Positions 1 through 64,000 of a stretch of 64,000 nt of DNA are shown here, piece by piece (positions within the stretch are counted from its first letter, which is position 1; each line of letters begins with the position of its first letter). Below the pieces are notes generated by a model that worked only from the letters and a program-made list of their open reading frames with translations, searched no databases and had not been told where the DNA came from. The position numbers and the translations under genes were made by a program. The stretch comes from a bacterium (GTDB lineage: Bacteria > Desulfobacterota > Binatia > DP-6), in contig JAHCID010000002.1 in assembly GCA_026129405.1 (NCBI GenBank), positions 62,001-126,000 of the forward strand. Reading direction: 5' to 3'.

Positions 1-513
1 CGTGTGCTCGTAGAAGAAGCCGTTCGGGGGATGGCGTCCGGCGAAGAAGTACTCGCCGAACCCCGGCGCGCCGCCGGGACCGATGGTTCCCGTCGCGCCT
101 TCGACCACGGCCTGGTGGACGAACGTGCCGTCGCCCTTCGGCTGGTCACGATGGACGAGCCAGGCGGCGAGGAAGCTGCCGCTGCTCGCGATCCCCATCC
201 GCGGTCCGAACGAGTAGACGCCGGGTGCGTCGATGGGGCCGCTCGAGATCGCGTACGGCGGCGACCATTCCCCCATGATCGGGCGCGACGCCATGACCGG
301 GAACCAGCCCGTCGGCGTCTGCTCCGCCCACGTCGCCACGGGCGTCCCGTCGCCGAGCATGCCGAGCGACGGTGCGAGGGCGGTCCGACCGTCGGTGCTG
401 AGATAGCTGGGAATGCTCCAGCCGGCGGCGACGGCCCCCGCGACGCGCGGGAGTGCCAGCGCGGCCACGAGGAGCAGCAGCAACGGTCGTACGCGCGCGC
501 GCTCGGGCGTCAT
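1..513 (-). CDS. Partial exported protein of unknown function (C-terminus outside window)
   Basis: The frame is open from an ATG at 513 to the left edge, giving 171 residues with no stop. The first ~28 residues are a typical Sec signal peptide: MTPERARVRP, then a run of five leucines, then a cleavage-like VAGA-VAAG. The mature part is rich in G, W, S and P and has evenly spaced aromatic stretches such as GTPVATWAEQ and GSFLAAWLVHRD. This is what exported beta-propeller or sialidase-like repeats look like, but no family can be named from this fragment. It lies 114 bp beyond the end of the M19-like gene on the same strand and could be read in the same direction. Existence of the gene is well supported by the signal peptide and balanced composition; its function is not. 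Confidence 0.7.
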   Translation of the reverse strand, partial: MTPERARVRPLLLLLVAALALPRVAGAVAAGWSIPSYLSTDGRTALAPSLGMLGDGTPVATWAEQTPTGWFPVMASRPIMGEWSPPYAISSGPIDAPGVYSFGPRMGIASSGSFLAAWLVHRDQPKGDGTFVHQAVVEGATGTIGPGGAPGFGEYFFAGRHPPNGFFYEHT

Positions 514-627
514 CGAGCGGAGCGTAGGCCGGGCAGGCGCGTGCCGCCCATACGCTCATCGACGTAGCGGGGATCGGGGCGCTCGGCGGCGAGCAGCCGC
601 GTGAAGCCGGCACCTACGACGGCACGC

Positions 628-3600
628 CTACAGCACCCGCGCCGGTACGCACAGGATCGGCAGCAGCGGGCGGGCCGTCAACGACTGCGCGCCGAGCTGG
701 GTCACGGCCGTCAGATTGCGCGACGCGAACGGTCTCCCCGCGTTGTCGACCCGATAGCAGACCAGCGCCCGTCCGGGATCGCCCGCGGCGCCGCCGTCGA
801 CGCCGGCCGGCAGACACAGCTCGGTCGGCTTCGACAGCATGCCGGTGCGGCTGCCGAAGGCATCCCGGATGGTGACCGCACGCGGCGTGAACGGCGTCGT
901 CCCGGCGCTGGTGCGGGCGCGGTAGCAGCGGTAGGCCTCGAGCGGCGCCGTCGCCGCCGTCCCGTCGACCTCGGCCGGGAAGCAGGCGCGCAGCGGCTTC
1001 ACCGGCGTCAGCGCGATGTCGCCGAATGCGTCCCGGAGTGCGAGGCGGCTCAGCGCGGGCGTCTGCTTCTTCGGCTCCTTGGTATCGTGGCAGAGGAGGT
1101 GGGCTCCCGCATCCGTGGCGATGCCGAGGCCGGTGTCGGCGGCGTTGCAGAGCGTGCGGACGTTCTTGACCAGCGCCGTCGCCGTGCCGAAGCGGTCGGA
1201 TATGGTGATGGGGCGCGGCGCGAACCTGGGCTGACGCTTCGCCGTACGCGTCTGATGGCACTGGAGGTCGTCGGCGCTGCGGCCCGGCGTGCAGAGCGCG
1301 GCAGGCACCGTCTGCCCCCTCGCCCGCTCCCAGACGTGGATGAAGGCCTCGGCCGACTGGAAGAGGGCCGTGGTGTATTGCTCCGGCACGCCCATGACCT
1401 TCAGGTCCTCGACCATGTCGGGAAGCAGGCCGATGTGGGCCAAGCCATCGACGTTGTAGTCGAAGGTGCGCTGGCCGGTGACCTGGCGGTCGAACGTGCC
1501 GAAGCCCGCCAGCGCGAAGGGATAGGACACGCGCCGGTTCGCGCGCAGCTGCGCGCTGCGCTCGTTGCCGTCGTTGGCGCAGGCCTCGTGGCCGAAGCGC
1601 GGTCCGAAATGACCGGCGATGCCGTTGAAGTCGCTGCCCAACGCCACCGGCCCCTCCATGACGTCGACCGAGTACTGCAGCGCCTGGGCGAACGTCTTCG
1701 ACGAGTGGCGGCAGTCGTTCGGCACGACGCCGTAGGGCAGCGAGTGCTGCTCGCCGCGCTTGTCGGTGTCCTGCACGTCGTCCTTGGTCATGGCGGCGAT
1801 CATGCCGCCGACGCTTCGGATGCGGCGGAGCTGGGCCAGCGTGCGCATGCGCTCGTGGCGGATCGACGACGCGTTCAGGTCGAAGAACTGCACGTGGCTC
1901 GCCACCACGGGGTACTTCGGAAAGCGCGCCTCGGCGAGGGTGAGCGTCTCGTCGAGCGAGTGGTTCGACATGTGGTCGACGTCGATGATCATGCCGCGGT
2001 CCATCAGCATGCCGACGAACGTCTTGCCGAGGGGCGAGAGCCCGAGCTTGTTGCAGGTGGCGGTCTGCGGGTAGGGCGCGGGCAGGTCGAAGTTGCCGAA
2101 GCCGAGCAGGTTCAGGATGCCGGCGAGCGCGAAGTCGAGGTGGAAGCGGTATCCCTGCGGCGCGCACTCCTCGGCCTCCCACCAGCGGCCCTCCGAGACG
2201 CGGTTGCCGACGTGGATCGCGTCCTGCCAGGTGGCCGGGCTGCCGAAGCCGTTGTCGAAGTTGTGCACCGGGAAGACGTGGCGGACGCCGAGGTCGTAGT
2301 AGTGGTCGAGGCGTTCCTCGACGTAGGCCTCGTCGCACTGGCCGAACTTGCAGTTGAAGAGGTTGTCGACCTCGATCCCGAGCACGACGGCGAGGTTGCC
2401 GGCGGCGATCTCCTGGCGGGCCTCTGCCGGCGTCGTCACGATGCGGAACCACCCCTGGCCGGGGCCGCCCGATTCGGCGTCGACGAACGCCTCGAAGTCG
2501 CGCGCGAGTGCGAGCTGTGCGTCGATCGGCGCCATGGAATCGTTGCAGTCGACCTGGCGGAGCCGCTTGCTTCCCTTGCAGAGCGCCTCGTTGGTGACGG
2601 CCAGCATCGACATGAGCCGGAGCCCGCCGCGCCAGGCGCGCTCGAGCCAGCGGTAGTAGGTCTGCTGATGGGTCGTGGAGCGTGCCGTCGGCCAGCCGTT
2701 GAAGAGCGGGGCGCCGAGGTTCGAGGTCGTGCCGTCCTGGGTGCCCTGGCCGACGACGTCGTCGATCAGCAGGTGGTCGCCGTGGAAGAGCTTGGCGCCG
2801 CAGTCCGGGAGCCACGCGGGGCAGAAGAGCGGCGCCGGCCGCTCGCTGCCGTTGGCGTTGACGATGTCGAGGTCGGTGGCGAAGTCGTGCCGGAGCGCCG
2901 CATTGACGCCGCCCGCCTCGTCGTACGGCTTGCCGACGAGGACCGCGCCGCCGTGGGCGAGGTGCGCCATCATGTGGACGTGGAGGTCGGCGTAGCCGAG
3001 CAGCGGGCAGGCGGGCCGATCGTCACGGCTGCGGTAGTCGGCGAGCGAGGCCGGCGTCGAGTCGGTCGTCGGCTCGTCGATCGGCTCCATGCGGCCGCAC
3101 ATGTGCACGGCGTGCTGGCCGGTGGCGAGTGGCCCGCCGCAGAAGCAGTCGCCGGTGCAGCCGGGCACCTTGGTGAGCCCGTCCTGACAGGCCGGCGCTT
3201 CGCTGAGGCCGTCGCAGCAGGCACGCTGTCCGACGCCGCCGCACGGCGACGGCTGGATGCACGTGCCCGACGCGGCGATCGCGCCCGTCGCCGTGCCCCC
3301 GCAGTAGCAGTTGCCGTTGCAGAACGGCACCTCGACGAGCCCGTCGGCACAGGCGCTGCCTTCGAGGAAGAAGGCGCAGCAGGCACGCTGGCCGGCGCCG
3401 CCGCACGGCGTGATCGCCTGACAGGTGCCCGACGAGGAGAAGATGCTGTTGCCGCAGGCGCAGTCGCCGGCGCAGCCGGGAACCTCGCGGGCGCCGTCGA
3501 CGCAGGCGACGCCTTCGCCGATGCAGCACGCGCGCTGACCGGGCTGGCCGCAGGGAGCGGCCGTCGCGCCGGCGGGAAGGAGAAGGGCGAAGACGGCGAC

Positions 3601-3636
3601 GAGCGCCGCACAATGGAGACCAACGCGGCAAAGCAT
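628..3636 (-). CDS. Exported cysteine-repeat protein with M19 dipeptidase-like (amidohydrolase-fold) domain
   Basis: 1002 residues. Residues 1-27 are a signal peptide ending ATA-AP. Residues 29-185 are three repeats of 49-54 residues, each opening CGxxGQRACC and carrying further spaced cysteines, likely disulphide-bonded. The central domain (about 210-720) has the metal-site pattern of the amidohydrolase superfamily, closest to peptidase M19: DLHVH near 218, GIEVDN, VHNFDNG, IDVDHMS, VASHVQ and GSDFNG. Residues ~800-1002 hold three degenerate ~60-residue repeats built around a D-x-FG turn, then LC-x-PA, then CYR. Seen: the motifs and repeats. Known: M19 enzymes hydrolyse dipeptides or related amides with two metals. 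Inferred: an exported metallohydrolase held in a disulphide-rich scaffold; the substrate is unknown. The ATG at 3636 is chosen because the signal peptide follows directly, though its ribosome site is weak. Confidence 0.8.
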   Translation of the reverse strand: MLCRVGLHCAALVAVFALLLPAGATAAPCGQPGQRACCIGEGVACVDGAREVPGCAGDCACGNSIFSSSGTCQAITPCGGAGQRACCAFFLEGSACADGLVEVPFCNGNCYCGGTATGAIAASGTCIQPSPCGGVGQRACCDGLSEAPACQDGLTKVPGCTGDCFCGGPLATGQHAVHMCGRMEPIDEPTTDSTPASLADYRSRDDRPACPLLGYADLHVHMMAHLAHGGAVLVGKPYDEAGGVNAALRHDFATDLDIVNANGSERPAPLFCPAWLPDCGAKLFHGDHLLIDDVVGQGTQDGTTSNLGAPLFNGWPTARSTTHQQTYYRWLERAWRGGLRLMSMLAVTNEALCKGSKRLRQVDCNDSMAPIDAQLALARDFEAFVDAESGGPGQGWFRIVTTPAEARQEIAAGNLAVVLGIEVDNLFNCKFGQCDEAYVEERLDHYYDLGVRHVFPVHNFDNGFGSPATWQDAIHVGNRVSEGRWWEAEECAPQGYRFHLDFALAGILNLLGFGNFDLPAPYPQTATCNKLGLSPLGKTFVGMLMDRGMIIDVDHMSNHSLDETLTLAEARFPKYPVVASHVQFFDLNASSIRHERMRTLAQLRRIRSVGGMIAAMTKDDVQDTDKRGEQHSLPYGVVPNDCRHSSKTFAQALQYSVDVMEGPVALGSDFNGIAGHFGPRFGHEACANDGNERSAQLRANRRVSYPFALAGFGTFDRQVTGQRTFDYNVDGLAHIGLLPDMVEDLKVMGVPEQYTTALFQSAEAFIHVWERARGQTVPAALCTPGRSADDLQCHQTRTAKRQPRFAPRPITISDRFGTATALVKNVRTLCNAADTGLGIATDAGAHLLCHDTKEPKKQTPALSRLALRDAFGDIALTPVKPLRACFPAEVDGTAATAPLEAYRCYRARTSAGTTPFTPRAVTIRDAFGSRTGMLSKPTELCLPAGVDGGAAGDPGRALVCYRVDNAGRPFASRNLTAVTQLGAQSLTARPLLPILCVPARVL

Positions 3637-3995
3637 AACGGCACGATAACTCGCGGGCTAACCCGTTTGGAAGTCCAATCGCTGTGAGGATCGCGCCGGC
3701 GCCTGCTCGGCACGTGGGCCGGACGCTCGAAGAGGGTGTCGCGGCCGAGCGCGCCCCCTTCTCGGGGGGACTCATCGCCCGGATGGAGGGGCGTCCAGCC
3801 TGACGGGTCTCGTTGCCGAGTCGATCCGACGGTGCGAGCGCGAGACATCGTGGCGAGTGACGACGGACCGATGCCCGGGGTCTGGTGATACGGCCGACAC
3901 CCGTCGACCCACCCGTGGGTGCGACGATCTCGGGTCCGCGGTCGTTGGTGGCTGTCTGTCCAGACTGCCCGGAGGGCGGTGTTCTTCCCGCGGGC
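3637..3995. other. Non-coding stretch between two minus-strand genes
   Basis: 359 bp upstream of the M19-like gene. No frame here has protein-like composition on either strand. The only structure I see is a short near-palindrome, CGGGCTAACCCG at 3654-3665, in the leader of the M19-like gene. No convincing promoter hexamers were found. Confidence 0.5.
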
Positions 3996-4601
3996 TCATC
4001 CGCCCGGGCACGGATCGAGGCGCAAGGCCGCGGCGGTCTCCCTGGCCTCGCGCGGGTAGAGACCGATCGCTGCGGCGCCGCGCGCCACCGCATACTTCTC
4101 GACCTTGAGAGCGTGGATCGCCCTGACGGTGGGGCGGTCGTCGTGAAGCACCGGCACCACGCATCGGATCTCCCCGTTTCGCAGCAGCTCGAGGTGCGCT
4201 CCATCCAAGGAGTGCGCGACCGCCTTCGCGCGCGCCATCCCAACCCACTCGCCGTCTTCGCGGTCGACGATCCAGAGGCGCAGCTCCACCGGCCTGCCGG
4301 CGCTGTCGACGGCATGGAGCGACACCACCTCTTCGAGCTCCGCCATAGTCGCGTAGAGCCCGAAGAAGAGCACCACGGGGGTGGTCGCCAGCGCCAGCCG
4401 ACCGAGCCATGGTGACGTGGCCGGCAAGACCAGGACACCGCCGAGCAGCAGTGCGCCCAACCCGCCGAACAGGTTCGCGCCGCGCGGCATCGCATACGGA
4501 CCAGCGTGCAGGAGACGGACGGCGAACACGGCGACGCCGACGGCGAGGAGGCCGTAGCCGACTGCGTTGCGGACCTTGGAACGCGAGCGGGATTCCCTCA
4601 C
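3996..4601 (-). CDS. Membrane protein with C-terminal split-barrel-like domain
   Basis: 201 residues, GTG start with a good GGAGG seven bases upstream. Three hydrophobic helices (about residues 13-31, 43-60, 68-85) are followed by a soluble domain, about 88-185. The soluble part contains ELRLWIVDRED, a segment alternating hydrophobic strands, and KVEKYAVA. This resembles small beta-barrel domains of the deazaflavin/FMN-binding (DUF385 or PNPOx-like) type, in which an RLW-x-V-x-D strand and a terminal EKYG-like helix recur. The resemblance is by eye and is not proof of cofactor binding. The gene stands alone, with the dihaem cytochrome gene ending 174 bp upstream. I would treat it as a membrane protein of unknown function. 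Confidence 0.7.
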   Translation of the reverse strand: MRESRSRSKVRNAVGYGLLAVGVAVFAVRLLHAGPYAMPRGANLFGGLGALLLGGVLVLPATSPWLGRLALATTPVVLFFGLYATMAELEEVVSLHAVDSAGRPVELRLWIVDREDGEWVGMARAKAVAHSLDGAHLELLRNGEIRCVVPVLHDDRPTVRAIHALKVEKYAVARGAAAIGLYPREARETAAALRLDPCPGG

Positions 4602-4775
4602 CGATGATCCTCCGGAGGCCGAAAGCTACCCCGCGCGGAACGGCGCAGTCGAGGAGTCGAGCCGGTCGTGTGTGCCGTGCGTGCTACGTCGGGTGCGAGT
4701 GCCTCTGAGGTACGTGTGGACCGCGGGGCGGGCGATCATCGGCACGTGCAGGGCTGACGTGGAAGAAGCCGGCCG

Positions 4776-7700
4776 TCAGGGCAGCGGCGGGCAGCCGTTC
4801 GGCGCCGGCGTGTTCGGCGCACCGAGGAAGCGGCCGGGCCGGTCGCTCTTCGCCGTCGAGCGTTGCTTTCCGCGCGGCTTCGCCGGTGCGGCCGCGCACC
4901 AGCCGCCGGAGACGAAGAGCCCGGGTGCGAGCGTCACCGCGACGCGGCCCTGTGCCGGCTCGTCGAGCGTATAGCCGAGGCCCTTCGCGCGCACGCGCAG
5001 CAGATCGGGACCGAGAAGGACGCTCTTCACGGGGCCGCGCCCGCGGAAGCGGTAGCCTTTGGCCCTGCGCTCCGAGCCGGCCAGCCGCCAGCCGTCTCGC
5101 GCGAGCGCGACGCGCGTCGCATCGGCGGTGAAGCCCGCGCCGTAGACCTGGAGCACGGCGCCCCAGCGGGTCGGATCGAACGCCGAGTCGCGCGGCGGCG
5201 GGACGACGCGCGCCGCGGCCGCGTCCTTGCGTGTCTTCGCCGCGAACGCCGCCGTCGCGGCCACGCGCCCGCGCAGCGCCAGCGCCGAGGTACGGATCGG
5301 GACGCGTGCGAGCGGCAGCGGGTCGCCCTCGGGGCGGCTTGTGGCGTCGGCGGGATCGGTGCCGGCGTCGAGCTCGTCGCGGTCGAGGAAGCCGTCGCCG
5401 TCGCGATCGATGGCGCGGCGCGGGCCCTCGCCGGGCGGCACGCAGGTGAGCGTCAGCTCCTGCCCGGCGATCGCGGCCTGCGCGACGAGCGCGCCGGCGG
5501 CGAGCGGCGGCTCGGCGCGGCGGTCGGAGACGAAGAGATCGTCCGCGACCGCGATCCAGCCGCGCGCCTCGCCGGCGAGCACGCCGTGTGCGACGAGATC
5601 GCAGTCGCCCGCGGCGGCGCGCGCGCGCAGCAGCGCGACGCGGTCGGCCGCGGCGTCGGCCGGCGTCACGGTCGCCTGCTGGCCGACGATCGGCGCCAGG
5701 TCGGTGTCGAAGGCGAGGAGGAAGGCCTCGAGCTCGCGGCGCTCGGCGTCGGTCAGCGTGAACTCGCTGCCGCCGAGGAAGCGCGCGATGGTGTCGACGC
5801 TGCCGTCGTGCGTAAAGCCGAAGCCGCGGATCTGCGGACCGGTCGCGGCGCCGCCGCCGCCGCCGAGCGCCGGCACCGGTGGGACCCCGAACATGCCCAC
5901 CTTGGTGTAGAGATTCCGCAGGTGCGGGATCTTCATGAGCTGCGGCCCGCCCTGCAGCGCCGACTGGCCGTCGGCGCCGAACGCGCCGTCGCGCGGCGAC
6001 AGCGCGTGGCAGGCGACGCAGTTGAAGCCGGCCTGGTCGGTGACGCGGCCGACGAAGAGGTCGCGGCCCGCCTGCTGCTCGGGCGACAGCGCGCCGTCGA
6101 GCGCCCGGTTCGGGTTGGGCGGGTAGACGATCTGCAGCGCGAAGTCGGCGAAGCGGCGCATGGCGGCGGCGTCGATCGGGCCGCCGCGGCCGAGGAGGCC
6201 GTCGAACGCGACGTCGAACGCCTCGAACGCCTGCGTCGTGTCGAGCGCGTCGCCGTCGTCGAGGTGGCCGCCGGTGCGGTCGCCGCGCCAGTGCATCGGG
6301 CCGTTCCGGGCGAGGCCGCGCAGGCTCTGCGTCTGCATCGGGCCCTTCATCGGATGGAACGGCTGCGCCTCGCCGAAGTGGATCGGATTGGGATTCGCGA
6401 GCACGGCGGCGTCGGGGTTGCCGAGGTCCCAGGCGAGGCCGTCGACGTCGCCGCCGAGGTGGCAGCTCGCGCACGACGCCTCGCCGTTGCTCGACGTCGC
6501 GCGCGCATCGTAGAGCAGCGGCCGCCCGGCGACGACGCTCGCCGGCTCGGGATTGAAGAGCGGCTGGTGGTCGATCTCGCGCCGGGTCGCGAGGTCGACG
6601 ACCGACACCGCGTCGTCGAAGCGGGTCAGCACGTAGAGGCGCCCGCGCGCGGCGTCGACGACGAGGCCGCTCGGGCCGCCGCCGGTGAGCGGCACGTGAT
6701 CGGCGACGTCGGGCGTGAACGTGCCCGCCTCGAGCGCTGCGGTGTCGACCGCGGCGACGACGCCGGAGCCGAACGCGGCCACCCACAGCGTCGCGCCGTC
6801 GGGCGAGATCGCGAGCGCCTGCGGCAGCGCCAGGCTCTTCTCGGCGACGCCGGGCGGGCTCGGCACGACGCCGTAGTCGATGTGCGGGTTCAGGTGGTGC
6901 GGCGCCGCCGGCTCGCCGTCGCGCAGCACGGTGATGCGCGACTCGTGCAGGCGGCCGCGCACGGTGCTGCCGCCGAGGACGCCGGGGCCTTCGAAGCGCA
7001 CCTCGTTGCGCGCCTCGGTGCCCGCGACGTAGAGCGCGCCGCTCGTCGGGTGCGCCGCCATCGCGAACAGCGCGGTGCCGACGTGGGCCCAGTCGGTGGT
7101 GACGGCGAGCGTGGTCGCGTCGATGCGGAAGACGTCGCGGTCGGGCAGCGTGAAGCGCACGGCGTCGTCCCAGACGCGGCCGAGCCCGTCGCGCCAGTGC
7201 TCGGTGGCGCGGTCGAAGGCGACCACGAGGCCGGTCTCGGGGCCGGGAACGCCCTCGACGTTCGCGACCGGACCCGGGAGCCCGCCGGGCATCACGAGCG
7301 GGCCGAGCGCGCAGGGCGCGGCGCCGGGGCCGCCGTCGCAGACGGCGCCCTCGTGCACGATCGTCGTCTGGTTGCCGGACTGGAAGACGGCGGCGTAGAC
7401 GGCGGCGCCGTCGGGCGAGACGGCGAGGGCGCGCGGCGTGTCGCCGAAGAGCGTGACGATGCGGACGGGCGTGGCGGCGTCGCTCGCGGCGTCGAACACC
7501 CACACGTCGGCGCGGCCGACGCCCGCGGCGCCGGCCGGCGCAGGCCCGGGGTGGTGCTGCCCGCGGTGCGCGGCGGTGACGAAGGCGCGGCCGCCGGCGA
7601 AGACGACGTCGCGCGGCTCGTCGCCGACCGGCAGCGTGCGCACGACGCGCGGCGCGCCGCCGTCGAGGCGCACGACGCTGACGCTGTCGGAGAGGTGGTT

Positions 7701-7976
7701 CACGACCCACACCTCGGCGTCGGTGCGTGCGGCGACCGCGACGGGCTCGAGGCCGACGCTCACCGAGCCCGTGTGGCGCAGGCCGCCGGCGCCGACGTCG
7801 AACACCTCGAGGCGGCCGTCGGGCGTGTTGGTGGCGAAGAGACGGCTGCCGTCGGGGGAGAGGGCGAGCGGCCGGACCTGGCTGGTCTCGAACGTGGTGA
7901 AGGTCGCGGCGGCGGGCCGCGACGCGACGACGCTCAGCACGGCCAGGAGGAGAGCCGCGGTCCGCACGGCCCGCAT
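4776..7976 (-). CDS. Exported YVTN-type beta-propeller fused to dihaem cytochrome c peroxidase-like domain
   Basis: 1066 residues from the ATG at 7976; earlier in-frame starts would put the signal peptide internally. Residues 1-23 are the signal peptide (VVASRPAAA). Residues ~25-440 contain repeated strands of the type LALSPDGSRLFATN, AVSPDGAAVYAA and AISPDGATLWVAA, a YVTN/surface-layer propeller. Two haem sites follow, CASCH near residue 502 and CVACH near 653, in a CCP/MauG-like context. A calcium-loop DRDGDGFLDRDELDAGTDP lies near 860, then a C-terminal region I do not recognise. Proteins of this layout act in the periplasm as electron-transfer or oxidising enzymes for a protein or small-molecule partner. 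It is divergent from the histidine-N-terminus gene at 8193, and the shared 216-bp gap holds inverted repeats. A related dihaem protein lies at 10133. Confidence 0.85.
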   Translation of the reverse strand: MRAVRTAALLLAVLSVVASRPAAATFTTFETSQVRPLALSPDGSRLFATNTPDGRLEVFDVGAGGLRHTGSVSVGLEPVAVAARTDAEVWVVNHLSDSVSVVRLDGGAPRVVRTLPVGDEPRDVVFAGGRAFVTAAHRGQHHPGPAPAGAAGVGRADVWVFDAASDAATPVRIVTLFGDTPRALAVSPDGAAVYAAVFQSGNQTTIVHEGAVCDGGPGAAPCALGPLVMPGGLPGPVANVEGVPGPETGLVVAFDRATEHWRDGLGRVWDDAVRFTLPDRDVFRIDATTLAVTTDWAHVGTALFAMAAHPTSGALYVAGTEARNEVRFEGPGVLGGSTVRGRLHESRITVLRDGEPAAPHHLNPHIDYGVVPSPPGVAEKSLALPQALAISPDGATLWVAAFGSGVVAAVDTAALEAGTFTPDVADHVPLTGGGPSGLVVDAARGRLYVLTRFDDAVSVVDLATRREIDHQPLFNPEPASVVAGRPLLYDARATSSNGEASCASCHLGGDVDGLAWDLGNPDAAVLANPNPIHFGEAQPFHPMKGPMQTQSLRGLARNGPMHWRGDRTGGHLDDGDALDTTQAFEAFDVAFDGLLGRGGPIDAAAMRRFADFALQIVYPPNPNRALDGALSPEQQAGRDLFVGRVTDQAGFNCVACHALSPRDGAFGADGQSALQGGPQLMKIPHLRNLYTKVGMFGVPPVPALGGGGGAATGPQIRGFGFTHDGSVDTIARFLGGSEFTLTDAERRELEAFLLAFDTDLAPIVGQQATVTPADAAADRVALLRARAAAGDCDLVAHGVLAGEARGWIAVADDLFVSDRRAEPPLAAGALVAQAAIAGQELTLTCVPPGEGPRRAIDRDGDGFLDRDELDAGTDPADATSRPEGDPLPLARVPIRTSALALRGRVAATAAFAAKTRKDAAAARVVPPPRDSAFDPTRWGAVLQVYGAGFTADATRVALARDGWRLAGSERRAKGYRFRGRGPVKSVLLGPDLLRVRAKGLGYTLDEPAQGRVAVTLAPGLFVSGGWCAAAPAKPRGKQRSTAKSDRPGRFLGAPNTPAPNGCPPLP

Positions 7977-8025
7977 CGGCACAGAGGTAGCGCAGCGCGG
8001 TCGTGGTGTGAACGGACGCGGGCCC

Positions 8026-8044
8026 CTGCGACCACGTGTCGCAG
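8026..8044. promoter_or_regulatory. Inverted repeat, candidate operator copy 1
   Basis: Arms CTGCGAC and GTCGCAG, perfect over 7 bp, separated by CACGT. It lies 50 bp upstream of the minus-strand dihaem/propeller gene start. Closely similar sequences occur at 8138 and 8908. The binding protein is unknown. Confidence 0.5.
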
Positions 8045-8097
8045 CACCGCGAGCGGGGCTCGGCTGCATGCCCGGCCCTCATCGCCTTCATGGCGCC

Positions 8098-8112
8098 GTT
8101 CCGGTACGGAAC
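8098..8112. promoter_or_regulatory. Inverted repeat in the divergent intergenic region
   Basis: GTTCCG and CGGAAC arms around GTA, a perfect 15-bp element between the two copies of the CTGCGAC motif. It could be a second regulator site; no experimental meaning can be assigned. Confidence 0.3.
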
Positions 8113-8137
8113 CGCCCATGGCAGCCGCGACCCGGTC

Positions 8138-8156
8138 CTGCGACCACGTGACGCAT
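8138..8156. promoter_or_regulatory. Inverted repeat, candidate operator copy 2
   Basis: CTGCGACCACGTGACGCAT differs from copy 1 (8026-8044) at two of 19 positions and keeps TGCG/CGCA symmetry. It lies 37 bp upstream of the ATG at 8193. Centres of copies 1 and 2 are 112 bp apart. Confidence 0.5.
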
Positions 8157-8192
8157 CCCGCCGACGAGAAGCGACCTCTACGGTGCTTTGCC

Positions 8193-8876
8193 ATGCGTCG
8201 GGCCGTCGTCCCCGCGGTCGTGCTGGGCGTGCTCTTGTCCGGCGGCATGGCCTTCGCGCACTCCGGTGGGCCCATCGGCGAGGTCACGAACGATGCGCTC
8301 AGCTTCGGCGATCCCGATCCGTCCGGGATCAGCTACGAATGGACGCTGCGCATGCACCGCCGGCAACGGGCGCAGCTCGTCTACGCGGTCGGAGCCAAGA
8401 GCTGGAGCGAGCCGTCCAATCCCGAGGGTCTGAAGGGATGGACCCATACGTCGAACTGGATCGCGCTCGATCTGCGCGAGAAGGCGAAGCTCGTCATCAC
8501 GGTGGAGCGCCAGCAGGGCGTGGTCGTGACGAGCGGCACGACGGCGGGCGTCGCGCGCTCGGCGCTGGTGCCGGCGCTGTCGATCTACGACGGGTGGGAC
8601 GACACGACCGAGTTCGAGACCCACACGTTCAACAACGTCGGCAACTTCTGGTCGACGATCGTCTACCGCGGCCACGCCGCGAATCCGAAGTCGAAGACGA
8701 AGGTGACGTACAAGGCGAAGCTGCCGGCCGGTCGCTACAGCATCGTCGTCGGCGGCAACCCGGCGTCGCTCGGCGACCCGAGCGCGTATCCCGCTGCGAC
8801 CTGCGATCCGCTCGACCCGGTGTGCTACGCGTACACCGGGCTCCAGGGCTACCGCGTCATCGTTCAGACGCGCTGA
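8193..8876 (+). CDS. Exported protein with predicted mature N-terminal histidine, paralog A
   Basis: 227 residues. A clear signal peptide (1-22) ends MAFA, so cleavage after AFA leaves His23 as the first mature residue. Landmarks shared in order with the next gene are AVGAKSW (65-71), GWTH (82-85), YDGWD (132-136), a histidine beside TF (144-146) and GRYSIVVGG (180-188). A CDPLDPVC cysteine pair (204, 211) lies near the end. The remainder alternates strands, as in a small beta-sandwich. Known: a mature N-terminal histidine is the first copper ligand in CopC, PmoB and lytic monooxygenases. Inferred: this may be a periplasmic copper protein, with His85 and His144 as further candidate ligands. 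No named family is recognised. It diverges from a dihaem cytochrome gene with shared inverted repeats between them. Confidence 0.85.
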   Translation: MRRAVVPAVVLGVLLSGGMAFAHSGGPIGEVTNDALSFGDPDPSGISYEWTLRMHRRQRAQLVYAVGAKSWSEPSNPEGLKGWTHTSNWIALDLREKAKLVITVERQQGVVVTSGTTAGVARSALVPALSIYDGWDDTTEFETHTFNNVGNFWSTIVYRGHAANPKSKTKVTYKAKLPAGRYSIVVGGNPASLGDPSAYPAATCDPLDPVCYAYTGLQGYRVIVQTR

Positions 8877-8907
8877 TCCGCCTCCCGCGGCGCGGCATCA
8901 CACCGGC

Positions 8908-8926
8908 CTGCGACACTGTGTCACAT
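8908..8926. promoter_or_regulatory. Inverted repeat, candidate operator copy 3
   Basis: CTGCGACACTGTGTCACAT matches copy 1 (8026-8044) at 14 of 19 positions, including CTGCGAC and GTGTC, and contains a perfect GACAC-T-GTGTC core. It lies 84 bp upstream of paralog B at 9010. Confidence 0.45.
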
Positions 8927-9009
8927 CGCGGACGTCTCGGGCGGCGGGCTACGCTGCGGCCCGTTGCGACGCGCTCCGTCCACCCGGGGCGGTCAGGGGA
9001 GGACTGGAC

Positions 9010-10131
9010 ATGCGACTGTCGAAACATCTCGTGCCGGTGCTGGTCGCCGGCGTGCTCGCCGGAGCGCCGCAGGCGTTCGGGCACGCGACGTACAACGTCT
9101 CCGGCTACGGCTCCGGCCTCGGCGGCAGCACCAACGGCGTCGACGGCATGCCGGCGAACGCGTCGTCCCTGTGGACGAACGGTCCCGTCGACGGCCTCGT
9201 CACCGCGCTGCCCGTCATGTGGTACGCGGGCATGCACGGCGTCACCACGGCACGTACGATCCAGACGGGTACCGCGCCCGCGCCGTCGGGCAGCCTGCTC
9301 GCGCAGATCGAGTCGTACAACGCGGAGAACGAGCCCGACCTTCCGACCGACGCCGTGCTCGCCGTCGGCGGCAAGTCGTGGACCGACCCCGACAACGACG
9401 GACAGGGCTGGGGCCACGGTCTCGACTACGGCCTGATCCACGTGTCGCCGCTCGAGGACCTGCGCGGTGAAGGGCTCGTCAGCCTGACGCTCAACCTGGC
9501 GGACGATCCGAACGACGGTGCGACCGTGCGCCTCGCGATCGCGGTGTACGGCGGCTGGGACACGGGGGCCGGGGCCGTGCGTCACCAGACCTTCGTCACC
9601 GCCCCGAGTCCGGTCGACGACCCGCTCGGCACCACCGGGCTCGAGCTGCTCGGCTTCGCGATCGCGTCGGCCGCGGGCCAGCCGGTGACCCTCAGCATCC
9701 CGGTCACGCCGACGTACGAGGGCCACTACTCGGTCTTCGTCGGCGCGCTCGACGGCGTCGCCGGCCAGTACACGCTCACGATCTCGCCGGTGGTGAGCAC
9801 CGAGCTCGCGCAGTGCACCGCCGACCTGGCCGAGAAGACGAGCCAGGTCGCGTCGATCACGGCCGAGCTCGCCGCCGCCACCGCCGACGCCGACGGCGAC
9901 GGCGTGCGCGACGCAGCCGACGCCTGCGCCGACACGCCCGCCGGCGCGGTCGTCGACGCCCGCGGCTGCTCGCAGGCGCAGTTCTGCGGCGCGGTCGACG
10001 TCTCGACCAAGGCCGGCCGCAACGTCTGCAAGAAGTCGGACTGGAACAACGACGAGCCGCTCATGAAGAAGAAGCAGGCCGACTGTCGCTGGAACAAGGC
10101 GACCAAGCGCTGCGAGGCGACCACGCCGTAA
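9010..10131 (+). CDS. Exported protein with predicted mature N-terminal histidine, paralog B, with calcium-loop tail
   Basis: 373 residues, ATG preceded by a strong GGGGAGGAC site. The signal peptide ends QAFG, leaving His25 (HATYN) as the predicted first mature residue. Blocks shared with the upstream gene in the same order are AVGGKSW (118-124), GWGH (133-136), YGGWD (180-184), RHQTF (191-195) and GHYSVFVGA (238-246). It is longer than paralog A in two ways: an insert after the N-terminus (about 30-110), and a C-terminal part with a short coiled stretch, a DADGDGVRDAADACADTP calcium-loop motif of thrombospondin type-3 kind, and a Lys/Cys-rich end. It is followed one base later by the dihaem peroxidase gene, so the two are probably co-transcribed. 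The copper-binding role is inference from the N-terminal histidine and conserved histidines. Confidence 0.85.
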   Translation: MRLSKHLVPVLVAGVLAGAPQAFGHATYNVSGYGSGLGGSTNGVDGMPANASSLWTNGPVDGLVTALPVMWYAGMHGVTTARTIQTGTAPAPSGSLLAQIESYNAENEPDLPTDAVLAVGGKSWTDPDNDGQGWGHGLDYGLIHVSPLEDLRGEGLVSLTLNLADDPNDGATVRLAIAVYGGWDTGAGAVRHQTFVTAPSPVDDPLGTTGLELLGFAIASAAGQPVTLSIPVTPTYEGHYSVFVGALDGVAGQYTLTISPVVSTELAQCTADLAEKTSQVASITAELAAATADADGDGVRDAADACADTPAGAVVDARGCSQAQFCGAVDVSTKAGRNVCKKSDWNNDEPLMKKKQADCRWNKATKRCEATTP

Positions 10132-10132
10132 C

Positions 10133-11995
10133 GTGCGGCGCCTCATCGCAGCGGCGGCGGTGCTGGCGGTCCTCGCCGGCGCCGCCGCGGCCGCGGACGA
10201 TCCGCCGCGGCCGCCGTCGCTGCGCACCGTCCCGGTGCCCGAGCCGGCGAACCTGGACGCGTTCGTCCGTGACCGCGCCGCGCTCGTCGTCCTCGGCAAG
10301 GCGCTCTTCTGGGACATGCAGGTCGGCAGCGACGGTGTCACCGCCTGCGGCACCTGCCACTTCCACGCCGGCGCCGACGCGCGCTCGAAGAACCAGCTGA
10401 ATCCGGGCACGCGCCGCGCCCGGCCCGACGGCAGCGCGGATCCGGACCTCGCGTTCGGTCCGCCGCTCGGCCCGAACCATCAGCTGACGCCGGCCGACTT
10501 CCCCCTCTCGCCGGGCAGCAACGACGTCGTCGGCTCGCAGGGCATCGCGCACTGGGGCTTCGGCGGCTGGACGGGCCAGGCGCGCGAGCGCCTCACGGCG
10601 CTGCCGGACGAGACCGGCTTCCGCGTCGGCGACGTCAACGTGCGCCAGGTCGTCGGCCGGCATGCGCCGTCGGTGATCAACGCCGTCTTCAACCACCGGC
10701 AGTTCTGGGACGGCCGCGCGCAGAACGTCTTCAACGGCGTCAACGGCCTCGGCGACGACGACCCCGAGGCGCGCGTCTGGCGCGCCGACGATCCGCGCCG
10801 GCCGACCGCGGTGCGCGTGCGGCTCGAGGACGCGAGCCTGGCGTCGCAGGCGGTGATGCCGGTCGGCAACAGCGTCGAGATGGCGGCCCAGGGTCGCGAT
10901 ACACGGCACACGTCGGGCAAGTTCCTGCGCGGCCGCCAGGAGCTCGGCCGCCGCGTGCGCCGCCTGCGCCCGCTGGCGCTCCAGCAGGTGGCGCCCGACG
11001 ACTCGGTGCTGGGCGCGCTGTCGCGCTGGCCGCAGCCCGGGCTGCGCGTCACGCGCTACGACACGCTGATCCAGCGTGCGTTCCGTCCCGAGTGGTGGCG
11101 GGCGCGGGCCCGCATCCGCGTCCACCCCGACGGCCGCAGCGAGGTGGTGCGGCGGCTCGACGGCGATCCGGCGACGCGCGAGTACACGCTCATGCAGGCG
11201 AACTTCGCCCTCTTCTTCGGGCTCGCCGTGCAGGCCTACGAAGCCATGCTGGTCGCCGACGACACGCCCTACGACCGCTTCATGCGCGGCGACGAGGACG
11301 CCATCTCGCCGCTCGCGATCCAGGGCGTCGACGTCTTCCGCAGCCAGACGCGCGGCCGCTGCATCAACTGCCACGAGGGCGCGGAGCTGACCGGGGCGTC
11401 GGTGCGCCGCGTGCGCGAGAGCCCGACTCGCATCCGCGAGGGCCAGGCGCTCGACCGCGGCTTCAACAACGTCGGCCTCGTGCCCACGCTCGACGACCTC
11501 GGCGTCGGCGGCCGCGACGAGCGCGGCAACCCGCTCTCGACCGTGCGGCGCCTCGCGGACCCGCCGCCCGAGCCGATCGCGAACGACGGCGCGATGAAGG
11601 TTCCCGGCCTGCGCAACGTCGAGCTCACGGCGCCGTACTTCCACAACGGTTCGCACCTGACGCTCGCCAGCGTGCTCGAGTTCTACTCGCGCGGCGGCGA
11701 CGTGCGGCCGCAGCACGACGCCGCCGGCAGGCTCGAGATCGCCGGCCTGAACGTGCTCCAGAACACGCCGGAGGAGCTGGCCGCGCTGGAGGCGTGGCTG
11801 CGCACGCTCACCGACGAACGCGTCCGCCGGCGCCGGGCGCCGTTCGACCATCCGCAGCTCTTCGTGCCCGACGGGCACGTCGGCGAGGACGGCGCGGTGG
11901 TCGACGACGGGACGGGCGTGGCGCCGGATCGTGTGCGCGAGATCCCGGCCGTCGGGCGCGACGGCGGGCCGCCGCTGGCGGGGTTTCTCGAGTAG
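10133..11995 (+). CDS. Exported dihaem cytochrome c peroxidase / MauG-like protein
   Basis: 620 residues from a GTG one base after the previous stop. A signal peptide (1-21) precedes GKALFWDMQVGSDG, the characteristic start of the dihaem peroxidase fold, and haem site 1, CGTCH at 72-76. Haem site 2, CINCH, is near 410, followed by a long C-terminal part with KVPGLRNVELTAPYFHNG, a segment conserved in this family. The protein is longer than ordinary bacterial cytochrome c peroxidases (about 330 residues) and closer to long MauG-like members that oxidise a protein or large substrate. It acts in the periplasm and needs the cytochrome c maturation system. Its tight linkage to paralog B suggests it oxidises, activates or exchanges electrons with that protein; this is inference. 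Confidence 0.9.
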   Translation: MRRLIAAAAVLAVLAGAAAAADDPPRPPSLRTVPVPEPANLDAFVRDRAALVVLGKALFWDMQVGSDGVTACGTCHFHAGADARSKNQLNPGTRRARPDGSADPDLAFGPPLGPNHQLTPADFPLSPGSNDVVGSQGIAHWGFGGWTGQARERLTALPDETGFRVGDVNVRQVVGRHAPSVINAVFNHRQFWDGRAQNVFNGVNGLGDDDPEARVWRADDPRRPTAVRVRLEDASLASQAVMPVGNSVEMAAQGRDTRHTSGKFLRGRQELGRRVRRLRPLALQQVAPDDSVLGALSRWPQPGLRVTRYDTLIQRAFRPEWWRARARIRVHPDGRSEVVRRLDGDPATREYTLMQANFALFFGLAVQAYEAMLVADDTPYDRFMRGDEDAISPLAIQGVDVFRSQTRGRCINCHEGAELTGASVRRVRESPTRIREGQALDRGFNNVGLVPTLDDLGVGGRDERGNPLSTVRRLADPPPEPIANDGAMKVPGLRNVELTAPYFHNGSHLTLASVLEFYSRGGDVRPQHDAAGRLEIAGLNVLQNTPEELAALEAWLRTLTDERVRRRRAPFDHPQLFVPDGHVGEDGAVVDDGTGVAPDRVREIPAVGRDGGPPLAGFLE

Positions 11996-12063
11996 ACGGC
12001 CCGCAGGCGGCGGGCTCCGGTGGCGCAGGTGCCGGGCGGCGAGGCCGCAGCGCCTGGCGCAGG

Positions 12064-12963
12064 TCACGCCGCGGCGAGCCGCGCCTTGAGCCGGGGCGTG
12101 ATCCAGTCGACGAACGTGCGCACCTTGAGCGGCAGGGGGCGTCGCCCCACGCACACGACGCTGACGGGCCACGGGACGGGCTCGAAGGACTCGAGCGCGA
12201 CCTCCAGGAGCCCGGCGCGCCGGGCCGCGGCCATCTTGTAGGACATCACCCTGGTCACGCCGATGCCGGCGATCGCGGCGTCGATGGCCGCCTCCGCGGT
12301 GTTGACGATGAGCCGCGGACGGATCGGGACCAGGATCTCGCGCGTCCCCTTGGTGAACGTCCAGGCATGCGGCGCGCCGAAGCTGTCGAAGGTGACGCAG
12401 GCGTGTGCGGAGAGCGCGCCCGGCGACTGGGGACGCCCGCGCACCGCGAAGTAGGCCGGGCTCGCGCACACGACGTGCCGGATCGATCCGACCCGCGTCA
12501 TGATCAGATTGCTGTCCGGCAGGCGCCCGATCCGAATCGCGACGTCGAGCTTGCTCGCGTGGAGATCCTGCAGCTGGTCGCTGAGGAGGAGGCGCAGATC
12601 GACGTCGGGATACTCGCGCAGGAACTCCACGGCGATCGGCAGCAGGTGCAGATGGCCGAGCATCACCGGGGCGGTGACCGCGAGATCGCCGCGCGCCGTA
12701 CGGTACTCGCCCGACGCCTCGCGCTCGGCTTCCGTCACCTGCTCGACGATGCGCCGGCAGGCCGCGACGTACGCCCGTCCGGCGTCGGTCAGGGTCGTGT
12801 GACGCGCCGAGCGGCGGAGGAGCGAGCTCTTCACGTGCTGCTCGAGCTCGGCGATCTTGCGGCTCACCGTCGCGAGCGGCATCCCGAGCTTGCGCGAGGC
12901 GGCGGACAGACTGCCAGCGTCGGCGACTGCGATCAGAACCGACATGGCGTCGAACCGGTCCAT
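12064..12963 (-). CDS. LysR-family transcriptional regulator
   Basis: 299 residues from the ATG at 12963, chosen because AGAAGGA lies nine bases upstream and the helix-turn-helix starts immediately ([18 protein letters not shown]). The N-terminal winged HTH covers residues ~1-60 with [20 protein letters not shown]; the remainder is a periplasmic-binding-type effector domain. Members of this CrgA/DsdC-like group usually control the adjacent divergent gene. Here that is the alpha/beta hydrolase at 13116, and the 152-bp gap contains two inverted repeats. The inducer is not predictable. The end is followed by only 68 bp before the dihaem peroxidase 3' end, in convergent orientation. Confidence 0.9.
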
Positions 12964-12983
12964 CGGCGCATCCTTCTGGGAAT

Positions 12984-13000
12984 CGAGAGACGACCTCTCG
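12984..13000. promoter_or_regulatory. Inverted repeat between lysR and hydrolase gene
   Basis: Perfect 6-bp arms CGAGAG and CTCTCG around ACGAC, 21 bp upstream of the lysR ATG. Its position suits autoregulation by the LysR protein. Confidence 0.4.
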
Positions 13001-13040
13001 TCTACCAGGACGTGTGCGGTGTGCGCCAATGAGCTACTGC

Positions 13041-13054
13041 GCGAGCATGTTCGC
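13041..13054. promoter_or_regulatory. Near-palindrome between lysR and hydrolase gene
   Basis: GCGAGCATGTTCGC is symmetric at 12 of 14 positions. It lies between the LysR-proximal repeat and the hydrolase start, where an activator site would be expected. Confidence 0.25.
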
Positions 13055-13115
13055 TGCACAGCAATCCCGAGCCCGCGCGAATCGCCCGGTGTGGCGCATG
13101 CCGAAGGCGATCCTC

Positions 13116-14069
13116 ATGCGATCCTCGATCGTCGTCGCCGCCGTCGTCTGCGCGGCGGCGACGGCGTCCGCGCACGCCGCGGCTGCGCCGGGCGCGCCGC
13201 CGGTGCTCTACAAGACCGTGAAGGTCGGCGAGCTCGACGTGTTCTACCGCGAAGCGGGGTCCCCGACGGCACCGGCCATCCTCTTGCTGCATGGCTTTCC
13301 GACCAGCTCGCAGATGTTTCGCAACCTGATCCCGGCGCTGGCCGACACCTATCGCGTCGTGGCGCCAGACTATCCCGGCTACGGCTACAGCTCGATGCCG
13401 CCGCACGACCGGTTCGCCTACACCTTCGACAACCTCGCGAAGGTGATCGGTGAGTTCACCGAACGGATCGGCCTCGGGAAACACGCGCTCTACGTCCAGG
13501 ACTACGGGGCGCCGATCGGCTACCGCCTCGCCGTCGCGCACCCCGAGCGGATCACCGCCATCGTCGTGCAGAACGGCAACGCGTACGACGAGGGGCTCGA
13601 CAACGACTTCTGGAAGCCGGTCAAGGAGTACTGGGCGCAGCCGGAGAGCAAGGAGAAGCGGGACGCCCTTCGCGGCCTGCTCACCTACAAGGCGACGAAA
13701 TGGCAGTACACGACCGGTGTGCCGAAGCCCGAGCTCGTCAGCCCGGACGGGGCCGCCGAAGACCAGTATCTGCTGGACCGCCCGGGCAACGACGAGATCC
13801 AGCTCGATCTCTTCCTCAGCTACGGCAGCAATCCGCCCCTCTATCCGAAGTGGCAGGAATACTTTCGCGTGCACCAACCGCCGATGCTGATCGTATGGGG
13901 GAAGAACGACCCGATCTTTCCGGCCGCAGGCGCGGAGCCGTACAAGCGGGACGTGAAGACGCTCGAGTACCATCTGCTCGACGCGGGGCACTTCGCCCTC
14001 GAAACCGACGGGGCCACCATCGCGGCCTTGATGCGGCAGTTCCTCGCACGGCATCTGGCGACGCGCTGA
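13116..14069 (+). CDS. Exported alpha/beta hydrolase with Asp nucleophile (haloalkane dehalogenase / epoxide hydrolase type)
   Basis: 317 residues from ATG 13116, which has GAAGG eight bases upstream and begins a signal peptide ([21 protein letters not shown]). Motifs in order are HGFPTSS (oxyanion region, ~59), VQDYGAPIG with Asp129 where lipases have serine, a cap region, NDPIFP (acid) and AGHFALE (catalytic His). An Asp in the nucleophile elbow is characteristic of haloalkane dehalogenases and soluble epoxide hydrolases, so the enzyme probably forms an ester intermediate and releases an alcohol or diol. Export of this fold is less usual than cytosolic location. It is divergent from a LysR gene likely to regulate it. 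The substrate cannot be read from sequence. Confidence 0.88.
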
Positions 14070-14110
14070 GGGGGGCCGGGAGAAGCCCGGACCCATCGAG
14101 GGCCGCGCTC

Positions 14111-16384
14111 CTACAGCGCGGGTTGCGCGACGTCGGCCCAGTCGGGTCCGGCCGACCCCGGCGCCGCGTTGCCCGGGCTCGGCACGCCGAGCACGCCGTC
14201 GAAGAACTGACGCTTCTCGTTCGGCGTCCCCTCGTTCAGCAGCAGGGTGACACGCCAGCGGACCGCGCGCGGCGGGGTGTCCTCGGCGGCGCGGTGGTCC
14301 GAGTAGTAGTGGACGCGGATCGCGTAGGTGCCGGTCAGCATCGGCGCGCCGGGATCGAAGCCGAGGAAGTAGTTCTCGGGGCCGATGCCGCTCGTGTTGT
14401 CGACGTCGAGCCGACCCCCGACCGACGTGGTCTTCCTGCCGTACCACGCGGTCTCGCCGTCGGGCTGGGTGACGTAGAGGTCCAGGTCGGCGTCCGACGC
14501 GTCCCACGTGAGGGTGGCGGAGATCGTCGTCCGCTCGGTCTCCGACCGGATCGTCGTCTCGGCGCAGCCGCGGCCCCCGTCCGGACCGTCCACGGCGACG
14601 CGGATGCGGTTGTCGCCGCTCGACAGCACGGCCTTCGTGGTGAAGGTGCCGCCGGCGACGACGACCGCCTGGGCCGAGCCGTTGAGCCGCAGGTTCCCGC
14701 TCGTCACGTCGGGGCTGCCGACGGTGCCCGCGACGGTGATGACGCGCTCGCTGGTCGTCGCCGCCGTCGGCTCGGTGATCGCGACGGGGATCGCGCCGCC
14801 GTAGGCGAACTCGCACGGGCATGCGCTGGTGTCGAGACGGATGTCGAGGATGCGGTCGGGATCGACGCGGTAGAACTTCGGTGCCGTGGCCTCGAAGTTG
14901 GTGCCGACGGCGAACGGGCGGAAGTTGTAGAGCTGCTGGATGGGCGTCCAGACCTGCGAGAGCGTCGATAGGTTGCCGGTGTCGACGGTGTGGAGCCGGG
15001 GCGCACCCTGGTTGTCCTTGCTGAAGACGGTGACGAAGCCGCCGCTCACGCCGACCGGCACCTCGACGTGCACGGACTTGCCGCTCGTCGGGCGCTCGTG
15101 CGCGATCACGCTGAAGGTGTCGAGGGCGCCGACGCCGATCTCGTTGCCGAACGTCCTGGCCAGGTCGCGGATGTCGTCGGCGGCGGCGCCGCCCGAGCCG
15201 AGGCGGAGCGGGAACCCGCGGCGCTCGGCGACGGCGTTCATGACGTTCTCGGTGACCGTACCGCCGCAGTTCGACTTCACGCTCACGTCGCCGATCGCGC
15301 GGTAGTCGGTGCCGCCGTAGTTGGCCTCGTCGTTGGCGCGCAGGTTCGCGAGCATCCGCGCGAGCACCGCCTTCTGGGTCGCGTCCGCCTCGAGGTCGAT
15401 CTGCTCCTGCAGGTCGTAGAACAGCAGCGTGTAGTTCAGGCGAGCCGTCGTCTGCCGCCCGTCGGCGCCGATTCCGGTGACGAGCAGCGTCGCCTCGCAC
15501 CGGTTCTTGGACTCGGGAATCGTGGCCCGCGGCGCGATCGCATTGGCGGCGGCCGCCGTCGCCGTCGTGCCCGCCTTCGCCTGGGCGATCGTGTCGAGCT
15601 TCTCGTCGATGTCGTACAGGAAGTCGTCCTGGAGACCGCCGAAGCCGCCCAGCACCTTGATCGTGTGGGTGACGAAGTCGGTGGCGAAGATCGTCGACGC
15701 GAAGAGGTTGACGTCGAGCCAGTCGGCGAGCGCGGGCACGGCGCGCGGATCGCCGATGCGCTCGAGCGCGAAGGCGTACAGCGAGAGCGGAATGTCGTGC
15801 GCCAGGGTGACGCGTTGCCGGAAGGGGGCGAGCAGGCTGTCGACCGCGCCGGGCCCCATCGCGATGAGCTGGCGCAGCTCGGGATTGTAGGCCTCGGCGA
15901 CGGCGCGGATGAGCGTCGGCGAGTTCTCGTCGAGCATGCGCCGCTGGGTGTCGACGTCGTCGAGGCTGGCGACCAGGTCGGTGGGGCCGAGGCGCGTGGC
16001 GCGGAGCTTGCGGCGCTTGGGCTTCGCCTTCCTGGTGACGACGACGCCGGTGATGGTGTCGCAGGCCGGCGCCGCGATGGCGCCCTCGAGCTTCGCGCCG
16101 CGCGGGAGGTCGGTGCAGGACGGCCAGCGCGCGGACAGCCTGGTGCGCTTGCGGGCCGGCTTGATGGTCGCGGGCGCCGGGTCGCTGCAGCCGGCGTCGA
16201 AGGTGATCGCCCCGGCGTCGAGCGTGACCAGGGCCGCGCCCGCGAAGGGCGGCGTGTTCTCGATCCCGAAGAGGCCGGCGGGACACGGGACGGGCGCCGG
16301 CTTCTTCGCGACGGCGCGGTCGCTCACCGCGACCAGGAGGAGTCCGGCCAGGAGGAGTCCAGCCGGGAGGAGGCGACCGAGCAT
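14111..16384 (-). CDS. Large exported protein with Ig-like and DUF2135 (YfaP-like) domains
   Basis: 757 residues from the ATG at 16384 that begins the signal peptide (LLPAGLLLAGLLLVAVSDRAVA). The first half has alpha-helical repeat character (LERIGDPRAVPALADWLDVN, as in HEAT repeats). Near residues 520-600 is a bacterial Ig-like strand pattern (ITVAGTVGSPDV, NRIRVAV). The last ~130 residues carry the DUF2135 signature: LTWDASDADLDLYVTQPDGE, GGRLDVDN, GPENYFL and GTYAIRVHYYSDH. DUF2135 domains are exported beta-sandwiches of unknown function. The protein may sense or bind an extracellular partner, but nothing indicates catalysis. It is convergent with the alpha/beta hydrolase 41 bp away. Confidence 0.8.
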   Translation of the reverse strand: MLGRLLPAGLLLAGLLLVAVSDRAVAKKPAPVPCPAGLFGIENTPPFAGAALVTLDAGAITFDAGCSDPAPATIKPARKRTRLSARWPSCTDLPRGAKLEGAIAAPACDTITGVVVTRKAKPKRRKLRATRLGPTDLVASLDDVDTQRRMLDENSPTLIRAVAEAYNPELRQLIAMGPGAVDSLLAPFRQRVTLAHDIPLSLYAFALERIGDPRAVPALADWLDVNLFASTIFATDFVTHTIKVLGGFGGLQDDFLYDIDEKLDTIAQAKAGTTATAAAANAIAPRATIPESKNRCEATLLVTGIGADGRQTTARLNYTLLFYDLQEQIDLEADATQKAVLARMLANLRANDEANYGGTDYRAIGDVSVKSNCGGTVTENVMNAVAERRGFPLRLGSGGAAADDIRDLARTFGNEIGVGALDTFSVIAHERPTSGKSVHVEVPVGVSGGFVTVFSKDNQGAPRLHTVDTGNLSTLSQVWTPIQQLYNFRPFAVGTNFEATAPKFYRVDPDRILDIRLDTSACPCEFAYGGAIPVAITEPTAATTSERVITVAGTVGSPDVTSGNLRLNGSAQAVVVAGGTFTTKAVLSSGDNRIRVAVDGPDGGRGCAETTIRSETERTTISATLTWDASDADLDLYVTQPDGETAWYGRKTTSVGGRLDVDNTSGIGPENYFLGFDPGAPMLTGTYAIRVHYYSDHRAAEDTPPRAVRWRVTLLLNEGTPNEKRQFFDGVLGVPSPGNAAPGSAGPDWADVAQPAL

Positions 16385-16417
16385 GGCCCGGGAGCCTACC
16401 GCCGCCAGACCGCCGGC

Positions 16418-16441
16418 CGCCAGGTAAATCGCCAGGTAGAT
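16418..16441. repeat. Short tandem repeat, two 12-bp units
   Basis: CGCCAGGTAAAT followed by CGCCAGGTAGAT, in the leader of the DUF2135 gene. If translation began further upstream, it would encode IYLAIYLA. The rest of the 16385-16597 gap shows nothing else. Confidence 0.4.
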
Positions 16442-16597
16442 CGGCGTGCTGAGTAGGGAGCGCGCCATGGAGTTCGAGTTGGCGTCGTCCGTCCGACGGC
16501 GTCGCGGGTGGGCCCACGCCGACCGCCGGGGCGGGCGTCCGCCGGCGCGAAGCGGACCAGCAGCGCGCCGGCGTTGCCCGGCGTTCTCGAGCCGCCG

Positions 16598-17086
16598 TCA
16601 GCGTGCGTCGCGCGCAGCTCGCATGAGCGGGCTCATGCGGTCGTGGGCGCCCAGCATCATGGTCGCCACCATCGTCGCGAATGGATCGTCGGGCGACGCG
16701 TCCCAGGCCGCGCCACGCACGAAGGCGACGTGGCGCGTCACCTTGTAGCACTCGACGCGCCCCACGAGGGCGTGCTTCGGCGTCGCGGCGCGCAGGTAGT
16801 TGATGCGCAGGTCGAGGGTGGCGATGGGCTTCAGCTCCTCGAGGGCGCAGGCCGCGGCGAGCCCCGAGGCGTGGTCGAGCAGCGTCGTGATGACGCCGCC
16901 GAACACGACGCCGCGCTGCGGGTCGCCGATCAGCTCGTCGCGCCACGGCAGGCGCACCGTCGCCGCGCCGGGTCCCGTCTCGACGACCTCGATGCCGATC
17001 CGCTTGCAGTGCGGGATGTGCTGCGTGAACTCGGGCCGGCCGGGACCGAAGAAGGGCTCGAGGGCGTACCGCCGCGCATCTGCCAT
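16598..17086 (-). CDS. PaaI-type hotdog thioesterase
   Basis: 162 residues from ATG 17086, preceded by GAGGG. The hotdog core is visible: the loop and helix VVFGGVITTLLDHASG (about 61-76), then strands TLDLRINYLRAATP and LVGRVECYKVTRHVAFVRGAAWD. This is the acyl-CoA thioesterase arrangement in which a conserved Asp (here in LLDHAS) sits at the dimer interface. Such enzymes hydrolyse aromatic or medium-chain acyl-CoA. It is divergent from the Baeyer-Villiger monooxygenase with 94 bp between, suggesting a shared catabolic role. Confidence 0.85.
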   Translation of the reverse strand: MADARRYALEPFFGPGRPEFTQHIPHCKRIGIEVVETGPGAATVRLPWRDELIGDPQRGVVFGGVITTLLDHASGLAAACALEELKPIATLDLRINYLRAATPKHALVGRVECYKVTRHVAFVRGAAWDASPDDPFATMVATMMLGAHDRMSPLMRAARDAR

Positions 17087-17180
17087 GGACGGACCCTCGC
17101 GCGGATGACGCCCCGGGGCAAGCCGCTCGGCCGGTCGACCTTCCTTCGCGCGGCGATCCGGGTTAGCCGTACGGCGTCGC

Positions 17181-18689
<1,509 letters not shown>

Positions 18690-19580
18690 TCAGGCCGCGT
18701 CGCCGGAGAGGAAGCCCCGGATCGCCGCGACCAGCTCCGCCGGCCGGTCGAAGTGCACCATGTGGCCGGCGCCGGGGATCTCGACGAAGCGGTGATGCGC
18801 GAAGCAGGCGAGGCGACGCGCGAGATCGTCGGGATCGAGGTAGATCGCGCCCGGCGTGCCGCGCCAGAACTCGCCCGACTCGCTGCCGTGCACGATCAGC
18901 GTCGGCGCGGTGATACGGCGCCAGAAGGCCATCGTCCACTCGACGTTGTACGGGCCGTGCATGCCGAGCGTCGCGAGCATGGCGTCGAACTTCCATTCGA
19001 GCGTGCCGTCCTCGCGGGCGCGCGTGCCGAGCAGCGCCAGCTCGCGCGCCTTCGCCTCGGGCAGCCGCGGGTTCCGCTGGCGGAGACGCTCGTAGGCGGC
19101 GTCGAGGTCGGCGAGGCCGGGCTGACCGGTGAGCGCACGGTCGATGCGCCCGAAGGTGTCGATCATCCACTTGACCTCGTGCGCCATGACCGGCGGCGGC
19201 GGGCCGAGCCCCTCGATGCACACGACCTTCGACGGGACGTCGGGAAAGCTGCCGGCGTAGGTGGCGACGATCTCGCCGCCCATCGAGTGGCCGACGAGGA
19301 TCGGTTTCTGCAGGCGCAGCGCGCGGATCAGGTTGTGGACGTCGAGGATGAAGTGCCCGAAGCCGTACCAGGGCGTCGTCTCGCTGTCGCCGTGGCCGCG
19401 GAGATCGAGCGCGAGGACGTGGAAGTGGTCGCAGAGCGCGCGGGCGAGGTCGTCGAAGGAGTGCGAGTGGTCGCGCAGCCCGTGGACGATCACCAGCGGG
19501 GGCAGGCGGGCGTCGCCCCAGTCGCGGACGTGGATGCGCAGCGTACCGCTGCGGAAGAAGCGCTCGCTGAACTCGGGCAT
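18690..19580 (-). CDS. Alpha/beta hydrolase
   Basis: 296 residues with no signal peptide. VIVHGLRDHSHSF gives the oxyanion loop, GHSMGG places the nucleophile Ser at 99, TLIVHGSESGEFW carries the likely acid, and IPGAGHMVHFDRP the catalytic His. This is a cytosolic esterase, lactonase or C-C hydrolase of the general fold-family. Its 3' end touches the 3' end of the Baeyer-Villiger monooxygenase gene, so it could hydrolyse the ester or lactone product; the orientation is convergent, so co-transcription is not implied. A 64-bp gap separates its start from the methyltransferase gene upstream on the same strand. Confidence 0.88.
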   Translation of the reverse strand: MPEFSERFFRSGTLRIHVRDWGDARLPPLVIVHGLRDHSHSFDDLARALCDHFHVLALDLRGHGDSETTPWYGFGHFILDVHNLIRALRLQKPILVGHSMGGEIVATYAGSFPDVPSKVVCIEGLGPPPPVMAHEVKWMIDTFGRIDRALTGQPGLADLDAAYERLRQRNPRLPEAKARELALLGTRAREDGTLEWKFDAMLATLGMHGPYNVEWTMAFWRRITAPTLIVHGSESGEFWRGTPGAIYLDPDDLARRLACFAHHRFVEIPGAGHMVHFDRPAELVAAIRGFLSGDAA

Positions 19581-19644
19581 CGGCGGCGGAAGCTATCGAC
19601 GCGCCGCAGCGGTCGCAAGGCGGGGCGCCTGGGCCCGGGGGGCC

Positions 19645-20433
19645 TCAGGCGAGACGGTGCAGGGCGATGGCGCACGCGACGGTCGCGTTCAGCGAGTCGA
19701 CGCCCGGCACCATCGCGATGCGCACGCGGCGGTCGGCCAGGGCGCGGCTCGCCGCCGACAGCCCGGTGCCCTCGTTGCCGACGACGACGGCCCAGCGGGC
19801 CGGCGGGGCGACGCCGGTCACGTCGTCGCCGTCGCGGCTGACGAGGGCCAGGATCGACACGCCGTCGGCGCGCAGGCAGGCGAGGGCCGCGGCGGTGTCG
19901 GCGACGGTGGCGTAGGGCAGGTGCAGCACCGCGCCCATCGAGACGCGCACGACCTTGCGGTAGAGCGGGTCGCTGGTGGCGCCGCCGCAGAGGACGGCGT
20001 CCGCGCCGAGGGTATGCGCGGCACGGAACACGCCGCCGACGTTGTCGGGGTTGGAGACGTCCTCGAGCACCACCAGGCGTCGCGGCTGCGAGGCGCGGAG
20101 CGCGTCGAGCGTGTAGGGCGCGCGCCGCGTCCCCAGCGCCAGGCAGCCGCGGTGGAAGTCGAAGCCGACGACCGCCTTGACGACGTCGAGCGGTGCCACC
20201 AGCACCGGCAGGTCGGCATGCGCGTCGAGCGCCGCGGCCAGCCCGGGCAGCGCCGCCTCGGTCGTGAGCACGGAGTGGGGGGTGAAGCGGCGGCCGGCGA
20301 GCAGCTGGAGCACCACCTCGCGCGTCTCGGCGACGAAGAGGCCGTCGCGCTCGCGGCGGTCGTGGGCGCGCAGCGAGCGGTACGGCGCGAGGCGTGGGTC
20401 GGTCGCGCTCGCGACGGCGACGAGCAGCGCCAT
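19645..20433 (-). CDS. TrmH/SpoU-family RNA 2'-O-ribose methyltransferase
   Basis: 262 residues. The three SPOUT motifs are present: LEDVSNPDNVGGVFR (motif 1), WAVVVGNEGTGLS (motif 2) and IAMVPGVDSLNATVACAIALH (motif 3), in the trefoil-knot C-terminal domain. The N-terminal ~100 residues form the small substrate-binding domain (FVAETREVVLQLLAG). The protein transfers methyl from SAM to a ribose 2'-OH of rRNA or tRNA; the exact nucleotide cannot be told from sequence. It ends 64 bp before the hydrolase start and begins 6 bp after the DoxX gene ends, consistent with one minus-strand transcript. Confidence 0.92.
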   Translation of the reverse strand: MALLVAVASATDPRLAPYRSLRAHDRRERDGLFVAETREVVLQLLAGRRFTPHSVLTTEAALPGLAAALDAHADLPVLVAPLDVVKAVVGFDFHRGCLALGTRRAPYTLDALRASQPRRLVVLEDVSNPDNVGGVFRAAHTLGADAVLCGGATSDPLYRKVVRVSMGAVLHLPYATVADTAAALACLRADGVSILALVSRDGDDVTGVAPPARWAVVVGNEGTGLSAASRALADRRVRIAMVPGVDSLNATVACAIALHRLA

Positions 20434-20439
20434 CGCCCG

Positions 20440-20829
20440 TCAGCGCGGGTCCGGGCGCGTGTACCACCATGCCCAGGCGATGAAGACGAGCTGGAACGGG
20501 AGGCGCACCCAGTTCGCCGTCGGCGACGGTGCCGGCAGCCAGCTCGGCAGGTGGACGAGCTGCGGGTTCGCCGTCGCCATGTAGACGTTGGCGGGGAAGA
20601 CGGCGACGAGGAGCGCGATCAGTCCCCAGGCCGCGAGGACGCGCGTCCGCGGGACGAGGACGAGGATGCCGAGCACGATCTCCGCGACCCCCGACAGCAG
20701 CACGAGGAGGAGGTGCGCCGGCAGGTAGGGCGGCATGATCTGGAGATAGAGGTCCGGCCGCACGAAGTGCATCACGCCGGCGAGGACGTAGAGCGGCCCC
20801 ATCACCCAGAGCAGCGCCGTCTTCAGCAT
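20440..20829 (-). CDS. DoxX-like small membrane protein
   Basis: 129 residues with four hydrophobic helices (about 6-22, 40-58, 66-84, 104-122). The first helix and following loop read LYVLAGVMHFVRPDLYLQIMP, the pattern of DoxX/MauE-like proteins, with HF-x-RPD at the end of helix 1. Members have been linked to thiosulfate:quinone oxidoreductase, redox maintenance and cofactor maturation, but most are uncharacterised. It lies between the alkB gene (46 bp upstream) and the RNA methyltransferase gene (6 bp downstream), all on the minus strand. Confidence 0.8.
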   Translation of the reverse strand: MLKTALLWVMGPLYVLAGVMHFVRPDLYLQIMPPYLPAHLLLVLLSGVAEIVLGILVLVPRTRVLAAWGLIALLVAVFPANVYMATANPQLVHLPSWLPAPSPTANWVRLPFQLVFIAWAWWYTRPDPR

Positions 20830-20875
20830 GGCGCCCGATACACGGTGGCGCGGGCGGCGCGCCAGGGGCGGGCGC

Positions 20876-21979
20876 TCAGGCGGCGTCGGCGTCCGCGAAG
20901 GGGCCGAGGCGACGGCGCTCGAGCTCGCGCGTCATGACCTCGCGGAAGCGGCGGTTGCGGACGAGCAGGAACACGACCGTGCCGAAGTAGCCGTACGGCA
21001 GCTTCGGGCTCTCCTCCCAGAAGCGCAGCTGCTGGTAGGGCCGCGACGCGAAGGCGTGGTGGTCGGCGTGCCGCGACAGCCCGACGAGCGTGTAGAGCGT
21101 GAAGCGCGAGTCGGTGTCCCACGAGTCGATCGGCGTCACGCGCTTGCCGCGGCGGGCGAGCCCCCAGTGCTCGAAGTAGTTGACGGCCTCGAGCAGGCGG
21201 ATGGCGATCGAGGCGACGAGGAAGTAGGCGAAGAACGCGCCGATGCCGAGCGCGATCCAGATCCCGACGGCGACGGCCCACTCGGCGACCAGACCCTGGA
21301 GCACGCGATGGCGCAGCATGCGCGGATCGGTCCAGCGCATGTGCTCGTCGCCGAGCCGCTTCTTCTCGATGCGCCACGCGCTGCGGAACTGCGCCGGCAG
21401 GGTACGGTACAGGAAGCGGGCGTAGGTTTCGCCGAAGCGGGCGGTCGCCGGATCGTCGGCGGTCGCGACGCGCGAGTGGTGGCCGCGGATGTGCTCGGTG
21501 GCGAAGTGCTCGTACAGCACGCTGCCCATGAGCAGCCGTCCCAGGAAGAAGAAGTGCCCCTGCGGCCGGTGCAGCAGCTCGTGCGCGACGACGATCCCGG
21601 AGTAGCCCGCGTTGACGCCGATCAGGGTGAGCCCGACGAAGGTATCGAGCGTCCAGAAGCCGTGCACCGAGACGCGCCACACGAACCACCCGAGGATCAC
21701 GAAGTGCATCGCGGAGAGGACCCAGAGCACCGAGTCGAACGGCCAGCCGGGGAGGGTGGCGGCCGGCTGCCGGTGCTCCGCCGGGCTCTTCATGTCGACC
21801 AGGACCGAGCCGGCGAGGACGAGCAGCCACGCCGCCGCACCGAAGCCGCTCCACGGCCCGGTGGCGAGGTAGAGGAGGCAGGCGACCGGCAGCACGAAGC
21901 ACAGCAGGTGGGCGATCCAGACCCGCGCGGTCTCGAGAAGGGGGGTGGGGTGGGTGGATGCGGCGGTCGCGGTCGCCAT
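20876..21979 (-). CDS. alkB: AlkB-type membrane di-iron alkane 1-monooxygenase
   Basis: 367 residues from ATG 21979, chosen because GGAGG lies seven to eight bases upstream; an upstream ATG at 21997 would overlap the operator. All four histidine clusters of the AlkB subgroup of integral membrane hydroxylases are present: HELLHR (~133), EHIRGHH (~162), NYFEHWGL (~270) and LSRHADHH (~310). They are separated by the usual six transmembrane helices. Known: AlkB hydroxylates terminal carbons of alkanes with O2, using electrons from rubredoxin. No rubredoxin is fused or adjacent. Regulation looks clear: two palindromes lie between it and the divergent TetR gene. The chain-length range, and whether the true substrate is an alkane or another lipid tail, is unknown. 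Confidence 0.92.
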   Translation of the reverse strand: MATATAASTHPTPLLETARVWIAHLLCFVLPVACLLYLATGPWSGFGAAAWLLVLAGSVLVDMKSPAEHRQPAATLPGWPFDSVLWVLSAMHFVILGWFVWRVSVHGFWTLDTFVGLTLIGVNAGYSGIVVAHELLHRPQGHFFFLGRLLMGSVLYEHFATEHIRGHHSRVATADDPATARFGETYARFLYRTLPAQFRSAWRIEKKRLGDEHMRWTDPRMLRHRVLQGLVAEWAVAVGIWIALGIGAFFAYFLVASIAIRLLEAVNYFEHWGLARRGKRVTPIDSWDTDSRFTLYTLVGLSRHADHHAFASRPYQQLRFWEESPKLPYGYFGTVVFLLVRNRRFREVMTRELERRRLGPFADADAA

Positions 21980-21992
21980 CGAGGTCCTCCGG

Positions 21993-22016
21993 CTCACATA
22001 CGGCTTGGTATGTGAG
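21993..22016. promoter_or_regulatory. Palindromic operator 1, alkB-tetR intergenic region
   Basis: Perfect 9-bp arms CTCACATAC and GTATGTGAG around a 6-bp centre. It lies 13 bp upstream of the alkB ATG, covering the expected promoter or leader. It shares ACATAC-N6-GTATGT with operator 2. Confidence 0.75.
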
Positions 22017-22028
22017 GTCTCCCGGATT

Positions 22029-22046
22029 ACATACGGGCTCGTATGT
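22029..22046. promoter_or_regulatory. Palindromic operator 2, overlapping the tetR start codon
   Basis: ACATAC and GTATGT around GGGCTC. The ATG of the TetR gene (22043-22045) lies inside the right arm. Its centre is 33 bp, about three helical turns, from operator 1. This suggests autorepression. Confidence 0.75.
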
Positions 22047-22675
22047 CGTCAAGCGGGCGCGCCCAGGCCAAGCAGGAGACGCGCGACGCGCTGATCCAGG
22101 CAGGCCTCGCCGCCTTCGCGGCAGAGGGGCTCGACGCGCCCAGCCTGGACGCGATCTGCGCCCGCGCCGGCTTCACCCGCGGCGCGTTCTACGTCCACTT
22201 CAAGGATCGCGACGATTTCCTCGTGGCGGTGATGGAGCACGTCCTGGGCGGCTTCCTCGACGCCGTGATCGCGACCGGCGACGAGGCGAACGACCTGGGC
22301 CACACCCTCGACCGTTTCACCGGCGCGCTCGCGAGCGCTGCCCGGCCGACGGGCGGCCGCGGCCGCGCGGCGAGCCCGCTTCTCGGGCCGGTGCAGCTCT
22401 TCCGCCTGATCGAGGCGGCGGCCCGCTCGCCCGCGATCCGCGGGCGCCTCGTCGCCATCATCGACGAGGCGATCGGGCGCGTGGAGGGCGCGGCCCGCAG
22501 CGGCCAGACGCGCGGGACGGTGCGGCACGACGTCGAGCCGCGGGTGGGCGCACAGCTCCTCGTCGTCGCGGCGCTGGGGCTCATGGGCGCGATCGAGCTC
22601 GGCGTCCCGCTCGACCTGCCGGCGCTGCGCGGCGCGGTGGCGCGTCTCCTCGGTGCGAGCGAGGGCGAGGCGTGA
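22043..22675 (+). CDS. TetR-family repressor divergent from alkB
   Basis: 210 residues. The N-terminal HTH reads ETRDALIQAGLAAFAAEGLDAPSLDAI, then RAGFTRGAFYVHFKDRDDFL, the standard TetR recognition helix and YxHF segment. The remainder is a helical ligand-binding domain. The start codon lies within a palindrome identical in its arms to one beside the alkB start, so the protein most likely represses both itself and alkB until a lipid or hydrocarbon ligand binds. There is no Shine-Dalgarno site upstream; translation may be leaderless. It ends 4 bp before the convergent NUDIX gene. Confidence 0.9.
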   Translation: MSSSGRAQAKQETRDALIQAGLAAFAAEGLDAPSLDAICARAGFTRGAFYVHFKDRDDFLVAVMEHVLGGFLDAVIATGDEANDLGHTLDRFTGALASAARPTGGRGRAASPLLGPVQLFRLIEAAARSPAIRGRLVAIIDEAIGRVEGAARSGQTRGTVRHDVEPRVGAQLLVVAALGLMGAIELGVPLDLPALRGAVARLLGASEGEA

Positions 22676-22679
22676 GCCG

Positions 22680-23183
22680 CTATCGCCGCCGGTAGGCGTC
22701 CAGCACCGCGAGCCCGTCGGGACAGAACGGCGCGACCGCGGCGCGCGCCGCGACCGCGTCCAGCACCAGGAACTCGCCGCGCACGATCTCTTCCGGCTGG
22801 AGACGGAACGGCCCGTCGTGCCGGGCGGCGTACACCCGGCCGTGGACGACGCTCGCGGCGTCTGCCCAGCGGAACGGGAACAGCGCCTCGAGCGGCGCGT
22901 CCACGCCCAGCTCCTCGCGCAGCTCGCGCGCAGCGCCGGCGTCGAAGGCCTCGCCCGCACCGAGCACGCCGCCGACGCAGACGTCCCAGTGCGCCGGGTA
23001 GACGTCCTTCGTCGGCGTGCGCAGGTGGACGAAGAGCCGGCCGGCGGCGTCGAAGACGAGGATGTACGTGCTGCGGTGGGGCAGGCGGCGCGCGCGCATC
23101 TCGCGCCGCGTGACGACGCCGACCACGCGGCCGTCGTCGTCGACCACGTCGACGAGCTCGCTGCCCGGGTCGTGGGCGCTCAG
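22680..23183 (-). CDS. NUDIX hydrolase, YfcD-like
   Basis: 167 residues if read from CTG 23183, which overlaps the mobA stop as CTGA and has GGAG eight bases upstream; a GTG at 23147 is the alternative and would trim 12 residues from the first strand. The NUDIX box is GGVLGAGEAFDAGAARELRE followed by ELGV (G-x5-E-x7-REU-x-EE-x-G-U type). The flanking pattern (ELVDVVDDDGRVVGV, then PHRSTYILVF) resembles the YfcD/IPP-isomerase-like subgroup. The enzyme should hydrolyse a nucleoside-diphosphate-linked substrate. It is translationally coupled to mobA, although no functional link is known. Confidence 0.85.
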   Translation of the reverse strand: MSAHDPGSELVDVVDDDGRVVGVVTRREMRARRLPHRSTYILVFDAAGRLFVHLRTPTKDVYPAHWDVCVGGVLGAGEAFDAGAARELREELGVDAPLEALFPFRWADAASVVHGRVYAARHDGPFRLQPEEIVRGEFLVLDAVAARAAVAPFCPDGLAVLDAYRRR

Positions 23184-23806
23184 CGGTCGGTCTCCGGCAG
23201 CCACCCGCCGACCGCGGCCAGCTCCTCGGGCGTGTTGAGGTTGAGCAGCGCGCGGGCGCCGCCCTCGACCGCGCGCAGCGCCACCTCGCTCACCCAGTCG
23301 ACGTGCACGAGCGGCAGGAACTCGCGCAGCGCGTGACGCCCGCTCGCGAGGCAGCGCTCGACGATCGGCAGCGTGCGCACGGCGTACACGGCGTGCAGCG
23401 GCTCGATGTCGTCCTCCCAGCGCGGGACGACGGCGTCGGCATCGCCGGGGCGCGCGAGGAGATAGCGGATCGGCTCGGCGGTGAGGCCGGGCATGTCGCA
23501 GGCGACGACGAAGACGCGCGCATGGCGGCTCGCCCGCATCGCGGCGTGGATGCCGGCGAGCGGGCCGCAGCCGGGAAAGACGTCGGCGACGGTCTCGACG
23601 CCCAGGTCGCGGAAGCGCTCGGGCCGCTGCGTCGAGACGAGCACCTGCGGGAAGAGCGTGCGGAACAGGCGGATGGTGCGCAGCGCGATCGGCTCCCCGT
23701 CGACGTCGGCGAAGGCCTTGTCGCGGCCACCCATGCGCGTCGCACGGCCACCCGCCAGGAGGACGCCGGCCGTGTCGGCGCCGGGCGCGGTCATGCGGCG
23801 AGGCAT
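23180..23806 (-). CDS. mobA: Molybdenum cofactor guanylyltransferase (MobA)
   Basis: 208 residues from ATG 23806; ATG 23794 is equally possible, and neither has a strong ribosome site. The nucleotidyltransferase loop is AGVLLAGGRATRMGGRDKAF, the metal-binding aspartate region is VVACDMPGL, and downstream is LLNLNTPEEL, typical of MobA C-termini. It transfers GMP from GTP to molybdopterin to make the bis-MGD form used by DMSO-reductase-family enzymes. No molybdoenzyme or other moa/moe gene is in this window. It diverges from the sirtuin gene; a palindrome (23877-23889) lies in the gap. Its stop overlaps the NUDIX start. Confidence 0.9.
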   Translation of the reverse strand: MPRRMTAPGADTAGVLLAGGRATRMGGRDKAFADVDGEPIALRTIRLFRTLFPQVLVSTQRPERFRDLGVETVADVFPGCGPLAGIHAAMRASRHARVFVVACDMPGLTAEPIRYLLARPGDADAVVPRWEDDIEPLHAVYAVRTLPIVERCLASGRHALREFLPLVHVDWVSEVALRAVEGGARALLNLNTPEELAAVGGWLPETDR

Positions 23807-23876
23807 GACCGGCGTCCGCGTCCGAGTCAAACTCGACGCGTCGCGTACGCGCGTGGTTGACAGCCGGGAGGGGACG

Positions 23877-23889
23877 GGGAACGGTTCCC
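23877..23889. promoter_or_regulatory. Palindrome GGGAAC-G-GTTCCC between mobA and sirtuin gene
   Basis: Perfect 6-bp arms, seven bases before the sirtuin GTG. A similar GGGGAACGGTCCCC lies in the glnB leader (55181-55194). It may be an operator or an mRNA hairpin. Confidence 0.35.
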
Positions 23890-23895
23890 GGCATC

Positions 23896-24684
23896 GTGGC
23901 GTCGCCCGAAGAGGACGCGCTGGAGGACGCGATCGAGGAGGCCGCCGGGCGGCTCGCGCAGGCGCGCTACGTCGTCGCGCTGACCGGCGCGGGCATGTCG
24001 GTCGAGAGCGGCATCCCGCCGTTCCGCGGCCCGGGCGGGCTGTGGACCAAGCACGGCGAGCCGCCGATGAACGGCTGGCAGCGGTTTCTCGCCGATCCCG
24101 CGGCGGCCTGGCGCGAGCGCCTCGAGCCGTCGGGCCCCATGCGCGAGCTGTGGGCGACGCTCGCCGCGGCGCAGCCCAACCCGGGGCACCATGCCCTCGT
24201 CGACCTCGAACGCATGCGGGTGCTGCGCGCCGTCATCACGCAGAACGTCGACGACCTCCACCGCCAGGCCGGCACCGAGCGGCTCCTCGAGATCCACGGC
24301 AACGCCACGCTCATCCGCTGCATCGCCTGCGTCACCCGGTTCGCCCGCGACACCATCGACTTCGCCGTCCTGCCGCCGCGCTGCCCGCGTTGCGACGGGC
24401 TGCTGAAGAGCGACACCGTCTCGTTCGGCGAGCCGATTCCGCCCGATGTCCTCGCCGGCTGCTTCGAGGAGGCCGAGCGCGCCGACGTGATGCTCGTCGC
24501 GGGCACGTCGGCGACGGTCCATCCGGCGGCTCAGCTCCCGTTCCAGGTGCGGGAGCGGGGCGGCGAGATCGTCGAGGTGAACCCCCACGAGTCGGAGCTG
24601 ACGGCGGCGTGCCGGGTCGTGCTGCGCGGCCCGTCGGGCGAGATGCTGCCGCGCCTGGTGGCGGCGTTGCAGCGTCGGCGCTGA
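23896..24684 (+). CDS. Sirtuin (Sir2-family NAD-dependent protein deacylase)
   Basis: 262 residues from GTG 23896; a TTG at 23857 would add 13 residues. Motifs: GAGMSVESGIPPFRG (NAD binding), TQNVDDLH (ribose/nicotinamide pocket), EIHGN with the catalytic His, zinc ligands CIAC and CPRC, and GTSATVHPAAQLP. These identify a class-III/bacterial-type sirtuin that removes acyl groups from lysine using NAD, giving O-acyl-ADP-ribose and nicotinamide. In bacteria it often reactivates acetylated acyl-CoA synthetases, which would fit the fatty-acid and lipid genes nearby. It is convergent with the OB-fold gene, 8 bp away. Confidence 0.92.
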   Translation: MASPEEDALEDAIEEAAGRLAQARYVVALTGAGMSVESGIPPFRGPGGLWTKHGEPPMNGWQRFLADPAAAWRERLEPSGPMRELWATLAAAQPNPGHHALVDLERMRVLRAVITQNVDDLHRQAGTERLLEIHGNATLIRCIACVTRFARDTIDFAVLPPRCPRCDGLLKSDTVSFGEPIPPDVLAGCFEEAERADVMLVAGTSATVHPAAQLPFQVRERGGEIVEVNPHESELTAACRVVLRGPSGEMLPRLVAALQRRR

Positions 24685-24692
24685 GGCCGCGG

Positions 24693-25478
24693 CTACGGCT
24701 GCGGGAAGCCGGCGAGCGACTGCGCGCGGCCACGCGCGTCGAAGCTGATGTCGCGCCCGAAGCCGTAGTGCCAGATGACCCAGCCGTTCGGCGCCGGCTC
24801 CTCGACCTGGGGCGGGCCGATCAGGCGCAGGACCTCCTGCTTCGACATGCCGCGTTTCACCGTGCGCAGCGCCTCGAACGCCGGCCGCGGCAGCGGCGCG
24901 CCGTAGGTCGGCGCCGGCGGCGGCTCGGCCGGTCCCGGGAACGACGCCGCGGCCATCGCCGCCTGCCGTTGCTCGAGCGCCAGCAGGAGCTGCTCCATGC
25001 GCTCCTGCGTCTGGAGCATGCGCTCGGTGAGGTCCGTGAGGTTCGTGAGCACGGCGTCGATGCGCTCGAGCATCTGGACCTGCATCTCCTTCTCGGAGCG
25101 CTCCTGCTCGTGCCGCTCCTCCTCGGTAGTGACGAGCGTGAGATCGTCGGCGGCGGCCAGCTCGATCTCCGGCTTGCGCTCGACCATGCGCACGGTGCCG
25201 CGCACCCGAACCATGCGCCCCTCGTAGCGCGCCCGGAGGTCGGCGGGCGGGAAGACGTCGAAGTGGGCGGCCTGCACCACGGCGGTGAAGCGGTTGAACG
25301 TGGGCTCGAACGCCATGAGGCAGGACGTGGGCGAACAGTGGACGCCGAGTATCCGGCCCTCGACGGTGACGTGCTCGCCGACGTGCTCGGCGGCCTGGTC
25401 CCACGAAATGGCCGCGCCCTCCTCGGCCCGGGCGGGCGATGCGAGCGCGAGCAGTAGAACGAGGAAGGAGAACCGCAT
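24693..25478 (-). CDS. Exported protein: OB-fold-like, coiled coil and SmpA/BamE-like C-terminus
   Basis: 261 residues from ATG 25478; a GTG three codons earlier is possible. The signal peptide is MRFSFLVLLLALASPARA. Residues ~25-120 (HVGEHVTVEGRILGVHCSP, VRVRGTVRMVERKPEIEL) have the strand pattern of a periplasmic OB-fold. Residues ~120-175 form a long charged helix (EEERHEQERSEKEMQVQMLE and onwards). The end, VKRGMSKQEVLRLIGPPQ with a WHYGFGRDISFD strand, is the SmpA/OmlA (BamE-like) pattern. It has no lipobox. The role is unknown; an envelope scaffold is plausible. The divergent start is 114 bp from the DUF35 gene. Confidence 0.75.
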   Translation of the reverse strand: MRFSFLVLLLALASPARAEEGAAISWDQAAEHVGEHVTVEGRILGVHCSPTSCLMAFEPTFNRFTAVVQAAHFDVFPPADLRARYEGRMVRVRGTVRMVERKPEIELAAADDLTLVTTEEERHEQERSEKEMQVQMLERIDAVLTNLTDLTERMLQTQERMEQLLLALEQRQAAMAAASFPGPAEPPPAPTYGAPLPRPAFEALRTVKRGMSKQEVLRLIGPPQVEEPAPNGWVIWHYGFGRDISFDARGRAQSLAGFPQP

Positions 25479-25592
25479 CGGCCTCACCGGGCGCGCCTGG
25501 CGCTTGACCGCTCTCGACGCGGGTTTCTATAGAACCGGGTCCGCGAAGTCCATCCACGCGGCACGTTTGCGCCCGCTCGAGGTTCTCCGAAC

Positions 25593-26015
25593 ATGGCCGA
25601 CTACGCCGGACCCCTTCCGACGCCCACACCCGAGACGCGTCCCTTCTGGGAGGCGGCGAAACGGCACGAGCTGATGCTCCCGCGCTGCCGGCAGTGCGGG
25701 CCCGTCTTCTTCTATCCGCGCGCCACGTGCCCGCGGTGCCTCGGGGCCGACCTCGAGTGGACCGCCGTCAGCGGGCGCGGCACGCTGCACACGTTCACGA
25801 TCGTCCATCGCGGCGCGCGCAACTTCCCGCTGCCGTCGCCCTACGTGATGGCGATCGTCGAGCTCGACGAGGGCCCGCGCATGATGACGAACCTCGTCGG
25901 CGTGACGCCCGACCCGGCCGCGCTCGAGATCGGCATGCCGGTGGAGGTCACCTGGGCCGACGTCACGCCCGAGGTCACGCTGCCGCACTTCCGGCCCGCC
26001 GGAGCCGCGCAGTGA
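25593..26015 (+). CDS. DUF35 OB-fold protein with zinc ribbon (acyl-CoA-associated)
   Basis: 140 residues. The zinc ribbon is CRQCG and CPRC (residues ~32-49), preceded by the N-terminal helix FWEAAKRHELMLPRC and followed by the OB-fold strands GRGTLHTFTIVHRG, YVMAIVELDEG and EIGMPVEVTW. DUF35 proteins work as partner subunits of the thiolase-like protein encoded next to them, as in steroid side-chain degradation and archaeal HMG-CoA synthesis. The next gene's GTG overlaps this gene's stop (GTGA), consistent with equimolar partner synthesis. Confidence 0.9.
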   Translation: MADYAGPLPTPTPETRPFWEAAKRHELMLPRCRQCGPVFFYPRATCPRCLGADLEWTAVSGRGTLHTFTIVHRGARNFPLPSPYVMAIVELDEGPRMMTNLVGVTPDPAALEIGMPVEVTWADVTPEVTLPHFRPAGAAQ

Positions 26016-27178
26016 GCGCCGCCGCCCGCGCGCTGCGCGGCAAGGTCGCCATCGTCGGCGCCGCCGAGGCCGACGAGCACGGCAAGCTGCCGCACAAGTC
26101 GGCCTTCCAGCTCCACGCCGAGGCCGCGCGCAACGCGCTCGCCGACGCCGGCCTGACGGTCCGCGACGTCGACGCGGTCTTCAGCGCCGGGCTCTGGATG
26201 GGCTCGGAGACGGCGGAGTACCTGGGCATCCGCCCGCGTTGGATCGACGGCACGCAGATCGGCGGCTGCTCGTTCATCGCCCATGTCCAGCACGCGACGG
26301 CGGCGATCGCGGCGGGGCTGGTCGACGTGGCGCTCATCACCCACGGCGAGAGCGGCGCTTCCCGCGTCGGCATGCCCGGGACGCGCTTCGGCGCCGACGC
26401 GTTCCGCGTCCAGTTCGAGCATCCCTTCGGGCTCGCCGGCCCGCCGACCGGCTACGCGCTCGCGGCGGCGCGCCATCGCCACGTCTACGGCAGCACGAGC
26501 GAGCAGCTCGCGACGCTCGCCGTCTCGACGCGGAAGTGGGCGCAGCTGAACCCGCGCGCGATCATGCGCGACCCGCTGACCGTCGACGACGTGCTGGCGT
26601 CGCGCCTGATCGCCTGGCCGCTGCATCTCCTCGACTGCTGCCTCGTCACCGACGCCGGCGGCGCCGTCGTGCTGACGTCGGCGGCGCGCGCGCGCGATCT
26701 GCCGAAGCGGCCGGTCTACGTGCTCGGCACCGGCGAGGCGTCCACCCACGTCATGGTGAGCCAGATGCCGGACTTCGCGTTCTGGGACGCGGCGAAGATG
26801 GCGAGCGAGCAGGCCTTCGCGATGGCGGGCGTCACGCACGCCGACATCGACGTCGCCGAGTTCTACGACGCCTTCACGATCGTGCCGGTCATGGGCCTCG
26901 AGGCGACGGGCTTCTGCAAGCCGGGCGAAGGCGGAGCGTTCGTCGGCGACGGCCGCACGGCGCCGGGCGGATCGTTCCCGATGAACACGAACGGCGGCGG
27001 GCTCTCGTACACGCACTCGGGCATGTACGGCATGTTCACGCTCGTCGAGGCGGCGCGCCAGCTGCGCGGCGAGTGCGACGCGCGGCAGGTCGCCGGCGCG
27101 AAGACGGCCATCTGCCACGGCCTCGGCGGCATGTTCAGCGCCTCGGCGACGCTCATCTGCGGGACGGAGATCCCGTGA
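26012..27178 (+). CDS. Thiolase-superfamily acetyl-CoA acetyltransferase / lipid-transfer-like protein
   Basis: 388 residues from GTG 26012, overlapping the DUF35 stop. KVAIVGAAEADEHGKLP, then FQLHAEAARNALADAGL and VDAVFSAG, mark the N-terminal thiolase half. The C-terminal half has IDVAEFYDAFTIVPVM, NTNGGGLSYTHSGMYGM and CHGLGGMFSASATLI, typical of the SCP-x-thiolase-like (SCP2-thiolase) branch that pairs with DUF35 proteins. In this branch the usual thiolase cysteine is often absent, and members can cleave or aldol-split acyl-CoA thioesters. I see no canonical Cys-nucleophile motif in the N-terminal half. Its substrate is probably a branched or steroid-like acyl-CoA. The stop overlaps the glutaredoxin start as GTGA. 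Confidence 0.9.
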   Translation: MSAAARALRGKVAIVGAAEADEHGKLPHKSAFQLHAEAARNALADAGLTVRDVDAVFSAGLWMGSETAEYLGIRPRWIDGTQIGGCSFIAHVQHATAAIAAGLVDVALITHGESGASRVGMPGTRFGADAFRVQFEHPFGLAGPPTGYALAAARHRHVYGSTSEQLATLAVSTRKWAQLNPRAIMRDPLTVDDVLASRLIAWPLHLLDCCLVTDAGGAVVLTSAARARDLPKRPVYVLGTGEASTHVMVSQMPDFAFWDAAKMASEQAFAMAGVTHADIDVAEFYDAFTIVPVMGLEATGFCKPGEGGAFVGDGRTAPGGSFPMNTNGGGLSYTHSGMYGMFTLVEAARQLRGECDARQVAGAKTAICHGLGGMFSASATLICGTEIP

Positions 27179-27405
27179 GCGGGGGCGGGCCGGTCCTGCT
27201 CTACACGCGGACCGGCTGCCCGCACTCCGACGTGCTGCGCGCCGAGCTCGCGGCGCGCGGTATGGCGATCACCGAGATCGACGTCGCGCGACGGCGCGAC
27301 GCGGTGCCCGAGCTCCTGAAGCTGACGGGCGGGCGGCGGGTCGTGCCGGTGCTGGTCGACGGCGCGACGATCACGGTCGCGCCGCACGGCGGCACGGCGT
27401 TCTGA
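27175..27405 (+). CDS. Glutaredoxin-like protein (CPHS active site)
   Basis: 76 residues from GTG 27175, overlapping the thiolase stop. The fold reads VLLYTRTGCPHSDVLRAEL, then ITEIDVARRRDAVPELLKLT, GGRRVVPVLVDG and APHGGTAF, a compact thioredoxin fold. The active site is CPHS, with only the first cysteine retained instead of CPYC, so a monothiol mechanism is expected. It is the third gene of an overlapping run with the DUF35 and thiolase proteins, so it may serve that enzyme pair; this is inference from gene order. It ends 12 bp from the convergent M14 gene. Confidence 0.85.
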   Translation: MSGGGPVLLYTRTGCPHSDVLRAELAARGMAITEIDVARRRDAVPELLKLTGGRRVVPVLVDGATITVAPHGGTAF

Positions 27406-27417
27406 GACGGCGCGCGC

Positions 27418-28125
27418 TCACCCGCGGTCGGCGATCGCCTCGAGCAGGCAGTGGCCGTAGTAGTCCCACGCCGTCTCCGCCGGCAGCTGCGACGTCGTGC
27501 GCGGCAGCTCGATGGTGACCAGCGGCCAGCCCCAGTCGGCGCCGAGGAGCGCGCCGAGCGATCCGGGCCGGGCGCCGATGCGCTGGAGCGGCAGCCCGGT
27601 GCACGCCGCGAGCATGCTCGCCGCCCTGCTGGGAGGCCCGTCCCAGTCGACGAGCGCGGCGTCGCCCTCGTGCACGCTGATCGTCAGCACGGGGCGGACC
27701 GCCCGCAGCAGGTCGTCGAGCGCCCGGCTCTCCGGCTCCGAGAGCGGCTCCGGGCCGTGCACCGGCCGGGGCGTCCAGCTGCGCGCGGCCATGTTGCGGT
27801 TCAGGTCGACGCCGCGCGCGTTGCTGCGGGTCGCCGCCTCGATGCCGTCGGGATTGAGCGTCGGGACGATCATGATCGGCTCGTCGTGTGGACAGCGCAG
27901 GCGCTCCGCCAGCGTGCGCACGAGCTGCGCGCTGCCGCGCTCGTCCCCGTGCACGCCGCCGAGGACGAGCACGCCGCCCGGGCCGCGCCCGCAGGCGAAG
28001 ACGTCGATGGGCTGGCCGCCGACCGAGTAGGCGGCGGTGCGGAGGTCCGGAGCCGCGGCGGGCGGCTGACGGAGCGCGCAGCCCGCGAGCAGGGCGGCGG
28101 CGATCGGCACGACCGCGAGCCGCAC
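27418..28125 (-). CDS. M14-family zinc carboxypeptidase/amidase lipoprotein (MpaA-like)
   Basis: 235 residues from GTG 28125. The start region VRLAVVPIAAALLAGC is a lipoprotein signal with lipobox LAGC. Zinc-site motifs are HGDERGS (H-x2-E), NPDGIEAATRSNARGVDLNRN (substrate-binding Arg/Asn) and ISVHEGD (third ligand), with VTIELP carrying the catalytic glutamate. MpaA-type enzymes cleave the gamma-D-Glu-mesoDAP bond of released murein tripeptide; other M14 members cleave different peptides. A lipid anchor would place it in the envelope rather than the cytoplasm as in E. coli MpaA, which is unusual. It is followed by a short hypothetical gene upstream on the same strand. Confidence 0.85.
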   Translation of the reverse strand: MRLAVVPIAAALLAGCALRQPPAAAPDLRTAAYSVGGQPIDVFACGRGPGGVLVLGGVHGDERGSAQLVRTLAERLRCPHDEPIMIVPTLNPDGIEAATRSNARGVDLNRNMAARSWTPRPVHGPEPLSEPESRALDDLLRAVRPVLTISVHEGDAALVDWDGPPSRAASMLAACTGLPLQRIGARPGSLGALLGADWGWPLVTIELPRTTSQLPAETAWDYYGHCLLEAIADRG

Positions 28126-28181
28126 GACCGCCGTCGCGCCGAGGCATGGCCCGGCCGACCCGGCGCCTCGCGGCGACAGGC

Positions 28182-28406
28182 TCAGACCGGGTTCCGCGTC
28201 GACTTCATCCGCGGCGCGATCGGATCGTCGGGCTCGCCGGGCAGCGGCTTGCCCCACGGATCGGTGCGCGGGATGCGAAGCTTCTTCAGCGTGAGGAGCG
28301 TGTCCTCGTTGACCCAGGGCTGACCCAGCGCACAGGGTACCGGGATGCCGTTCTCCGGCTCGAGGTCGTAGGCGGGGAACGCGCCCTTCTGGTAGTCGAG
28401 GAGCAT
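28182..28406 (-). CDS. Small hypothetical protein
   Basis: 74 residues from ATG 28406; a TTG at 28454 would give 90. The composition is balanced, not the R/A/P-rich pattern of antisense frames, and reads sensibly (LLDYQKGAFPAYDLEPENG, LLTLKKLRIPRTDPWGKPLP). There is no signal peptide, membrane segment or recognisable domain. It sits between the M14 lipoprotein gene and the BON-domain gene on the same strand. It could be a small independent gene or a gene remnant. The ribosome site is poor for either start. Confidence 0.45.
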   Translation of the reverse strand: MLLDYQKGAFPAYDLEPENGIPVPCALGQPWVNEDTLLTLKKLRIPRTDPWGKPLPGEPDDPIAPRMKSTRNPV

Positions 28407-28483
28407 CCGCTTCGGCACGGGATCGATGTAGCGGGCGGGCGTCGCCCCATGCAAGCCGGGGACGACGGCCGGGGGCGATGGCC

Positions 28484-29080
28484 TCAGCGGATGAAGATGT
28501 GGGTGACGACCCGGGACACGCCCGGCGTCTGCAGGGCGACCGCGCGCGCCGTCTCCACCTGCCCCGCGTCGTGCGCCTCGCCCATGATGAAGGCGACGCC
28601 GTTCACGACGCGGTGCTGGAGGCTCTGCGAGGCGATGCCCTCGGCGGCCAGCAGGTTCACGCCCAGCTCCTTGTTCACCGCGAAGTCCGACGCGCGGTCG
28701 CCGATGCCGTCGCCGGCGGCGACCTCGAGGTCGTCGTAGATCGCGTCGCCGGCCACGCCGCGCGCCAGCTCGACCGCCTGGCGACGGAGCTCCCAGGTCG
28801 GGACGACGCCCGTCAGCATGACGTGGCCGAGGTAAACGTCGACGTCGACGTCGGCCGCCAGGCTCGCCGATGCGCCGAGGAAGGCCTTGTCGATCGACGC
28901 CTTCGTGTCGAGGTCGGCGGCTTGCTGCTCCATGGAGCGATCGTCGGCGAGCGAGCTCGCCGCCTCGGTCGCCGCGGTCGTGATCGCCATCTGCGGGCAT
29001 CCGGTGCACCAGGGGAGGACGAGCGTCGCCAGAAGGAGGGCCAGGGGCGTCGTCGCCGCCCGCGCGGACTGCGTTCGCAT
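28484..29080 (-). CDS. Exported BON-domain protein (OsmY-like), probable lipoprotein
   Basis: 198 residues. A hydrophobic leader (TTPLALLLATLVLPWCTGC) ends in cysteines that may be lipidated, although the residue at -3 is atypical for a lipobox. Two BON domains follow. The first (~58-122) has VDVDVYLGHVMLTGVVPTWE and LARGVAGDAIYDDLEV. The second (~125-198) has LQHRVVNGVAFIMGEAHDAG and ALQTPGVSRVVTHIFI, each with the conserved V-x-L-x-G pattern. BON proteins bind phospholipid and protect the envelope (as E. coli OsmY and DolP do). It lies between the small hypothetical gene and the P450 fragment. Confidence 0.85.
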   Translation of the reverse strand: MRTQSARAATTPLALLLATLVLPWCTGCPQMAITTAATEAASSLADDRSMEQQAADLDTKASIDKAFLGASASLAADVDVDVYLGHVMLTGVVPTWELRRQAVELARGVAGDAIYDDLEVAAGDGIGDRASDFAVNKELGVNLLAAEGIASQSLQHRVVNGVAFIMGEAHDAGQVETARAVALQTPGVSRVVTHIFIR

Positions 29081-29150
29081 CGGCGGCTCTTATGCCCGTT
29101 CCGCTCGCGAACGCTTGCCATTCGCCGCCATGGCGCCGCCGCGCGGCGTC

Positions 29151-29366
29151 AGGCGGTGGGATCGTCACCGGCAGACCGGTCTGAGCGCGCCCGGGGATCG
29201 CGCGCCACGTGAGCGTGGCGGGATCCGCGGCGAGCGCCGGTGCGGGCTCGGCGACGGCACGCACCGCCTCTTCGATGGTCACGCGCGCCAGGGCGGCGCC
29301 GAGGCAGGAGTGCCGACGTTCGCGGGGAGCGCGCGGACCGTCCGTCGGGCGGAGCGGCCTTCCCAC
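29151..29366 (-). pseudogene. Cytochrome P450 C-terminal remnant
   Basis: About 72 residues in one frame read ERRHSCLGAALARVTIEEAV, then a helix, LTWRAIPGRAQTGLPV and TIPPP. This is the haem-ligand cysteine region through the C-terminus of a P450: H-x-CLGxxLAR, then the terminal GLxxLPV strand. Upstream the FGxGxH and everything before is missing; the sequence immediately 5' has no P450 likeness in any frame and runs into the start of the luciferase-like gene at 29396. The frame lacks the normal stop and continues into the BON gene. It is a gene fragment, not a working enzyme. Confidence 0.7.
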
Positions 29367-29395
29367 CGGCCCCGGCGCCGGGCTAGGACGCCTCG

Positions 29396-30349
29396 ATGGA
29401 ACGCATCGCCCTGTCGTTCTCGCCGCTCCGCGACGCCCAGCCCGACGAGATCATCGATTGGAGCCGCCGGGCCGAGGCGCGCGGCTTCGCCGGCGTCTTC
29501 ATCCCGGAGTCGTTCAACGACTCGCTCGCCTACGCCCAGGCCATCGGCCAGGCGACGACGACGCTTCTCGTCGGGACGGCGATCACGAACGTCTATCTGC
29601 GCCATCCGACGTTGCTCGCGCAGCAGGCGGCGGCGGTGCAGGCGTTCACCGGCGGACGGCTCATGCTGGGGCTCGGCGTCGGGCACCGGCCGGTGAACGC
29701 GTCGCTCGGCATCGACATGGGCAACCCGATCCAGCGCGTCCGCGACGTCGTCGCCCTGCTGCGCCAGGCGTGGGTGAAGGGGCCGCACCAGCCGCGTCCG
29801 GCGACGCCGCCGAAGCTCCTCACCGCCGCGCTCGCGCCGCGCATGATCGAGGTCGCAGGGGAGATCGCGGACGGCGTGATCTTCAACCTCTTCCCGCTCG
29901 AGCGCTACCGCAAGGCGCTCGCCCATCTGCACAAGGGCATGGAGCGCGCCGGGCGCGACCCGCAGGCGGGCGGATACGAGATCTGCCACTTCACGACCTG
30001 CTACCTCGGCGACGACCGCGCCGCGTGCCTGCACGAGGCGAAGCGCATGCTGGCGCGCTACGCGAACCTGCCGTTCTACGGCAACATGCTCGCCGAGAGC
30101 GGCTTCGCCGACGAGGTGGCCGCGATCCGGGCGGCGATGAAGGCGCGCGACGTCGGCGCCGCGGAGAGGGCGGTCACCGACGCGATGGCGGACGCGGTGA
30201 CGCTCGTCGGCGACGCGCAGCACTGCCGCGAGCGGCTGCGCGCCTACGGCATGGCCGGCGCGGCGATGTCGATCGTGTTCCCGAATCCCGTCGGCGAGTC
30301 GCGGGCGGCGTGCGTCGCGCGCGCCACCGAGGCGTTCGCGCCGGCCTGA
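29396..30349 (+). CDS. LLM-class (luciferase-like) F420- or FMN-dependent oxidoreductase
   Basis: 317 residues with the TIM-barrel of the bacterial luciferase superfamily: IALSFSPLRDAQPDEIIDWSRRAE near the start, FAGVFIPES, VGTAITNVYLRHPTLLAQQA, GRLMLGLGVGH and GADGV-like EIADGVIFNLFP. Members use F420 or FMN to oxidise or hydroxylate substrates. The helical insertion typical of F420-dependent members (VRDVVALLRQAW) is present, but the cofactor cannot be decided without a structure. The gene starts beside the P450 remnant and is convergent with the SDR gene, 12 bp away. Confidence 0.88.
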   Translation: MERIALSFSPLRDAQPDEIIDWSRRAEARGFAGVFIPESFNDSLAYAQAIGQATTTLLVGTAITNVYLRHPTLLAQQAAAVQAFTGGRLMLGLGVGHRPVNASLGIDMGNPIQRVRDVVALLRQAWVKGPHQPRPATPPKLLTAALAPRMIEVAGEIADGVIFNLFPLERYRKALAHLHKGMERAGRDPQAGGYEICHFTTCYLGDDRAACLHEAKRMLARYANLPFYGNMLAESGFADEVAAIRAAMKARDVGAAERAVTDAMADAVTLVGDAQHCRERLRAYGMAGAAMSIVFPNPVGESRAACVARATEAFAPA

Positions 30350-30361
30350 CCCGCCCGCGCC

Positions 30362-31219
30362 TCAGGCCGGCTGCGGCGGCGGGATCTGCGTGCGCAGCAC
30401 GGCGTCGAAGGCGCGGTCCGGCAGCCAGCGGCGCAGCGCCATCATCATGCGCGCGGCCGCGGTGACGGTGTAGCGCGTGCGCGGCCGCGGCGCCGTCAGC
30501 GCCTTCTCGATGACCGCGGCGACGGCCTCGGGGCCGAGCGCGAGCTTGCCCATCGGGCCGTCGTAGGCGTCGCGGATCGCCTTCGCGAGGCTCTCGTGGA
30601 AGCCGGTGTACGGGCCGCCGTCCGCCGCGGCGGCGCGGATCGCGTCGATGGCGGTGTCGCCGAAGGCGGTGCGGATCGGGCCCGGCTGGACGACGACCAC
30701 CTGGATGCCGAAGCCGGCGACCTCGAAGCGGAGCGCGTCGCTCAGCGCCTCCAGTGCGTGCTTGGTCGCGTGGTAGTAGGCGCCGCCGGGCAGAGTGAGC
30801 GTGCCGCCCATCGAGCTCAGGTTGACGATGCGGCCGGCGCCGCGCCGCCGCATGCCCGGGAGGACGAGCTGGGTCAGGCGCACGAGCCCGAAGACGTTGG
30901 TCTCGAACTGGCGGCGGATCTCGGCCATCGGCGTGGTTTCGAACGCGCCCTCCTGGCCGTAGCCGGCGTTGTTCACGAGCGCGCCGACCGGGCCGTCCTG
31001 CGCCTCGATGGTCGCGAGCGCGGCCCGCATCGAGGCTTCGTCGCAGACGTCGAGCGCGACGGTGCGGCAGCCGTGCGCGGCGAGGTCGGCGAGCTGCTCG
31101 GGGCGGCGGGCCGATGCCCACACGGTGAAGCCCTTGCCGGCGAGGCGCTCGGCGGTGGCGCGGCCGATGCCGGTGGAGCAGCCGGTGATGAGGACGGTCG
31201 TCGGAGCCTGCGCGGCCAT
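30362..31219 (-). CDS. Short-chain dehydrogenase/reductase
   Basis: 285 residues from ATG 31219 with GGGAGG seven bases upstream. The Rossmann motif TGCSTGIG is at 12-19. LVNNAGYGQEG follows, then the catalytic Ser/Tyr/Lys with SSMGG and YYHATK (Y-x3-K). The adenosine-pocket aspartate VALDV suits NAD(P). It is a classical SDR with an extended C-terminus, as in retinol or sterol dehydrogenase-like members (ALRRWLPDRAFDAVL). The substrate is unknown, probably an alcohol or ketone of the lipid pathways nearby. The divergent TetR gene and inverted repeat upstream point to ligand-controlled expression. Confidence 0.9.
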   Translation of the reverse strand: MAAQAPTTVLITGCSTGIGRATAERLAGKGFTVWASARRPEQLADLAAHGCRTVALDVCDEASMRAALATIEAQDGPVGALVNNAGYGQEGAFETTPMAEIRRQFETNVFGLVRLTQLVLPGMRRRGAGRIVNLSSMGGTLTLPGGAYYHATKHALEALSDALRFEVAGFGIQVVVVQPGPIRTAFGDTAIDAIRAAAADGGPYTGFHESLAKAIRDAYDGPMGKLALGPEAVAAVIEKALTAPRPRTRYTVTAAARMMMALRRWLPDRAFDAVLRTQIPPPQPA

Positions 31220-31269
31220 GTCGTGCCTCCCGGGCGGACGGAGTCGGAGCGCCGTCGCGCGACGCCAGA

Positions 31270-31297
31270 ATTGACAAACTGAGCCTGAAACGTCAAT
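31270..31297. promoter_or_regulatory. Inverted repeat ATTGAC-N16-GTCAAT between SDR and tetR genes
   Basis: 6-bp arms. The left arm overlaps a TTGACA hexamer (31271-31276) that could serve as a -35 for the TetR gene at 31311. It is a likely operator for that regulator, though the long spacer is atypical. Confidence 0.45.
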
Positions 31298-31310
31298 CCG
31301 TACCCCGCCC

Positions 31311-31943
31311 ATGCCGACGGCCCGCCCGCGCCCCGACAGCCGCGCCCGCATCCTCGCCGGGGCGCTCGAGCGCTTCACGGCGTACGGCTACCGCCGCACC
31401 GCCCTCGAGGACATCGCCCAGGCGGCGGGCCTGTCGCGCGCCTCGGTCTACGTCCACTTCCGCAACAAGGAGGACGTGTTCCGCGCGCTGGCGCGGCAGC
31501 TGCACACCGAGGGGCTGGCCGCCGCCGAGTCCGCCGCGGCGGCCGACGGCCCGCTCGCGGTTCGGCTGCGGGCGCTGTTCACCGCCAAGCTCACACCGGT
31601 GGCGACGCTGGCGCGCACGTCGCCCCACGCGGCGGAGCTGCTCGACGAGAACGACCGCGTCGCCGGCGACGTCGCGGCGGAGTTCCGCAAACGCCTGGTG
31701 CGCGTGCTCGCGCGCCTGGTCGCCGCGGCGATCGCCGCGGGCGAGGTCGATCCGGCCCGGGTCGGGCTCTCGGCGCGCGGCGCCGCGGAGCTGATCGTCG
31801 ACGGGGTGAAGGGCATCGAGATCGCGAGCGCGGCGGCGGCGGCGACGCCGGCACAGCTCACCCGCCGCGTCGGGCAGCTCGTCGATCTCGTCGTGGCCGG
31901 GCTCGCGCTGCCCGCGCCGATCCCGCACGGGCGTCGGGCCTGA
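31311..31943 (+). CDS. TetR-family regulator divergent from SDR gene
   Basis: 210 residues. The HTH reads [20 protein letters not shown], then [27 protein letters not shown], the TetR recognition helix. The ligand domain is entirely helical. It is arranged head-to-head with the SDR gene, with ~91 bp between the starts. It probably represses the SDR gene and itself. It ends 49 bp before ileS, which is on the same strand, but read-through is not implied by sequence. Confidence 0.9.
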
Positions 31944-31992
31944 GCGCCTTTGCAGGGTCGGGACCCCGCTGGTACGGTCGCCGTTCCCGGCG

Positions 31993-34782
31993 ATGGACTA
32001 CAAGTCGACCCTGAACCTGCCGCGCACGGAGTTCCCGATGCGCGCCAACCTGCCGCAGCGCGAGCCGGAGATCCTGGCGCGCTGGCGTGCCCTCGGCCTG
32101 TACGAGCGCCTCGTGGCGCGCGACCTCCCGCGCTTCCTCCTGCACGACGGGCCGCCGTACGCCAACGGCAACATCCACATCGGCCACACGATGAACAAGG
32201 TCCTGAAGGACCTCGTCGTGAAGTCGCGGGCGATGGCCGGACATCGCGCACCGTACGTGCCGGGCTGGGACTGCCACGGGCTGCCCATCGAGCTCCAGGT
32301 CGAGCGCGAGATCGGCCGCGCCAAGAAGGCCGCGATGTCGATCGTCGACGTCCGCGCCCGCTGCCGCGCCTACGCGCAGAAGTACGTCGACATCCAGAGC
32401 GCGGAGTTCCAGCGGCTCGGCATCCTCGGCGACTGGGCGCATCCGTACCTCACGATGGACTTCCACTACGAGGCGGAGCAGATGCGCATCCTCGGGAAGT
32501 GCATCGCCGCCGACCTCGTCGAGCGCAAGAACAAGCCGGTGCACTGGTGTCCGTCGTGCGCGACGGCGCTCGCCGAGGCCGAGGTCGAGTACGCCGACGT
32601 CACCTCGCCGTCGGCGTTCGTGGCGTACCCGGTCGTCGGCAGGGGCGCGACCGTGCTGCACGGCGTGGAGGACGTCGCCGCCGCCGCCTGGACGACCACC
32701 CCGTGGACGCTGCCCGCGAGCATGGCCGTCGCCGTGCACCCGGAGCACGAGTACGTCGTCGTGGAGCTGGGCGGGCGGCGGCTCATCGTCGCCGCCGAGC
32801 TGGTGCCTGCGCTCGCGAAGGCGATGGGCGTGCCGGCACCGGCGGGCGAGCTGCGACGCTTCCGTGGCCGTACCATCGAAGGGATGAAGCTGCGGCATCC
32901 GTGGCTCGACCGCGAGGTGCCGGTCGTCCTCGCCGACTACGTGACGCTCGACAGCGGCACCGGCCTCGTCCACACCGCGCCGGGCCACGGCCAGGACGAC
33001 TACGTCACGGGGCTGCGCTACGGCCTCGACGTCTACGCGCCCGTCGACGAGCGCGGCCGCTTCACCGCCGACGTGCCGGAGTGGCAGGGCGTGCGCGTCT
33101 TCGACGCCGACCGCCAGATCATCGCCCACCTCCAGCAGCACGGCGCGCTGCTCGCGGCGTACGACTTCCCCCACAGCTACCCGCACTGCTGGCGCTGCAA
33201 GAACCCCATCGTGTTCCGGGCCACGCCGCAGTGGTTCATCCTCATGGACAAGATGGTGGCGCTGCCCGGCGGTCCCGCGCGCACGCTGCGCGCTGCGGCG
33301 CTGGCCGAGATCCAGCGCGTCAGCTGGGTGCCGGCGTGGGGCCGCGACCGCATCCTCGGCATGATCGAGGCGCGGCCCGACTGGTGCATTTCGCGCCAGC
33401 GCGCCTGGGGCGTGCCGATCCCGGCGCTCTTCTGCGAGGGCTGCGGCGAGCCGCACGCGACGCAGGCCGTCTGCGACCACGTCGCCGGACTCTTCGAGAG
33501 CGAGGGTGCCGACGCCTGGTTCGCACGCCCGGTGGAAGATCTCGTGCCGCCCGGCTTCGCGTGCTCCTGCGGCGGGAAGACCTTCACGCGCTCCACCGAC
33601 ATCCTCGACGTCTGGTTCGACTCGGGCGTCAGCTGGGCCGCGGTGGTGCAGCAACGCGCCGACCTCGGCGACGGCTGGGCCGACATCTACCTCGAGGGCA
33701 GCGACCAGCACCGCGGCTGGTTCCACACCTCGCTGCTCACCGCCGTCGCGGTCGAGGGCCGCGCGCCCTACGACGTCGTCCTGACCCACGGCTTCACGCT
33801 CGACGGGCAGGGGCGGAAGATGTCCAAGTCGCTGGGGAACGTCGTCGCGCCCGAAGACGTCATCAAGAAGCACGGCGCCGAGGTGCTGCGCCTGTGGGTG
33901 GCGGCCGAGGACTACCGTGACGACGTCCGCGTCTCCGAGCAGATCATCGGCCAGCTGGTCGAGGCGTACCGCGGCATCCGCAACACCGCCCGCTTCCTCC
34001 TGAGCAATCTCTTCGACTTCGACGCCGCCAACGACGCGCTCCCGCTGGCCGAGCTGCCGGAGGCGGAGCGCTGGATACTGCACCGCACGGCGGCGCTCGC
34101 GCATCGCGTGCGGGCCGCCTACGACGACTACGAGTTCCACGTCATCTACCACGCGCTGAACAACTTCTGCGGCGTGGACCTGAGCCGCATCTATCTCGAC
34201 GTGCGCAAGGACCGCCTCTACTGCGAGCGGCCCCAGGCGCCGGAGCGCCGCGCGACGCAGACGGCGCTGCACGGCATCCTCGACGTGCTCGTGCGTCTCA
34301 TGGCGCCGGTGCTGTCGTTCACCGCCGAGGAGCTGTGGCAGCACCTGCCGGCGACCGGGCAGGAGAGCGTCTTCCTGGCCGGCTTCCCCGAGGTGCCGGC
34401 GGCGTGGACCGACGCGGCGCTGGCCGCCGACTGGGATCGACTTCTCGCCGCGCGCGGCGCGGTGAGCAAGGCGCTCGAGGAGGCGCGGTCGGCCGGGCTC
34501 CTCAAGCAGGGCACCGAGGCGCGCGTCGCGCTCACGGCGCCGGCCGAGCTGGCGTCGGTGCTGGCCGCGCGCGCGGCCGACCTCCCGGCGCTCTTCCTGG
34601 TCGCGCTCGTCGACCTGGGCGGAGCCGTCGACGCGCCGGAGAGCCCGCTCGTCCCCGGGCTGCGCATCGGGGTCGCGCGCGCCGACGGCGCCAAGTGCGA
34701 GCGGTGTTGGATCGTGCGCCCCGTCGGCGTCGACGCGCGGCATCCGGCGCTGTGCGCGCGCTGCGCCGGGGTCGTGGCATGA
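31993..34782 (+). CDS. ileS: Isoleucyl-tRNA synthetase
   Basis: 929 residues, the normal bacterial length. The class-I HIGH signature is NGNIHIGHT at ~59-66, the KMSKS loop is [10 protein letters not shown] at ~607, and the editing (CP1) domain contains [14 protein letters not shown] and [19 protein letters not shown]. The C-terminal zinc ribbon is CERCWIV with LCARC at the very end, as in eubacterial enzymes. It charges tRNA-Ile and hydrolyses mischarged valine. Its stop overlaps the lspA ATG as ATGA; ileS-lspA is a conserved pair. Confidence 0.97.
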
Positions 34783-35300
34783 GCGGGGTCGACCGGCGTC
34801 TCGTGCGCGCGACCCTCGTCGCGCTGGTCGTGTTCGTCGTCGATCTGGCGACCAAGCGGATCGTCGAGGGCACGATGACCGTCGGCCAGGAGATCCCGGT
34901 CGTGCCCGGCTTCGGGCTGCTCTACGTGCGCAACTCCGGCGCCGCGTTCGGGCTCCTGTCCGGAGCGCCCGAGTGGCTGCGCATCCCGCTCTTTCTCGTC
35001 GTCACCGTGGCGGCGCTGTGGCTCCTCGTCTCGTACCTGCGCAGCACGCCGCCGGAGCGGGGCTGGGTGGTCGTCGCGCTCGGCGGCATCGTCGGCGGCG
35101 CGCTCGGCAACCTCGCGTGCCGGCTGCGTTCCGGCGAGGTGGTCGACTTCTTCCATCTCCACGTCGGCGAGTGGAGCTGGCCGATGTTCAACGTCGCCGA
35201 CATCGGCATCACGCTCGGCGTCGCCGTCGTGCTGCTCGAGTCGTTCCGTGCGCCCGCCACCGGCGAGGCGCCCGCCGCGTCGCCTACGACGCGGCGCTGA
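34779..35300 (+). CDS. lspA: Lipoprotein signal peptidase II
   Basis: 173 residues with four transmembrane helices. Conserved signatures are [11 protein letters not shown] (first helix, Asp22), [33 protein letters not shown] with the first catalytic Asp, and [11 protein letters not shown] with the second. LspA removes the signal peptide of diacylglyceryl-modified prolipoproteins in the inner membrane, fitting the lipoproteins predicted in this window. It is translated from an ATGA overlap with ileS. Its last 17 bases overlap the 3' end of the mrp gene on the opposite strand. Confidence 0.96.
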
Positions 35301-36342
35301 CCGGCTCGCGCTTCCCTTCGGCGAGGCGCACGAGCACGCGCTCTGCGAGCTCGTGGAACGCGCGCGCCAGCGGGCTCGCCGGCTCGGCTGCGACCAGCGG
35401 TACGCCCGCGTCGCCGGCCTCGCGCACGGAGCGTGCGAGCGGGATCTCGCCGAGGAACGGCACGCCCAGCTCCCGCGCCATGGTGGCGCCGCCGCCGTGG
35501 CCGAAGATGTCGGCGCGCGCGCCGCAGCCGGGGCAGAGGTGGAAGCTCATGTTCTCGACGACGCCGAGGACGGGCGTCCCGCACTGGCGGAACATCTGGA
35601 TGCCGCGCCGCACGTCGGCGAGCGCGACGTCCTGCGGCGTGGTGACGACGACCCCGCCCTGCATCGGCAGCTGCTGCGTCAGAGTGAGCTGGATGTCGCC
35701 CGTGCCCGGCGGCAGGTCGAGCACGAGGACGTCGAGCTCGCCCCACTCGCAGTTGCGCAGGAACTCCGTGACGAGCTTCGTCAGCATCGGCCCGCGCCAG
35801 ACGACCGGCGTGACCTCGTCGAGGAAGAAGCCCATCGACATGACGCGGATGCCGTGGCGCTCGATGGGCACGAGCCGCCGGCCGTCGCCTCCCCGGGCCT
35901 TCTCCTCGATGCCGAGGAGGAGCGGGACGCTCGGGCCGTAGACGTCGGCGTCCATGAGACCGACGCGGTGGCCCATGGCCGAGAGGGCGAGGGCCAGGTT
36001 CGTGGCCACGGTCGACTTGCCGACGCCGCCCTTGCCGCTCGCCACGGCGACCACGGTCGCGACGCCGGGCACCGGCTGGGGACCGCGGCGCCCCGGCGGC
36101 ACCGGGGCGACCTCGCGAACGATGCGCACGGGCCCGGCGACGCCGGCCAGTGTCGCTTCCACGGCGGCGACGATCTGCCGCACGACGTCCTCGTTGGCCG
36201 TGCTCGGGGCGAGGTGCACGGTCACCCCGTCGGACGAGACCTCGATGTCGCGCACCAGGCCGAAGGACACGATGTCGCGAGAGAACCCGGGGTAGGCCAC
36301 GGCGCGGAGCCGATCGAGGATCTGCTGCGGGGTCGCGGGCAC
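35284..36342 (-). CDS. mrp: Mrp/NBP35-family iron-sulfur cluster carrier ATPase
   Basis: 352 residues from GTG 36342. The N-terminal ~80 residues are a MIP18-like (DUF59) domain. The deviant Walker A is VASGKGGVGKSTVATNL (~100-116). The P-loop Asp is GLMDADVYGPSV, and the switch region is VLDLPPGTGD. The cluster-binding CxxC is CPGCG (~268). Mrp/ApbC proteins carry a bridging [4Fe-4S] cluster for transfer to apoproteins such as ferredoxins and dehydratases. It is convergent with lspA (17-bp overlap) and divergent from the XRE gene. Confidence 0.94.
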   Translation of the reverse strand: MPATPQQILDRLRAVAYPGFSRDIVSFGLVRDIEVSSDGVTVHLAPSTANEDVVRQIVAAVEATLAGVAGPVRIVREVAPVPPGRRGPQPVPGVATVVAVASGKGGVGKSTVATNLALALSAMGHRVGLMDADVYGPSVPLLLGIEEKARGGDGRRLVPIERHGIRVMSMGFFLDEVTPVVWRGPMLTKLVTEFLRNCEWGELDVLVLDLPPGTGDIQLTLTQQLPMQGGVVVTTPQDVALADVRRGIQMFRQCGTPVLGVVENMSFHLCPGCGARADIFGHGGGATMARELGVPFLGEIPLARSVREAGDAGVPLVAAEPASPLARAFHELAERVLVRLAEGKREPVSAAS

Positions 36343-36507
36343 GTCCCGCGCTTAGCAACGCCCCCCCTCTGCCGCAAGGTCGGGCGTCAGCCTTTGGTCA
36401 TGCGCTACTGGGATGACGCTCCGCATGGCAGGGTCCAGACGGAAGTCCAGGTTTTTCGCGGATGTTGGCGGTGGCACCTGGGTTGCTTGGGGCCTTGGTC
36501 GAATCCC

Positions 36508-36753
36508 ATGCACGTACACATGCCTACCGCCGTGAGCGGTCCGCCCCCCAATGCCGGTCGTCTCATCCGGGCCTGGCGCCAGCGCGCCGGTCTCACCCAG
36601 GAAGGTCTCGCGCAGTCGCTCAGCGTGACCTTCTCGACGGTGAGCCGATGGGAGAACGGCCACGTGCTGCCCAGCAAGCTCGCGTGGCGTGCCCTCCAAC
36701 AGCTCGCCGCGGAACGTCAGACGCCGCTCGTCGAGAACGACGAGACCGACTGA
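36508..36753 (+). CDS. Small XRE-family HTH protein
   Basis: 81 residues from ATG 36508; a second ATG at 36520 would trim four residues. The Cro/CI HTH covers nearly the whole protein: AGRLIRAWRQRAGLTQEGLAQ, then VTFSTVSRWENGHVLPSKLAWRAL. There is no effector domain. It is followed eight bases after its stop by a histidine-kinase gene, so the two could work together, though no receiver domain is present. The promoter could not be picked out from the 165 bp upstream. Confidence 0.85.
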   Translation: MHVHMPTAVSGPPPNAGRLIRAWRQRAGLTQEGLAQSLSVTFSTVSRWENGHVLPSKLAWRALQQLAAERQTPLVENDETD

Positions 36754-36760
36754 GTCCGGC

Positions 36761-37975
36761 GTGCAGGGGTTCACGCGACCGGCAGCCCGGTCTGCCGGTC
36801 GTCCCGTGGACGCCGGCACGAGTCGCGAGCGCAGGCTCGCCCGGCTGATCGGTGAGCTGCTCGAGGAGGATCGCCTCGAGCCGGCGCTCGACGCGTGGAT
36901 CGACGCGGCAACCGCACTGCTCGACGCGACCGTCGTCGGGCTGTGGACCTGCGCCCGCGACCGGTTGATCGCCCGGCGGGCGTGTCCCGGGCCGTTGCCG
37001 TCGGATATGCCCTTCGAGGCGCCGGAGGACGCCGCGCGCGCGGTGCGCGAGCGCCGTGTGGTGGTGACCTATGACGGTGGGCTGCCGATGCTCGCTGCAC
37101 CGGTCCTCGGCCGCGGCGGGCGCGTGCTCGGCGCCGTCGCAGGCCGCGCCGTGGCGCCCCCGGGGGATCACGATCGCTGGGCCGGCCTCGTCGAGACGCT
37201 CGCCGCGCTCGTCGCGACCACGCTCGAGAAGGCCGAGCTGGTAGCGCGCGTCGAGCGCCAGCAGGCCGACCTGCGCGCGGCGCACCAGCTGAAGACGAAC
37301 TTCGTCGCGACCGTGTCGCACGAGCTGCGCACGCCGCTGAACGTCATCCTCGGCTACACCGACCTGCTCGCGGACGAAGCCTTCGGGGCGGTGCCGCCCG
37401 CGCAGCTCGACGTCGTTCACCGCGTGCAGACGAGCGCCCGCGAGCTGTTCGAGCTGGTGACTGCGACGCTCGACCTCGGCCGCCTCGAGGCCGGCGACTC
37501 GCCGCTCGCGCTCGAGCGCGTCGAGCTCGACGCCCTGTGTGCGGCGCTGCACCGGGAGACCGTCGCCCGCCTCGGGGATCCGGCGCTCACGCTCGACTGG
37601 GAGATCGCCGGGCTGCCCACCATCGACACCGACCGGGACAAGCTGGCGACGGCGCTGCGCAACGTCGTCGGCAACGCGCTCAAGTTCGCGCCCGGCGGGA
37701 CGGTCATGGTGCGTGCGCGCGTCGAGCCGTCGACGGTGGTGTTCGCGGTCGCCGACACCGGCATCGGCATCGCGCCCGACGACGTGCCGCTCGTCTTCGA
37801 GATGTTCCGCCAGCTCGAGCCGCCCGACACGCGGCGTTTCGGCGGCGTCGGGCTCGGGCTGTACGTCGTGCGCCAGGTCCTGCGCCAGCTCGGCGGCGAG
37901 GTCCAGGTGTGGAGCACGCCCGGCGTCGGATCCTGCTTCCTGCTGCACGTGCCGCTCCAGCCGCTCGGGGCCTGA
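36761..37975 (+). CDS. GAF-like sensor histidine kinase
   Basis: 404 residues from GTG 36761; the frame extends upstream inside the XRE gene, so the start is uncertain. Residues ~20-165 form a GAF-like sensor domain (LDAWIDAATALLDATVVGLWTC, GGRVLGAVAG) with no transmembrane segment. A coiled helix leads to the HisKA box FVATVSHELRTPLNVILGY (phospho-acceptor His187). The ATPase boxes are NVVGNALKF (N), DTGIGIAPDD (G1), FEMFRQLEP (F) and GGVGLGLYVV (G2). It is a cytoplasmic or peripherally bound kinase. No cognate response regulator is adjacent. Confidence 0.88.
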   Translation: MQGFTRPAARSAGRPVDAGTSRERRLARLIGELLEEDRLEPALDAWIDAATALLDATVVGLWTCARDRLIARRACPGPLPSDMPFEAPEDAARAVRERRVVVTYDGGLPMLAAPVLGRGGRVLGAVAGRAVAPPGDHDRWAGLVETLAALVATTLEKAELVARVERQQADLRAAHQLKTNFVATVSHELRTPLNVILGYTDLLADEAFGAVPPAQLDVVHRVQTSARELFELVTATLDLGRLEAGDSPLALERVELDALCAALHRETVARLGDPALTLDWEIAGLPTIDTDRDKLATALRNVVGNALKFAPGGTVMVRARVEPSTVVFAVADTGIGIAPDDVPLVFEMFRQLEPPDTRRFGGVGLGLYVVRQVLRQLGGEVQVWSTPGVGSCFLLHVPLQPLGA

Positions 37976-38016
37976 ACGTGCTGTCCTCGCCGCGGGGCGT
38001 GTGGTAGCCCCGCCGC

Positions 38017-38848
38017 ATGGCCCGGCGACGCCGACGCACGGGCGACGACGCGGAGGCGCCGTCGGCGACGCCGGCGGGGCCGACCCCGAGCCTGAACGCG
38101 CCCTTCCGCGACCTGCGCCGCCATCTGACCGCCAGGCCCGCACCGCCGCCGTCCGCGCCGAAGCCGCCGCCGGTCGGAGCCGGGGCCCGCCGACGGGGCG
38201 CCGTCGCGGGCGGGCGCACCGCCCGCCGCGTCGCCGCCCGGGGCGATGCCTCCGGCCGCGCCGCCGCCGGACGAGGCGTCGCTCTTCGCGCGGGCGATGC
38301 TCGACGTCGTGCCGCTGCCCGCGACGTCGCGCGAGCGCATCGACCGGCCGCCGCCCACCGCCGCGCCCGCGACGCCGATCAGCGAGGAGGCCGAGGCGCT
38401 GGCCGCGCTCTCCGACCTCGTCACCGGCGCGACCCACTTCGACGTGACCGACACGCGCGAGTACGTCGAGGGCGCCGTCGTCGGGCTCGATCCGCGCCTC
38501 GTGCGCCGCCTGCGGCGCGGCGACTTCGCGTGGCAGGCGCACCTCGACCTGCACGGTCAGACCGCGGTGGAGGCGCGGGGTGCCGTCGAGCGCTTCGTCC
38601 TCCAGGCGTTCCGCGACGCGCGCCGCTGCGTGCTCATCGTCCACGGCCGCGGGCACAACTCGAAGGATCACACGCCCGTCCTGAAGGAGGGCCTGAAGAC
38701 GTGGCTCGCACGCGGCGTGCTCGGCAAGGTCGTGCTCGCGTTCGCGTCGGCGCGGCCGAGCGACGGCGGCGCGGGCGCGCTCTACGTGCTGCTGCGTCGC
38801 GACCGGCGAGCGGCGCCGATGCGCATCACCGAGGGCGCGAAGCGCTGA
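38017..38848 (+). CDS. Smr-domain protein with apparent frameshift
   Basis: The Smr domain reads in one frame from before ATG 38246 to 38848: WQAHLDLHGQTAVEARGAVE, then CVLIVHGRGHNSKDHTPVLK, and VLAFASARPSDGGAGALYVLL, the LDLHG and HGRG/KxxL signatures. Its usual N-terminal part lies in another frame that starts at ATG 38017 (MARRRRRTG then LNAPFRDLRRHL, a pattern common before Smr domains). The protein-like text switches frame at about 38180-38200, a G/C-rich run. The gene therefore probably spans 38017-38848, with one inserted or missing base. Smr domains act as nicking nucleases or RNases on branched or stalled nucleic acids; bacterial stand-alone members are otherwise poorly known. Confidence 0.8.
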
Positions 38849-38858
38849 GGGGCCGGTC

Positions 38859-39371
38859 ATGGCCGATGCGCTCACCGGCGTCCGCCTGCTGCTCGGGCTG
38901 CTCCTGCCGGCGCTGATCCTGGAGGGCGGCGTCCTGCCGCTGTGCGCGTGGGGCGCGGCGGCGCTGACGGACTACGTCGACGGGCCCATGGCGCGCCGGC
39001 GGCCGCCGACGCGCCACGGGCCGATGCTCGACACGGCCGCCGACGTGCTCGTCGTGCTGGGCGGCCTCGCTGCGGCGGCGGCGCGCGGCCTCGTCTCCTG
39101 GATCGTGCCGCTGGCGATCGTGGTGTCGGTGACGGCGTACGTGGTCGCGTCGTGGCGTCTCAGCGCCGGCGGGCCGGCGCCGCGGCTCGCGCGCAGCCGC
39201 ATCGGGCACTGGGCCGGCGTCGTGAACTACGCCTGCCTCGGGCTCGCGTGCGGCGCGCTGGCGCTGCCGTGGGGCGGCTGGCCGGCGTTGCTCGGGCTGG
39301 TTGGCGCGGTCACCGCGGCGTGGAACCTCGCCGCGGTCGCGGCCCGCGTCCTACCCCGACAGCTCGCGTGA
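38859..39371 (+). CDS. CDP-alcohol phosphatidyltransferase
   Basis: 170 residues, ATG behind AGGGG. The full CDP-alcohol motif D-x2-DG-x2-AR-x7-8-G-x3-D-x3-D is present: DYVDGPMARRRPPTRHG, then PMLDTAADV, with all four aspartates. Six hydrophobic segments are expected and four or five are plain. The enzyme joins a CDP-linked lipid to an alcohol (glycerol phosphate, inositol, serine or choline); the alcohol cannot be told from sequence. Its 3' end overlaps that of the flippase-like gene by 21 bp, in opposite orientation. Confidence 0.9.
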   Translation: MADALTGVRLLLGLLLPALILEGGVLPLCAWGAAALTDYVDGPMARRRPPTRHGPMLDTAADVLVVLGGLAAAAARGLVSWIVPLAIVVSVTAYVVASWRLSAGGPAPRLARSRIGHWAGVVNYACLGLACGALALPWGGWPALLGLVGAVTAAWNLAAVAARVLPRQLA

Positions 39372-40235
39372 AGCCCGCCGCAGGAAGAGCAGGCCCCAGA
39401 ACGCGTTCGTCACCATGAACATCAGGTGTGCCGCGAGGCTGTAGGCGATCAGCTTCTCGCCCGGTGCGTACGCGCCGAAGAAGTAGACCCACGCGGCCTG
39501 GCTCGGTCCGAGGTGGGCGGCGGCGATCGGCAGCGCCGCGAAGAAGTAGACCAGCGGCAGGAACGTCAGCAGCGTGACGAGCGGAATGTCGATCCCGAAC
39601 AGCGGCAGCGCGAGCCAGTTGATCAGCACGGCGGCGAGCAGGTTCGGCGTCTTCAGGAGGAGCAGAGCGGGGTACTGCCAGAGCTTCGCCTGGAAGAAGG
39701 CGCGGAAGATCGCCATCTCGCCGATCCTGCCGCGGCGCGGCCGCGAGAAGAACCACAGGTGCGCGGCGAGATACGCCGCCATCACCGCGTACACCTCCCA
39801 GGGCGCCTTCGGCTCGTTGCTCACCGCCGCGCCGACGAACGAGTAGAACGCCAGCTGGTAGATCTCGACCAGGGCGATGAACACGACCACGCCCGTCACC
39901 TGCCAGAACGGGATGTGGTGGCGCCGGTGCAGGTAGACGGCGATGCCGCCCTGGCCGAGCTGCGTGTTCACCAGCGACAGGATGTAGGCCGTCGCGCGCA
40001 CCGGGAGGACGTCGCGGTACGGGACCCGAACGAGGAACCACGACACCGCCTGCTGGAGGACCAGCGTGTCGACCAGCAGGTAGAACGCCGAGTAGGGGAC
40101 GATCAGCAGGAGGTAGAGACCCCAGCGCCCGGCGGCGAGGGTCTCGACCACCTGCCCGATCGGATAGCGGGAGAACAGGAACGCGAAGATCGCGAGCGTG
40201 ACCGCCCACGGCGCGATCTTCTTGAGGGCGCTCAG
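39351..40235 (-). CDS. Lysylphosphatidylglycerol-synthase-like flippase domain protein (UPF0104-type)
   Basis: 294 residues if read from CTG 40235, which overlaps the di-iron gene stop as CTGA and has GAGGAGG seven bases upstream; no ATG, GTG or TTG occurs nearby that would leave the first helix whole. The protein is mostly transmembrane (eight or so helices), with YILSLVNTQLGQGGIAVYL in the second third, the conserved segment of this family. Members include the flippase part of MprF and many hopanoid or lipid exporters of unknown substrate. It is translationally coupled to the di-iron oxygenase, suggesting lipid modification and transfer; this is inference. Confidence 0.82.
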   Translation of the reverse strand: MSALKKIAPWAVTLAIFAFLFSRYPIGQVVETLAAGRWGLYLLLIVPYSAFYLLVDTLVLQQAVSWFLVRVPYRDVLPVRATAYILSLVNTQLGQGGIAVYLHRRHHIPFWQVTGVVVFIALVEIYQLAFYSFVGAAVSNEPKAPWEVYAVMAAYLAAHLWFFSRPRRGRIGEMAIFRAFFQAKLWQYPALLLLKTPNLLAAVLINWLALPLFGIDIPLVTLLTFLPLVYFFAALPIAAAHLGPSQAAWVYFFGAYAPGEKLIAYSLAAHLMFMVTNAFWGLLFLRRASRELSG

Positions 40236-41224
40236 GCGCTGGCCTCCTCGTGCTCGAACTGGAGGATGTCGAGCTCGGCGAAGCGCTCGCGCACCCACGG
40301 CGTGAGCAGCCCGAGCCGCTTCACGTTGGGGACGATCTTCGAGAAGAGCATCTTGCGGAACTCGATCATCGACGGCGAGTAGAGGACGAGCTCTCGGACC
40401 TCGGCCACCGGCCAGCCCATGGTGTGCCAGACCTCCTCCGCGAGTAGCCGGTCGCGCATCAGACGGCAACCCTCGAAGACGAACTCCTCGCGCTCGCGCA
40501 GCTCCCGCGCCGGCATCTCCTTGAAGAAGTCGCCCAGCGACAGGACGCCGAAGGCGACGTGCCGCGACTCGTCGCGGATCACGTAATGGAGCAGATCGGT
40601 GAGCAGCGGCTCCGACGACATCTTGTGCATGAAGCCGAACGCGGCCATCGCGAGACCCTCCACGAGGATCTGCATGCCGAGGTACTTCATGTCCCAGCGC
40701 GAGTCGGTGAGGATCTGGTCGAGCAGCGCCTTCAGATGCGGGTTGATGCGGTAGGGGCCACCCAGCTTCTCGTGCAGGTAGCGGCTGAAGACCTCGACGT
40801 GACGGGCCTCGTCGGCGACCTGCGTCGCGCCGTAGAACTTGGCCTCCATCCACGGGGTCGCGTCGACGATCTGGGCGGTGGCGAGGAGCGCGCCCTGCTC
40901 GCCGTGCATGAAGTTCGACAGCGACCAGCGCAGCTGCTCGACGCGCAGCTTCTCGATCTCCTTCGGCGTCAGCTTCTCCCAGATGTGCGTGCCGTACACG
41001 GGGATCTGGAAGTCGGGGAAGATCTCGGCCGCGGCGTCGACCGGCGTCTGCCAGGCGAGCTGATCGGTGGCGTTCCACTGATCGCGCTTGGCCTTCTCGT
41101 AGAGCGTGTGCAGCTCGCGCCGCACCATCTCGTAGTTCCAGGTGTAGGTCGTGTTGAACGTGGTGGAGAGCAGCTCGATCTGCTCCTCGCGCGCGTCGTG
41201 GTCGTCGATCGGGGCCTGCGACAT
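40232..41224 (-). CDS. Ferritin-like di-iron oxygenase (R2-like ligand-binding oxidase or AurF-like)
   Basis: 330 residues, ATG with GGAGG eight bases upstream. Two helix pairs carry di-iron ligands: FMHGEQGALL and VADEARHVEVF (E and EARH), then ILVEGLAMAAFGF and YVIRDESRHVAFG (E and DESRH). This is the four-helix di-iron core of the ferritin/RNR-R2 superfamily. The size and EARH/DESRH spacing resemble R2-like ligand-binding oxidases and fatty-acyl oxygenases. It should activate O2 on an organic substrate; the substrate is unknown. The downstream flippase-like gene is coupled through CTGA, and the upstream TetR gene with its palindrome is 26 bp away. Confidence 0.85.
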   Translation of the reverse strand: MSQAPIDDHDAREEQIELLSTTFNTTYTWNYEMVRRELHTLYEKAKRDQWNATDQLAWQTPVDAAAEIFPDFQIPVYGTHIWEKLTPKEIEKLRVEQLRWSLSNFMHGEQGALLATAQIVDATPWMEAKFYGATQVADEARHVEVFSRYLHEKLGGPYRINPHLKALLDQILTDSRWDMKYLGMQILVEGLAMAAFGFMHKMSSEPLLTDLLHYVIRDESRHVAFGVLSLGDFFKEMPARELREREEFVFEGCRLMRDRLLAEEVWHTMGWPVAEVRELVLYSPSMIEFRKMLFSKIVPNVKRLGLLTPWVRERFAELDILQFEHEEASA

Positions 41225-41250
41225 GGGCGGGTCCTCCAGATGCGGGATCT

Positions 41251-41868
41251 TCAGCCGGGCTGCCGGAGCGTGCCGTGCAGCGAGAGATGGTTGATGGTTT
41301 CCTCGAGCCACTCGATCGGGACGGCCTCGTGCTCGCTCCACCAGGCGAGGAGCTGCGTGATCATGCCGACGAGCGCCTGCGCCGCGAGCGCGGTGTGCAG
41401 CGGCGTCAGCACGCCGGCGTCGATGCCGGCGCGCAGGTTGCTCTCGATGTCGACCGCGAACAGGGCCTGCGCGCGGCGCACCAGCTCGTGATGCGCACCG
41501 TCGGCGCCGAACACGATCTTGAAGAGCGGCCGGTGGTCGCGCGCGAAGCGGCAGGCGGCGCTGGTCGAGGCCCGGATGCGCCCGAGCGGGTCGGGCGCGG
41601 CGTCGCGGGCGGCGTCGACGGCGGCCTTGAAGCGCAGGATCACGTCCTGCACGACCGCGTCGACCAGCGCCTCCTTGGTCTCGAAGTGGAGGTAGAAGGT
41701 GCCGACGCCGACGTCGGCCTCGGCAGCGATGTCGGCGATCTTGGTCGCCCGGATGCCCTGGCGCGCCAGCACCGTCGTGGCGGCCGCGAGCAGCTCCCTC
41801 GCGGTGCGCTCCCGGCGTCGGGCGAAGCGGTTGGCGTGCGGGGCGGCAGCAAGTGAGGAGGTCTTCAT
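41251..41868 (-). CDS. TetR-family regulator of the di-iron/flippase cluster
   Basis: 205 residues. The HTH is RTARELLAAATTVLARQGIRA, then KIADIAAEADVGVGTFYLHFETKEALV. The ligand domain is all helical, ending EWLEETINHLSLHG. It lies upstream of the di-iron and flippase-like genes on the same strand with 26 bp between, so it probably leads that transcript. A perfect 18-bp palindrome starts two bases upstream of its ATG, leaving no room for a Shine-Dalgarno site; autorepression and a leaderless start are likely. Confidence 0.92.
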   Translation of the reverse strand: MKTSSLAAAPHANRFARRRERTARELLAAATTVLARQGIRATKIADIAAEADVGVGTFYLHFETKEALVDAVVQDVILRFKAAVDAARDAAPDPLGRIRASTSAACRFARDHRPLFKIVFGADGAHHELVRRAQALFAVDIESNLRAGIDAGVLTPLHTALAAQALVGMITQLLAWWSEHEAVPIEWLEETINHLSLHGTLRQPG

Positions 41869-41869
41869 G

Positions 41870-41887
41870 ACTGAACCTAGATTCAGT
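41870..41887. promoter_or_regulatory. Palindromic operator beside tetR start
   Basis: Arms ACTGAA and TTCAGT around CCTAGA, perfect 6-bp arms, one base from the TetR ATG (41868). It would block transcription or initiation when bound. Confidence 0.7.
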
Positions 41888-41952
41888 TAGCAGCGCTCGC
41901 GGTCCGGATGCAACCCGGGGCGCGCGCGTCTGCCCCGTCCGGGGCGGGTGGA

Positions 41953-42933
41953 TCAGGGACGGGCGACGTCGACCGCGTCGCCGCCCCCGGCTCCCGAGCG
42001 CAGGCAGGCCTCGGCGATGGCGACGGCGTGGGCGCCGTCGATCGGTGCGACCGGGGGCGGGGTGCCGTCGACCAGGAGGGCGGCGAAGGCGCGCAGGGCG
42101 TCGGCCACGGTCATCGCCGCCGGCGGCAGGGCGACCGGGGTGCGCTCGAGGCCGCGCACGGTCTGGAGCCAGTGCTGCTGGTGGTCGCCGACCAGCTGGC
42201 CCTCGGCGCAGGCGGCGTCGATCAGTCCCGAGCGGCCGGCCGTCGCGCGACAGCCGCTCACGGTGACGAGGGCGGGGTCGCCCTCCAGCTCGAGGAGGGC
42301 CATGAAGTTGTCCTCGGTGCGCTTGGTGACGACGCGCGCCGTCAGGCAGCGGACGCGCACGACGTCGCGTCCGGTCAGGTGGCGCACGAGATCGAAGCTG
42401 TGGACGCCGGTGTGCAGCACGATGCCGCCACCGGAGAGCTCGGGCCGGTCGAGCCACGCCAGCGGCGACGGCTCGAAGCGCTGGTTCACCGCGAGCGCGC
42501 GCAGCGGCCCGAGCCGCCCGAGTCGCTCGCGCGCGGCGGCCACGACCGTGTTCCAGCGCAGCGTGTGCGCCATGAGCGCCGGGGTCCCGGCCTCGCGCAG
42601 GCGACGCGCGATCGCGAAGGCGTCGGCGGACGTGGTCGCGAGCGGCTTCTCGATGAGGAGCGCCTTGCCCGCGCCCGCGACGGCATCGGCGATGGGCCGG
42701 TGCAGCGCCGGCGGCACGACGGCGATCACACCGGCGACGCCCGCATCGGCGACCAGCTCGCGCCAGTCGGCGTGGAAGCGGCAGCCGAGCTCTGCCGCCT
42801 GCGCGCGTCCCTGGGCGGCGTCGTGCCGCGACAGCGCCGCGAGTGCGAGCGCCGGCACGTCGGCGCGGAGATGATTCAGGTAGCGCGCGCCATGCTTGCC
42901 GGCGCCGATGAGCCCGATCGGGATGGGACGCAG
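41953..42933 (-). CDS. Gfo/Idh/MocA-family NAD(P)-dependent oxidoreductase
   Basis: 326 residues from CTG 42933 with GGAGG five bases upstream. No ATG, GTG or TTG lies between an in-frame TAA at 42987 and the dinucleotide motif, which reads [15 protein letters not shown] at residues 5-19. Starting at the first standard codon (42858) would delete that motif, so CTG is preferred. Downstream, [29 protein letters not shown] (the EKP motif) and [15 protein letters not shown] (catalytic His region) are standard for the family. The substrate is likely a sugar or inositol derivative, but it is unknown. The gene is divergent from ferredoxin, with palindromes between. Confidence 0.85.
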
Positions 42934-42954
42934 ACGAACCTCCGACCCCGCGTC

Positions 42955-42970
42955 CGCTCGCCGGCGAGCG
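42955..42970. promoter_or_regulatory. Perfect 16-bp palindrome upstream of Gfo/Idh gene
   Basis: CGCTCGCCGGCGAGCG, 22 bp upstream of the CTG start. It could be an operator or leader hairpin; G/C-rich DNA makes chance palindromes more common. Confidence 0.35.
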
Positions 42971-43026
42971 CGGGGATCCGGCGCTTAGTCCCGCCCCCGC
43001 GACGCTGTCAAACGACGCAGAAACGG

Positions 43027-43055
43027 TTGCAAAGGCACACCCTCGGGGTTAGGAG
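43027..43055 (+). promoter_or_regulatory. Candidate sigma-70-type promoter of ferredoxin gene
   Basis: TTGCAA (43027-43032), a 17-bp spacer and TAGGAG (43050-43055), 44 bp before the ferredoxin ATG. Match to consensus is moderate. Confidence 0.35.
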
Positions 43056-43062
43056 AGGCGCC

Positions 43063-43076
43063 GGCCGGATCCGGCC
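43063..43076. promoter_or_regulatory. 14-bp palindrome in ferredoxin leader
   Basis: GGCCGGATCCGGCC is perfectly symmetric and lies between the candidate promoter and the ribosome site (AGGAG at 43088). It is a possible leader hairpin; no function is known. Confidence 0.25.
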
Positions 43077-43098
43077 CCCGACCTCTCAGGAGCTCGTC

Positions 43099-43452
<354 letters not shown>

Positions 43453-43552
43453 GGCTTCGCCTCGCCCAAAGGGCGCCGCGCCGGCGTCGCCTCGCCCGGG
43501 CGGCGTAGGACGCCGCGGCGACGGCATCGGGCGCCCTGCCGCCCCCGACCCC

Positions 43553-44818
43553 TCACGGCGCGATCGACGCCATCACCCCACCCGACCCCTGGTCGACGAG
43601 ATCGAGCTTCACCCCCTCGGTCGGATGCGCCGCGACCGCGGTGCGCACGTCGGCGGCGAGGCGGGCGGTGAAGCGGTCGCGGACCTCCTGCGGCATGGCG
43701 TCCATCGGGAAGTTCTCGACCACGACGCGCGCGCTGCCGGGCCCCGTCCACTCGAAGCCGGTGATGCGCTCGCCCATGATCGGCGCGGTGCGGAAGCTGC
43801 GCTCGACGGCGTTCTGGAACGCGGACAGGTCGGGGTTGGGCGGCGGCGGTGGCGGCGGCGGCGGAATGGCGGGGAGTGCACCGGCCGGCGGCTCGCCCGC
43901 GGGCGGTGGGACGGCGGCCATGCTCCCGGGCGCCGGCGTGCCCGCGCCGCCCATGCCGGTGGGTGCGCGCTCGCCCGTGAGGCGCGCCGTCATCTCGTCG
44001 ATCTGCTTGCGCACGTTGTCGTCGGTGGCGAGCCGACGGGCGTTGCGGAAGCTGGTCAGCGCGAGATCGGTGTGGCCGAGCTGCGCGTGAGTGACGGCGA
44101 GGTTGTAGTGCGCCTGGAGGAAATCGGGGTGGCGCTGCAGCACCTCCTCGTACTTGCGGATCGCCTTCGCGGGGTCGCCCGCGTACAGATACATGGTCGC
44201 GAGGTCGGTCTCGGCGTTCGGGTCGTCGGGCTGGAGGACGAGGATGCGCTCGTAGAGCGGGATCGCCTGTACGTGGTCCTGGCGGTCGTAGAAGATGTTC
44301 GCCTTGCCGCGCAGCGCGTCCCGATTGCTCTCGTCGCGCGCGAGCACGTGCTCGAACGCGGCCATCGCCTCCGCGTACCACTTCGGATCGATCTGCGCGG
44401 CGCGGTAGTAGACCTGACCGAGGCGGTTCCACATCGCGAGGTCGTCGGGCGCCGCCTTCGCGTTCGTGGCGAGGTCGTTCATGAAGGTCGTGACCTCGGC
44501 GGGCAGCTCGACGGGGGCCGGCGGTGTCGCGGACGCGGCAGCCTGCGGCGGGGCGCCGCGTCCAGGCGCCGCGCGCGGCGGCTCGGGCGTCAGGATCATG
44601 GCCCAGATGCCGATCCCGGCGACGGCGAGCGAGCCGAGCACCGTGAGCCCCGCGGTCGTGATCTGCCAGGGCGCCGCCGCAGGCGTACCCGTGGCCGCCG
44701 CCGCGCCCGCGACGGCCACGGGTGGCGCGTCGGTTCGCAGGTCGGTGCCGCATTCGGAGCAGAACTTTGCGCCCGGGTTGAGGGCGGTACCGCACTGCGA
44801 ACAGAAGCGCGCCGTCAT
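43553..44818 (-). CDS. Zinc-ribbon, single-pass membrane TPR protein
   Basis: 421 residues from ATG 44818. The zinc ribbon is FCSQCGTALNPGAKFCSECG at the extreme N-terminus (two CxxC pairs). One transmembrane helix (about 51-71, LTVLGSLAVAGIGIWAMIL) is followed by TPR repeats: WNRLGQVYYRAAQIDP, ALRGKANIFYDRQDHVQAIP, TDLATMYLYAGDPAKAIRK and HYNLAVTHAQLGHTDLAL. A proline-rich linker leads to a C-terminal domain with strands RITGFEWTGPGSARVVVENF. It is a membrane scaffold facing the periplasm or cytoplasm; the topology is not decided by sequence. It is divergent from the histidine-kinase gene. Confidence 0.85.
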   Translation of the reverse strand: MTARFCSQCGTALNPGAKFCSECGTDLRTDAPPVAVAGAAAATGTPAAAPWQITTAGLTVLGSLAVAGIGIWAMILTPEPPRAAPGRGAPPQAAASATPPAPVELPAEVTTFMNDLATNAKAAPDDLAMWNRLGQVYYRAAQIDPKWYAEAMAAFEHVLARDESNRDALRGKANIFYDRQDHVQAIPLYERILVLQPDDPNAETDLATMYLYAGDPAKAIRKYEEVLQRHPDFLQAHYNLAVTHAQLGHTDLALTSFRNARRLATDDNVRKQIDEMTARLTGERAPTGMGGAGTPAPGSMAAVPPPAGEPPAGALPAIPPPPPPPPPNPDLSAFQNAVERSFRTAPIMGERITGFEWTGPGSARVVVENFPMDAMPQEVRDRFTARLAADVRTAVAAHPTEGVKLDLVDQGSGGVMASIAP

Positions 44819-44961
44819 GGAAGCCCGGGAGGATATCGGAGCCCGCCGGGGCGTCAAAACGGTGCCGCTTCGTCGCGCGCGTGCGGCGACGGCGATGCCA
44901 CGCGTGCGGGAATCCCGGAGCCACGGTCCCCGGCCAGCGGGCATGCGGCTTGCTGCCGGGA

Positions 44962-46050
44962 ATGCCGGGAATGAGTGCAGCATCCGAGAGGTCCACGAGC
45001 CGCCGGCGACCCGTCGTCATCGGGATCGGCGCCCCGGAATCCGAGGTCGCCATCGCCGGAGCACGCGACGGCATCGTGATGCTCGCGGCCGACGGCGTGA
45101 TCGCCTCGATGAACCCCGTGCTGCGCGCGGTCTGGGGCGACGACGCCATCGGCCGCCGGCTGGCCGAGGTGGTGGCGCCGGCCGCGGCCGGCGCCACCGC
45201 CGCCGACCTCGAAGCGATCATCGCCGCCGTACGCGCCGACCCGGACGGGGCCTGGCGGGGAGAGGTCCGGCGCGTCGACGTACCGGTAGAAGCCGGGGTC
45301 TGGGAGATGAGCCTCGGGGCCGCGGGCGAGGGGCTCGTCGCCGTCGTGCGCGACGTCCGCGACAGACACCTCGCCGAGCGCGCGCGCCTCGACTTCCTGT
45401 CGATGGTGACCCACGACATCAAGGGCCCGCTGACGGTCATCCTCGGCTACACGGAGCTGCTGAGCGATCCGGAGGAGCGGCCGTCGCCGGCCATGCTCGC
45501 CGACACGCTCGGGCGCATCCGCGAGAGCGGCGAGCAGATCCACGCGCTGGTCTCGAACTTCGTCGAGCTGGCGCGCATCGAGGCCGGCTCGCATCGCGTC
45601 GATCTCCACCCGGTCGACCTCGGCGAGGTGGTCGCCCGCCTGGTCGCGAACCACGCGCCGCGTGCGCGTCGCAAGGGCGTCGAGCTGGTGCTCGAGGAGG
45701 GCACGGTGCCGTTGGTGCCGGGAGACCGCCCGCAGCTCGAGCGCGTGCTCCTGAACCTCCTCGGCAACGCCATCAAGTATACGCCGAAGGGCGGCGGCAT
45801 CGTCCTGCGCGTGGCCGCCTCGGATGCGGCGGTCACGGTGTCGGTGCAGGACACGGGGCCGGGCATTGCCGCGGCCGACCTCGGCGGCATCTTCGAGCGT
45901 TACCGCCGTGCAGCGGCGACGCGCGTCGAGGGCGTCGGTCTCGGCCTCTTCATCGCCCGCACCATCGCGCGCGCCCACGGCGGCGACGTCGCCGTCGTAT
46001 CGGCCCCGGGCGAGGGATCGACGTTCACGCTGCAGCTGCCGCGCGCCTGA
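44962..46050 (+). CDS. PAS-like sensor histidine kinase
   Basis: 362 residues from ATG 44962; an ATG three codons later is also possible. A PAS-like sensor fills residues ~25-135 (ARDGIVMLAADGVIASMNPV). The HisKA box is DFLSMVTHDIKGPLTVILGY with His151. The ATPase boxes are NLLGNAIKYTPKGG, QDTGPGIAAADLGGIFERY and VEGVGLGLFIARTI. No transmembrane segment is visible, so the signal is probably internal or redox. No response regulator is adjacent. It ends 16 bp from the convergent L,D-transpeptidase gene. Confidence 0.9.
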   Translation: MPGMSAASERSTSRRRPVVIGIGAPESEVAIAGARDGIVMLAADGVIASMNPVLRAVWGDDAIGRRLAEVVAPAAAGATAADLEAIIAAVRADPDGAWRGEVRRVDVPVEAGVWEMSLGAAGEGLVAVVRDVRDRHLAERARLDFLSMVTHDIKGPLTVILGYTELLSDPEERPSPAMLADTLGRIRESGEQIHALVSNFVELARIEAGSHRVDLHPVDLGEVVARLVANHAPRARRKGVELVLEEGTVPLVPGDRPQLERVLLNLLGNAIKYTPKGGGIVLRVAASDAAVTVSVQDTGPGIAAADLGGIFERYRRAAATRVEGVGLGLFIARTIARAHGGDVAVVSAPGEGSTFTLQLPRA

Positions 46051-46065
46051 GCCGTGCAGCTCGGC

Positions 46066-47049
46066 TCAGCGCTGGTGGAGCGCGGCGGGCACGACGCCGC
46101 CGCCCGGCATGACCGGTTGCTCGGCCGGCGGCGCGGCCGGATGGCCCGGCGGCACCGGCGTGAGCGTGATCTCCTCGGCGGTGCCCCAGCGCCGCTTCAC
46201 GACCTCGCCGGCACGGTTCCAGTCGACCCACGTCGTGAGGTTCGCGATCGTGAGCGCTTGGCGGACCAGCTCGAGATCGGCTTTGCGGCCGCGGTACACG
46301 TCGTCGTGCACCTCGAGCCAGATGCGTCCGTCGGCGTCGACGGCGAGCGACACGGGGTCGTAGACGATGTCGACGGCCATGCCGTTGGTGGTTTCGTGGA
46401 ACAGGCGTTCGACGTCGCCGGCGTGCATGCGCATGCAGCCGTGCGTCGCGTAGCGGCCGACGCTCGACGGTGCGTTGGTGCCGTGGAAGCCGACGCCGCC
46501 GCTCGAGAGCGCGATGAAGTACTTGCCGAGCGGGTTCTTCGGGCCGGGGGGCACGCGCGTCTGGACCGGCTTGCCGGCGGCACGCATCTCGGCCTGGATC
46601 GACGGCGGCACGCGCCACTCCGGATCTTTGCGGCGCTCGAGGATGTGGAAGGAGCCCTGGGGCGTCGGCCAGCGGTTGTTGCGGCCCACCGCGACGGGGA
46701 AGCGCGCCTTCACGTCGCCGTCCTCGAACCAGTAGACGGTGCGGTCCGTGATGTCGACGACGAGGCCGTCGGTCAGCAGGGTGGGCACGATGTGCCGATC
46801 CGAGATGCGGATCGTCGAGCCTGCCCGCGCGCCGTCGAGGTTGGTGCGGGGGTTGAGCGAGCGCAGGTGCGACGGGCTCATCGTGAGCCGGGTCGCGAGC
46901 GCCCAGGCGCCTTCGCCCTTCTGCAGGGTGTGATCGCGCTCTTCGCCCGAGACCAGGCCGTAGATGGGGGGGAGCCGCGGGCCCGCCAGCGCGGGCGCTG
47001 CGACGATCGCCATGCTGCACAGCGTGAGGAGGCTCAGGAGACGAGGCAT
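46066..47049 (-). CDS. LysM / L,D-transpeptidase (YkuD) protein
   Basis: 327 residues. The signal peptide is MPRLLSLLTLCSMAIVAAPALA. A LysM-like motif (HTLQKGEGAWALATRLTMSP, LRSLNPRTN) precedes the YkuD catalytic domain, with TVYWFEDGDVKARFPVAVGR and the active site HGTNAPSSVGRYATHGCMRM (His, Cys). These enzymes form 3-3 cross-links in peptidoglycan or attach lipoproteins. It is divergent from the secernin-like gene with 69 bp between. Confidence 0.92.
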   Translation of the reverse strand: MPRLLSLLTLCSMAIVAAPALAGPRLPPIYGLVSGEERDHTLQKGEGAWALATRLTMSPSHLRSLNPRTNLDGARAGSTIRISDRHIVPTLLTDGLVVDITDRTVYWFEDGDVKARFPVAVGRNNRWPTPQGSFHILERRKDPEWRVPPSIQAEMRAAGKPVQTRVPPGPKNPLGKYFIALSSGGVGFHGTNAPSSVGRYATHGCMRMHAGDVERLFHETTNGMAVDIVYDPVSLAVDADGRIWLEVHDDVYRGRKADLELVRQALTIANLTTWVDWNRAGEVVKRRWGTAEEITLTPVPPGHPAAPPAEQPVMPGGGVVPAALHQR

Positions 47050-47118
47050 GCAGATCGAAAGAATACTGGGCGCCCGTGCGACTTGACAGGCCGCACCTGC
47101 GCGGGACACGTCCATCGC

Positions 47119-48408
47119 ATGGGCTGTGACTCGTTCGTGGTTCTCGGACCGGCGGCCCGTTATGGGACGACGCTGTTCGCGAAGAACAGCGACCGCCCGC
47201 CGCGCGAATGCCAACGCATCGTGCAGGTGCCGCGGCGTGTGCACCCCGACGGCGCCCGCGTCCGCTGCCAGTCCATCGAGCTGCCCCAGGTACGCGAGAC
47301 GGCCGCGATGATCGGCTCCCAGCCGTGGTGGCTGTGGGGCTTCGAGCACGGGGTCAACGAGCACGGCGTCGCCATCGGCAACGAGACCGTGTTCGCACGC
47401 GAGGCGCTCGGGCCGCGCGGCCTGCTCGGGATGGACCTCGTCCGCCTCGGCCTCGAGCGCGGGCGCAGCGCCAGCGAAGCGCTCGACGTCATGACGGCGC
47501 TTCTCGAGGAGCATGGGCAGGGAGGATCCGGACAGTTCCACGTCGAGTGGCCATACCATAACGGTTTCCTCGTCGCCGACAAGAATTCGGCGTGGATGCT
47601 CGAGACCTCGGACCGGCACTGGGTGGCCCGCCGCGTTCGCGACGTCGCCCACATCTCGAACGGGCTGTCGCTCGGCGCCGACTGGGAGCGCGGCGCCGCC
47701 GACGTCACCGCCTTCGCCGTCGCGCAGGGCTGGTGGTCCGCCGCCGCCGGCCCCGTCGACTTCGCCGCCGCCTACGCCGACACGACCGGCGTCCCGCCGA
47801 ACGTCTGCGCCGGACGCTGGCGCCGCGCCGCCGCCCTCCTCGGCGAAGGCCGCGGCGCGCTCGACGTCGCTCGCCTGCGCGCCATCCTCCGCGACCACCA
47901 CGCCGACGGTCCGTCCCGCCGGCCGCGCCCGTTCCAGGACGACGACTTCTTCACCCTCTGCATGCACGCGGATCCGCTCGACAATACGACCGCCTCGATG
48001 ATCGCCTCGCTGCCCGTCGAGGCCGGCGCCCTGCGCCCCGCCTGGATCGCGCTCGGCAGCCCGTGCATCGCCGCCTATCTGCCGGTCTGGCTCGACGGCA
48101 CCGTTCCCGCCGTCCTCGCCGACGGCGGCAGGGATACCGAACCCGGCAGCCCCTGGTGGAAGACCCGCCGCCTCCTCGACCTGGTCGAGCACGACCTCCC
48201 GGCCCTCACCCCCCGTATCCGCGAGCACTGGACGCCCTTCGAGCACGCCCTCGACGCACGCGCCGCCGAAGCCGAGTCCGAAGTCCTCGCCGCCCGACAC
48301 CGCGGCGACGACCCGACCGCCGCCCGCATCCTCACCACCTGCATGACCAACGCGGTCACGGAGTGGCAGTCGCACATGGACGCCCTGATCGCCGCCTACT
48401 CGCGCTGA
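47119..48408 (+). CDS. Secernin-like Ntn hydrolase (peptidase C69)
   Basis: 429 residues. The N-terminus is MGCDSFVVLGPAARYGTTLF, then AKNSDRPPRE, the secernin signature (Cys3 would become the nucleophile after loss of the first two residues). Other family marks are the GFEHGVNEHGVAIGNETV strand and HISNGLSL. Known: family C69 includes bacterial dipeptidases and eukaryotic secernins; for many bacterial members the substrate is unknown. It has no signal peptide. The gene is divergent from the L,D-transpeptidase gene and convergent with the exporter genes. Confidence 0.9.
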   Translation: MGCDSFVVLGPAARYGTTLFAKNSDRPPRECQRIVQVPRRVHPDGARVRCQSIELPQVRETAAMIGSQPWWLWGFEHGVNEHGVAIGNETVFAREALGPRGLLGMDLVRLGLERGRSASEALDVMTALLEEHGQGGSGQFHVEWPYHNGFLVADKNSAWMLETSDRHWVARRVRDVAHISNGLSLGADWERGAADVTAFAVAQGWWSAAAGPVDFAAAYADTTGVPPNVCAGRWRRAAALLGEGRGALDVARLRAILRDHHADGPSRRPRPFQDDDFFTLCMHADPLDNTTASMIASLPVEAGALRPAWIALGSPCIAAYLPVWLDGTVPAVLADGGRDTEPGSPWWKTRRLLDLVEHDLPALTPRIREHWTPFEHALDARAAEAESEVLAARHRGDDPTAARILTTCMTNAVTEWQSHMDALIAAYSR

Positions 48409-48456
48409 GGACACGATCGCTCAGGGGGCAGCGCCGTCCAGGTCGGCGCCGCGAGG

Positions 48457-49689
48457 TCATTCGTGGCGCAGCGCCGCGATCGGATCCAACCGCGAGGCCC
48501 GCCGCGCCGGATACACCCCGAAGACGAGGCCCACCGCCGCCGCGAACCCGAGCGCGATCGCCACCGCCTCGGGCGCGATCAGCACCGGCCATCCCGTGAA
48601 GCGACCGATCCCGCTCGCGATCGCGACGCCCAGCAGGGCGCCGAGCGCGCCGCCGGCGAGGCTCAGCACGGTCGACTCGACGAGGAACTGGAGCAGGATG
48701 TGGCGCGCCTTCGCGCCGACCGCCATGCGGACGCCGATCTCGCGCGTGCGCTCGGTGACGGAGACGAGCAACGTGTTCATGATGCCGATGCCGCCGACGA
48801 GCAGCGAGATCGACGCGATCGCCGCCAGCAGCTGCGACATCACCCGGCTCGCCGCCACCGAGGTCTCGAACATCTCGGCCATGTTGCGCACCGTGAAGTC
48901 GTCGTCCTCGCCGGCCGGGATGCGATGGCGCGCGCGCACCAGCGTCGTGATGGCCTCGCTGACGTCGTCCATGCGGTCGGCGGCACGCACCGAGACGACG
49001 ATCATGTTGACGCTGCCGAGCGCCGTCGTGCCGAGGACGCGGCGCTCGGCGGTGCGGAACGGCACCATGATGACGTCGTCCTGATCCTGTCCCCACGTCG
49101 TCTGCCCCTTGCGGCCGAGGGTGCCGATGACGCGGAAGGGCACGTTCCTGATGCGCAGCGTGGTGCCGATCGGATCCTCGCCGGGCGCGTAGAGCTGCTC
49201 GACGAGCGTCTGGCCCAGCACCGCGACGCGGGCGGCGCTGTCCTCCTCGGACTGGGTGAAGAAGCGGCCGGCGCGCAGCGGCCAGTCGCGCACCGCGAGA
49301 AACGTCGGCGAGCTGCCCTGGATGCCGGTCGACCAGTTGCGGTTGCCGTACGCCACCTGCGCGACCTCGCGCTTCACCCAGGTGACCTCGGCGGCGGCGG
49401 CGAGATCGCGGGCGATCGCGCGCGCGTCGCCCTCGGTGAGCGTGGTCACCGAGCCCGAGCCGGAGCGCACGCCGCCGGCGGTGGTGGCGCCGGGCACGAC
49501 CATGACGACGTTGGTGCCCAGGTTGTCGATCTGCGCGCGTACCGCGGCGGCGGCGCCCTGGCCGACGCTCACCATCGCGATCACCGCGGCGACGCCGATG
49601 ACCACGCCCAGCACGGTGAGGCCCGAGCGCAGCGGATTGCGGCCGAGCGCGCGCAGCGCGATCAGCAGCGTCGAGCCCCACAGCGTCAC
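48457..49689 (-). CDS. MacB-type ABC transporter permease
   Basis: 410 residues, GTG start in a GTGA overlap with the ATPase stop. A leading transmembrane helix (LRSGLTVLGVVIGVAAVIAMVSVG), a large periplasmic MacB-PCD domain (about 45-285) and three C-terminal helices with the GIMNTLLVSVTERTREIGVRMA and GALLGVAIASGIG segments of FtsX-like permeases. It acts with the ATPase and membrane-fusion protein genes immediately upstream. Such tripartite exporters move peptides, lipoproteins or siderophores; substrate unknown. Confidence 0.93.
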   Translation of the reverse strand: MTLWGSTLLIALRALGRNPLRSGLTVLGVVIGVAAVIAMVSVGQGAAAAVRAQIDNLGTNVVMVVPGATTAGGVRSGSGSVTTLTEGDARAIARDLAAAAEVTWVKREVAQVAYGNRNWSTGIQGSSPTFLAVRDWPLRAGRFFTQSEEDSAARVAVLGQTLVEQLYAPGEDPIGTTLRIRNVPFRVIGTLGRKGQTTWGQDQDDVIMVPFRTAERRVLGTTALGSVNMIVVSVRAADRMDDVSEAITTLVRARHRIPAGEDDDFTVRNMAEMFETSVAASRVMSQLLAAIASISLLVGGIGIMNTLLVSVTERTREIGVRMAVGAKARHILLQFLVESTVLSLAGGALGALLGVAIASGIGRFTGWPVLIAPEAVAIALGFAAAVGLVFGVYPARRASRLDPIAALRHE

Positions 49690-50399
49690 GCCGTCCTCCG
49701 CGCGCCCAGCACGGTCTCCGGCGGGCCGTCGGCGACGAGGCGCCCGTCGCGCAGCACCAGCACGCGTCGCGTGCGCGCCGCCACGTCGGGCTCGTGCGTG
49801 ACGACGACGATCGTCAGCCCCTCGCGCGTGTTGAGGCCGACGAGGAGGTCCATCACCTCGTCCGAGGTCGCGCTGTCGAGGTTGCCCGTGGGCTCGTCGG
49901 CGAGCAGCACCTTCGGCCGGCCGACGAGCGCGCGCGCGATCGCGACGCGCTGCTGCTGGCCGCCCGAGAGCTGCGTCGGCGTGCGATCGCCGAAGCCGGT
50001 GAGGCCGACGGCGGCGAGGGCGGCGTCGGCGCGCGCGGCGTGCTCGGCGGCAGGGACGGGGCCGTAGACGAGGGGCAGGGCGACGTTCTCGCGCGCCGCC
50101 GTGCGCGAGAGCAGGTTGAAGCTCTGGAAGACGAAGCCGAGCTTGGCGTTGCGCAGCTCAGCGCGGGCGTCGGCGTCGAGGGCCCCGACGTCGACGCCGT
50201 CGAGCCGGTAGACGCCCGCCGTCGGGCGGTCGAGGCAGCCGAGGACGTTCAGCAGCGTCGACTTGCCGGAGCCCGAGGTGCCCATGATCGCGACGAGATC
50301 GCCCGCCGCGACGTGCAGCGTGATCCCGCGCAGCGCCGCGACCTCGTTGCCTTCGCCGCCGAGCGCGTAGCGCTTCTCGAGGTCGCGGACGTCGATCAT
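49686..50399 (-). CDS. MacB-type ABC transporter ATP-binding protein
   Basis: 237 residues from ATG 50399, overlapping the membrane-fusion protein stop as ATGA. Walker A is MGTSGSGKSTLLNVLGCLDRP, the signature is QLSGGQQQRVAIARALVGRP, and Walker B is VLLADEPTGNLDS. It is of the LolD/MacB subclass. The permease is a separate gene downstream, unlike fused E. coli MacB. Confidence 0.95.
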   Translation of the reverse strand: MIDVRDLEKRYALGGEGNEVAALRGITLHVAAGDLVAIMGTSGSGKSTLLNVLGCLDRPTAGVYRLDGVDVGALDADARAELRNAKLGFVFQSFNLLSRTAARENVALPLVYGPVPAAEHAARADAALAAVGLTGFGDRTPTQLSGGQQQRVAIARALVGRPKVLLADEPTGNLDSATSDEVMDLLVGLNTREGLTIVVVTHEPDVAARTRRVLVLRDGRLVADGPPETVLGARRTA

Positions 50400-51598
50400 C
50401 GCCGCCGGCCGCCGCCGCCCGGTGTGAAGCCGGGTAGCTGCGGGCGCGACGCGCCGACGTCGGGGTCGCGCGCCACCGCCGTGACCACCTGGGCGCCGGG
50501 ATCGACGCCGCCCGTCACCTGCGTCCACTTCTCGTCCGCGATGCCGAGCGTGACCGGCGCCGGGCGCAGGCTGCCGTCGCGCTCCTCGAGCCACACGGCG
50601 TGGTCGCTCGGTGCGGGCGGCGCCGCGTGCGCGCCGGTCCAGGCGTTCGCGGGCGGCCGGAAGCGGAGCGCGCTCGTCGGCACCCGCACGGCGTCGGCGA
50701 CGTGCGCCGTGACGATGGCGACGTTGGCGGTCATGCCGGGCTTCAGGCGCAGGTCGTCGTTGGCGGCGCTCACCAGCACGTCGTACGTGACGACGTTCTG
50801 GAGCGTCACCGGCGCATTGCGCACCTGGGCGACGCGGCCGGCGAAGGTCGCCCGCGGGTACGCGTCGACGGTGAACGTCGCCTCCTGGCCGACGGCGACG
50901 CCGCCGATGTCGGCCTCGCTGACGCTGGCGACGACCTCCATCTTCGTCAGGTCGGCGGCGACCAGGAACAGCGTCGGCGTCTGGAAGCTCGCGGCGACCG
51001 TCTGCCCGACGGAGACGTTGCGCGACACCACGACGCCGTCCACCGGCGAGGCGATGTTGGTGTAGTCGAGGTTGACGCGGGCTTCGCGCACGCGCGCCTC
51101 GGCGCCCTGGATCGCGGCTTCGGCGAGCGTCACCTGCGCCGCCGCGCCGGCCGCTTCGCTCACCGCAGCGTCGAGCTCGCTCTGCGCGACGATGCCCTGG
51201 CCGGCGAGCTGCCGCGCCCGCCGCAGCGTCTGGTCGCGCAGGCTGCGATCGGCTTTCGCCTTCGCGAGCGCCGCCCGCGTGTTCGCGAGCTCGGCGTCCG
51301 CCGCCTGCACCTTCACTTGGAACGGTCGCGCATCGATGCGCGCCAGCAGCTGTCCCTTCGTCACCGGCGAGTTGAAGTCGACCAGGATCTCCTGGATCGG
51401 TCCGGACACGTAGGTCCCGACCTCCACCGACTCGACCGGATTCACGATTCCGGTCGCCGTCACCGTCGCCGTGATCGGCCCCCGATCGACCTCCTCGACG
51501 ACGTATCTCGGTCGCGCCGTTTCGTCGTCCGTAGCGAAGAGCGCCCACAGCACCCCCAGCACGACCAACGCCCCGACGACGAGAGCCCCACGACGCAC
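50396..51598 (-). CDS. Membrane-fusion (MacA-like) protein of the exporter
   Basis: 400 residues from GTG 51598; a GTG at 51637 would add 13 residues. The N-terminal helix is GALVVGALVVLGVLWALF. The lipoyl-like halves (YVSGPIQEILVDFNSPVTKG and NIASPVDGVVVSRNVSVGQT) flank a coiled-coil hairpin (AELANTRAALAKAKADRS, EAAIQGAEARVREARVNLDY). The C-terminal beta-barrel domains are long. It bridges the inner-membrane permease to an outer-membrane channel, which is not encoded here. It is first of three minus-strand genes (membrane-fusion, ATPase, permease), all with overlapping stops and starts. Confidence 0.92.
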   Translation of the reverse strand: MRRGALVVGALVVLGVLWALFATDDETARPRYVVEEVDRGPITATVTATGIVNPVESVEVGTYVSGPIQEILVDFNSPVTKGQLLARIDARPFQVKVQAADAELANTRAALAKAKADRSLRDQTLRRARQLAGQGIVAQSELDAAVSEAAGAAAQVTLAEAAIQGAEARVREARVNLDYTNIASPVDGVVVSRNVSVGQTVAASFQTPTLFLVAADLTKMEVVASVSEADIGGVAVGQEATFTVDAYPRATFAGRVAQVRNAPVTLQNVVTYDVLVSAANDDLRLKPGMTANVAIVTAHVADAVRVPTSALRFRPPANAWTGAHAAPPAPSDHAVWLEERDGSLRPAPVTLGIADEKWTQVTGGVDPGAQVVTAVARDPDVGASRPQLPGFTPGGGGRRR

Positions 51599-51769
51599 CC
51601 ACCCACACTGCCCCGCCCCCTCCGGAAGCGCCAGCACGCATCGGGTCGCAGGCCTCCCGACGACCCCGCCCCACCGAAGGCGGGAGATACGGTCGACGTT
51701 TGCACGCCGCGCCGGCGCGGCGCCCTGTCGGCCGGGTGGCGGGCGGTCGCGGCGGCACGCGACCCGCTC

Positions 51770-53170
51770 TCACGCCGCCGACGCCGCGCGCCGCGCCGCC
51801 TGCTCCCGCGCCGTCTCCTCCTTGATCCGCGCCATCTCCTCCGGCGTCACCCGCTCGTACGACTTCGGCGCCCAGATGAGGAACACGCCGCCCTGGAACG
51901 ACAGCAGCAACTTCTCGATCCAGAAGCCGAGATGGCCGATGAGGAACGCCTTGGCCGCCGGCACGTGGCCGCCGAGCATCTCGACGAAGACGAGCTCGCG
52001 CACGCCCTCGCCGGCGGCGGTGGGCGTGACGAAGGTGCCGAGCGTCATCACCGCCGCGGCGTAGAAGATCTGCAGCGCGCTGACGTTCTCCACCTGGAGG
52101 GCCATCGCGTTGCCGAAGTACATCGCCATCGTGGTGATCTGCCCGAAGACGGCGCAGAGGAGCGCGATCAGGAGCGCGCCGCGGTTCGACGAGTAGGCGG
52201 TCGCGGCCTCGATGGTGTTCTGGATGAAGTTGCGGATCTTCACGATCGGGATCAGGCGGATGAACGGCGCGAACAGCTCCGGCTTCAGGAGCAGCATGAG
52301 GCCGAAGAGCATGGTCGCCGCGAGCGGCATCGCCATCGCCTGCACGATGTCGGCGAGGTCGCGCCCGGAGAGGTCGGCGAACGGCATGAAGAGCAGGATC
52401 GTCGCCAGGAGCCCGACGAGGCCGATGATGCGTTCGACGGCGAGCACGGTGGTGCACTCGACGGGCTTCTTCGAGACGCGGATCGTGTCGTAGAGGCGCC
52501 AGCCGTCGAGACCGAGCGTCGACGGCATCACGATGCCGAAGAAGCGGCCGATGAAGTAGCTCGCGGTGAGCCAGCCGAAGCCGAACGGCAGCCCCTGGCC
52601 GGAGAGCAGGACCTGCCAGCGGACGATGTTCGCGATGATGCCGAGCAGCTTCACGAACGTCGCGAAGAGGATCCAGGGGACGAACACGGCGAGGTCGAGG
52701 CCCTTCACCTCGGCCCAGAGGTCCTCGACCGTCATCGGGACGCGCTGGACGCCCTGCTTCTCGAGCCAGACGCTGGCGCCCGTCGCCGCGGCGAGCGGCT
52801 CCTTGTCCTTCGTGTCCGGGCCGGCGAGCACGACGTCGAACTTGCCGTCGTGGCAGTGGTGCAGCGCCCGGATCTTGTCGATCGCGCCGCTCTCGGTCTT
52901 CACGAGGACGGGCAGGCCCTCGATGGCGTAGGTGCAGACCTTGTCGCTGGCCAGCGGCACGTACGGGTCGGGCAGGGCGGCGCCGGTGACGCGCGCCTTC
53001 ATGCGGCCGAGGAAGCCGGGCATGGTCGGGTTCGACTGGTAGAAGATCGACCCGTCGGCGAGGCCGGCCCGGGAGACTTCCACCGTCCCGCCGCCGAACT
53101 CCACGAAGAGCGAGACGAAGATGCCGATGGTGAGCAGCGTCTTCAGGACGGTGATGATCGCCTTCTTCAC
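51770..53170 (-). CDS. Flippase-like membrane protein with inserted periplasmic domain
   Basis: 466 residues from GTG 53170; an upstream TTG (53206) is possible. The first helix (KKAIITVLKTLLTIGIFVSLF) is followed by a soluble stretch of about 130 residues before the second helix. The rest has the lysylphosphatidylglycerol-synthase-like arrangement with NIVRWQVLLSGQGLPFGF, SYFIGRFFGIVMPSTLGLDG and MTLGTFVTPTAAGEGVRELV, typical of the family. The soluble insert, with LHHCHDGKFDVVLAG and similar, is not usual in this family. It lies between the exporter genes and glnA on the minus strand. It probably moves a lipid; the identity is unknown. Confidence 0.85.
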   Translation of the reverse strand: MKKAIITVLKTLLTIGIFVSLFVEFGGGTVEVSRAGLADGSIFYQSNPTMPGFLGRMKARVTGAALPDPYVPLASDKVCTYAIEGLPVLVKTESGAIDKIRALHHCHDGKFDVVLAGPDTKDKEPLAAATGASVWLEKQGVQRVPMTVEDLWAEVKGLDLAVFVPWILFATFVKLLGIIANIVRWQVLLSGQGLPFGFGWLTASYFIGRFFGIVMPSTLGLDGWRLYDTIRVSKKPVECTTVLAVERIIGLVGLLATILLFMPFADLSGRDLADIVQAMAMPLAATMLFGLMLLLKPELFAPFIRLIPIVKIRNFIQNTIEAATAYSSNRGALLIALLCAVFGQITTMAMYFGNAMALQVENVSALQIFYAAAVMTLGTFVTPTAAGEGVRELVFVEMLGGHVPAAKAFLIGHLGFWIEKLLLSFQGGVFLIWAPKSYERVTPEEMARIKEETAREQAARRAASAA

Positions 53171-53252
53171 CGGAAAAGGTTTTGCCCGGAACCGGCTGGA
53201 TCGCAAGCGCGACGCCGTGCGCCCTGCCCGGGATCAGGGGCCGAAAACGACG

Positions 53253-53284
53253 ACGGCGGGCCGGGGGGGCCCCCGGCCCGCCGT
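53253..53284 (-). terminator. Intrinsic terminator of glnB-glnA
   Basis: Perfect 15-bp G/C stem (53253-53267 with 53270-53284) with two bases between the arms, starting 31 bp after the glnA stop. Read in the minus direction it is followed by CGTCGTTTTC (53252 downward), a T-rich tail. Confidence 0.85.
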
Positions 53285-53314
53285 GTGCGGGAAACGCTGG
53301 ATCGGCGGGGCCGA

Positions 53315-54772
53315 TCAGGCGTCGTAGTACAGCTGGTACTCGAACGGATGCGGGCGCAGCCGCACCTGGTTGATCTCGTTCGAGGTCTTCCAGTCGATCC
53401 AGGTCTCGACCACGTCCTCGGTGAAGACGTCGCCCTTGAGCAGGAACTCGTGGTCGGCCTTGAGGGCCGCGATCGCGTCCTCGAGCGAGCCCGGCATCGA
53501 CGGCACGTCCTTCAGCTCCTCGGGCGTCAGCGCGTAGATGTCCTTGTCGAGCGGATCGCCCGGCGTGAGCCGGCGCTCGATGCCGTCGAGGCCCGCCATC
53601 AGCATGGCGGAGAAGGCCATGTAGCCGTTGGAGGTCGGGTCGGGGAAGCGGACCTCGATGCGCTTCGCCTTCGGCGACGGCGAGTACATCGGGATGCGCA
53701 CTGCGGCCGAGCGGTTGCGGCTCGAGTACGCGAGGTTCACCGGCGCCTCGAAGCCCGGCACCAGGCGGTGGTACGAGTTGAGCGTCGGGTTGGTGAACGC
53801 CGCGAGCGCCTTCGCGTGCTTCAGGATGCCGGCGATGTAGTGCATCGCGAGCTCGCTCATGCCGCCGTAGCGGTCACCGGCGAAGAGCGGCTTCTCGCCC
53901 TTCCAGATCGACTGGTGGACGTGCATGCCCGAGCCGTTGTCGCCGAAGATCGGCTTCGGCATGAACGTCGCCGTCTTGTTGTGGCGGCGGGCGACGTTCT
54001 TGACGATGTACTTGTACCACATGAGCGCGTCGCCCATCTTCACGAGGGGCAGGAAGCGCATGTCGATCTCGGCCTGGCCGGCGGTCGCCACCTCGTGGTG
54101 GTGCTTCTCGATCCGCATGCCGACCTTCTCCATCTCGCGCACCATTTCCGCGCGGATGTCCTGCTGGGTGTCGGTCGGCGCGACCGGGAAGTAGCCCTCC
54201 TTGTAGCGGGGCTTGAAGCCGAGGTTCAGCGACTCGACCATCCGGCCGCTGGCATCGTTCACGAACTCGATGCGACGGCCGCTGTTCCAGACACCCTCGG
54301 TCGAGTCGACGAAGTAGTAGCCCGAGTGCTGGTTCTGGTCGAAGCGGACCTCGTCGAAGATGAAGAACTCCGGCTCCGGGCCGAAGTAGGCGACGTCGCC
54401 GATGCCGGTCTGCTTCAGGTACGCTTCGGCCTTGCGCGCGATGTTGCGCGGGTCGCGCGAGTAGGACTCCTTCGTGATCGGGTCGACGACGTTGCCGATG
54501 AGGCTGAGCGTCGGGTTGACCATGAAGGGATCGATCACCGCGGTGGTCGGATCCGGGACGATCAGCATGTCCGACGCGTTGATCGGCTGCCAGCCGCGGA
54601 TCGACGAGCCGTCGAAGCCGCTGCCCTCCTCGAAGAGGGCCTCGTCCAGCTCGCTCGTGGGGATGCTGAAGTGCTGCCAGGTGCCGAGGAAGTCGAGGAA
54701 CTTGAGGTCGACGGCCTCGACCTTCTGGTCCTTGGCGAACTTCAGGACGTCTTTGGGTGTCTGGGTGGACAT
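53315..54772 (-). CDS. glnA: Glutamine synthetase, type I
   Basis: 485 residues. The family signatures are FDGSSIRGW (beta-Grasp domain), the metal and glutamate-binding strands with [12 protein letters not shown] and [19 protein letters not shown], and the NRSAAVRIP loop. Near the end the segment holding the adenylylation tyrosine reads [11 protein letters not shown], so GlnE control is plausible. It makes glutamine from glutamate, ammonia and ATP. The glnB gene lies 38 bp upstream on the same strand, so PII and its target pathway are co-transcribed and end at a strong intrinsic terminator. Confidence 0.97.
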
Positions 54773-54810
54773 GCTGCGCCTCCGTGCTCCCTTCTCGTGT
54801 GCGGTTGGAC

Positions 54811-55546
<736 letters not shown>

Positions 55547-56251
55547 TCAGATGCGGATGCGCTGCCGGCGGTCGCGCACGCGACGAACGATCAGGGCGCC
55601 GATCCAGCCGACCACGCCGCCGATCAGCAGGAATATCCCGGCGGTGCCGGCCGGGCCCTCGAGCGGCGGTGACGCCGGGCCTGCGTCGCGCGGAACGGCG
55701 GTGGGTACGACGCCGGTGCCGAGTCGCTCCTCGAGTTGGCGCTGCGCGCTCGTGAGGCGCGATATCTCCGCCCGCAGCCGCTCGATCTCGTCGTTGCCGG
55801 GCGGGGTTCGCGCCTTCAGCGCGGCGACGTCGGCCTGGAGCGTGGCGACCTGGTCGGCCAGTCCGGCGTTCGTGGCCGGCGCCGGCGGAAGCGTGGCGGG
55901 GAGCGTCGCGGGGAGCGTCGCGTCGACGACCGCCGTCGCCGCGTCGGGGGCCGTGGCGGCAGGCGTCGGCGGGGCGAGCGCGACGAAGTGCTCGCGCCAT
56001 ATCCAGCCGCTGCGGCCGTCGGGCACCTGCACCTGCTGCCAGCCGCGCAACTCGCCGACGATCTGCACGGCGACGCCGGCATCGACCCAGCCGACCAGCG
56101 CGGCGTCCTTCCCCGGACCTCCGCGCAGGCGCGCCTTCACCCGCAGCGTCGCCTCGCCGGCGACCGCGAACGCAGCGAAGGCCAGGGGGAGCAACAGGGC
56201 TCCCCCCAGCACCGTCTTCCGCAGCCTCCACAACCCGGCTCTCCGCCTCAC
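55547..56251 (-). CDS. Exported SH3-domain, coiled-coil, membrane-anchored protein (YgiM-like)
   Basis: 234 residues. The signal peptide (1-32) is followed by a bacterial SH3 domain (ATLRVKARLRGGPGKDAALV, DGRSGWIWREHF). A linker leads to a coiled coil (LADQVATLQADVAALKAR, RLRAEISRLTSAQRQLEERL) and a single C-terminal helix (FLLIGGVVGWIGALIV) ending in arginines. This order (signal, SH3, coiled coil, one helix, basic tail) is that of YgiM. The partner is unknown; SH3 domains of this kind often bind peptidoglycan. Its start lies 22 bp from the tRNA gene. Confidence 0.85.
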   Translation of the reverse strand: MRRRAGLWRLRKTVLGGALLLPLAFAAFAVAGEATLRVKARLRGGPGKDAALVGWVDAGVAVQIVGELRGWQQVQVPDGRSGWIWREHFVALAPPTPAATAPDAATAVVDATLPATLPATLPPAPATNAGLADQVATLQADVAALKARTPPGNDEIERLRAEISRLTSAQRQLEERLGTGVVPTAVPRDAGPASPPLEGPAGTAGIFLLIGGVVGWIGALIVRRVRDRRQRIRI

Positions 56252-56272
56252 GGACGGCCGCCTCCGCCAAGA

Positions 56273-56350
56273 TGGTCGGGGTGACTGGATTTGAACCAGC
56301 GACTCCTGCGTCCCGAACGCAGTGCTCTAGCCAGACTGAGCCACACCCCG
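56273..56350 (-). tRNA. tRNA-Pro, anticodon CGG
   Basis: A full cloverleaf reads on the minus strand: acceptor CGGGGTG/CACCCCG, D-arm GCTC/GAGC, anticodon stem CTGCG/CGCAG with loop TTCGGGA (anticodon CGG), and T-arm with TTCAAAT. The discriminator A and CCA are encoded. It reads CCG, a common proline codon in G+C-rich genomes. Confidence 0.95.
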
Positions 56351-56530
56351 CACACTCATCAGCCCACCACGTTTCCGTGCGGACCGGTCGATTAACATAG
56401 GCGCTCCCGGAAGGGAAGGTTGGCCGGCGCACCGCAACGCGGTGTTGCAGATGACGTTGCGCGCCCGCCCCGCCGCGTCCCGCACGGCGGCCGCTTTCGC
56501 GTGGCACGGCCGTTGCCTTCGAGGGCATGA

Positions 56531-56555
56531 CGACGGCGCGAGAGAGACGCCGTCG
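56531..56555. promoter_or_regulatory. Hairpin in leader of the helix-hairpin-helix gene
   Basis: 8-bp arms CGACGGCG and CGCCGTCG around nine bases (CGAGAGAGA), just upstream of the GGGAGGTGAC ribosome site of the gene at 56570. It may affect translation; no T-run follows. Confidence 0.35.
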
Positions 56556-56569
56556 CGGGAGGTGACGTG

Positions 56570-56878
56570 ATGAGGGGATTCGGAGGTGCGGCGGCGTGGA
56601 TGCTCGCCGCAGGTCTGCTGCTGGGCTCGGCCACGACCTGGGCGGCGGCGGGCAAGATCGACGTCAACACGGCGACCGCGCAGGAGCTGGCGACGCTCCC
56701 GGGTGTGGGTCCCGCCAAGGCCCAGGCGATCATCGAGCATCGGCAGAAGGAGCCGTTCGCGAAGCCCGACGACCTGCGCAAGGTGAAGGGCATCGGCGAG
56801 AAGCTCTACGAGCAGCTGCGCGAGCAGATCACGGTCGGCGACGCTGCCCCGGCGGCGTCTCCCGGCCGCGGGAGCTGA
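56570..56878 (+). CDS. Exported ComEA-like helix-hairpin-helix protein
   Basis: 102 residues from ATG 56570 with GGGAGGTG upstream; a GTG one codon earlier is also in frame. The signal peptide ends TTWAAAG. KIDVNTATAQELATLPGVGP and AKAQAIIEHRQKEPF, then LRKVKGIGEKLYEQL, form two HhH motifs, the ComEA DNA-binding layout. It may bind DNA for uptake or just be a small periplasmic HhH protein; other competence genes are not here, but pilM is 6 kb away. Confidence 0.85.
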   Translation: MRGFGGAAAWMLAAGLLLGSATTWAAAGKIDVNTATAQELATLPGVGPAKAQAIIEHRQKEPFAKPDDLRKVKGIGEKLYEQLREQITVGDAAPAASPGRGS

Positions 56879-56962
56879 CCTCCCGCGGCGTGTGGTCGGA
56901 GGCGGCGGGTCGAAACGACCGGGCGGGTCGCCCGTCGCCTCCGGCCGAACCCGGCGCTCGGG

Positions 56963-57637
56963 TCAGTCGCCGCGCAGGGCGCGGATCGCCTGCGCGTAGT
57001 CGGACGCCTCGAACACGGCCGAGCCGGCGACGAGCACGTCGGCGCCCGCAGCGACCGCACGGGCGGCGTTGAACGCCTTGATGCCGCCGTCGACCTCGAT
57101 CAGGCAGCGCGCACCCTCCTGGTCGACGATGCGGCGGGCCGCGGCGATGCGCTCCTCCCAGCCTTCGACGATCGGTTGGCCGCCCCAGCCGGGATGCACG
57201 GTCATGATGAGGAGCAGGTCGGCGTGCTGGACGAGCGGGCGGACGCGCTCGAGATCGGTCTCCGGATTGAGCGTGATGCCGGGCGCACATCCGGCCTCCC
57301 GGATGGCGTGGAGCACGACCGCCGGATGCTCGCACGCCTCGACGTGCACGGTCATGCGGTCGGCGCCCGCCTTGGCGAAGCTGTCGAGCTTCAGCTCGGG
57401 GCGCTCGATCATCAGATGGACGTCGAGCGGCAGCGCCGTCGCGCGGCGGACCGCCTCGACGACGACCGGTCCGATGGTGATCGGCGGCACGAAGTGGCCG
57501 TCCATGACGTCGACGTGGATCCAGTCGGCGCCGGCTGCGGTGACGGCGCGGACCTCGTCCGCGATGCGGCCGAAGTCGGCCGACAGGATGGACGGTGCGA
57601 CGATCGGCACGTCTGCTCTCGTAGCCGACGGTCCCAT
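56963..57637 (-). CDS. rpe: Ribulose-phosphate 3-epimerase
   Basis: 224 residues, full length. Signatures: PSILSADFGRI, WIHVDVMDGHFVPPITIGP, LMIERPE, LLIMTVHPGWGGQ (catalytic Asp/His metals) and IEVDGGIKAFNA. It interconverts ribulose- and xylulose-5-phosphate in the pentose pathway. It follows rsmB by 21 bp in the conserved def-fmt-rsmB-rpe order. Confidence 0.97.
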   Translation of the reverse strand: MGPSATRADVPIVAPSILSADFGRIADEVRAVTAAGADWIHVDVMDGHFVPPITIGPVVVEAVRRATALPLDVHLMIERPELKLDSFAKAGADRMTVHVEACEHPAVVLHAIREAGCAPGITLNPETDLERVRPLVQHADLLLIMTVHPGWGGQPIVEGWEERIAAARRIVDQEGARCLIEVDGGIKAFNAARAVAAGADVLVAGSAVFEASDYAQAIRALRGD

Positions 57638-57658
57638 CCGGTTCCAGACCGGAGGGGC

Positions 57659-59038
57659 TCAGTGAGGCGCGCGGAGGCGGACGGCGAAGAAGCCGTCGAG
57701 GTCGTCCCGGTGGGGATGGGTCCGCAAGAGCCCCGCCGGGTCGACGAGCGCGTGCGCCGCGGCCGGCAGGACCGCGGTCGCCGGCTCGACGGCGAAGCCG
57801 GGATGGTCGCCGAGGAAGGCCGCGAGCACGTCGTCGGTTTCCGCGCGCATGATCGTGCAGACCGCGTAGACGAGCGTGCCGCCGGGGCGCACGAGCGGCG
57901 CGACGCCGGCAAGGAGGGCGCGCTGGAGCGCCGCGAGTCGCGACGGGTCGGCGGCGGTGCGTCGCCAGCGGGCCTCGGGATGCCGGCGCAGCGTACCGAG
58001 CCCGCTGCACGGAGCGTCGACGAGCACGGCGTCGAAGCCCGGGCGCAGCGCGGCGGCGCGTCGCCGACCACGGCGCGCACCGTGCGCGCAGCAGCCGTCG
58101 CCTCGGCCGCGATGCGGCGCGCGCCGCCGGCGTGCGGGTCGAGGCCCACGACCATACCGCCGTCGCCGGCCAGCGCCGCCAGCAGCGTCGTCTTGCCGCC
58201 CGGCGCCGCACAGGCGTCGAGCACGCGCGCGCTCGGCGGCGGCGCGACCAGCCGCGCGACCAGCCGCGACGCTTCGCCCTGAACGTGAACCGCCCTTTCG
58301 CGCCAGGTTGCCGTGGCGCAGGCGCCCGGCCCCGGCGGCGACGACGAGCGCGTCGGGGTCGAAGCGGGCCGGCGCGACCTGCACGCCCTCGGCCGCGAGG
58401 GTTGCGGCCAGCGCCGCGGCGTCCGTGCGCAGGCGGTTGGTGCGCAGCACGATCTCGCCCGCGCGGTTGTCGGCGGCGAGCAGCGCCGGCAGCGCGTCGA
58501 GACCCAGCTCGTCGGCCCAGCGCGCGACCAGCCAGCGCGGATGCGACAGCTCGACCGCGAGGCGCCCGATCGGATCGGCTGCGGCGTCGGGCAGCGGCAA
58601 TGCGTGCGCGCCCTCGCGCACCACCCGGCGCAGGACGGCGTTGACGAGCCCGGCCGCACCCGCGCCGCGCCGGCGTGCGAGCGTCACGCTCGTGTCCACC
58701 GCCGCGAAGGCAGGGACGCGCTCGAGGAAGAGAAGCTGGAAGAGCCCGAGGCGCAGCGCTGCGAGCACCGGCGGGTCGAGCCGTTCGAGCCCGTCGCGGA
58801 CGAGCGCGGCGAGGTGATGGTCGAGCCGTCCGCGCCAGGCGAGCACGCCGTAGACGAGCGTCGTCGCGAGCGCGCGGTCCTCGGGAGCGAGCGCCGTCTC
58901 GGCGAGCCGGTGCCCCAGGAGCACGTCGGCCCAGGCGTCACCCCGCTCCACGCGCAGGAGGACGTCGAGCGCGACGCCACGCGCGTCGGGCTCGGCGTCG
59001 CTGCGCCGCGTGCGGGCCTCAGGGCGGCGGCGCTTCAC
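57659..59038 (-). CDS. rsmB: 16S rRNA m5C methyltransferase RsmB (Sun), with two compensating frame shifts
   Basis: GTG 59038 overlaps the fmt stop (GTGA). The NusB-like N-terminal domain reads ARGVALDVLLRVERGDAW and FLERVPAFAAVDTSV, and the end has LVDAPCSGLGTLRRHPEARW (catalytic Cys) and VYAVCTIM. Between about 58293 and 58055 this frame is low-complexity, and the expected SAM site appears in another frame: AVHVQGEASRLVARLV, then RVLDACAAPGGKTTLLAALA and VVGLDPHAGG. The reading therefore shifts at the CCCTTT run near 58293-58299 and back at the CGCGGCGGCGCG run near 58050-58062. It is a real rsmB, with two indels that cancel. It methylates C967 of 16S rRNA (E. coli numbering). Confidence 0.92.
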   Translation of the reverse strand: MKRRRPEARTRRSDAEPDARGVALDVLLRVERGDAWADVLLGHRLAETALAPEDRALATTLVYGVLAWRGRLDHHLAALVRDGLERLDPPVLAALRLGLFQLLFLERVPAFAAVDTSVTLARRRGAGAAGLVNAVLRRVVREGAHALPLPDAAADPIGRLAVELSHPRWLVARWADELGLDALPALLAADNRAGEIVLRTNRLRTDAAALAATLAAEGVQVAPARFDPDALVVAAGAGRLRHGNLARKGGSRSGRSVAAGRAAGRAAAERARARRLCGAGRQDDAAGGAGRRRRYGRGPRPARRRRAPHRGRGDGCCAHGARRGRRRAAALRPGFDAVLVDAPCSGLGTLRRHPEARWRRTAADPSRLAALQRALLAGVAPLVRPGGTLVYAVCTIMRAETDDVLAAFLGDHPGFAVEPATAVLPAAAHALVDPAGLLRTHPHRDDLDGFFAVRLRAPH

Positions 59039-59973
59039 GGTCCGAGCCGCGTGCCGGGCGGGATGCGGCGCCCCGCGAGGAACGCGGCGGCGTGGAGCCG
59101 CCTCTTGCCCTCGGCCTGCATCTCGAGCAGCCGCAGCGTGCCGGCGCCGGTGGCGACGACGAGCTCGTCGCGTCCACCCGCCACCACGACGCCGGGCTCG
59201 GCCGCCGCGGGCGCCGGATCGGCCGCGGCGCGGAAGACGCGCAGCGCGCGGCCGTCGAGGGTCGTGAAGGCGATCGGCTCCGGCTGCATCGCGCGCACGA
59301 GGCGCTCCAGCGCTGCGGCGTCGCGCGTCCAGTCGAGGCGCGCCTGGGCGCGCTCCAGCTTCGGGGCGAAGGTCACGCCCTCCGCCGGCTGCGGCACCGC
59401 GACGAGCGTGCCGCCCTGGAGGCCGTCGATGGCGTCGCTGAGCGCGTCGGCGCCGAGCGCGGCGAGCCGCTCCGTGAGCCCGCCGGTGGTGTCGTCCGGG
59501 CGGATCGGCGTCTCGCGCCGCAGCAGGACGTCACCCGCGTCCATCTCCTCGGCCATCGCCATGATGCAGACGCCGGTGACGGCGTCGCCGGCGAGGATAG
59601 CGTGGGCGATCGGCGCGGCGCCGCGATGGCGCGGCAGCAGCGAGGCGTGGACGTTGATGCAGCCGTGCGGCGGCAGATCGAGCACCGGGCGCGGCAGGAT
59701 GCGGCCGTACGCGGCGACGACGACGAGGTCGGGCGCCAGCGCCCGCAGCGATTCGAGGAACGCCGCGTCGCGCACCTTCGTCGGTTGGAGGACCGGGACG
59801 CCGTGCGCGAGCGCGAGCGTCTTCACCGGCGGGGCCGTCACCGCGAGCCCACGGCCCTGCGGCCGATCCGGCTGGCACACGACGCCGACGACGGGGTCGC
59901 GTCGCGCGAGCAACGCGCGGAGGCTCGGGCACGCGAACGCCGGCGTGCCCATGAAGACGATGCGCCAGCTCAG
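59035..59973 (-). CDS. fmt: Methionyl-tRNA formyltransferase
   Basis: 312 residues from CTG 59973, in a CTGA overlap with the def stop. The family begins M-RIVFMGTP; starting at the internal ATG (MGTPAF) would delete the first strand, so CTG-Ser-Trp-RIVFMGTP is the better reading. Signatures: AYGRILPRPVLDLPPHGCIN, then VHASLLPRHRGAAPIAHAIL (the H-x-SLLP-x-x-RG loop), GVCIMAMAEEMDAGDVLL and a full C-terminal OB domain. It formylates Met-tRNA for initiation using 10-formyl-THF. Confidence 0.95.
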   Translation of the reverse strand: MSWRIVFMGTPAFACPSLRALLARRDPVVGVVCQPDRPQGRGLAVTAPPVKTLALAHGVPVLQPTKVRDAAFLESLRALAPDLVVVAAYGRILPRPVLDLPPHGCINVHASLLPRHRGAAPIAHAILAGDAVTGVCIMAMAEEMDAGDVLLRRETPIRPDDTTGGLTERLAALGADALSDAIDGLQGGTLVAVPQPAEGVTFAPKLERAQARLDWTRDAAALERLVRAMQPEPIAFTTLDGRALRVFRAAADPAPAAAEPGVVVAGGRDELVVATGAGTLRLLEMQAEGKRRLHAAAFLAGRRIPPGTRLGP

Positions 59974-60521
59974 ATGACGTTCGAGCGCCCGGAGCCGGAG
60001 CCGCCCGACCGGCCCTGACGGGCGAGCTTCTTCTGCCGGGTGCGGTAGAGCTCGCGCTTCAGGCGCGAGAGCCGATCCAGGAACACCTTGCCTTCGAGGT
60101 GATCGATCTCGTGCTGGAGGGCGACGGCCAGGAGGTCCTCGGCCTCGATCTCGATCTCCTTCTGATCGGGCGTCCACGCTTTCACGAGCACGCGCTGGGC
60201 GCGCTTCACGTCGGCGGTGAACTCGGGGACCGAGAGGCAGCCCTCTTCCCAGATCACCTCGCCCTCATGCTCGGCGATCACCGGGTTGATGAGCTTCAGG
60301 AGGTGCTTCCCGGGCCCCTCGTCGGCGTCGTGGACGTCGAGCACGATCACCCGCTGGCCGACGCCGACCTGCGGCGCCGCGAGCCCGATGCCGGGCGCGG
60401 CGTACATGGTCTCGGCCATGTCCTCGATCAGGGTCGCGAGCGTCCCGTCGATGTCGCCCACGTCCCGGGCAGGGTCCTTCAGCACCGGGTCGGGGTACGT
60501 ATGGATGCGGCGGATCGCCAT
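59970..60521 (-). CDS. def: Peptide deformylase
   Basis: 183 residues. The three motifs are GIGLAAPQVG, EEGCLSVP (metal Cys) and LQHEIDHLEGKVF (HEIDH). The extra C-terminal tail (RTRQKKLARQGRSGGSGSG) is basic. It removes the formyl group put on by Fmt. It is 15 bp downstream of priA and overlaps fmt by four bases; the standard translation-initiation cluster. Confidence 0.97.
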   Translation of the reverse strand: MAIRRIHTYPDPVLKDPARDVGDIDGTLATLIEDMAETMYAAPGIGLAAPQVGVGQRVIVLDVHDADEGPGKHLLKLINPVIAEHEGEVIWEEGCLSVPEFTADVKRAQRVLVKAWTPDQKEIEIEAEDLLAVALQHEIDHLEGKVFLDRLSRLKRELYRTRQKKLARQGRSGGSGSGRSNVI

Positions 60522-60536
60522 CGCCCCGCCCGGGCT

Positions 60537-62738
60537 CTACATGGAGTACGGATCGACATCAACGACGAGTCGCACGCCGCGCTTGCGCAGGGCCGGGAGC
60601 GCGGCGCGGGCCGCGCGCGCCAGCTGGCGCAGCGCCGGCACCGCACGCGCGCGCAGCAGGATCTGCCAGCGATGGCGGTTGCGGAGGCGCTCGATGGTGG
60701 CCGGCGCGGGGCCGAGCACCGCGTCGGGCGCGAGGCCCACGGCGGCGCTCTGGGTGCGCAGGCGCGTCGCGAGGCCCGTGGTCTCCCGCTCGACGACCAC
60801 GGGGTCGGCACCGTCGAGACGCAAGGCGACGAGGCGGGCGAACGGCGGATAGCCGAGCGCCTCACGGCGCTCGAGCTCGCCCGCGATGAAGCCGGCGTAG
60901 TCGTGCTGGAGCGCGGCGACCAGGCTCGGATGCGTGGGCCGCAGCGTCTGGATCAGCACGTGGCCGGCCTGCGTGCCGCGGCCGGCGCGGCCCGCGACCT
61001 GCTCGAGGAGCTGGAACGTCCGCTCGCCGGCGCGGAAGTCGGGCACGTTGAGCGACAGGTCGGCGAGCAGGACGATCACCAGCGTGACACCCGGGACGTC
61101 GTGCCCCTTGCTCACCATCTGCGTCCCGACGAGCACGTCCGTCTCGCCGGCGCGCCATGCGGCGAGGATGCGGCGCTGCGCGCCGGGGCGATTCGCGGCG
61201 TCGCGGTCCATGCGTCCGACGACCGCCTCCGGCAGCGCCGTGCGCAACGTCTCCTCGATCTGCTCCGTGCCCACGCCGAGCGCGACGACGCCCTCGGCCC
61301 CGCACGCCTCGCACACGGTCGGGGCCCGGCGATGATGGTGGCAGTGATGGCAGACGAGCGCGCCGGCGCTGCGATGCCAGGTGAGCGTGACGCTGCACTG
61401 CGGGCAGGTCGCCGTCGCGCCGCACGTCGGGCACTGGAGGTAGGTGGCGAAGCCGCGGCGGTTGAGGAAGACGAGCGTCTGGTTGCCCGCCTCGTGGTTG
61501 GCCGCGATCGCCGCCCGCATGGCGTCGTCGACGAGCACCGGGCCGCCGCGCGTCTTCTCGCGGCCGCGGAGGTCGTGTACCTCCATCGCCGGCAGCGGCT
61601 GGCCCGTCGGCCGGCTGCGCAGCTGGAGGAGGTGGTGACGTCCCTCGCGGGCGGCATGCCAGCTCTCCGCCGAGGGCGTCGCCGACGCGAGCACGCAGAC
61701 GGCGCTCGCGAGGCGCGCCCGCACGACGGCGAGGTCGCGCGCATTGTAGCGCAGCCCGTCCTCCTGCTTGTAGGCGGCGTCGTGCTCCTCGTCGACGACG
61801 AGCAGGCCGAGCCGACCGACCGGCGCGAACACCGCCGAGCGCGCACCGACGACGACGCGCGCCTCGCGACGGCGGATGCGCCGCCACTCGCTCCAGCGCT
61901 CGCGCGGGCCGAGCCCGCTGTGCAGCACGGCGACCGTGTCGCCGAAGCGGCCGCGGACGCGCTCGACGACCTGGTGCGTGAGCGCGATCTCGGGCACGAG
62001 CACGAGGACGTCGCGGTCGTGCGCGAGCGCGGCGTCGGCCGCGGCCAGGAAGACCTCGGTCTTGCCGCTGCCGGTGACACCGTGGAGGAGATGGGTCGCG
62101 GGCGCGCCAGTGCGGAGCGCGGCGGCCAGCACGGCGGCGGCGGCCTCTTGCTCGGGCGTGAGCGTGGGCCGCGGCGACGGCGTCGCGGGCGTCGGCGTCC
62201 GCGCGCGCTCGGTGTCGCGGGCGGCCACGATCCTGCCCGACGAGCCCGCGCAGCCGCCGGCGTGTCAGCCTCGCGGCGGCGCGCGCAGACGAGGGCCGGG
62301 ACTCGCGGCCAGGACGCCGTACGCGTGGGCGCGGCTCGGCGCCCGCCGGACGAGCGCGGCGAGCGCATCGGCGTCGAGCGGACGGACGATCGCCAGCGCC
62401 CGCTCGCGCGCCGCGTCGGGGACGCGCCCGGGGACGATCGTCGCGATCACCTCGGACAGCGGCGCCAGATAGTAGCGCGCGGTCCAGCGGCAGAGCTCGA
62501 GCAGGTCGCCGGGGAGGAACGGGTCGGCATCGAGGACGTCGAGCACGGAGCGCAGCGTCGCCGACGGCGCGCCGTCGGCGAAGCCGGCGACGACTCCGGT
62601 GCGCGTCGCGCGGCCGAGTGGTACGCGGACGCGCATGCCGGGGCGAACGCGCTCGCGCATGGCGTCCGGCACCCGATAGGTGAGCAGATCGTGGAGCGGC
62701 ACGGGCGGAAGCGGTGCGATCTCGACGAGCCCGTGCAT
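60537..62738 (-). CDS. priA: Primosomal helicase PriA, interrupted by frame shifts
   Basis: From ATG 62738 the N-terminal domain (MHGLVEIAPLPPVPLHDLLT, then MRVRVPLGRATRTGVVAGFA) runs to an in-frame TGA at 62265. The same frame resumes at about 62228 with VAARDTERARTP and the helicase: HGVTGSGKTEVFLAAAD (Walker A), LVVDEEHD (DEAH-like box), zinc-finger cysteines CPTCGATATCPQC and CHHCHHHRRAPTVCEACG, and QVAGRAGRGTQ. Between 62280 and 62235 another frame reads SARAAARLTRRRLRGLVG, which fits the missing winged-helix. So two small indels, near 62285-62300 and 62228-62240, explain the stop. PriA restarts stalled replication forks. Whether the shifts are sequencing errors or real is not known. Confidence 0.9.
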
Positions 62739-62935
62739 CGTTGGCCAGGCTGTAGGGGCCGACCCCGAGGGTGTCAAAGGGGTGTCAGGAACCCCGACCC
62801 GTCACGCCGGCGCCGCTCGGCGGCGAAGACGCGACGCTTTGCTGCACCGCGACCTCGATTTGTCGCGGGATTCCGGCATCGCCCCCGTGGCATCTCGCTT
62901 GCTTTCTCTCGTTTCCAGCCCCTCCTTTCTGCACA

Positions 62936-62975
62936 CGAGGAGACCCGGTCGTCGGAAGGCGGCCGGGTCTTCTCG
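62936..62975 (+). terminator. Large terminator-like hairpin upstream of pilM promoter
   Basis: 13-bp arms CGAGGAGACCCGG and CCGGGTCTTCTCG (one G-U pair) around 14 bases, followed by TTTCT. It points rightward, but no rightward gene lies upstream; it might end an unannotated RNA or insulate pilM. Confidence 0.6.
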
Positions 62976-63067
62976 TTTCTGGGGCGGAAATCATCCCGGC
63001 CCGACTGGGCACGCGCGTTGCACCCTTCGGGGCGCGGAGTCGTTCAGAGGGGTTTCCGCACAATGCT

Positions 63068-63097
63068 TTGACAAGCCCGCTTTGCGGGGCGCATACT
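63068..63097 (+). promoter_or_regulatory. Sigma-70-type promoter of pilM
   Basis: TTGACA (63068-63073), an 18-bp spacer, CATACT (63092-63097); 97 bp before the GTG. The -35 is a perfect consensus. Confidence 0.6.
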
Positions 63098-63144
63098 CCG
63101 CGCGCTCGCGCAAGGGGGCTTGTCCGAGCGGTGGTTCGTGGCTG

Positions 63145-63163
63145 CCGTCCCGCTGGGGGACGG
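63145..63163 (+). promoter_or_regulatory. Leader hairpin of pilM
   Basis: 7-bp arms CCGTCCC and GGGACGG around GCTGG, between the promoter and the GAGGAGGTGA ribosome site (63181-63190). Confidence 0.4.
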
Positions 63164-63194
63164 GGGTGGAAGTGGAGGATGAGGAGGTGAAGCC

Positions 63195-64000
63195 GTGACG
63201 CCATCCGTGGGCGCCAAGCCCTCCGGCCTTCTGGGCCGGATCCTCGGCGCAAAGCTGCCGAACCCGTTCCGGCGCACCGACGGCTTCCTGGTGCTCGACA
63301 TCGGCTCGAGCAGCGTGAAGCTGGCCGAGGTCCGCCACGGCCCGAGCGGCCCGCGCCTGTCGGCGCTCGCCACGGCGCCGTTGCCGCCGACGGTCATCCA
63401 GTCGAACGTCATCCAGGACGAAACGCCGGTGGTCGACGCCATCGTCGCGCTCCTGGCGGAGACCGGGGTCCAGTCGAAGCAGGTGATCACCGCCGTGCCC
63501 GGCCCGGCCGTGATCGTCAAGAAAGTCATCCTGCCGGGCGCTCCCGGCGCGAACGTCGACGGCGCGGTCTACGCGGAGGCCGGGCAGCTGGTGCCCGACT
63601 CGCTCGACAACGTGAACCTCGACTTCCAGGTCATCGACTGGATCGAGTCGGGCAACAAGATGGAGGTGCTGGTCGTCGCGGTGAAGAAGGAGATCATCAA
63701 CTCCTACACGCAGACGATCCTCGCCGCCGGGCTCGAGCCGGTCGTCGTCGACGTCGACTACTTCGCGCTCGAGAACATGTTCGAGCTGAACTACGACCCG
63801 CCGGAGCAGGGCGGCCCGGTCGCGCTCGTCAACATCGGCGCGCGCTACTCCTCCATCAACATCCTGAAGGAGGGGCGCTCCACCTTCACCGGCGACGTGC
63901 CGGTGGGCGGCGCGGAGTTCACCGACGCGCTCGTGCGGCAGCTCGGCTGCTCGCCGGAGGACGCCGACCGGCTGAAGCGCGGCGAAGCCGCGGGCGGCAT
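63195..64000 (+). CDS. pilM: Type IV pilus assembly ATPase-like protein PilM (partial)
   Basis: The first 268 residues are present; the gene runs off the right edge. GTG 63195 has GGAGGTGA seven bases upstream. The actin-like fold is plain: GFLVLDIGSSSVKLAEVRHG (phosphate 1), VITAVPGPAVIVKKVILPGA, ESGNKMEVLVVAVKKEII and PVALVNIGARYSSINILKEG (phosphate 2). PilM is the cytoplasmic platform that binds PilN and links the pilus motor ATPases to the inner-membrane ring. In most genomes pilN, pilO, pilP and pilQ follow; they are expected just beyond this window. Confidence 0.94.
   Translation, partial: MTPSVGAKPSGLLGRILGAKLPNPFRRTDGFLVLDIGSSSVKLAEVRHGPSGPRLSALATAPLPPTVIQSNVIQDETPVVDAIVALLAETGVQSKQVITAVPGPAVIVKKVILPGAPGANVDGAVYAEAGQLVPDSLDNVNLDFQVIDWIESGNKMEVLVVAVKKEIINSYTQTILAAGLEPVVVDVDYFALENMFELNYDPPEQGGPVALVNIGARYSSINILKEGRSTFTGDVPVGGAEFTDALVRQLGCSPEDADRLKRGEAAGG

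Follow-up and report, generated by a model that had tools for sequence, protein, structure and literature searches.

Inverted repeats at a Binatia copper-haem module as candidate operator sites of a RegB/RegA-type redox system

We have identified three inverted repeats that are very probably (at a probability of about 0.86, judged from sequence) operator sites of a RegA/PrrA/ActR/SpdR-type response regulator, tying a copper-haem module to the RegB/RegA redox system. They lie within 900 bp of each other in the window, by which we mean the whole 64-kb stretch of Binatia DNA that was analysed (contig JAHCID010000002.1, positions 62,001 to 126,000). We infer that RegA would bind to each palindrome as a dimer, 37-117 bp ahead of the start codons, and would jointly switch, up or down, its own RegB/RegA pair, the dihaem enzymes and the CorA-like copper proteins. 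The input would come through RegB; the redox state of the quinone pool or the respiratory chain is the likeliest candidate, perhaps with a link to copper supply.

Three boxes and the genes downstream of them

The features of the locus are listed below; matrix scores are explained in the next section.

4776-7976, minus strand: propeller and dihaem protein, 1066 aa, predicted target of box 1; YVTN beta-propeller repeats, with weak MbnH-like and hydrazine-synthase-like matches
8026-8044, no strand: RegA-type box 1, CTGCGAC-CACGT-GTCGCAG, upstream of the propeller-dihaem gene; matrix score 19.9
8098-8112, no strand: GTTCCG-GTA-CGGAAC repeat
8138-8156, no strand: RegA-type box 2, CTGCGACCACGTGACGCAT, upstream of paralog A; matrix score 20.6
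8193-8876, plus strand: paralog A, CorA/MopE-like copper-binding protein with a signal peptide, predicted target of box 2; Pfam match just short of cutoff, profile match, and fold match of a moderate-confidence model
8908-8926, no strand: RegA-type box 3, CTGCGACACTGTGTCACAT, upstream of paralog B and the adjoining MauG/MbnH-like gene; matrix score 22.6, the best of the window
9010-10131, plus strand: paralog B, larger CorA-like protein, predicted target of box 3; aligns with paralog A across the copper-site residues
10133-11995, plus strand: MauG/MbnH-like dihaem enzyme; CCP_MauG Pfam match, MbnH/MauG NCBIfam matches below cutoffs

A sequence-only reading of the window had placed three copies of one inverted repeat at these positions, and all three are there. 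Box 1 (CTGCGACCACGTGTCGCAG) is a perfect 7-5-7 inverted repeat (7-bp arms, 5-bp spacer), and boxes 2 and 3 differ from it as that reading had described, box 2 at two positions and box 3 with 14 of 19 positions matching. Its spacing needed correction: the motif given as CTGCGAC-N4-GTGTCGCA is one base off, and for this reason a literal search fails to retrieve the three sites even with three mismatches allowed. The common form is TGCGAC-N5-GTCGCA, and boxes 1-3 are the only sites with one mismatch or fewer to it within the window. With start codons estimated, box 1 precedes the probable start of the propeller-dihaem gene (minus strand, 7976) by 50 bp, box 2 lies 37 bp upstream of paralog A (8193), and box 3 lies 84 bp upstream of paralog B (9010). 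The MauG/MbnH-like gene begins after a gap of 1 bp and is probably co-transcribed with paralog B, so that box 3 probably serves both. A further perfect repeat, GTTCCG/CGGAAC, is present between boxes 1 and 2 as had been noted, but a functional role for it finds no support; it is judged to be chance because the window holds 57 perfect 6-3-6 palindromes and the related loci checked lack the repeat. A scan for sigma70-type promoters found none.

Several comparisons relate paralog A to the CorA/MopE family of copper-binding proteins. Its score against the Pfam model Cu_bind_CorA (PF18252) is 26.6 bits, short of the gathering cutoff of 27, and an ortholog scores 22.1; we therefore regard paralog A as a probable relative of the family and not as a certified member. 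A profile match to CorA (4bz4) was obtained at an E-value of 6e-4, and in the profile alignment the GWTH segment of paralog A is aligned with CorA and MopE. W83 and H85 are invariant and H144 is nearly so, giving the pattern W83-x-H85 plus H144. The copper ligands of CorA are Kyn62-x-His64 and His114 (PMC3912023), and Kyn62 and His64 correspond to W83 and H85. The distal His114 probably corresponds to H144, as suggested by spacing, the profile alignment stopping before H144. A structural model of moderate confidence (pLDDT 68) matches CorA with a Z of 9.6 over 145 residues and MopE with a Z of 8.9 over 150, but shorter jelly-roll domains score equally. A plasmid search with paralog A returned no match.

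The module as a whole resembles two known arrangements. CorA of Methylomicrobium album and MopE of Methylococcus capsulatus sit with a dihaem peroxidase-like protein that is proposed to oxidise tryptophan to kynurenine, and both systems are copper-repressed (PMC3912023). The pairs CorA-CorB (M. album) and MopE-SACCP (M. capsulatus) thus share with the Binatia locus a copper-binding surface protein beside a dihaem peroxidase-like protein; in addition, a propeller-dihaem protein and two paralogs are present in the Binatia module. The propeller-dihaem gene is kept in relatives that have the module. A literature search for a RegA-type regulator of CorA/MopE genes found none.

Occurrence of the site in the genome and in related Binatia

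Counts of the motif in its own genome are uninformative as a test. In 5.63 Mb, TGCGAC-N5-GTCGCA has 34 sites with one mismatch or fewer, two of them perfect, against 93 for the reversed control, which is background frequency; three of the 34 are the boxes at the module. A more degenerate pattern, YGCGRCVHNDBGYCGCR with one mismatch, was tried and rejected, its 1330 hits being swamped by the GC-rich background. Because the motif had been picked from this very place, it was tested out of sample.

Orthologs of paralog A were identified in two related genomes (G105 and G106) and orthologs of paralog B in three (G001, G105 and G106), and at the orthologous loci the palindrome again precedes these genes; for paralog B the box is present in all three. 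In 146 kb of RegB loci and loci of the CDIC-motif family, own genome excluded, TGCGAC-N5-GTCGCA occurs eight times perfectly and 23 times with one mismatch or fewer, whereas 180 permuted half-sites of the same composition gave means of 0.08 and 1.2 in the same DNA. The spacing is equally specific: spacers of 0-4 and 6-12 bp yield zero perfect copies in the 146 kb, and only 5 bp gives any. In a larger set of 319 kb of relatives, which partly overlaps the first, 28 of 37 sites fall in windows upstream of module genes, which make up 6.8% of bases (p 1.5e-25); rearranged half-sites averaged 0.28 upstream, with a best of 5. The relatives' sites precede CorA-like, CCP, CDIC, MbnP-like, regB and regA genes at a median distance of 64 bp to the start codon. 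The proposal that the three transcription units share one regulator gains strong support from this conservation in front of the corresponding genes of other genera, and from the occurrence of the site in the promoter of a regulator, regB-regA.

A matrix was then built only from these 28 upstream sites of the relatives, and the own-genome sites were scored with it. Since the matrix was trained on one-mismatch sites, ranking among all own-genome sites with one mismatch or fewer is the fairer test, although it is not fully independent, the training sites having been chosen by motif match. The five best are the regB promoter (22.7), box 3, box 2, a site between a truncated globin and an EutB-like gene (20.5) and box 1, all of them intergenic; the sixth (18.1) is coding. 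Within the window, boxes 3, 2 and 1 rank first to third and the fourth site drops to 14.6. The sequence-only reading had named background frequency without upstream bias as the outcome that would tell against the motif: the raw frequency is indeed about that of background, but the five sites ranked highest by the relatives' matrix are all upstream of genes. Outside the palindrome the information content of the matrix sites is near zero, so the site is not an extended repeat.

The globin/EutB site is the second perfect site of the genome (L140:14206-14222; G000:C2:690205-690221) and is likely a further target of the same regulator. It lies between the truncated globin gene (minus strand) and a plus-strand gene that we take, from its sequence, to encode the large subunit of ethanolamine ammonia-lyase (EutB). 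Another genome, G095, has a one-mismatch site (L145:6564-6580) flanked by genes for a secreted protein and a HupE/UreJ-like protein; the product of a gene close by resembles a metal ABC-transporter binding protein. An identical palindrome, TGCGACGGCACGTCGCA (either strand), recurs in several Binatia genomes (G001:C22:83815, G001:C54:11782, G068:C8:21505, G094:C129:350, G096:C8:65719, G103:C378:6801 and G106:C510:1713); it is perhaps part of a conserved RNA or protein gene and not a regulatory site.

In a class-wide search, RegB orthologs were present in 23 of 148 genomes, with a clear break in score (above 270 bits versus below 120), and the CDIC-motif family linked to RegB was present in about 30. 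Perfect sites number 49 in the 23 RegB-positive genomes and 40 in the other 125. The control pattern, too, is commoner in RegB-positive genomes (p 0.003), and for this reason the motif-to-control ratio is the figure to use; it gives an odds ratio of 3.1 (p 2.6e-5), in a comparison whose genomes are not independent of phylogeny. At one mismatch or fewer, 11 of 20 CDIC loci from RegB-positive genomes are without a site, and the contrast between RegB-positive and RegB-negative genomes at single CDIC loci is weak (p 0.10), so not every genome or gene keeps the strict site. In 136 kb of Nitrospira and Verrucomicrobia loci with a CorA_A/MauG module, the one site found lies inside a coding region; since the module occurs in those two groups without the box, the predicted regulation through it is so far a Binatia trait. 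In the Nitrospira and Verrucomicrobiales MAGs (L158-L172), CorA_A-like genes occur, often several in succession and mostly near MauG-like or propeller genes, with no RegA-type box. The CDIC family, whose members start with CDICA(I/V)Y (L064:8719-9819; L049:718-2025; L051:1598-2641), shows linkage to dihaem genes and to RegB/RegA throughout Binatia, often with a site upstream. It has no firm Pfam match and is a possible outer-membrane barrel.

The RegB/RegA-type pair and known RegA-type boxes

A regulator whose own promoter carries the motif had been proposed as a thing to look for, and the regB-regA promoter of this genome has the site. The pair is encoded on another contig (C4), with regA at about G000:C4:146150-146711 (or 146120-146701), just downstream of regB. 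The site, TGCGACCATGTGCCGCA, lies 117 bp upstream of regB and is the best-scoring copy in the genome; in at least eight genomes such a site lies in the promoter of regB or of regA. In G105 and G106 the module itself encodes a sensor kinase that contains GGASNPF, as well as a response regulator whose sequence ends in LHRRSLQRKLQKYPPNQ; together they form a RegB/RegA-type pair, and the RegA of this genome is 63% identical to the module-borne RegA of G105. By far the best NCBIfam matches of the two proteins are ActS/PrrB/RegB and ActR/PrrA/RegA, but the equivalog cutoffs are missed (234 versus 350 bits for RegB, 181 versus 250 for RegA), so we call the pair RegB/RegA-type, meaning divergent relatives and not certified equivalogs. 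RegB has GGPYNPF and the His box AAHELGTPL, and its relatives have GGASNPF, GGPFNPF or GGPLNPF; we take GGxxNPF to be the quinone motif of RegB. RegA consists of Response_reg and HTH_8 domains, a Fis-type HTH fused to a receiver, and its DNA-binding domain, including a PrrA-like recognition helix, aligns with PrrA 1umq and with 3rqi.

The N-terminal membrane part of the RegB-type kinases (L064:6833-8161) has a His-rich stretch, HAMHGHGG here, HAGHAGHGMG in G105 and HHPLALGSAEHAHHGED in G144, which is possibly a metal-binding loop. Cys156 of R. capsulatus RegA is, as we read it, the cysteine of the PrrA segment YEMCDRN; at the aligned position this genome encodes Ser, and G105, G106 and G144 encode Cys. 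R. capsulatus RegA binds copper, and copper plus oxygen cross-link it at Cys156 (PMC9147068), a mechanism that cannot be assumed here because of the Ser.

The boxes themselves agree with published ones. Boxes 1-3 and the relatives' sites have the GCGAC/GTCGC inverted repeat of RegA/PrrA/ActR/SpdR boxes. In Caulobacter crescentus, SpdR binds CTGCGAC-N5-GTCGCGG in gel shifts, and the perfect CTGCGAC-N5-GTCGCAG, to which box 1 is identical, has been proposed as its best site (PMC4830024); SpdS/SpdR are RegB/RegA homologues (PMC6530869). SpdR is reported to target genes of stationary phase, cspD and CC0517 among them, whereas the Binatia targets would form a copper-haem module with several sites at one locus. 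The RegR motif of Bradyrhizobium, GNGRCRTTNNGNCGC (PMC5506826), fits a related Binatia site, TGCGACATTTGGTCGCA, and the RegA/PrrA/RegR boxes of Rhodobacter and Bradyrhizobium are likewise GCG-type inverted repeats, bound by Fis-type HTH response regulators. Proteobacterial RegA/PrrA/RegR sites are degenerate and of variable spacing, whereas in the Binatia sites the spacer is strictly 5 bp. By their sequence, the latter belong to a known kind of box, the RegA type, in an unusually strict form.

Competing readings and significance

Chance palindromes in a GC-rich genome, or copies of a repeated mobile element, are a negligible prospect, and for the family of sites this reading is already refuted. 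Raw genome-wide counts at background and the commonness of six-base inverted repeats here would suit it, but the out-of-sample conservation is specific for half-site and spacing, and a mobile element is at odds with the lack of information beyond the palindrome. It is improbable, too, that the sites bind some other transcription factor, be it another Fis-type response regulator or the LysR protein encoded at 12064-13059, and that the link to RegB/RegA is incidental. The genome has about 70 receiver-domain matches and the LysR gene adjoins the module, yet the LysR promoter has no site, the regB or regA promoters of several genomes do, and the site equals the SpdR/RegR-type box, with spacing and half-site as in RegA-type boxes.

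That RegA has a wide, global redox regulon like that of Rhodobacter, with the module one of many targets and many degenerate sites escaping the strict pattern, is a serious though not the favoured possibility; it is compatible with operator sites for RegA as to what binds and differs on the size of the regulon. RegA/PrrA regulons of Proteobacteria are global, and neither for PrrA by ChIP-seq (PMC4263372) nor for RegA of Acidithiobacillus (PMC5506826) did a strong consensus emerge. The strong globin/EutB site and the relatives' sites near HupE-like and other genes point the same way, but just five high-scoring upstream sites were found among the own-genome sites with one mismatch or fewer. A narrower role, in which the Binatia RegB/RegA would be a dedicated copper or copper-redox sensor chiefly controlling CorA/MopE-type copper acquisition and the dihaem maturation enzymes, is rather unlikely; in its favour are the His-rich RegB loop and the report that R. 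capsulatus RegA binds copper, and the Ser at the position aligned with Cys156 runs counter.

With the three repeats read as operator sites of a RegA-type regulator, a redox regulator family studied mainly in Proteobacteria is now linked to a copper-binding/dihaem module in an uncultured phylum. The strict Binatia box is useful because RegA/PrrA sites elsewhere have resisted consensus definition. A testable candidate regulator is thereby offered for CorA/MopE-like genes and, if the copper-sensor role were true, it would supply the missing regulator for the CorA/MopE class of copper-responsive genes.

Follow-up and report, generated by a model that had tools for sequence, protein, structure and literature searches.

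A conserved twin-operator TetR switch predicted beside an AlkB-like oxygenase gene and exchangeable partner enzymes

The region separating a gene for an AlkB-like membrane di-iron oxygenase from a divergently oriented tetR gene contains two palindromes that very probably constitute the operators of a self-regulating TetR switch. We identified them within a 64,000-nucleotide stretch of contig JAHCID010000002.1 (Binatia), referred to here as the window. Comparison with other genomes indicates that many distant bacteria have the same operator pair next to the same repressor, frequently accompanied by a different enzyme, and it is because of this recurrence that the palindromes look like a real switch. 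The system appears to be a conserved and dedicated one, of a kind that is already known, in which the partner enzyme is exchangeable and the start codon located within an operator is probably a detail of the lineage. The features of the locus are summarized in Table 1.

Table 1. Features identified or predicted at the tetR locus (coordinates of the window)
Feature	Position	Strand	Description
Operator 1 (predicted)	21993..22016		Perfect 9-bp inverted repeat, 6-bp spacer; core 21996-22013
Operator 2 (predicted)	22029..22046		ACATAC-N6-GTATGT; tetR ATG inside
TetR-family repressor gene	22043..22675	+	210 aa; based on PF00440 and start analysis
AlkB-like membrane di-iron oxygenase gene	20876..21979	-	367 aa; divergent from tetR
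Shine-Dalgarno GGAGG of AlkB-like gene	21986..21990	-	Precedes ATG 21979
Imperfect 33-bp direct repeat (79%)	21981..22046	+	Copies 21981-22013 and 22014-22046; each a leader segment plus operator
Candidate -35 box of AlkB-like gene	22047..22052	-	TTGACG (TTGACA in most relatives)
Candidate -10 box of AlkB-like gene	22026..22031	-	TGTAAT; 15-bp spacer
Weak candidate tetR promoter	22005..22033	+	TTGGTA-N17-TACATA; inference only

The first-pass annotation of this DNA had described perfect 9-bp arms in operator 1, the same ACATAC-N6-GTATGT core in operator 2 with the tetR start codon inside it, and a distance of 33 bp between the two centers, all of which is present in the sequence. Operator 1 reads CTCACATAC-N6-GTATGTGAG, while 16 of the 18 positions of operator 2 are self-complementary; the centers fall at 22004.5 and 22037.5, and the ATG occupies positions 22043-22045. 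The frame opens at 22016, and between this point and the end of the tenth codon it contains no ATG, GTG or TTG other than this ATG; no further start codon follows it before the helix-turn-helix (HTH) region. The start of the AlkB-like gene was taken as the ATG at 21979 on the minus strand; an alternative in-frame GTG (21997) lies inside operator 1 and has no Shine-Dalgarno-type site.

The product of the tetR gene contains a TetR_N HTH domain (PF00440, E 2e-10; its 40.7 bits exceed the cut-off of 24), and its predicted structure (pLDDT 81.6, pTM 0.73) shows the all-helical fold of the TetR family. SmeT is both the best PDB match of this model (3p9t, E 2.5e-6, TM 0.71) and the nearest solved structure by sequence (2w53/3p9t, E 4.7e-14). 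A palindromic operator beside the protein's own gene, a further trait of the family, is also present as judged from the sequence. None of the NCBIfam models reached its cut-off: ScbR scored 51.5 bits of the 150 required, MtrR 47 of 280, AcrR 43.5 of 271 and AcuR 36.1 of 247.

The divergent gene matches PF00487 (E 3.7e-24) and the alkane monooxygenases in the PDB (8sbb, E 1.1e-37; 8f6t, E 1.1e-36). Its protein has a FA_desaturase-type domain with the histidine motifs HELLHR, EHIRGHH, NYFEHWG and LSRHADHHA. The canonical HYG-type motif of AlkB proteins, NYxEHYG, is absent, with NYFEHWG instead, and no NCBIfam model matched at E 0.001.

Palindromy as such was rejected as evidence, the window holding seven perfect palindromes with 9-bp arms and a 6-bp gap. 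The case for the predicted operators rests on their shared core and on its conservation across species. With up to two mismatches allowed, the motif occurs at two sites in the window, as against a mean of 0.10 in shuffled sequences, 1 of 100 of which reaches two. A genome scan for ACATAC-N6-GTATGT, put forward in the first-pass annotation as a check, recovered just two exact sites in the whole 5.63-Mb genome, both at this locus. The three extra sites with up to two mismatches are at the level of chance, since the reversed control gave four, and this genome shows no sign of a wider regulon.

Among 148 genomes of the class, the exact pattern ACATACG-N4-CGTATGT was found in eight (the reversed control pattern in two) and the TetR in ten (E ≤ 1e-25, with up to 20 candidates scored per genome). 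All eight motif-bearing genomes belong to these ten (Fisher p 9.6e-12, a guide value, as the genomes are related). Ten of the 12 exact sites adjoin a tetR gene, and the remaining two form a twin on another contig of genome G023. The two genomes that carry the TetR without an exact site are G048, which has a pair with one mismatch per site, and G011, which has no such pair; a single site only is present in G114.

We then extended the comparison beyond the class. A scan with an alignment of ten TetRs yielded 80 loci from records titled Myxococcota, Deltaproteobacteria, Gammaproteobacteria and others. After removal of HTH-only matches devoid of sites (L121-L124) and of duplicates (L055, L056, L057, L059, L062), the remaining loci and the ten class loci amounted to 81, of which 78 were scored; L067, L070 and L075 had no upstream DNA. 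Sites with up to two mismatches within 320 bp upstream were accepted. At least one was found in 61 of the 78 loci, at least two in 50, and a pair 29-34 bp apart in 44 (counterparts of operators 1 and 2, the window included). The maxima obtained with permuted half-sites (n = 59) were 3, 0 and 0, respectively, and the twin operators are therefore not a product of chance. The counts are not independent, because the loci share ancestry; in the subset of TetRs under 60% identity, the corresponding values are 43, 36 and 31 of 51. No site occurs within 320 bp upstream in 17 of the 78 loci, and 11 of the 61 site-bearing loci have one site only.

Spacing of about three helical turns, which would place both sites on the same face of the DNA, had also been proposed, and the survey supports it. 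Of 52 gaps between neighboring sites, 44 measure 29-34 bp, with a mean of 31.7 bp (3.02 turns at 10.5 bp per turn). At 33 bp, the gap of the window is among the longest of this group. The other gaps are of 19 bp (four times) and of 37, 64, 79 and 111 bp (once each).

Whole-genome searches of 14 further genomes of our choice detected 22 exact sites in 12 of them, all but one located at the tetR locus (21 of 22). The other two, both Marinobacter, have no exact site because theirs carry one mismatch. On the TetR tree the sites cluster (11 changes versus a shuffled mean of 17.9, 0 of 500 shuffles being as low; 25 of 78 inner branches are open). In the labels of this tree, L067, L070 and L075 were entered as 'no site', and L107, for which no separate Pfam search was made, as FMO. 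The conserved pair, the co-occurrence within the class and the usual restriction to one locus per genome support the earlier proposal that the palindromes are operators of the adjacent TetR, probably acting on both genes. These sites might instead belong to another regulator, encoded elsewhere, as the G023 twin lying away from tetR before a gene for a 369-aa protein could indicate. Given that all eight exact-motif class genomes, G023 too, carry this TetR, and that exact sites in the 14 other genomes are so closely tied to its locus, we regard this as very improbable.

The twin in question (contig 16 of G023; L040, 5978-6029) consists of operators 34 bp apart. The 369-aa protein has no Pfam or PDB sequence match, and an AurF-like gene lies approximately 2 kb away; the protein is a possible second target of the switch.

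Each copy of the 33-bp direct repeat of the window, a feature that the first-pass annotation did not mention, closes with one operator. The 15-nt operator flanks match at 11 of 15 positions, a value reached by 174 of 200,000 random 15-mers of the window, and among the other paired loci (44 with the window included) the match is 8 of 15 at best. Since the window exceeds every other paired locus in this respect, the repeat may possibly have arisen by a local tandem duplication in its lineage. Such an event could mean that one operator matters and that the second is a by-product, a reading with which the 11 single-site loci would also agree. The pairs 29-34 bp apart in 44 of the 78 loci, with flanks that match less well outside the window, make it improbable.

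Analysis of the intergenic sequence for promoters suggested that the operators are interlocked with them. The best candidate for the oxygenase gene of the window, TTGACG-N15-TGTAAT, matches the consensus at 10 of 12 positions. A fixed-threshold sigma-70 scan of the window (spacer 16-18 bp) gave no match, and no terminator-like site was found either. The best tetR candidates in the window have 7 of 12 matches, five being tied, including TTGGTA-N17-TACATA; no good tetR promoter is visible there, and the promoters of the window are weak.

The three bases that follow operator 2 in the 44 pairs are C (43/44), A (40/44) and A (39/44), which together with the operator letters read TTGACA on the oxygenase strand. 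At the -35 place, 41 of the 44 loci match TTGACA in at least five of six letters, with the best of seven positions taken and with three of the six letters belonging to the operator, whose own ACA supplies the last three in the relatives. A TTG also precedes the G023 twin site that has no adjoining tetR. TTGAC lies further out from the operator in the window (by 3 bp) and in G009 (by 2 bp), a displacement that would be expected if the element were a separate one. At a distance of 15-18 bp there is a -10-like word, with a mean of 3.41 matches versus 2.72 with shuffled spacers (Wilcoxon p 2.7e-6).

Many relatives contain TTGATT-N17-TATGTC on the tetR strand (-35 matches 2.91 versus 2.43 shuffled, p 0.003), and the -10-like TATGTC ends 6-7 nt ahead of the start codon in many of them. 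The TTGATT element is absent from the window, and its conservation may instead reflect its complement, the -10 of the other promoter. We infer from this arrangement that operator 2 fills the spacer and core of the oxygenase promoter, and that operator 1 is located just past the predicted transcription start.

This placement bears on the idea that the palindromes form RNA hairpins in leader transcripts rather than protein-binding DNA. Although operator 1, with its perfect arms, would indeed be situated in the alkB leader, operator 2 would sit in a promoter and not in a leader. Moreover, conservation concerns the sequence itself, beyond pairing (near 2 bits at most half-site positions), the spacing of the pair is narrow and there is no terminator-like site. 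An RNA function of this type is hardly credible.

From the ATG inside operator 2, the first-pass annotation had concluded that both initiation steps are repressed and that the tetR message is leaderless. Repression of translation does not follow from an ATG within the operator, since TetR proteins bind DNA. As a conserved design the in-operator start codon was likewise rejected, since the operator ATG is the sole start within 30 nt in just 10 of the 61 site-bearing loci, the window among them. An ATG at this place is expected from the motif, because the half-site GTATGT contains one. Of the 61 loci, 31 have it in frame, 28 of them with an open frame, and the other 30 do not. A start codon occurs 11-12 nt past it in 25 loci, and in 11 there is no start within 30 nt. 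Within the class, the tetR frames of G056, G054, G048 and G009 exclude it. These figures make it rather likely that the operators are real and the ATG of operator 2 incidental, and that it happens to serve as the in-frame start in this lineage. The loci in which it is the sole nearby start, the window included, count against this, as does the in-frame proportion, which exceeds one in three (p 0.004, computed as if the loci were unrelated).

The leaderless message fared better, on other grounds than the position of the ATG. Two of 50 loci (L052 and G018) have a Shine-Dalgarno match ahead of any tetR start within 30 nt. When one start was picked per locus, at +11/+12 where there is one and the first elsewhere, the count was 0 of 50. 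With tetR starts up to 110 nt further on, the number is 8 of 60, both Marinobacter loci included. For the alkB start, counted leniently, it is 18 of 22. The absence is partly forced, as the operator occupies the position in question. The tetR gene of the window has no such site. Since only 2 of 50 loci possess one, and given the spacing of TATGTC, a leaderless or very short-leader tetR message is plausible in the window and in many relatives, not in all. The promoter-to-start distances fit leaderless tetR in the relatives; the candidate promoter of the window is weak.

Taken together, these features suggest the following mode of action. A TetR dimer would bind each of the two palindromic operators, approximately three helical turns apart. 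Operator 2 would cover the tetR start and lie between the -35 and -10 boxes of the oxygenase core promoter, and operator 1 would fall in the leader of the AlkB-like gene, immediately downstream of its predicted transcription start. With no inducer, both sites would be occupied, the oxygenase blocked and the repressor limited. A hydrophobic inducer, either substrate or product, would release TetR. The tetR message of the window, which has no Shine-Dalgarno site, probably has no leader or almost none, and the level of the repressor would stay low as a result.

In the window and six class relatives, the switch faces an AlkB-like gene. In G018 the corresponding gene is AurF-like (E 1.9e-77), and in G107 it encodes an alpha subunit of the ethylbenzene-dehydrogenase-like type (PDB 2ivf, E 3e-207), to which the EbdA model gives 738 bits, short of the 2000 required. 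A further 20 divergent ORFs, being the nearest long ORFs, may include some that are neither real genes nor targets. They match (i) flavin monooxygenases in three cases (by title, L105 Marinobacter, L116 Oleispira and L120 Alcanivoracaceae), (ii) SDR proteins in four (L079, L088, L092, L117), (iii) epimerase/3-beta-HSD proteins in two (L063, L100), (iv) ABC1 kinases in two (L058, L085) and (v) a cytochrome c in one (L061, E 5.8e-6); the other eight have no match at E 1e-5. The window has a flavin monooxygenase-like gene of its own (17181-18689), 2.2 kb past the AlkB-like gene, which shares 25-26% identity with the switch-facing Alcanivoracaceae and Marinobacter genes.

Tentatively, and with rather more doubt than confidence, the system may be viewed as a portable oxidation switch. 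A single lineage of TetR repressors, its fixed twin operator interlocked with two opposed promoters and its message in many lineages leaderless, starting at or inside operator 2, would in separate lineages have taken up unrelated enzymes as partners (AlkB-like, AurF-like di-iron, ethylbenzene-dehydrogenase-like molybdenum enzyme, flavin monooxygenase, short-chain dehydrogenases). A shared class of hydrophobic compounds may perhaps induce them all. For this TetR subfamily, sequence alone allows a prediction of the operator, of the promoters under its control and of the target locus, which is usually a single one. The subfamily extends from the class of the window to records titled Myxococcota, Deltaproteobacteria and Gammaproteobacteria, including the oil degraders Marinobacter and Oleispira. 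It offers a ready candidate sensor module, and its changing partner enzyme lets one ask what compound the repressor senses.

The tetR-tetA systems of Tn10 and Tn1721 consist of divergent genes with two intergenic operators approximately 30 bp apart, and are autoregulated. The predicted switch resembles them in the divergent TetR and target genes and in the twin operators of one intergenic region. It differs in the operator sequence and the target, in that operator 2 can hold a start codon, and in the varying partner enzyme. According to the excerpted report on AcuR, the tetR of Tn1721 is leaderless (PMC3017554). The same text describes AcuR of Rhodobacter sphaeroides as a TetR-family autorepressor whose transcript starts exactly at the acuR AUG, with no Shine-Dalgarno site and with TTGATT as the -35 box, and which responds to acrylate (PMC3017554). 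The NCBIfam AcuR model matches the HTH part of the window TetR (E 3.9e-9); the operator described in that excerpt is a single 8-bp inverted repeat upstream of the acuR operon, and not a divergent twin (PMC3017554).

Similar half-sites are found in operators of other repressors, as given in excerpts of the respective papers. The AcrR site TACATACATTTGTGAATGTATGTA has ACATAC/GTATGT half-sites, which are 10 bp apart as compared with 6 bp in the window (PMC10597343). Repressors of the SmeT/AcrR type have efflux targets, unlike the switch described here, even though SmeT is the nearest solved structure. Half-sites of the ACATACG type occur in the CprB site ACATACGGGACGCCCCGTTTAT, a single site bound by CprB as a dimer of dimers (PMC4150764), and in the DitR site CATACnnnnnGTATG (PMC9342713). 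The CprB/ArpA-type and DitR operators are thus alike in their half-sites and, as far as these excerpts describe them, differ in spacing and targets.

TetR repressors of alkB-type genes have been described in excerpted accounts of AlkX of Dietzia and AlkU of Rhodococcus (PMC8784404, PMC6921075). According to these texts, the regulator genes of these actinobacteria follow alkB in the same direction, whereas the tetR of the window is divergent, and AlkU has been assigned inverted repeats whose sequence is not that of the window operators. A review states, in the portion retrieved, that TetR control of alkB appears unique to Actinobacteria (PMC8784404). Contrary to this limit, our observations point to TetR control of AlkB-like genes outside that group. 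AlmR was not accepted as a known relative: an Ig-like domain has been predicted for it (PMC11784139), and the retrieved portion of the review gives no family (PMC8784404). Among the matches listed by our literature search, mainly titles and abstract openings, we recognised no account of this operator pair.

Several loci depart from the common arrangement. In L077, a second twin operator (784-833) precedes an alkB-like gene approximately 2 kb from tetR, and the tetR gene itself has a degenerate operator pair. Three operator-like sites in 19-bp steps are present in L069 (2934-2989), and 19-bp gaps also occur in L092 and L115. Genome G030 (L009, 2540-2860) has an alkB-like gene without such a TetR; upstream of it lies a close pair of palindromes of the CCAACC-N4-GGTTGG type, which suggests that another repressor uses a comparable twin arrangement there. 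Finally, two record labels look wrong: L057, titled Klebsiella pneumoniae (MAG), has operators as in G023, and L059, titled Alphaproteobacteria, matches a contig of G056.
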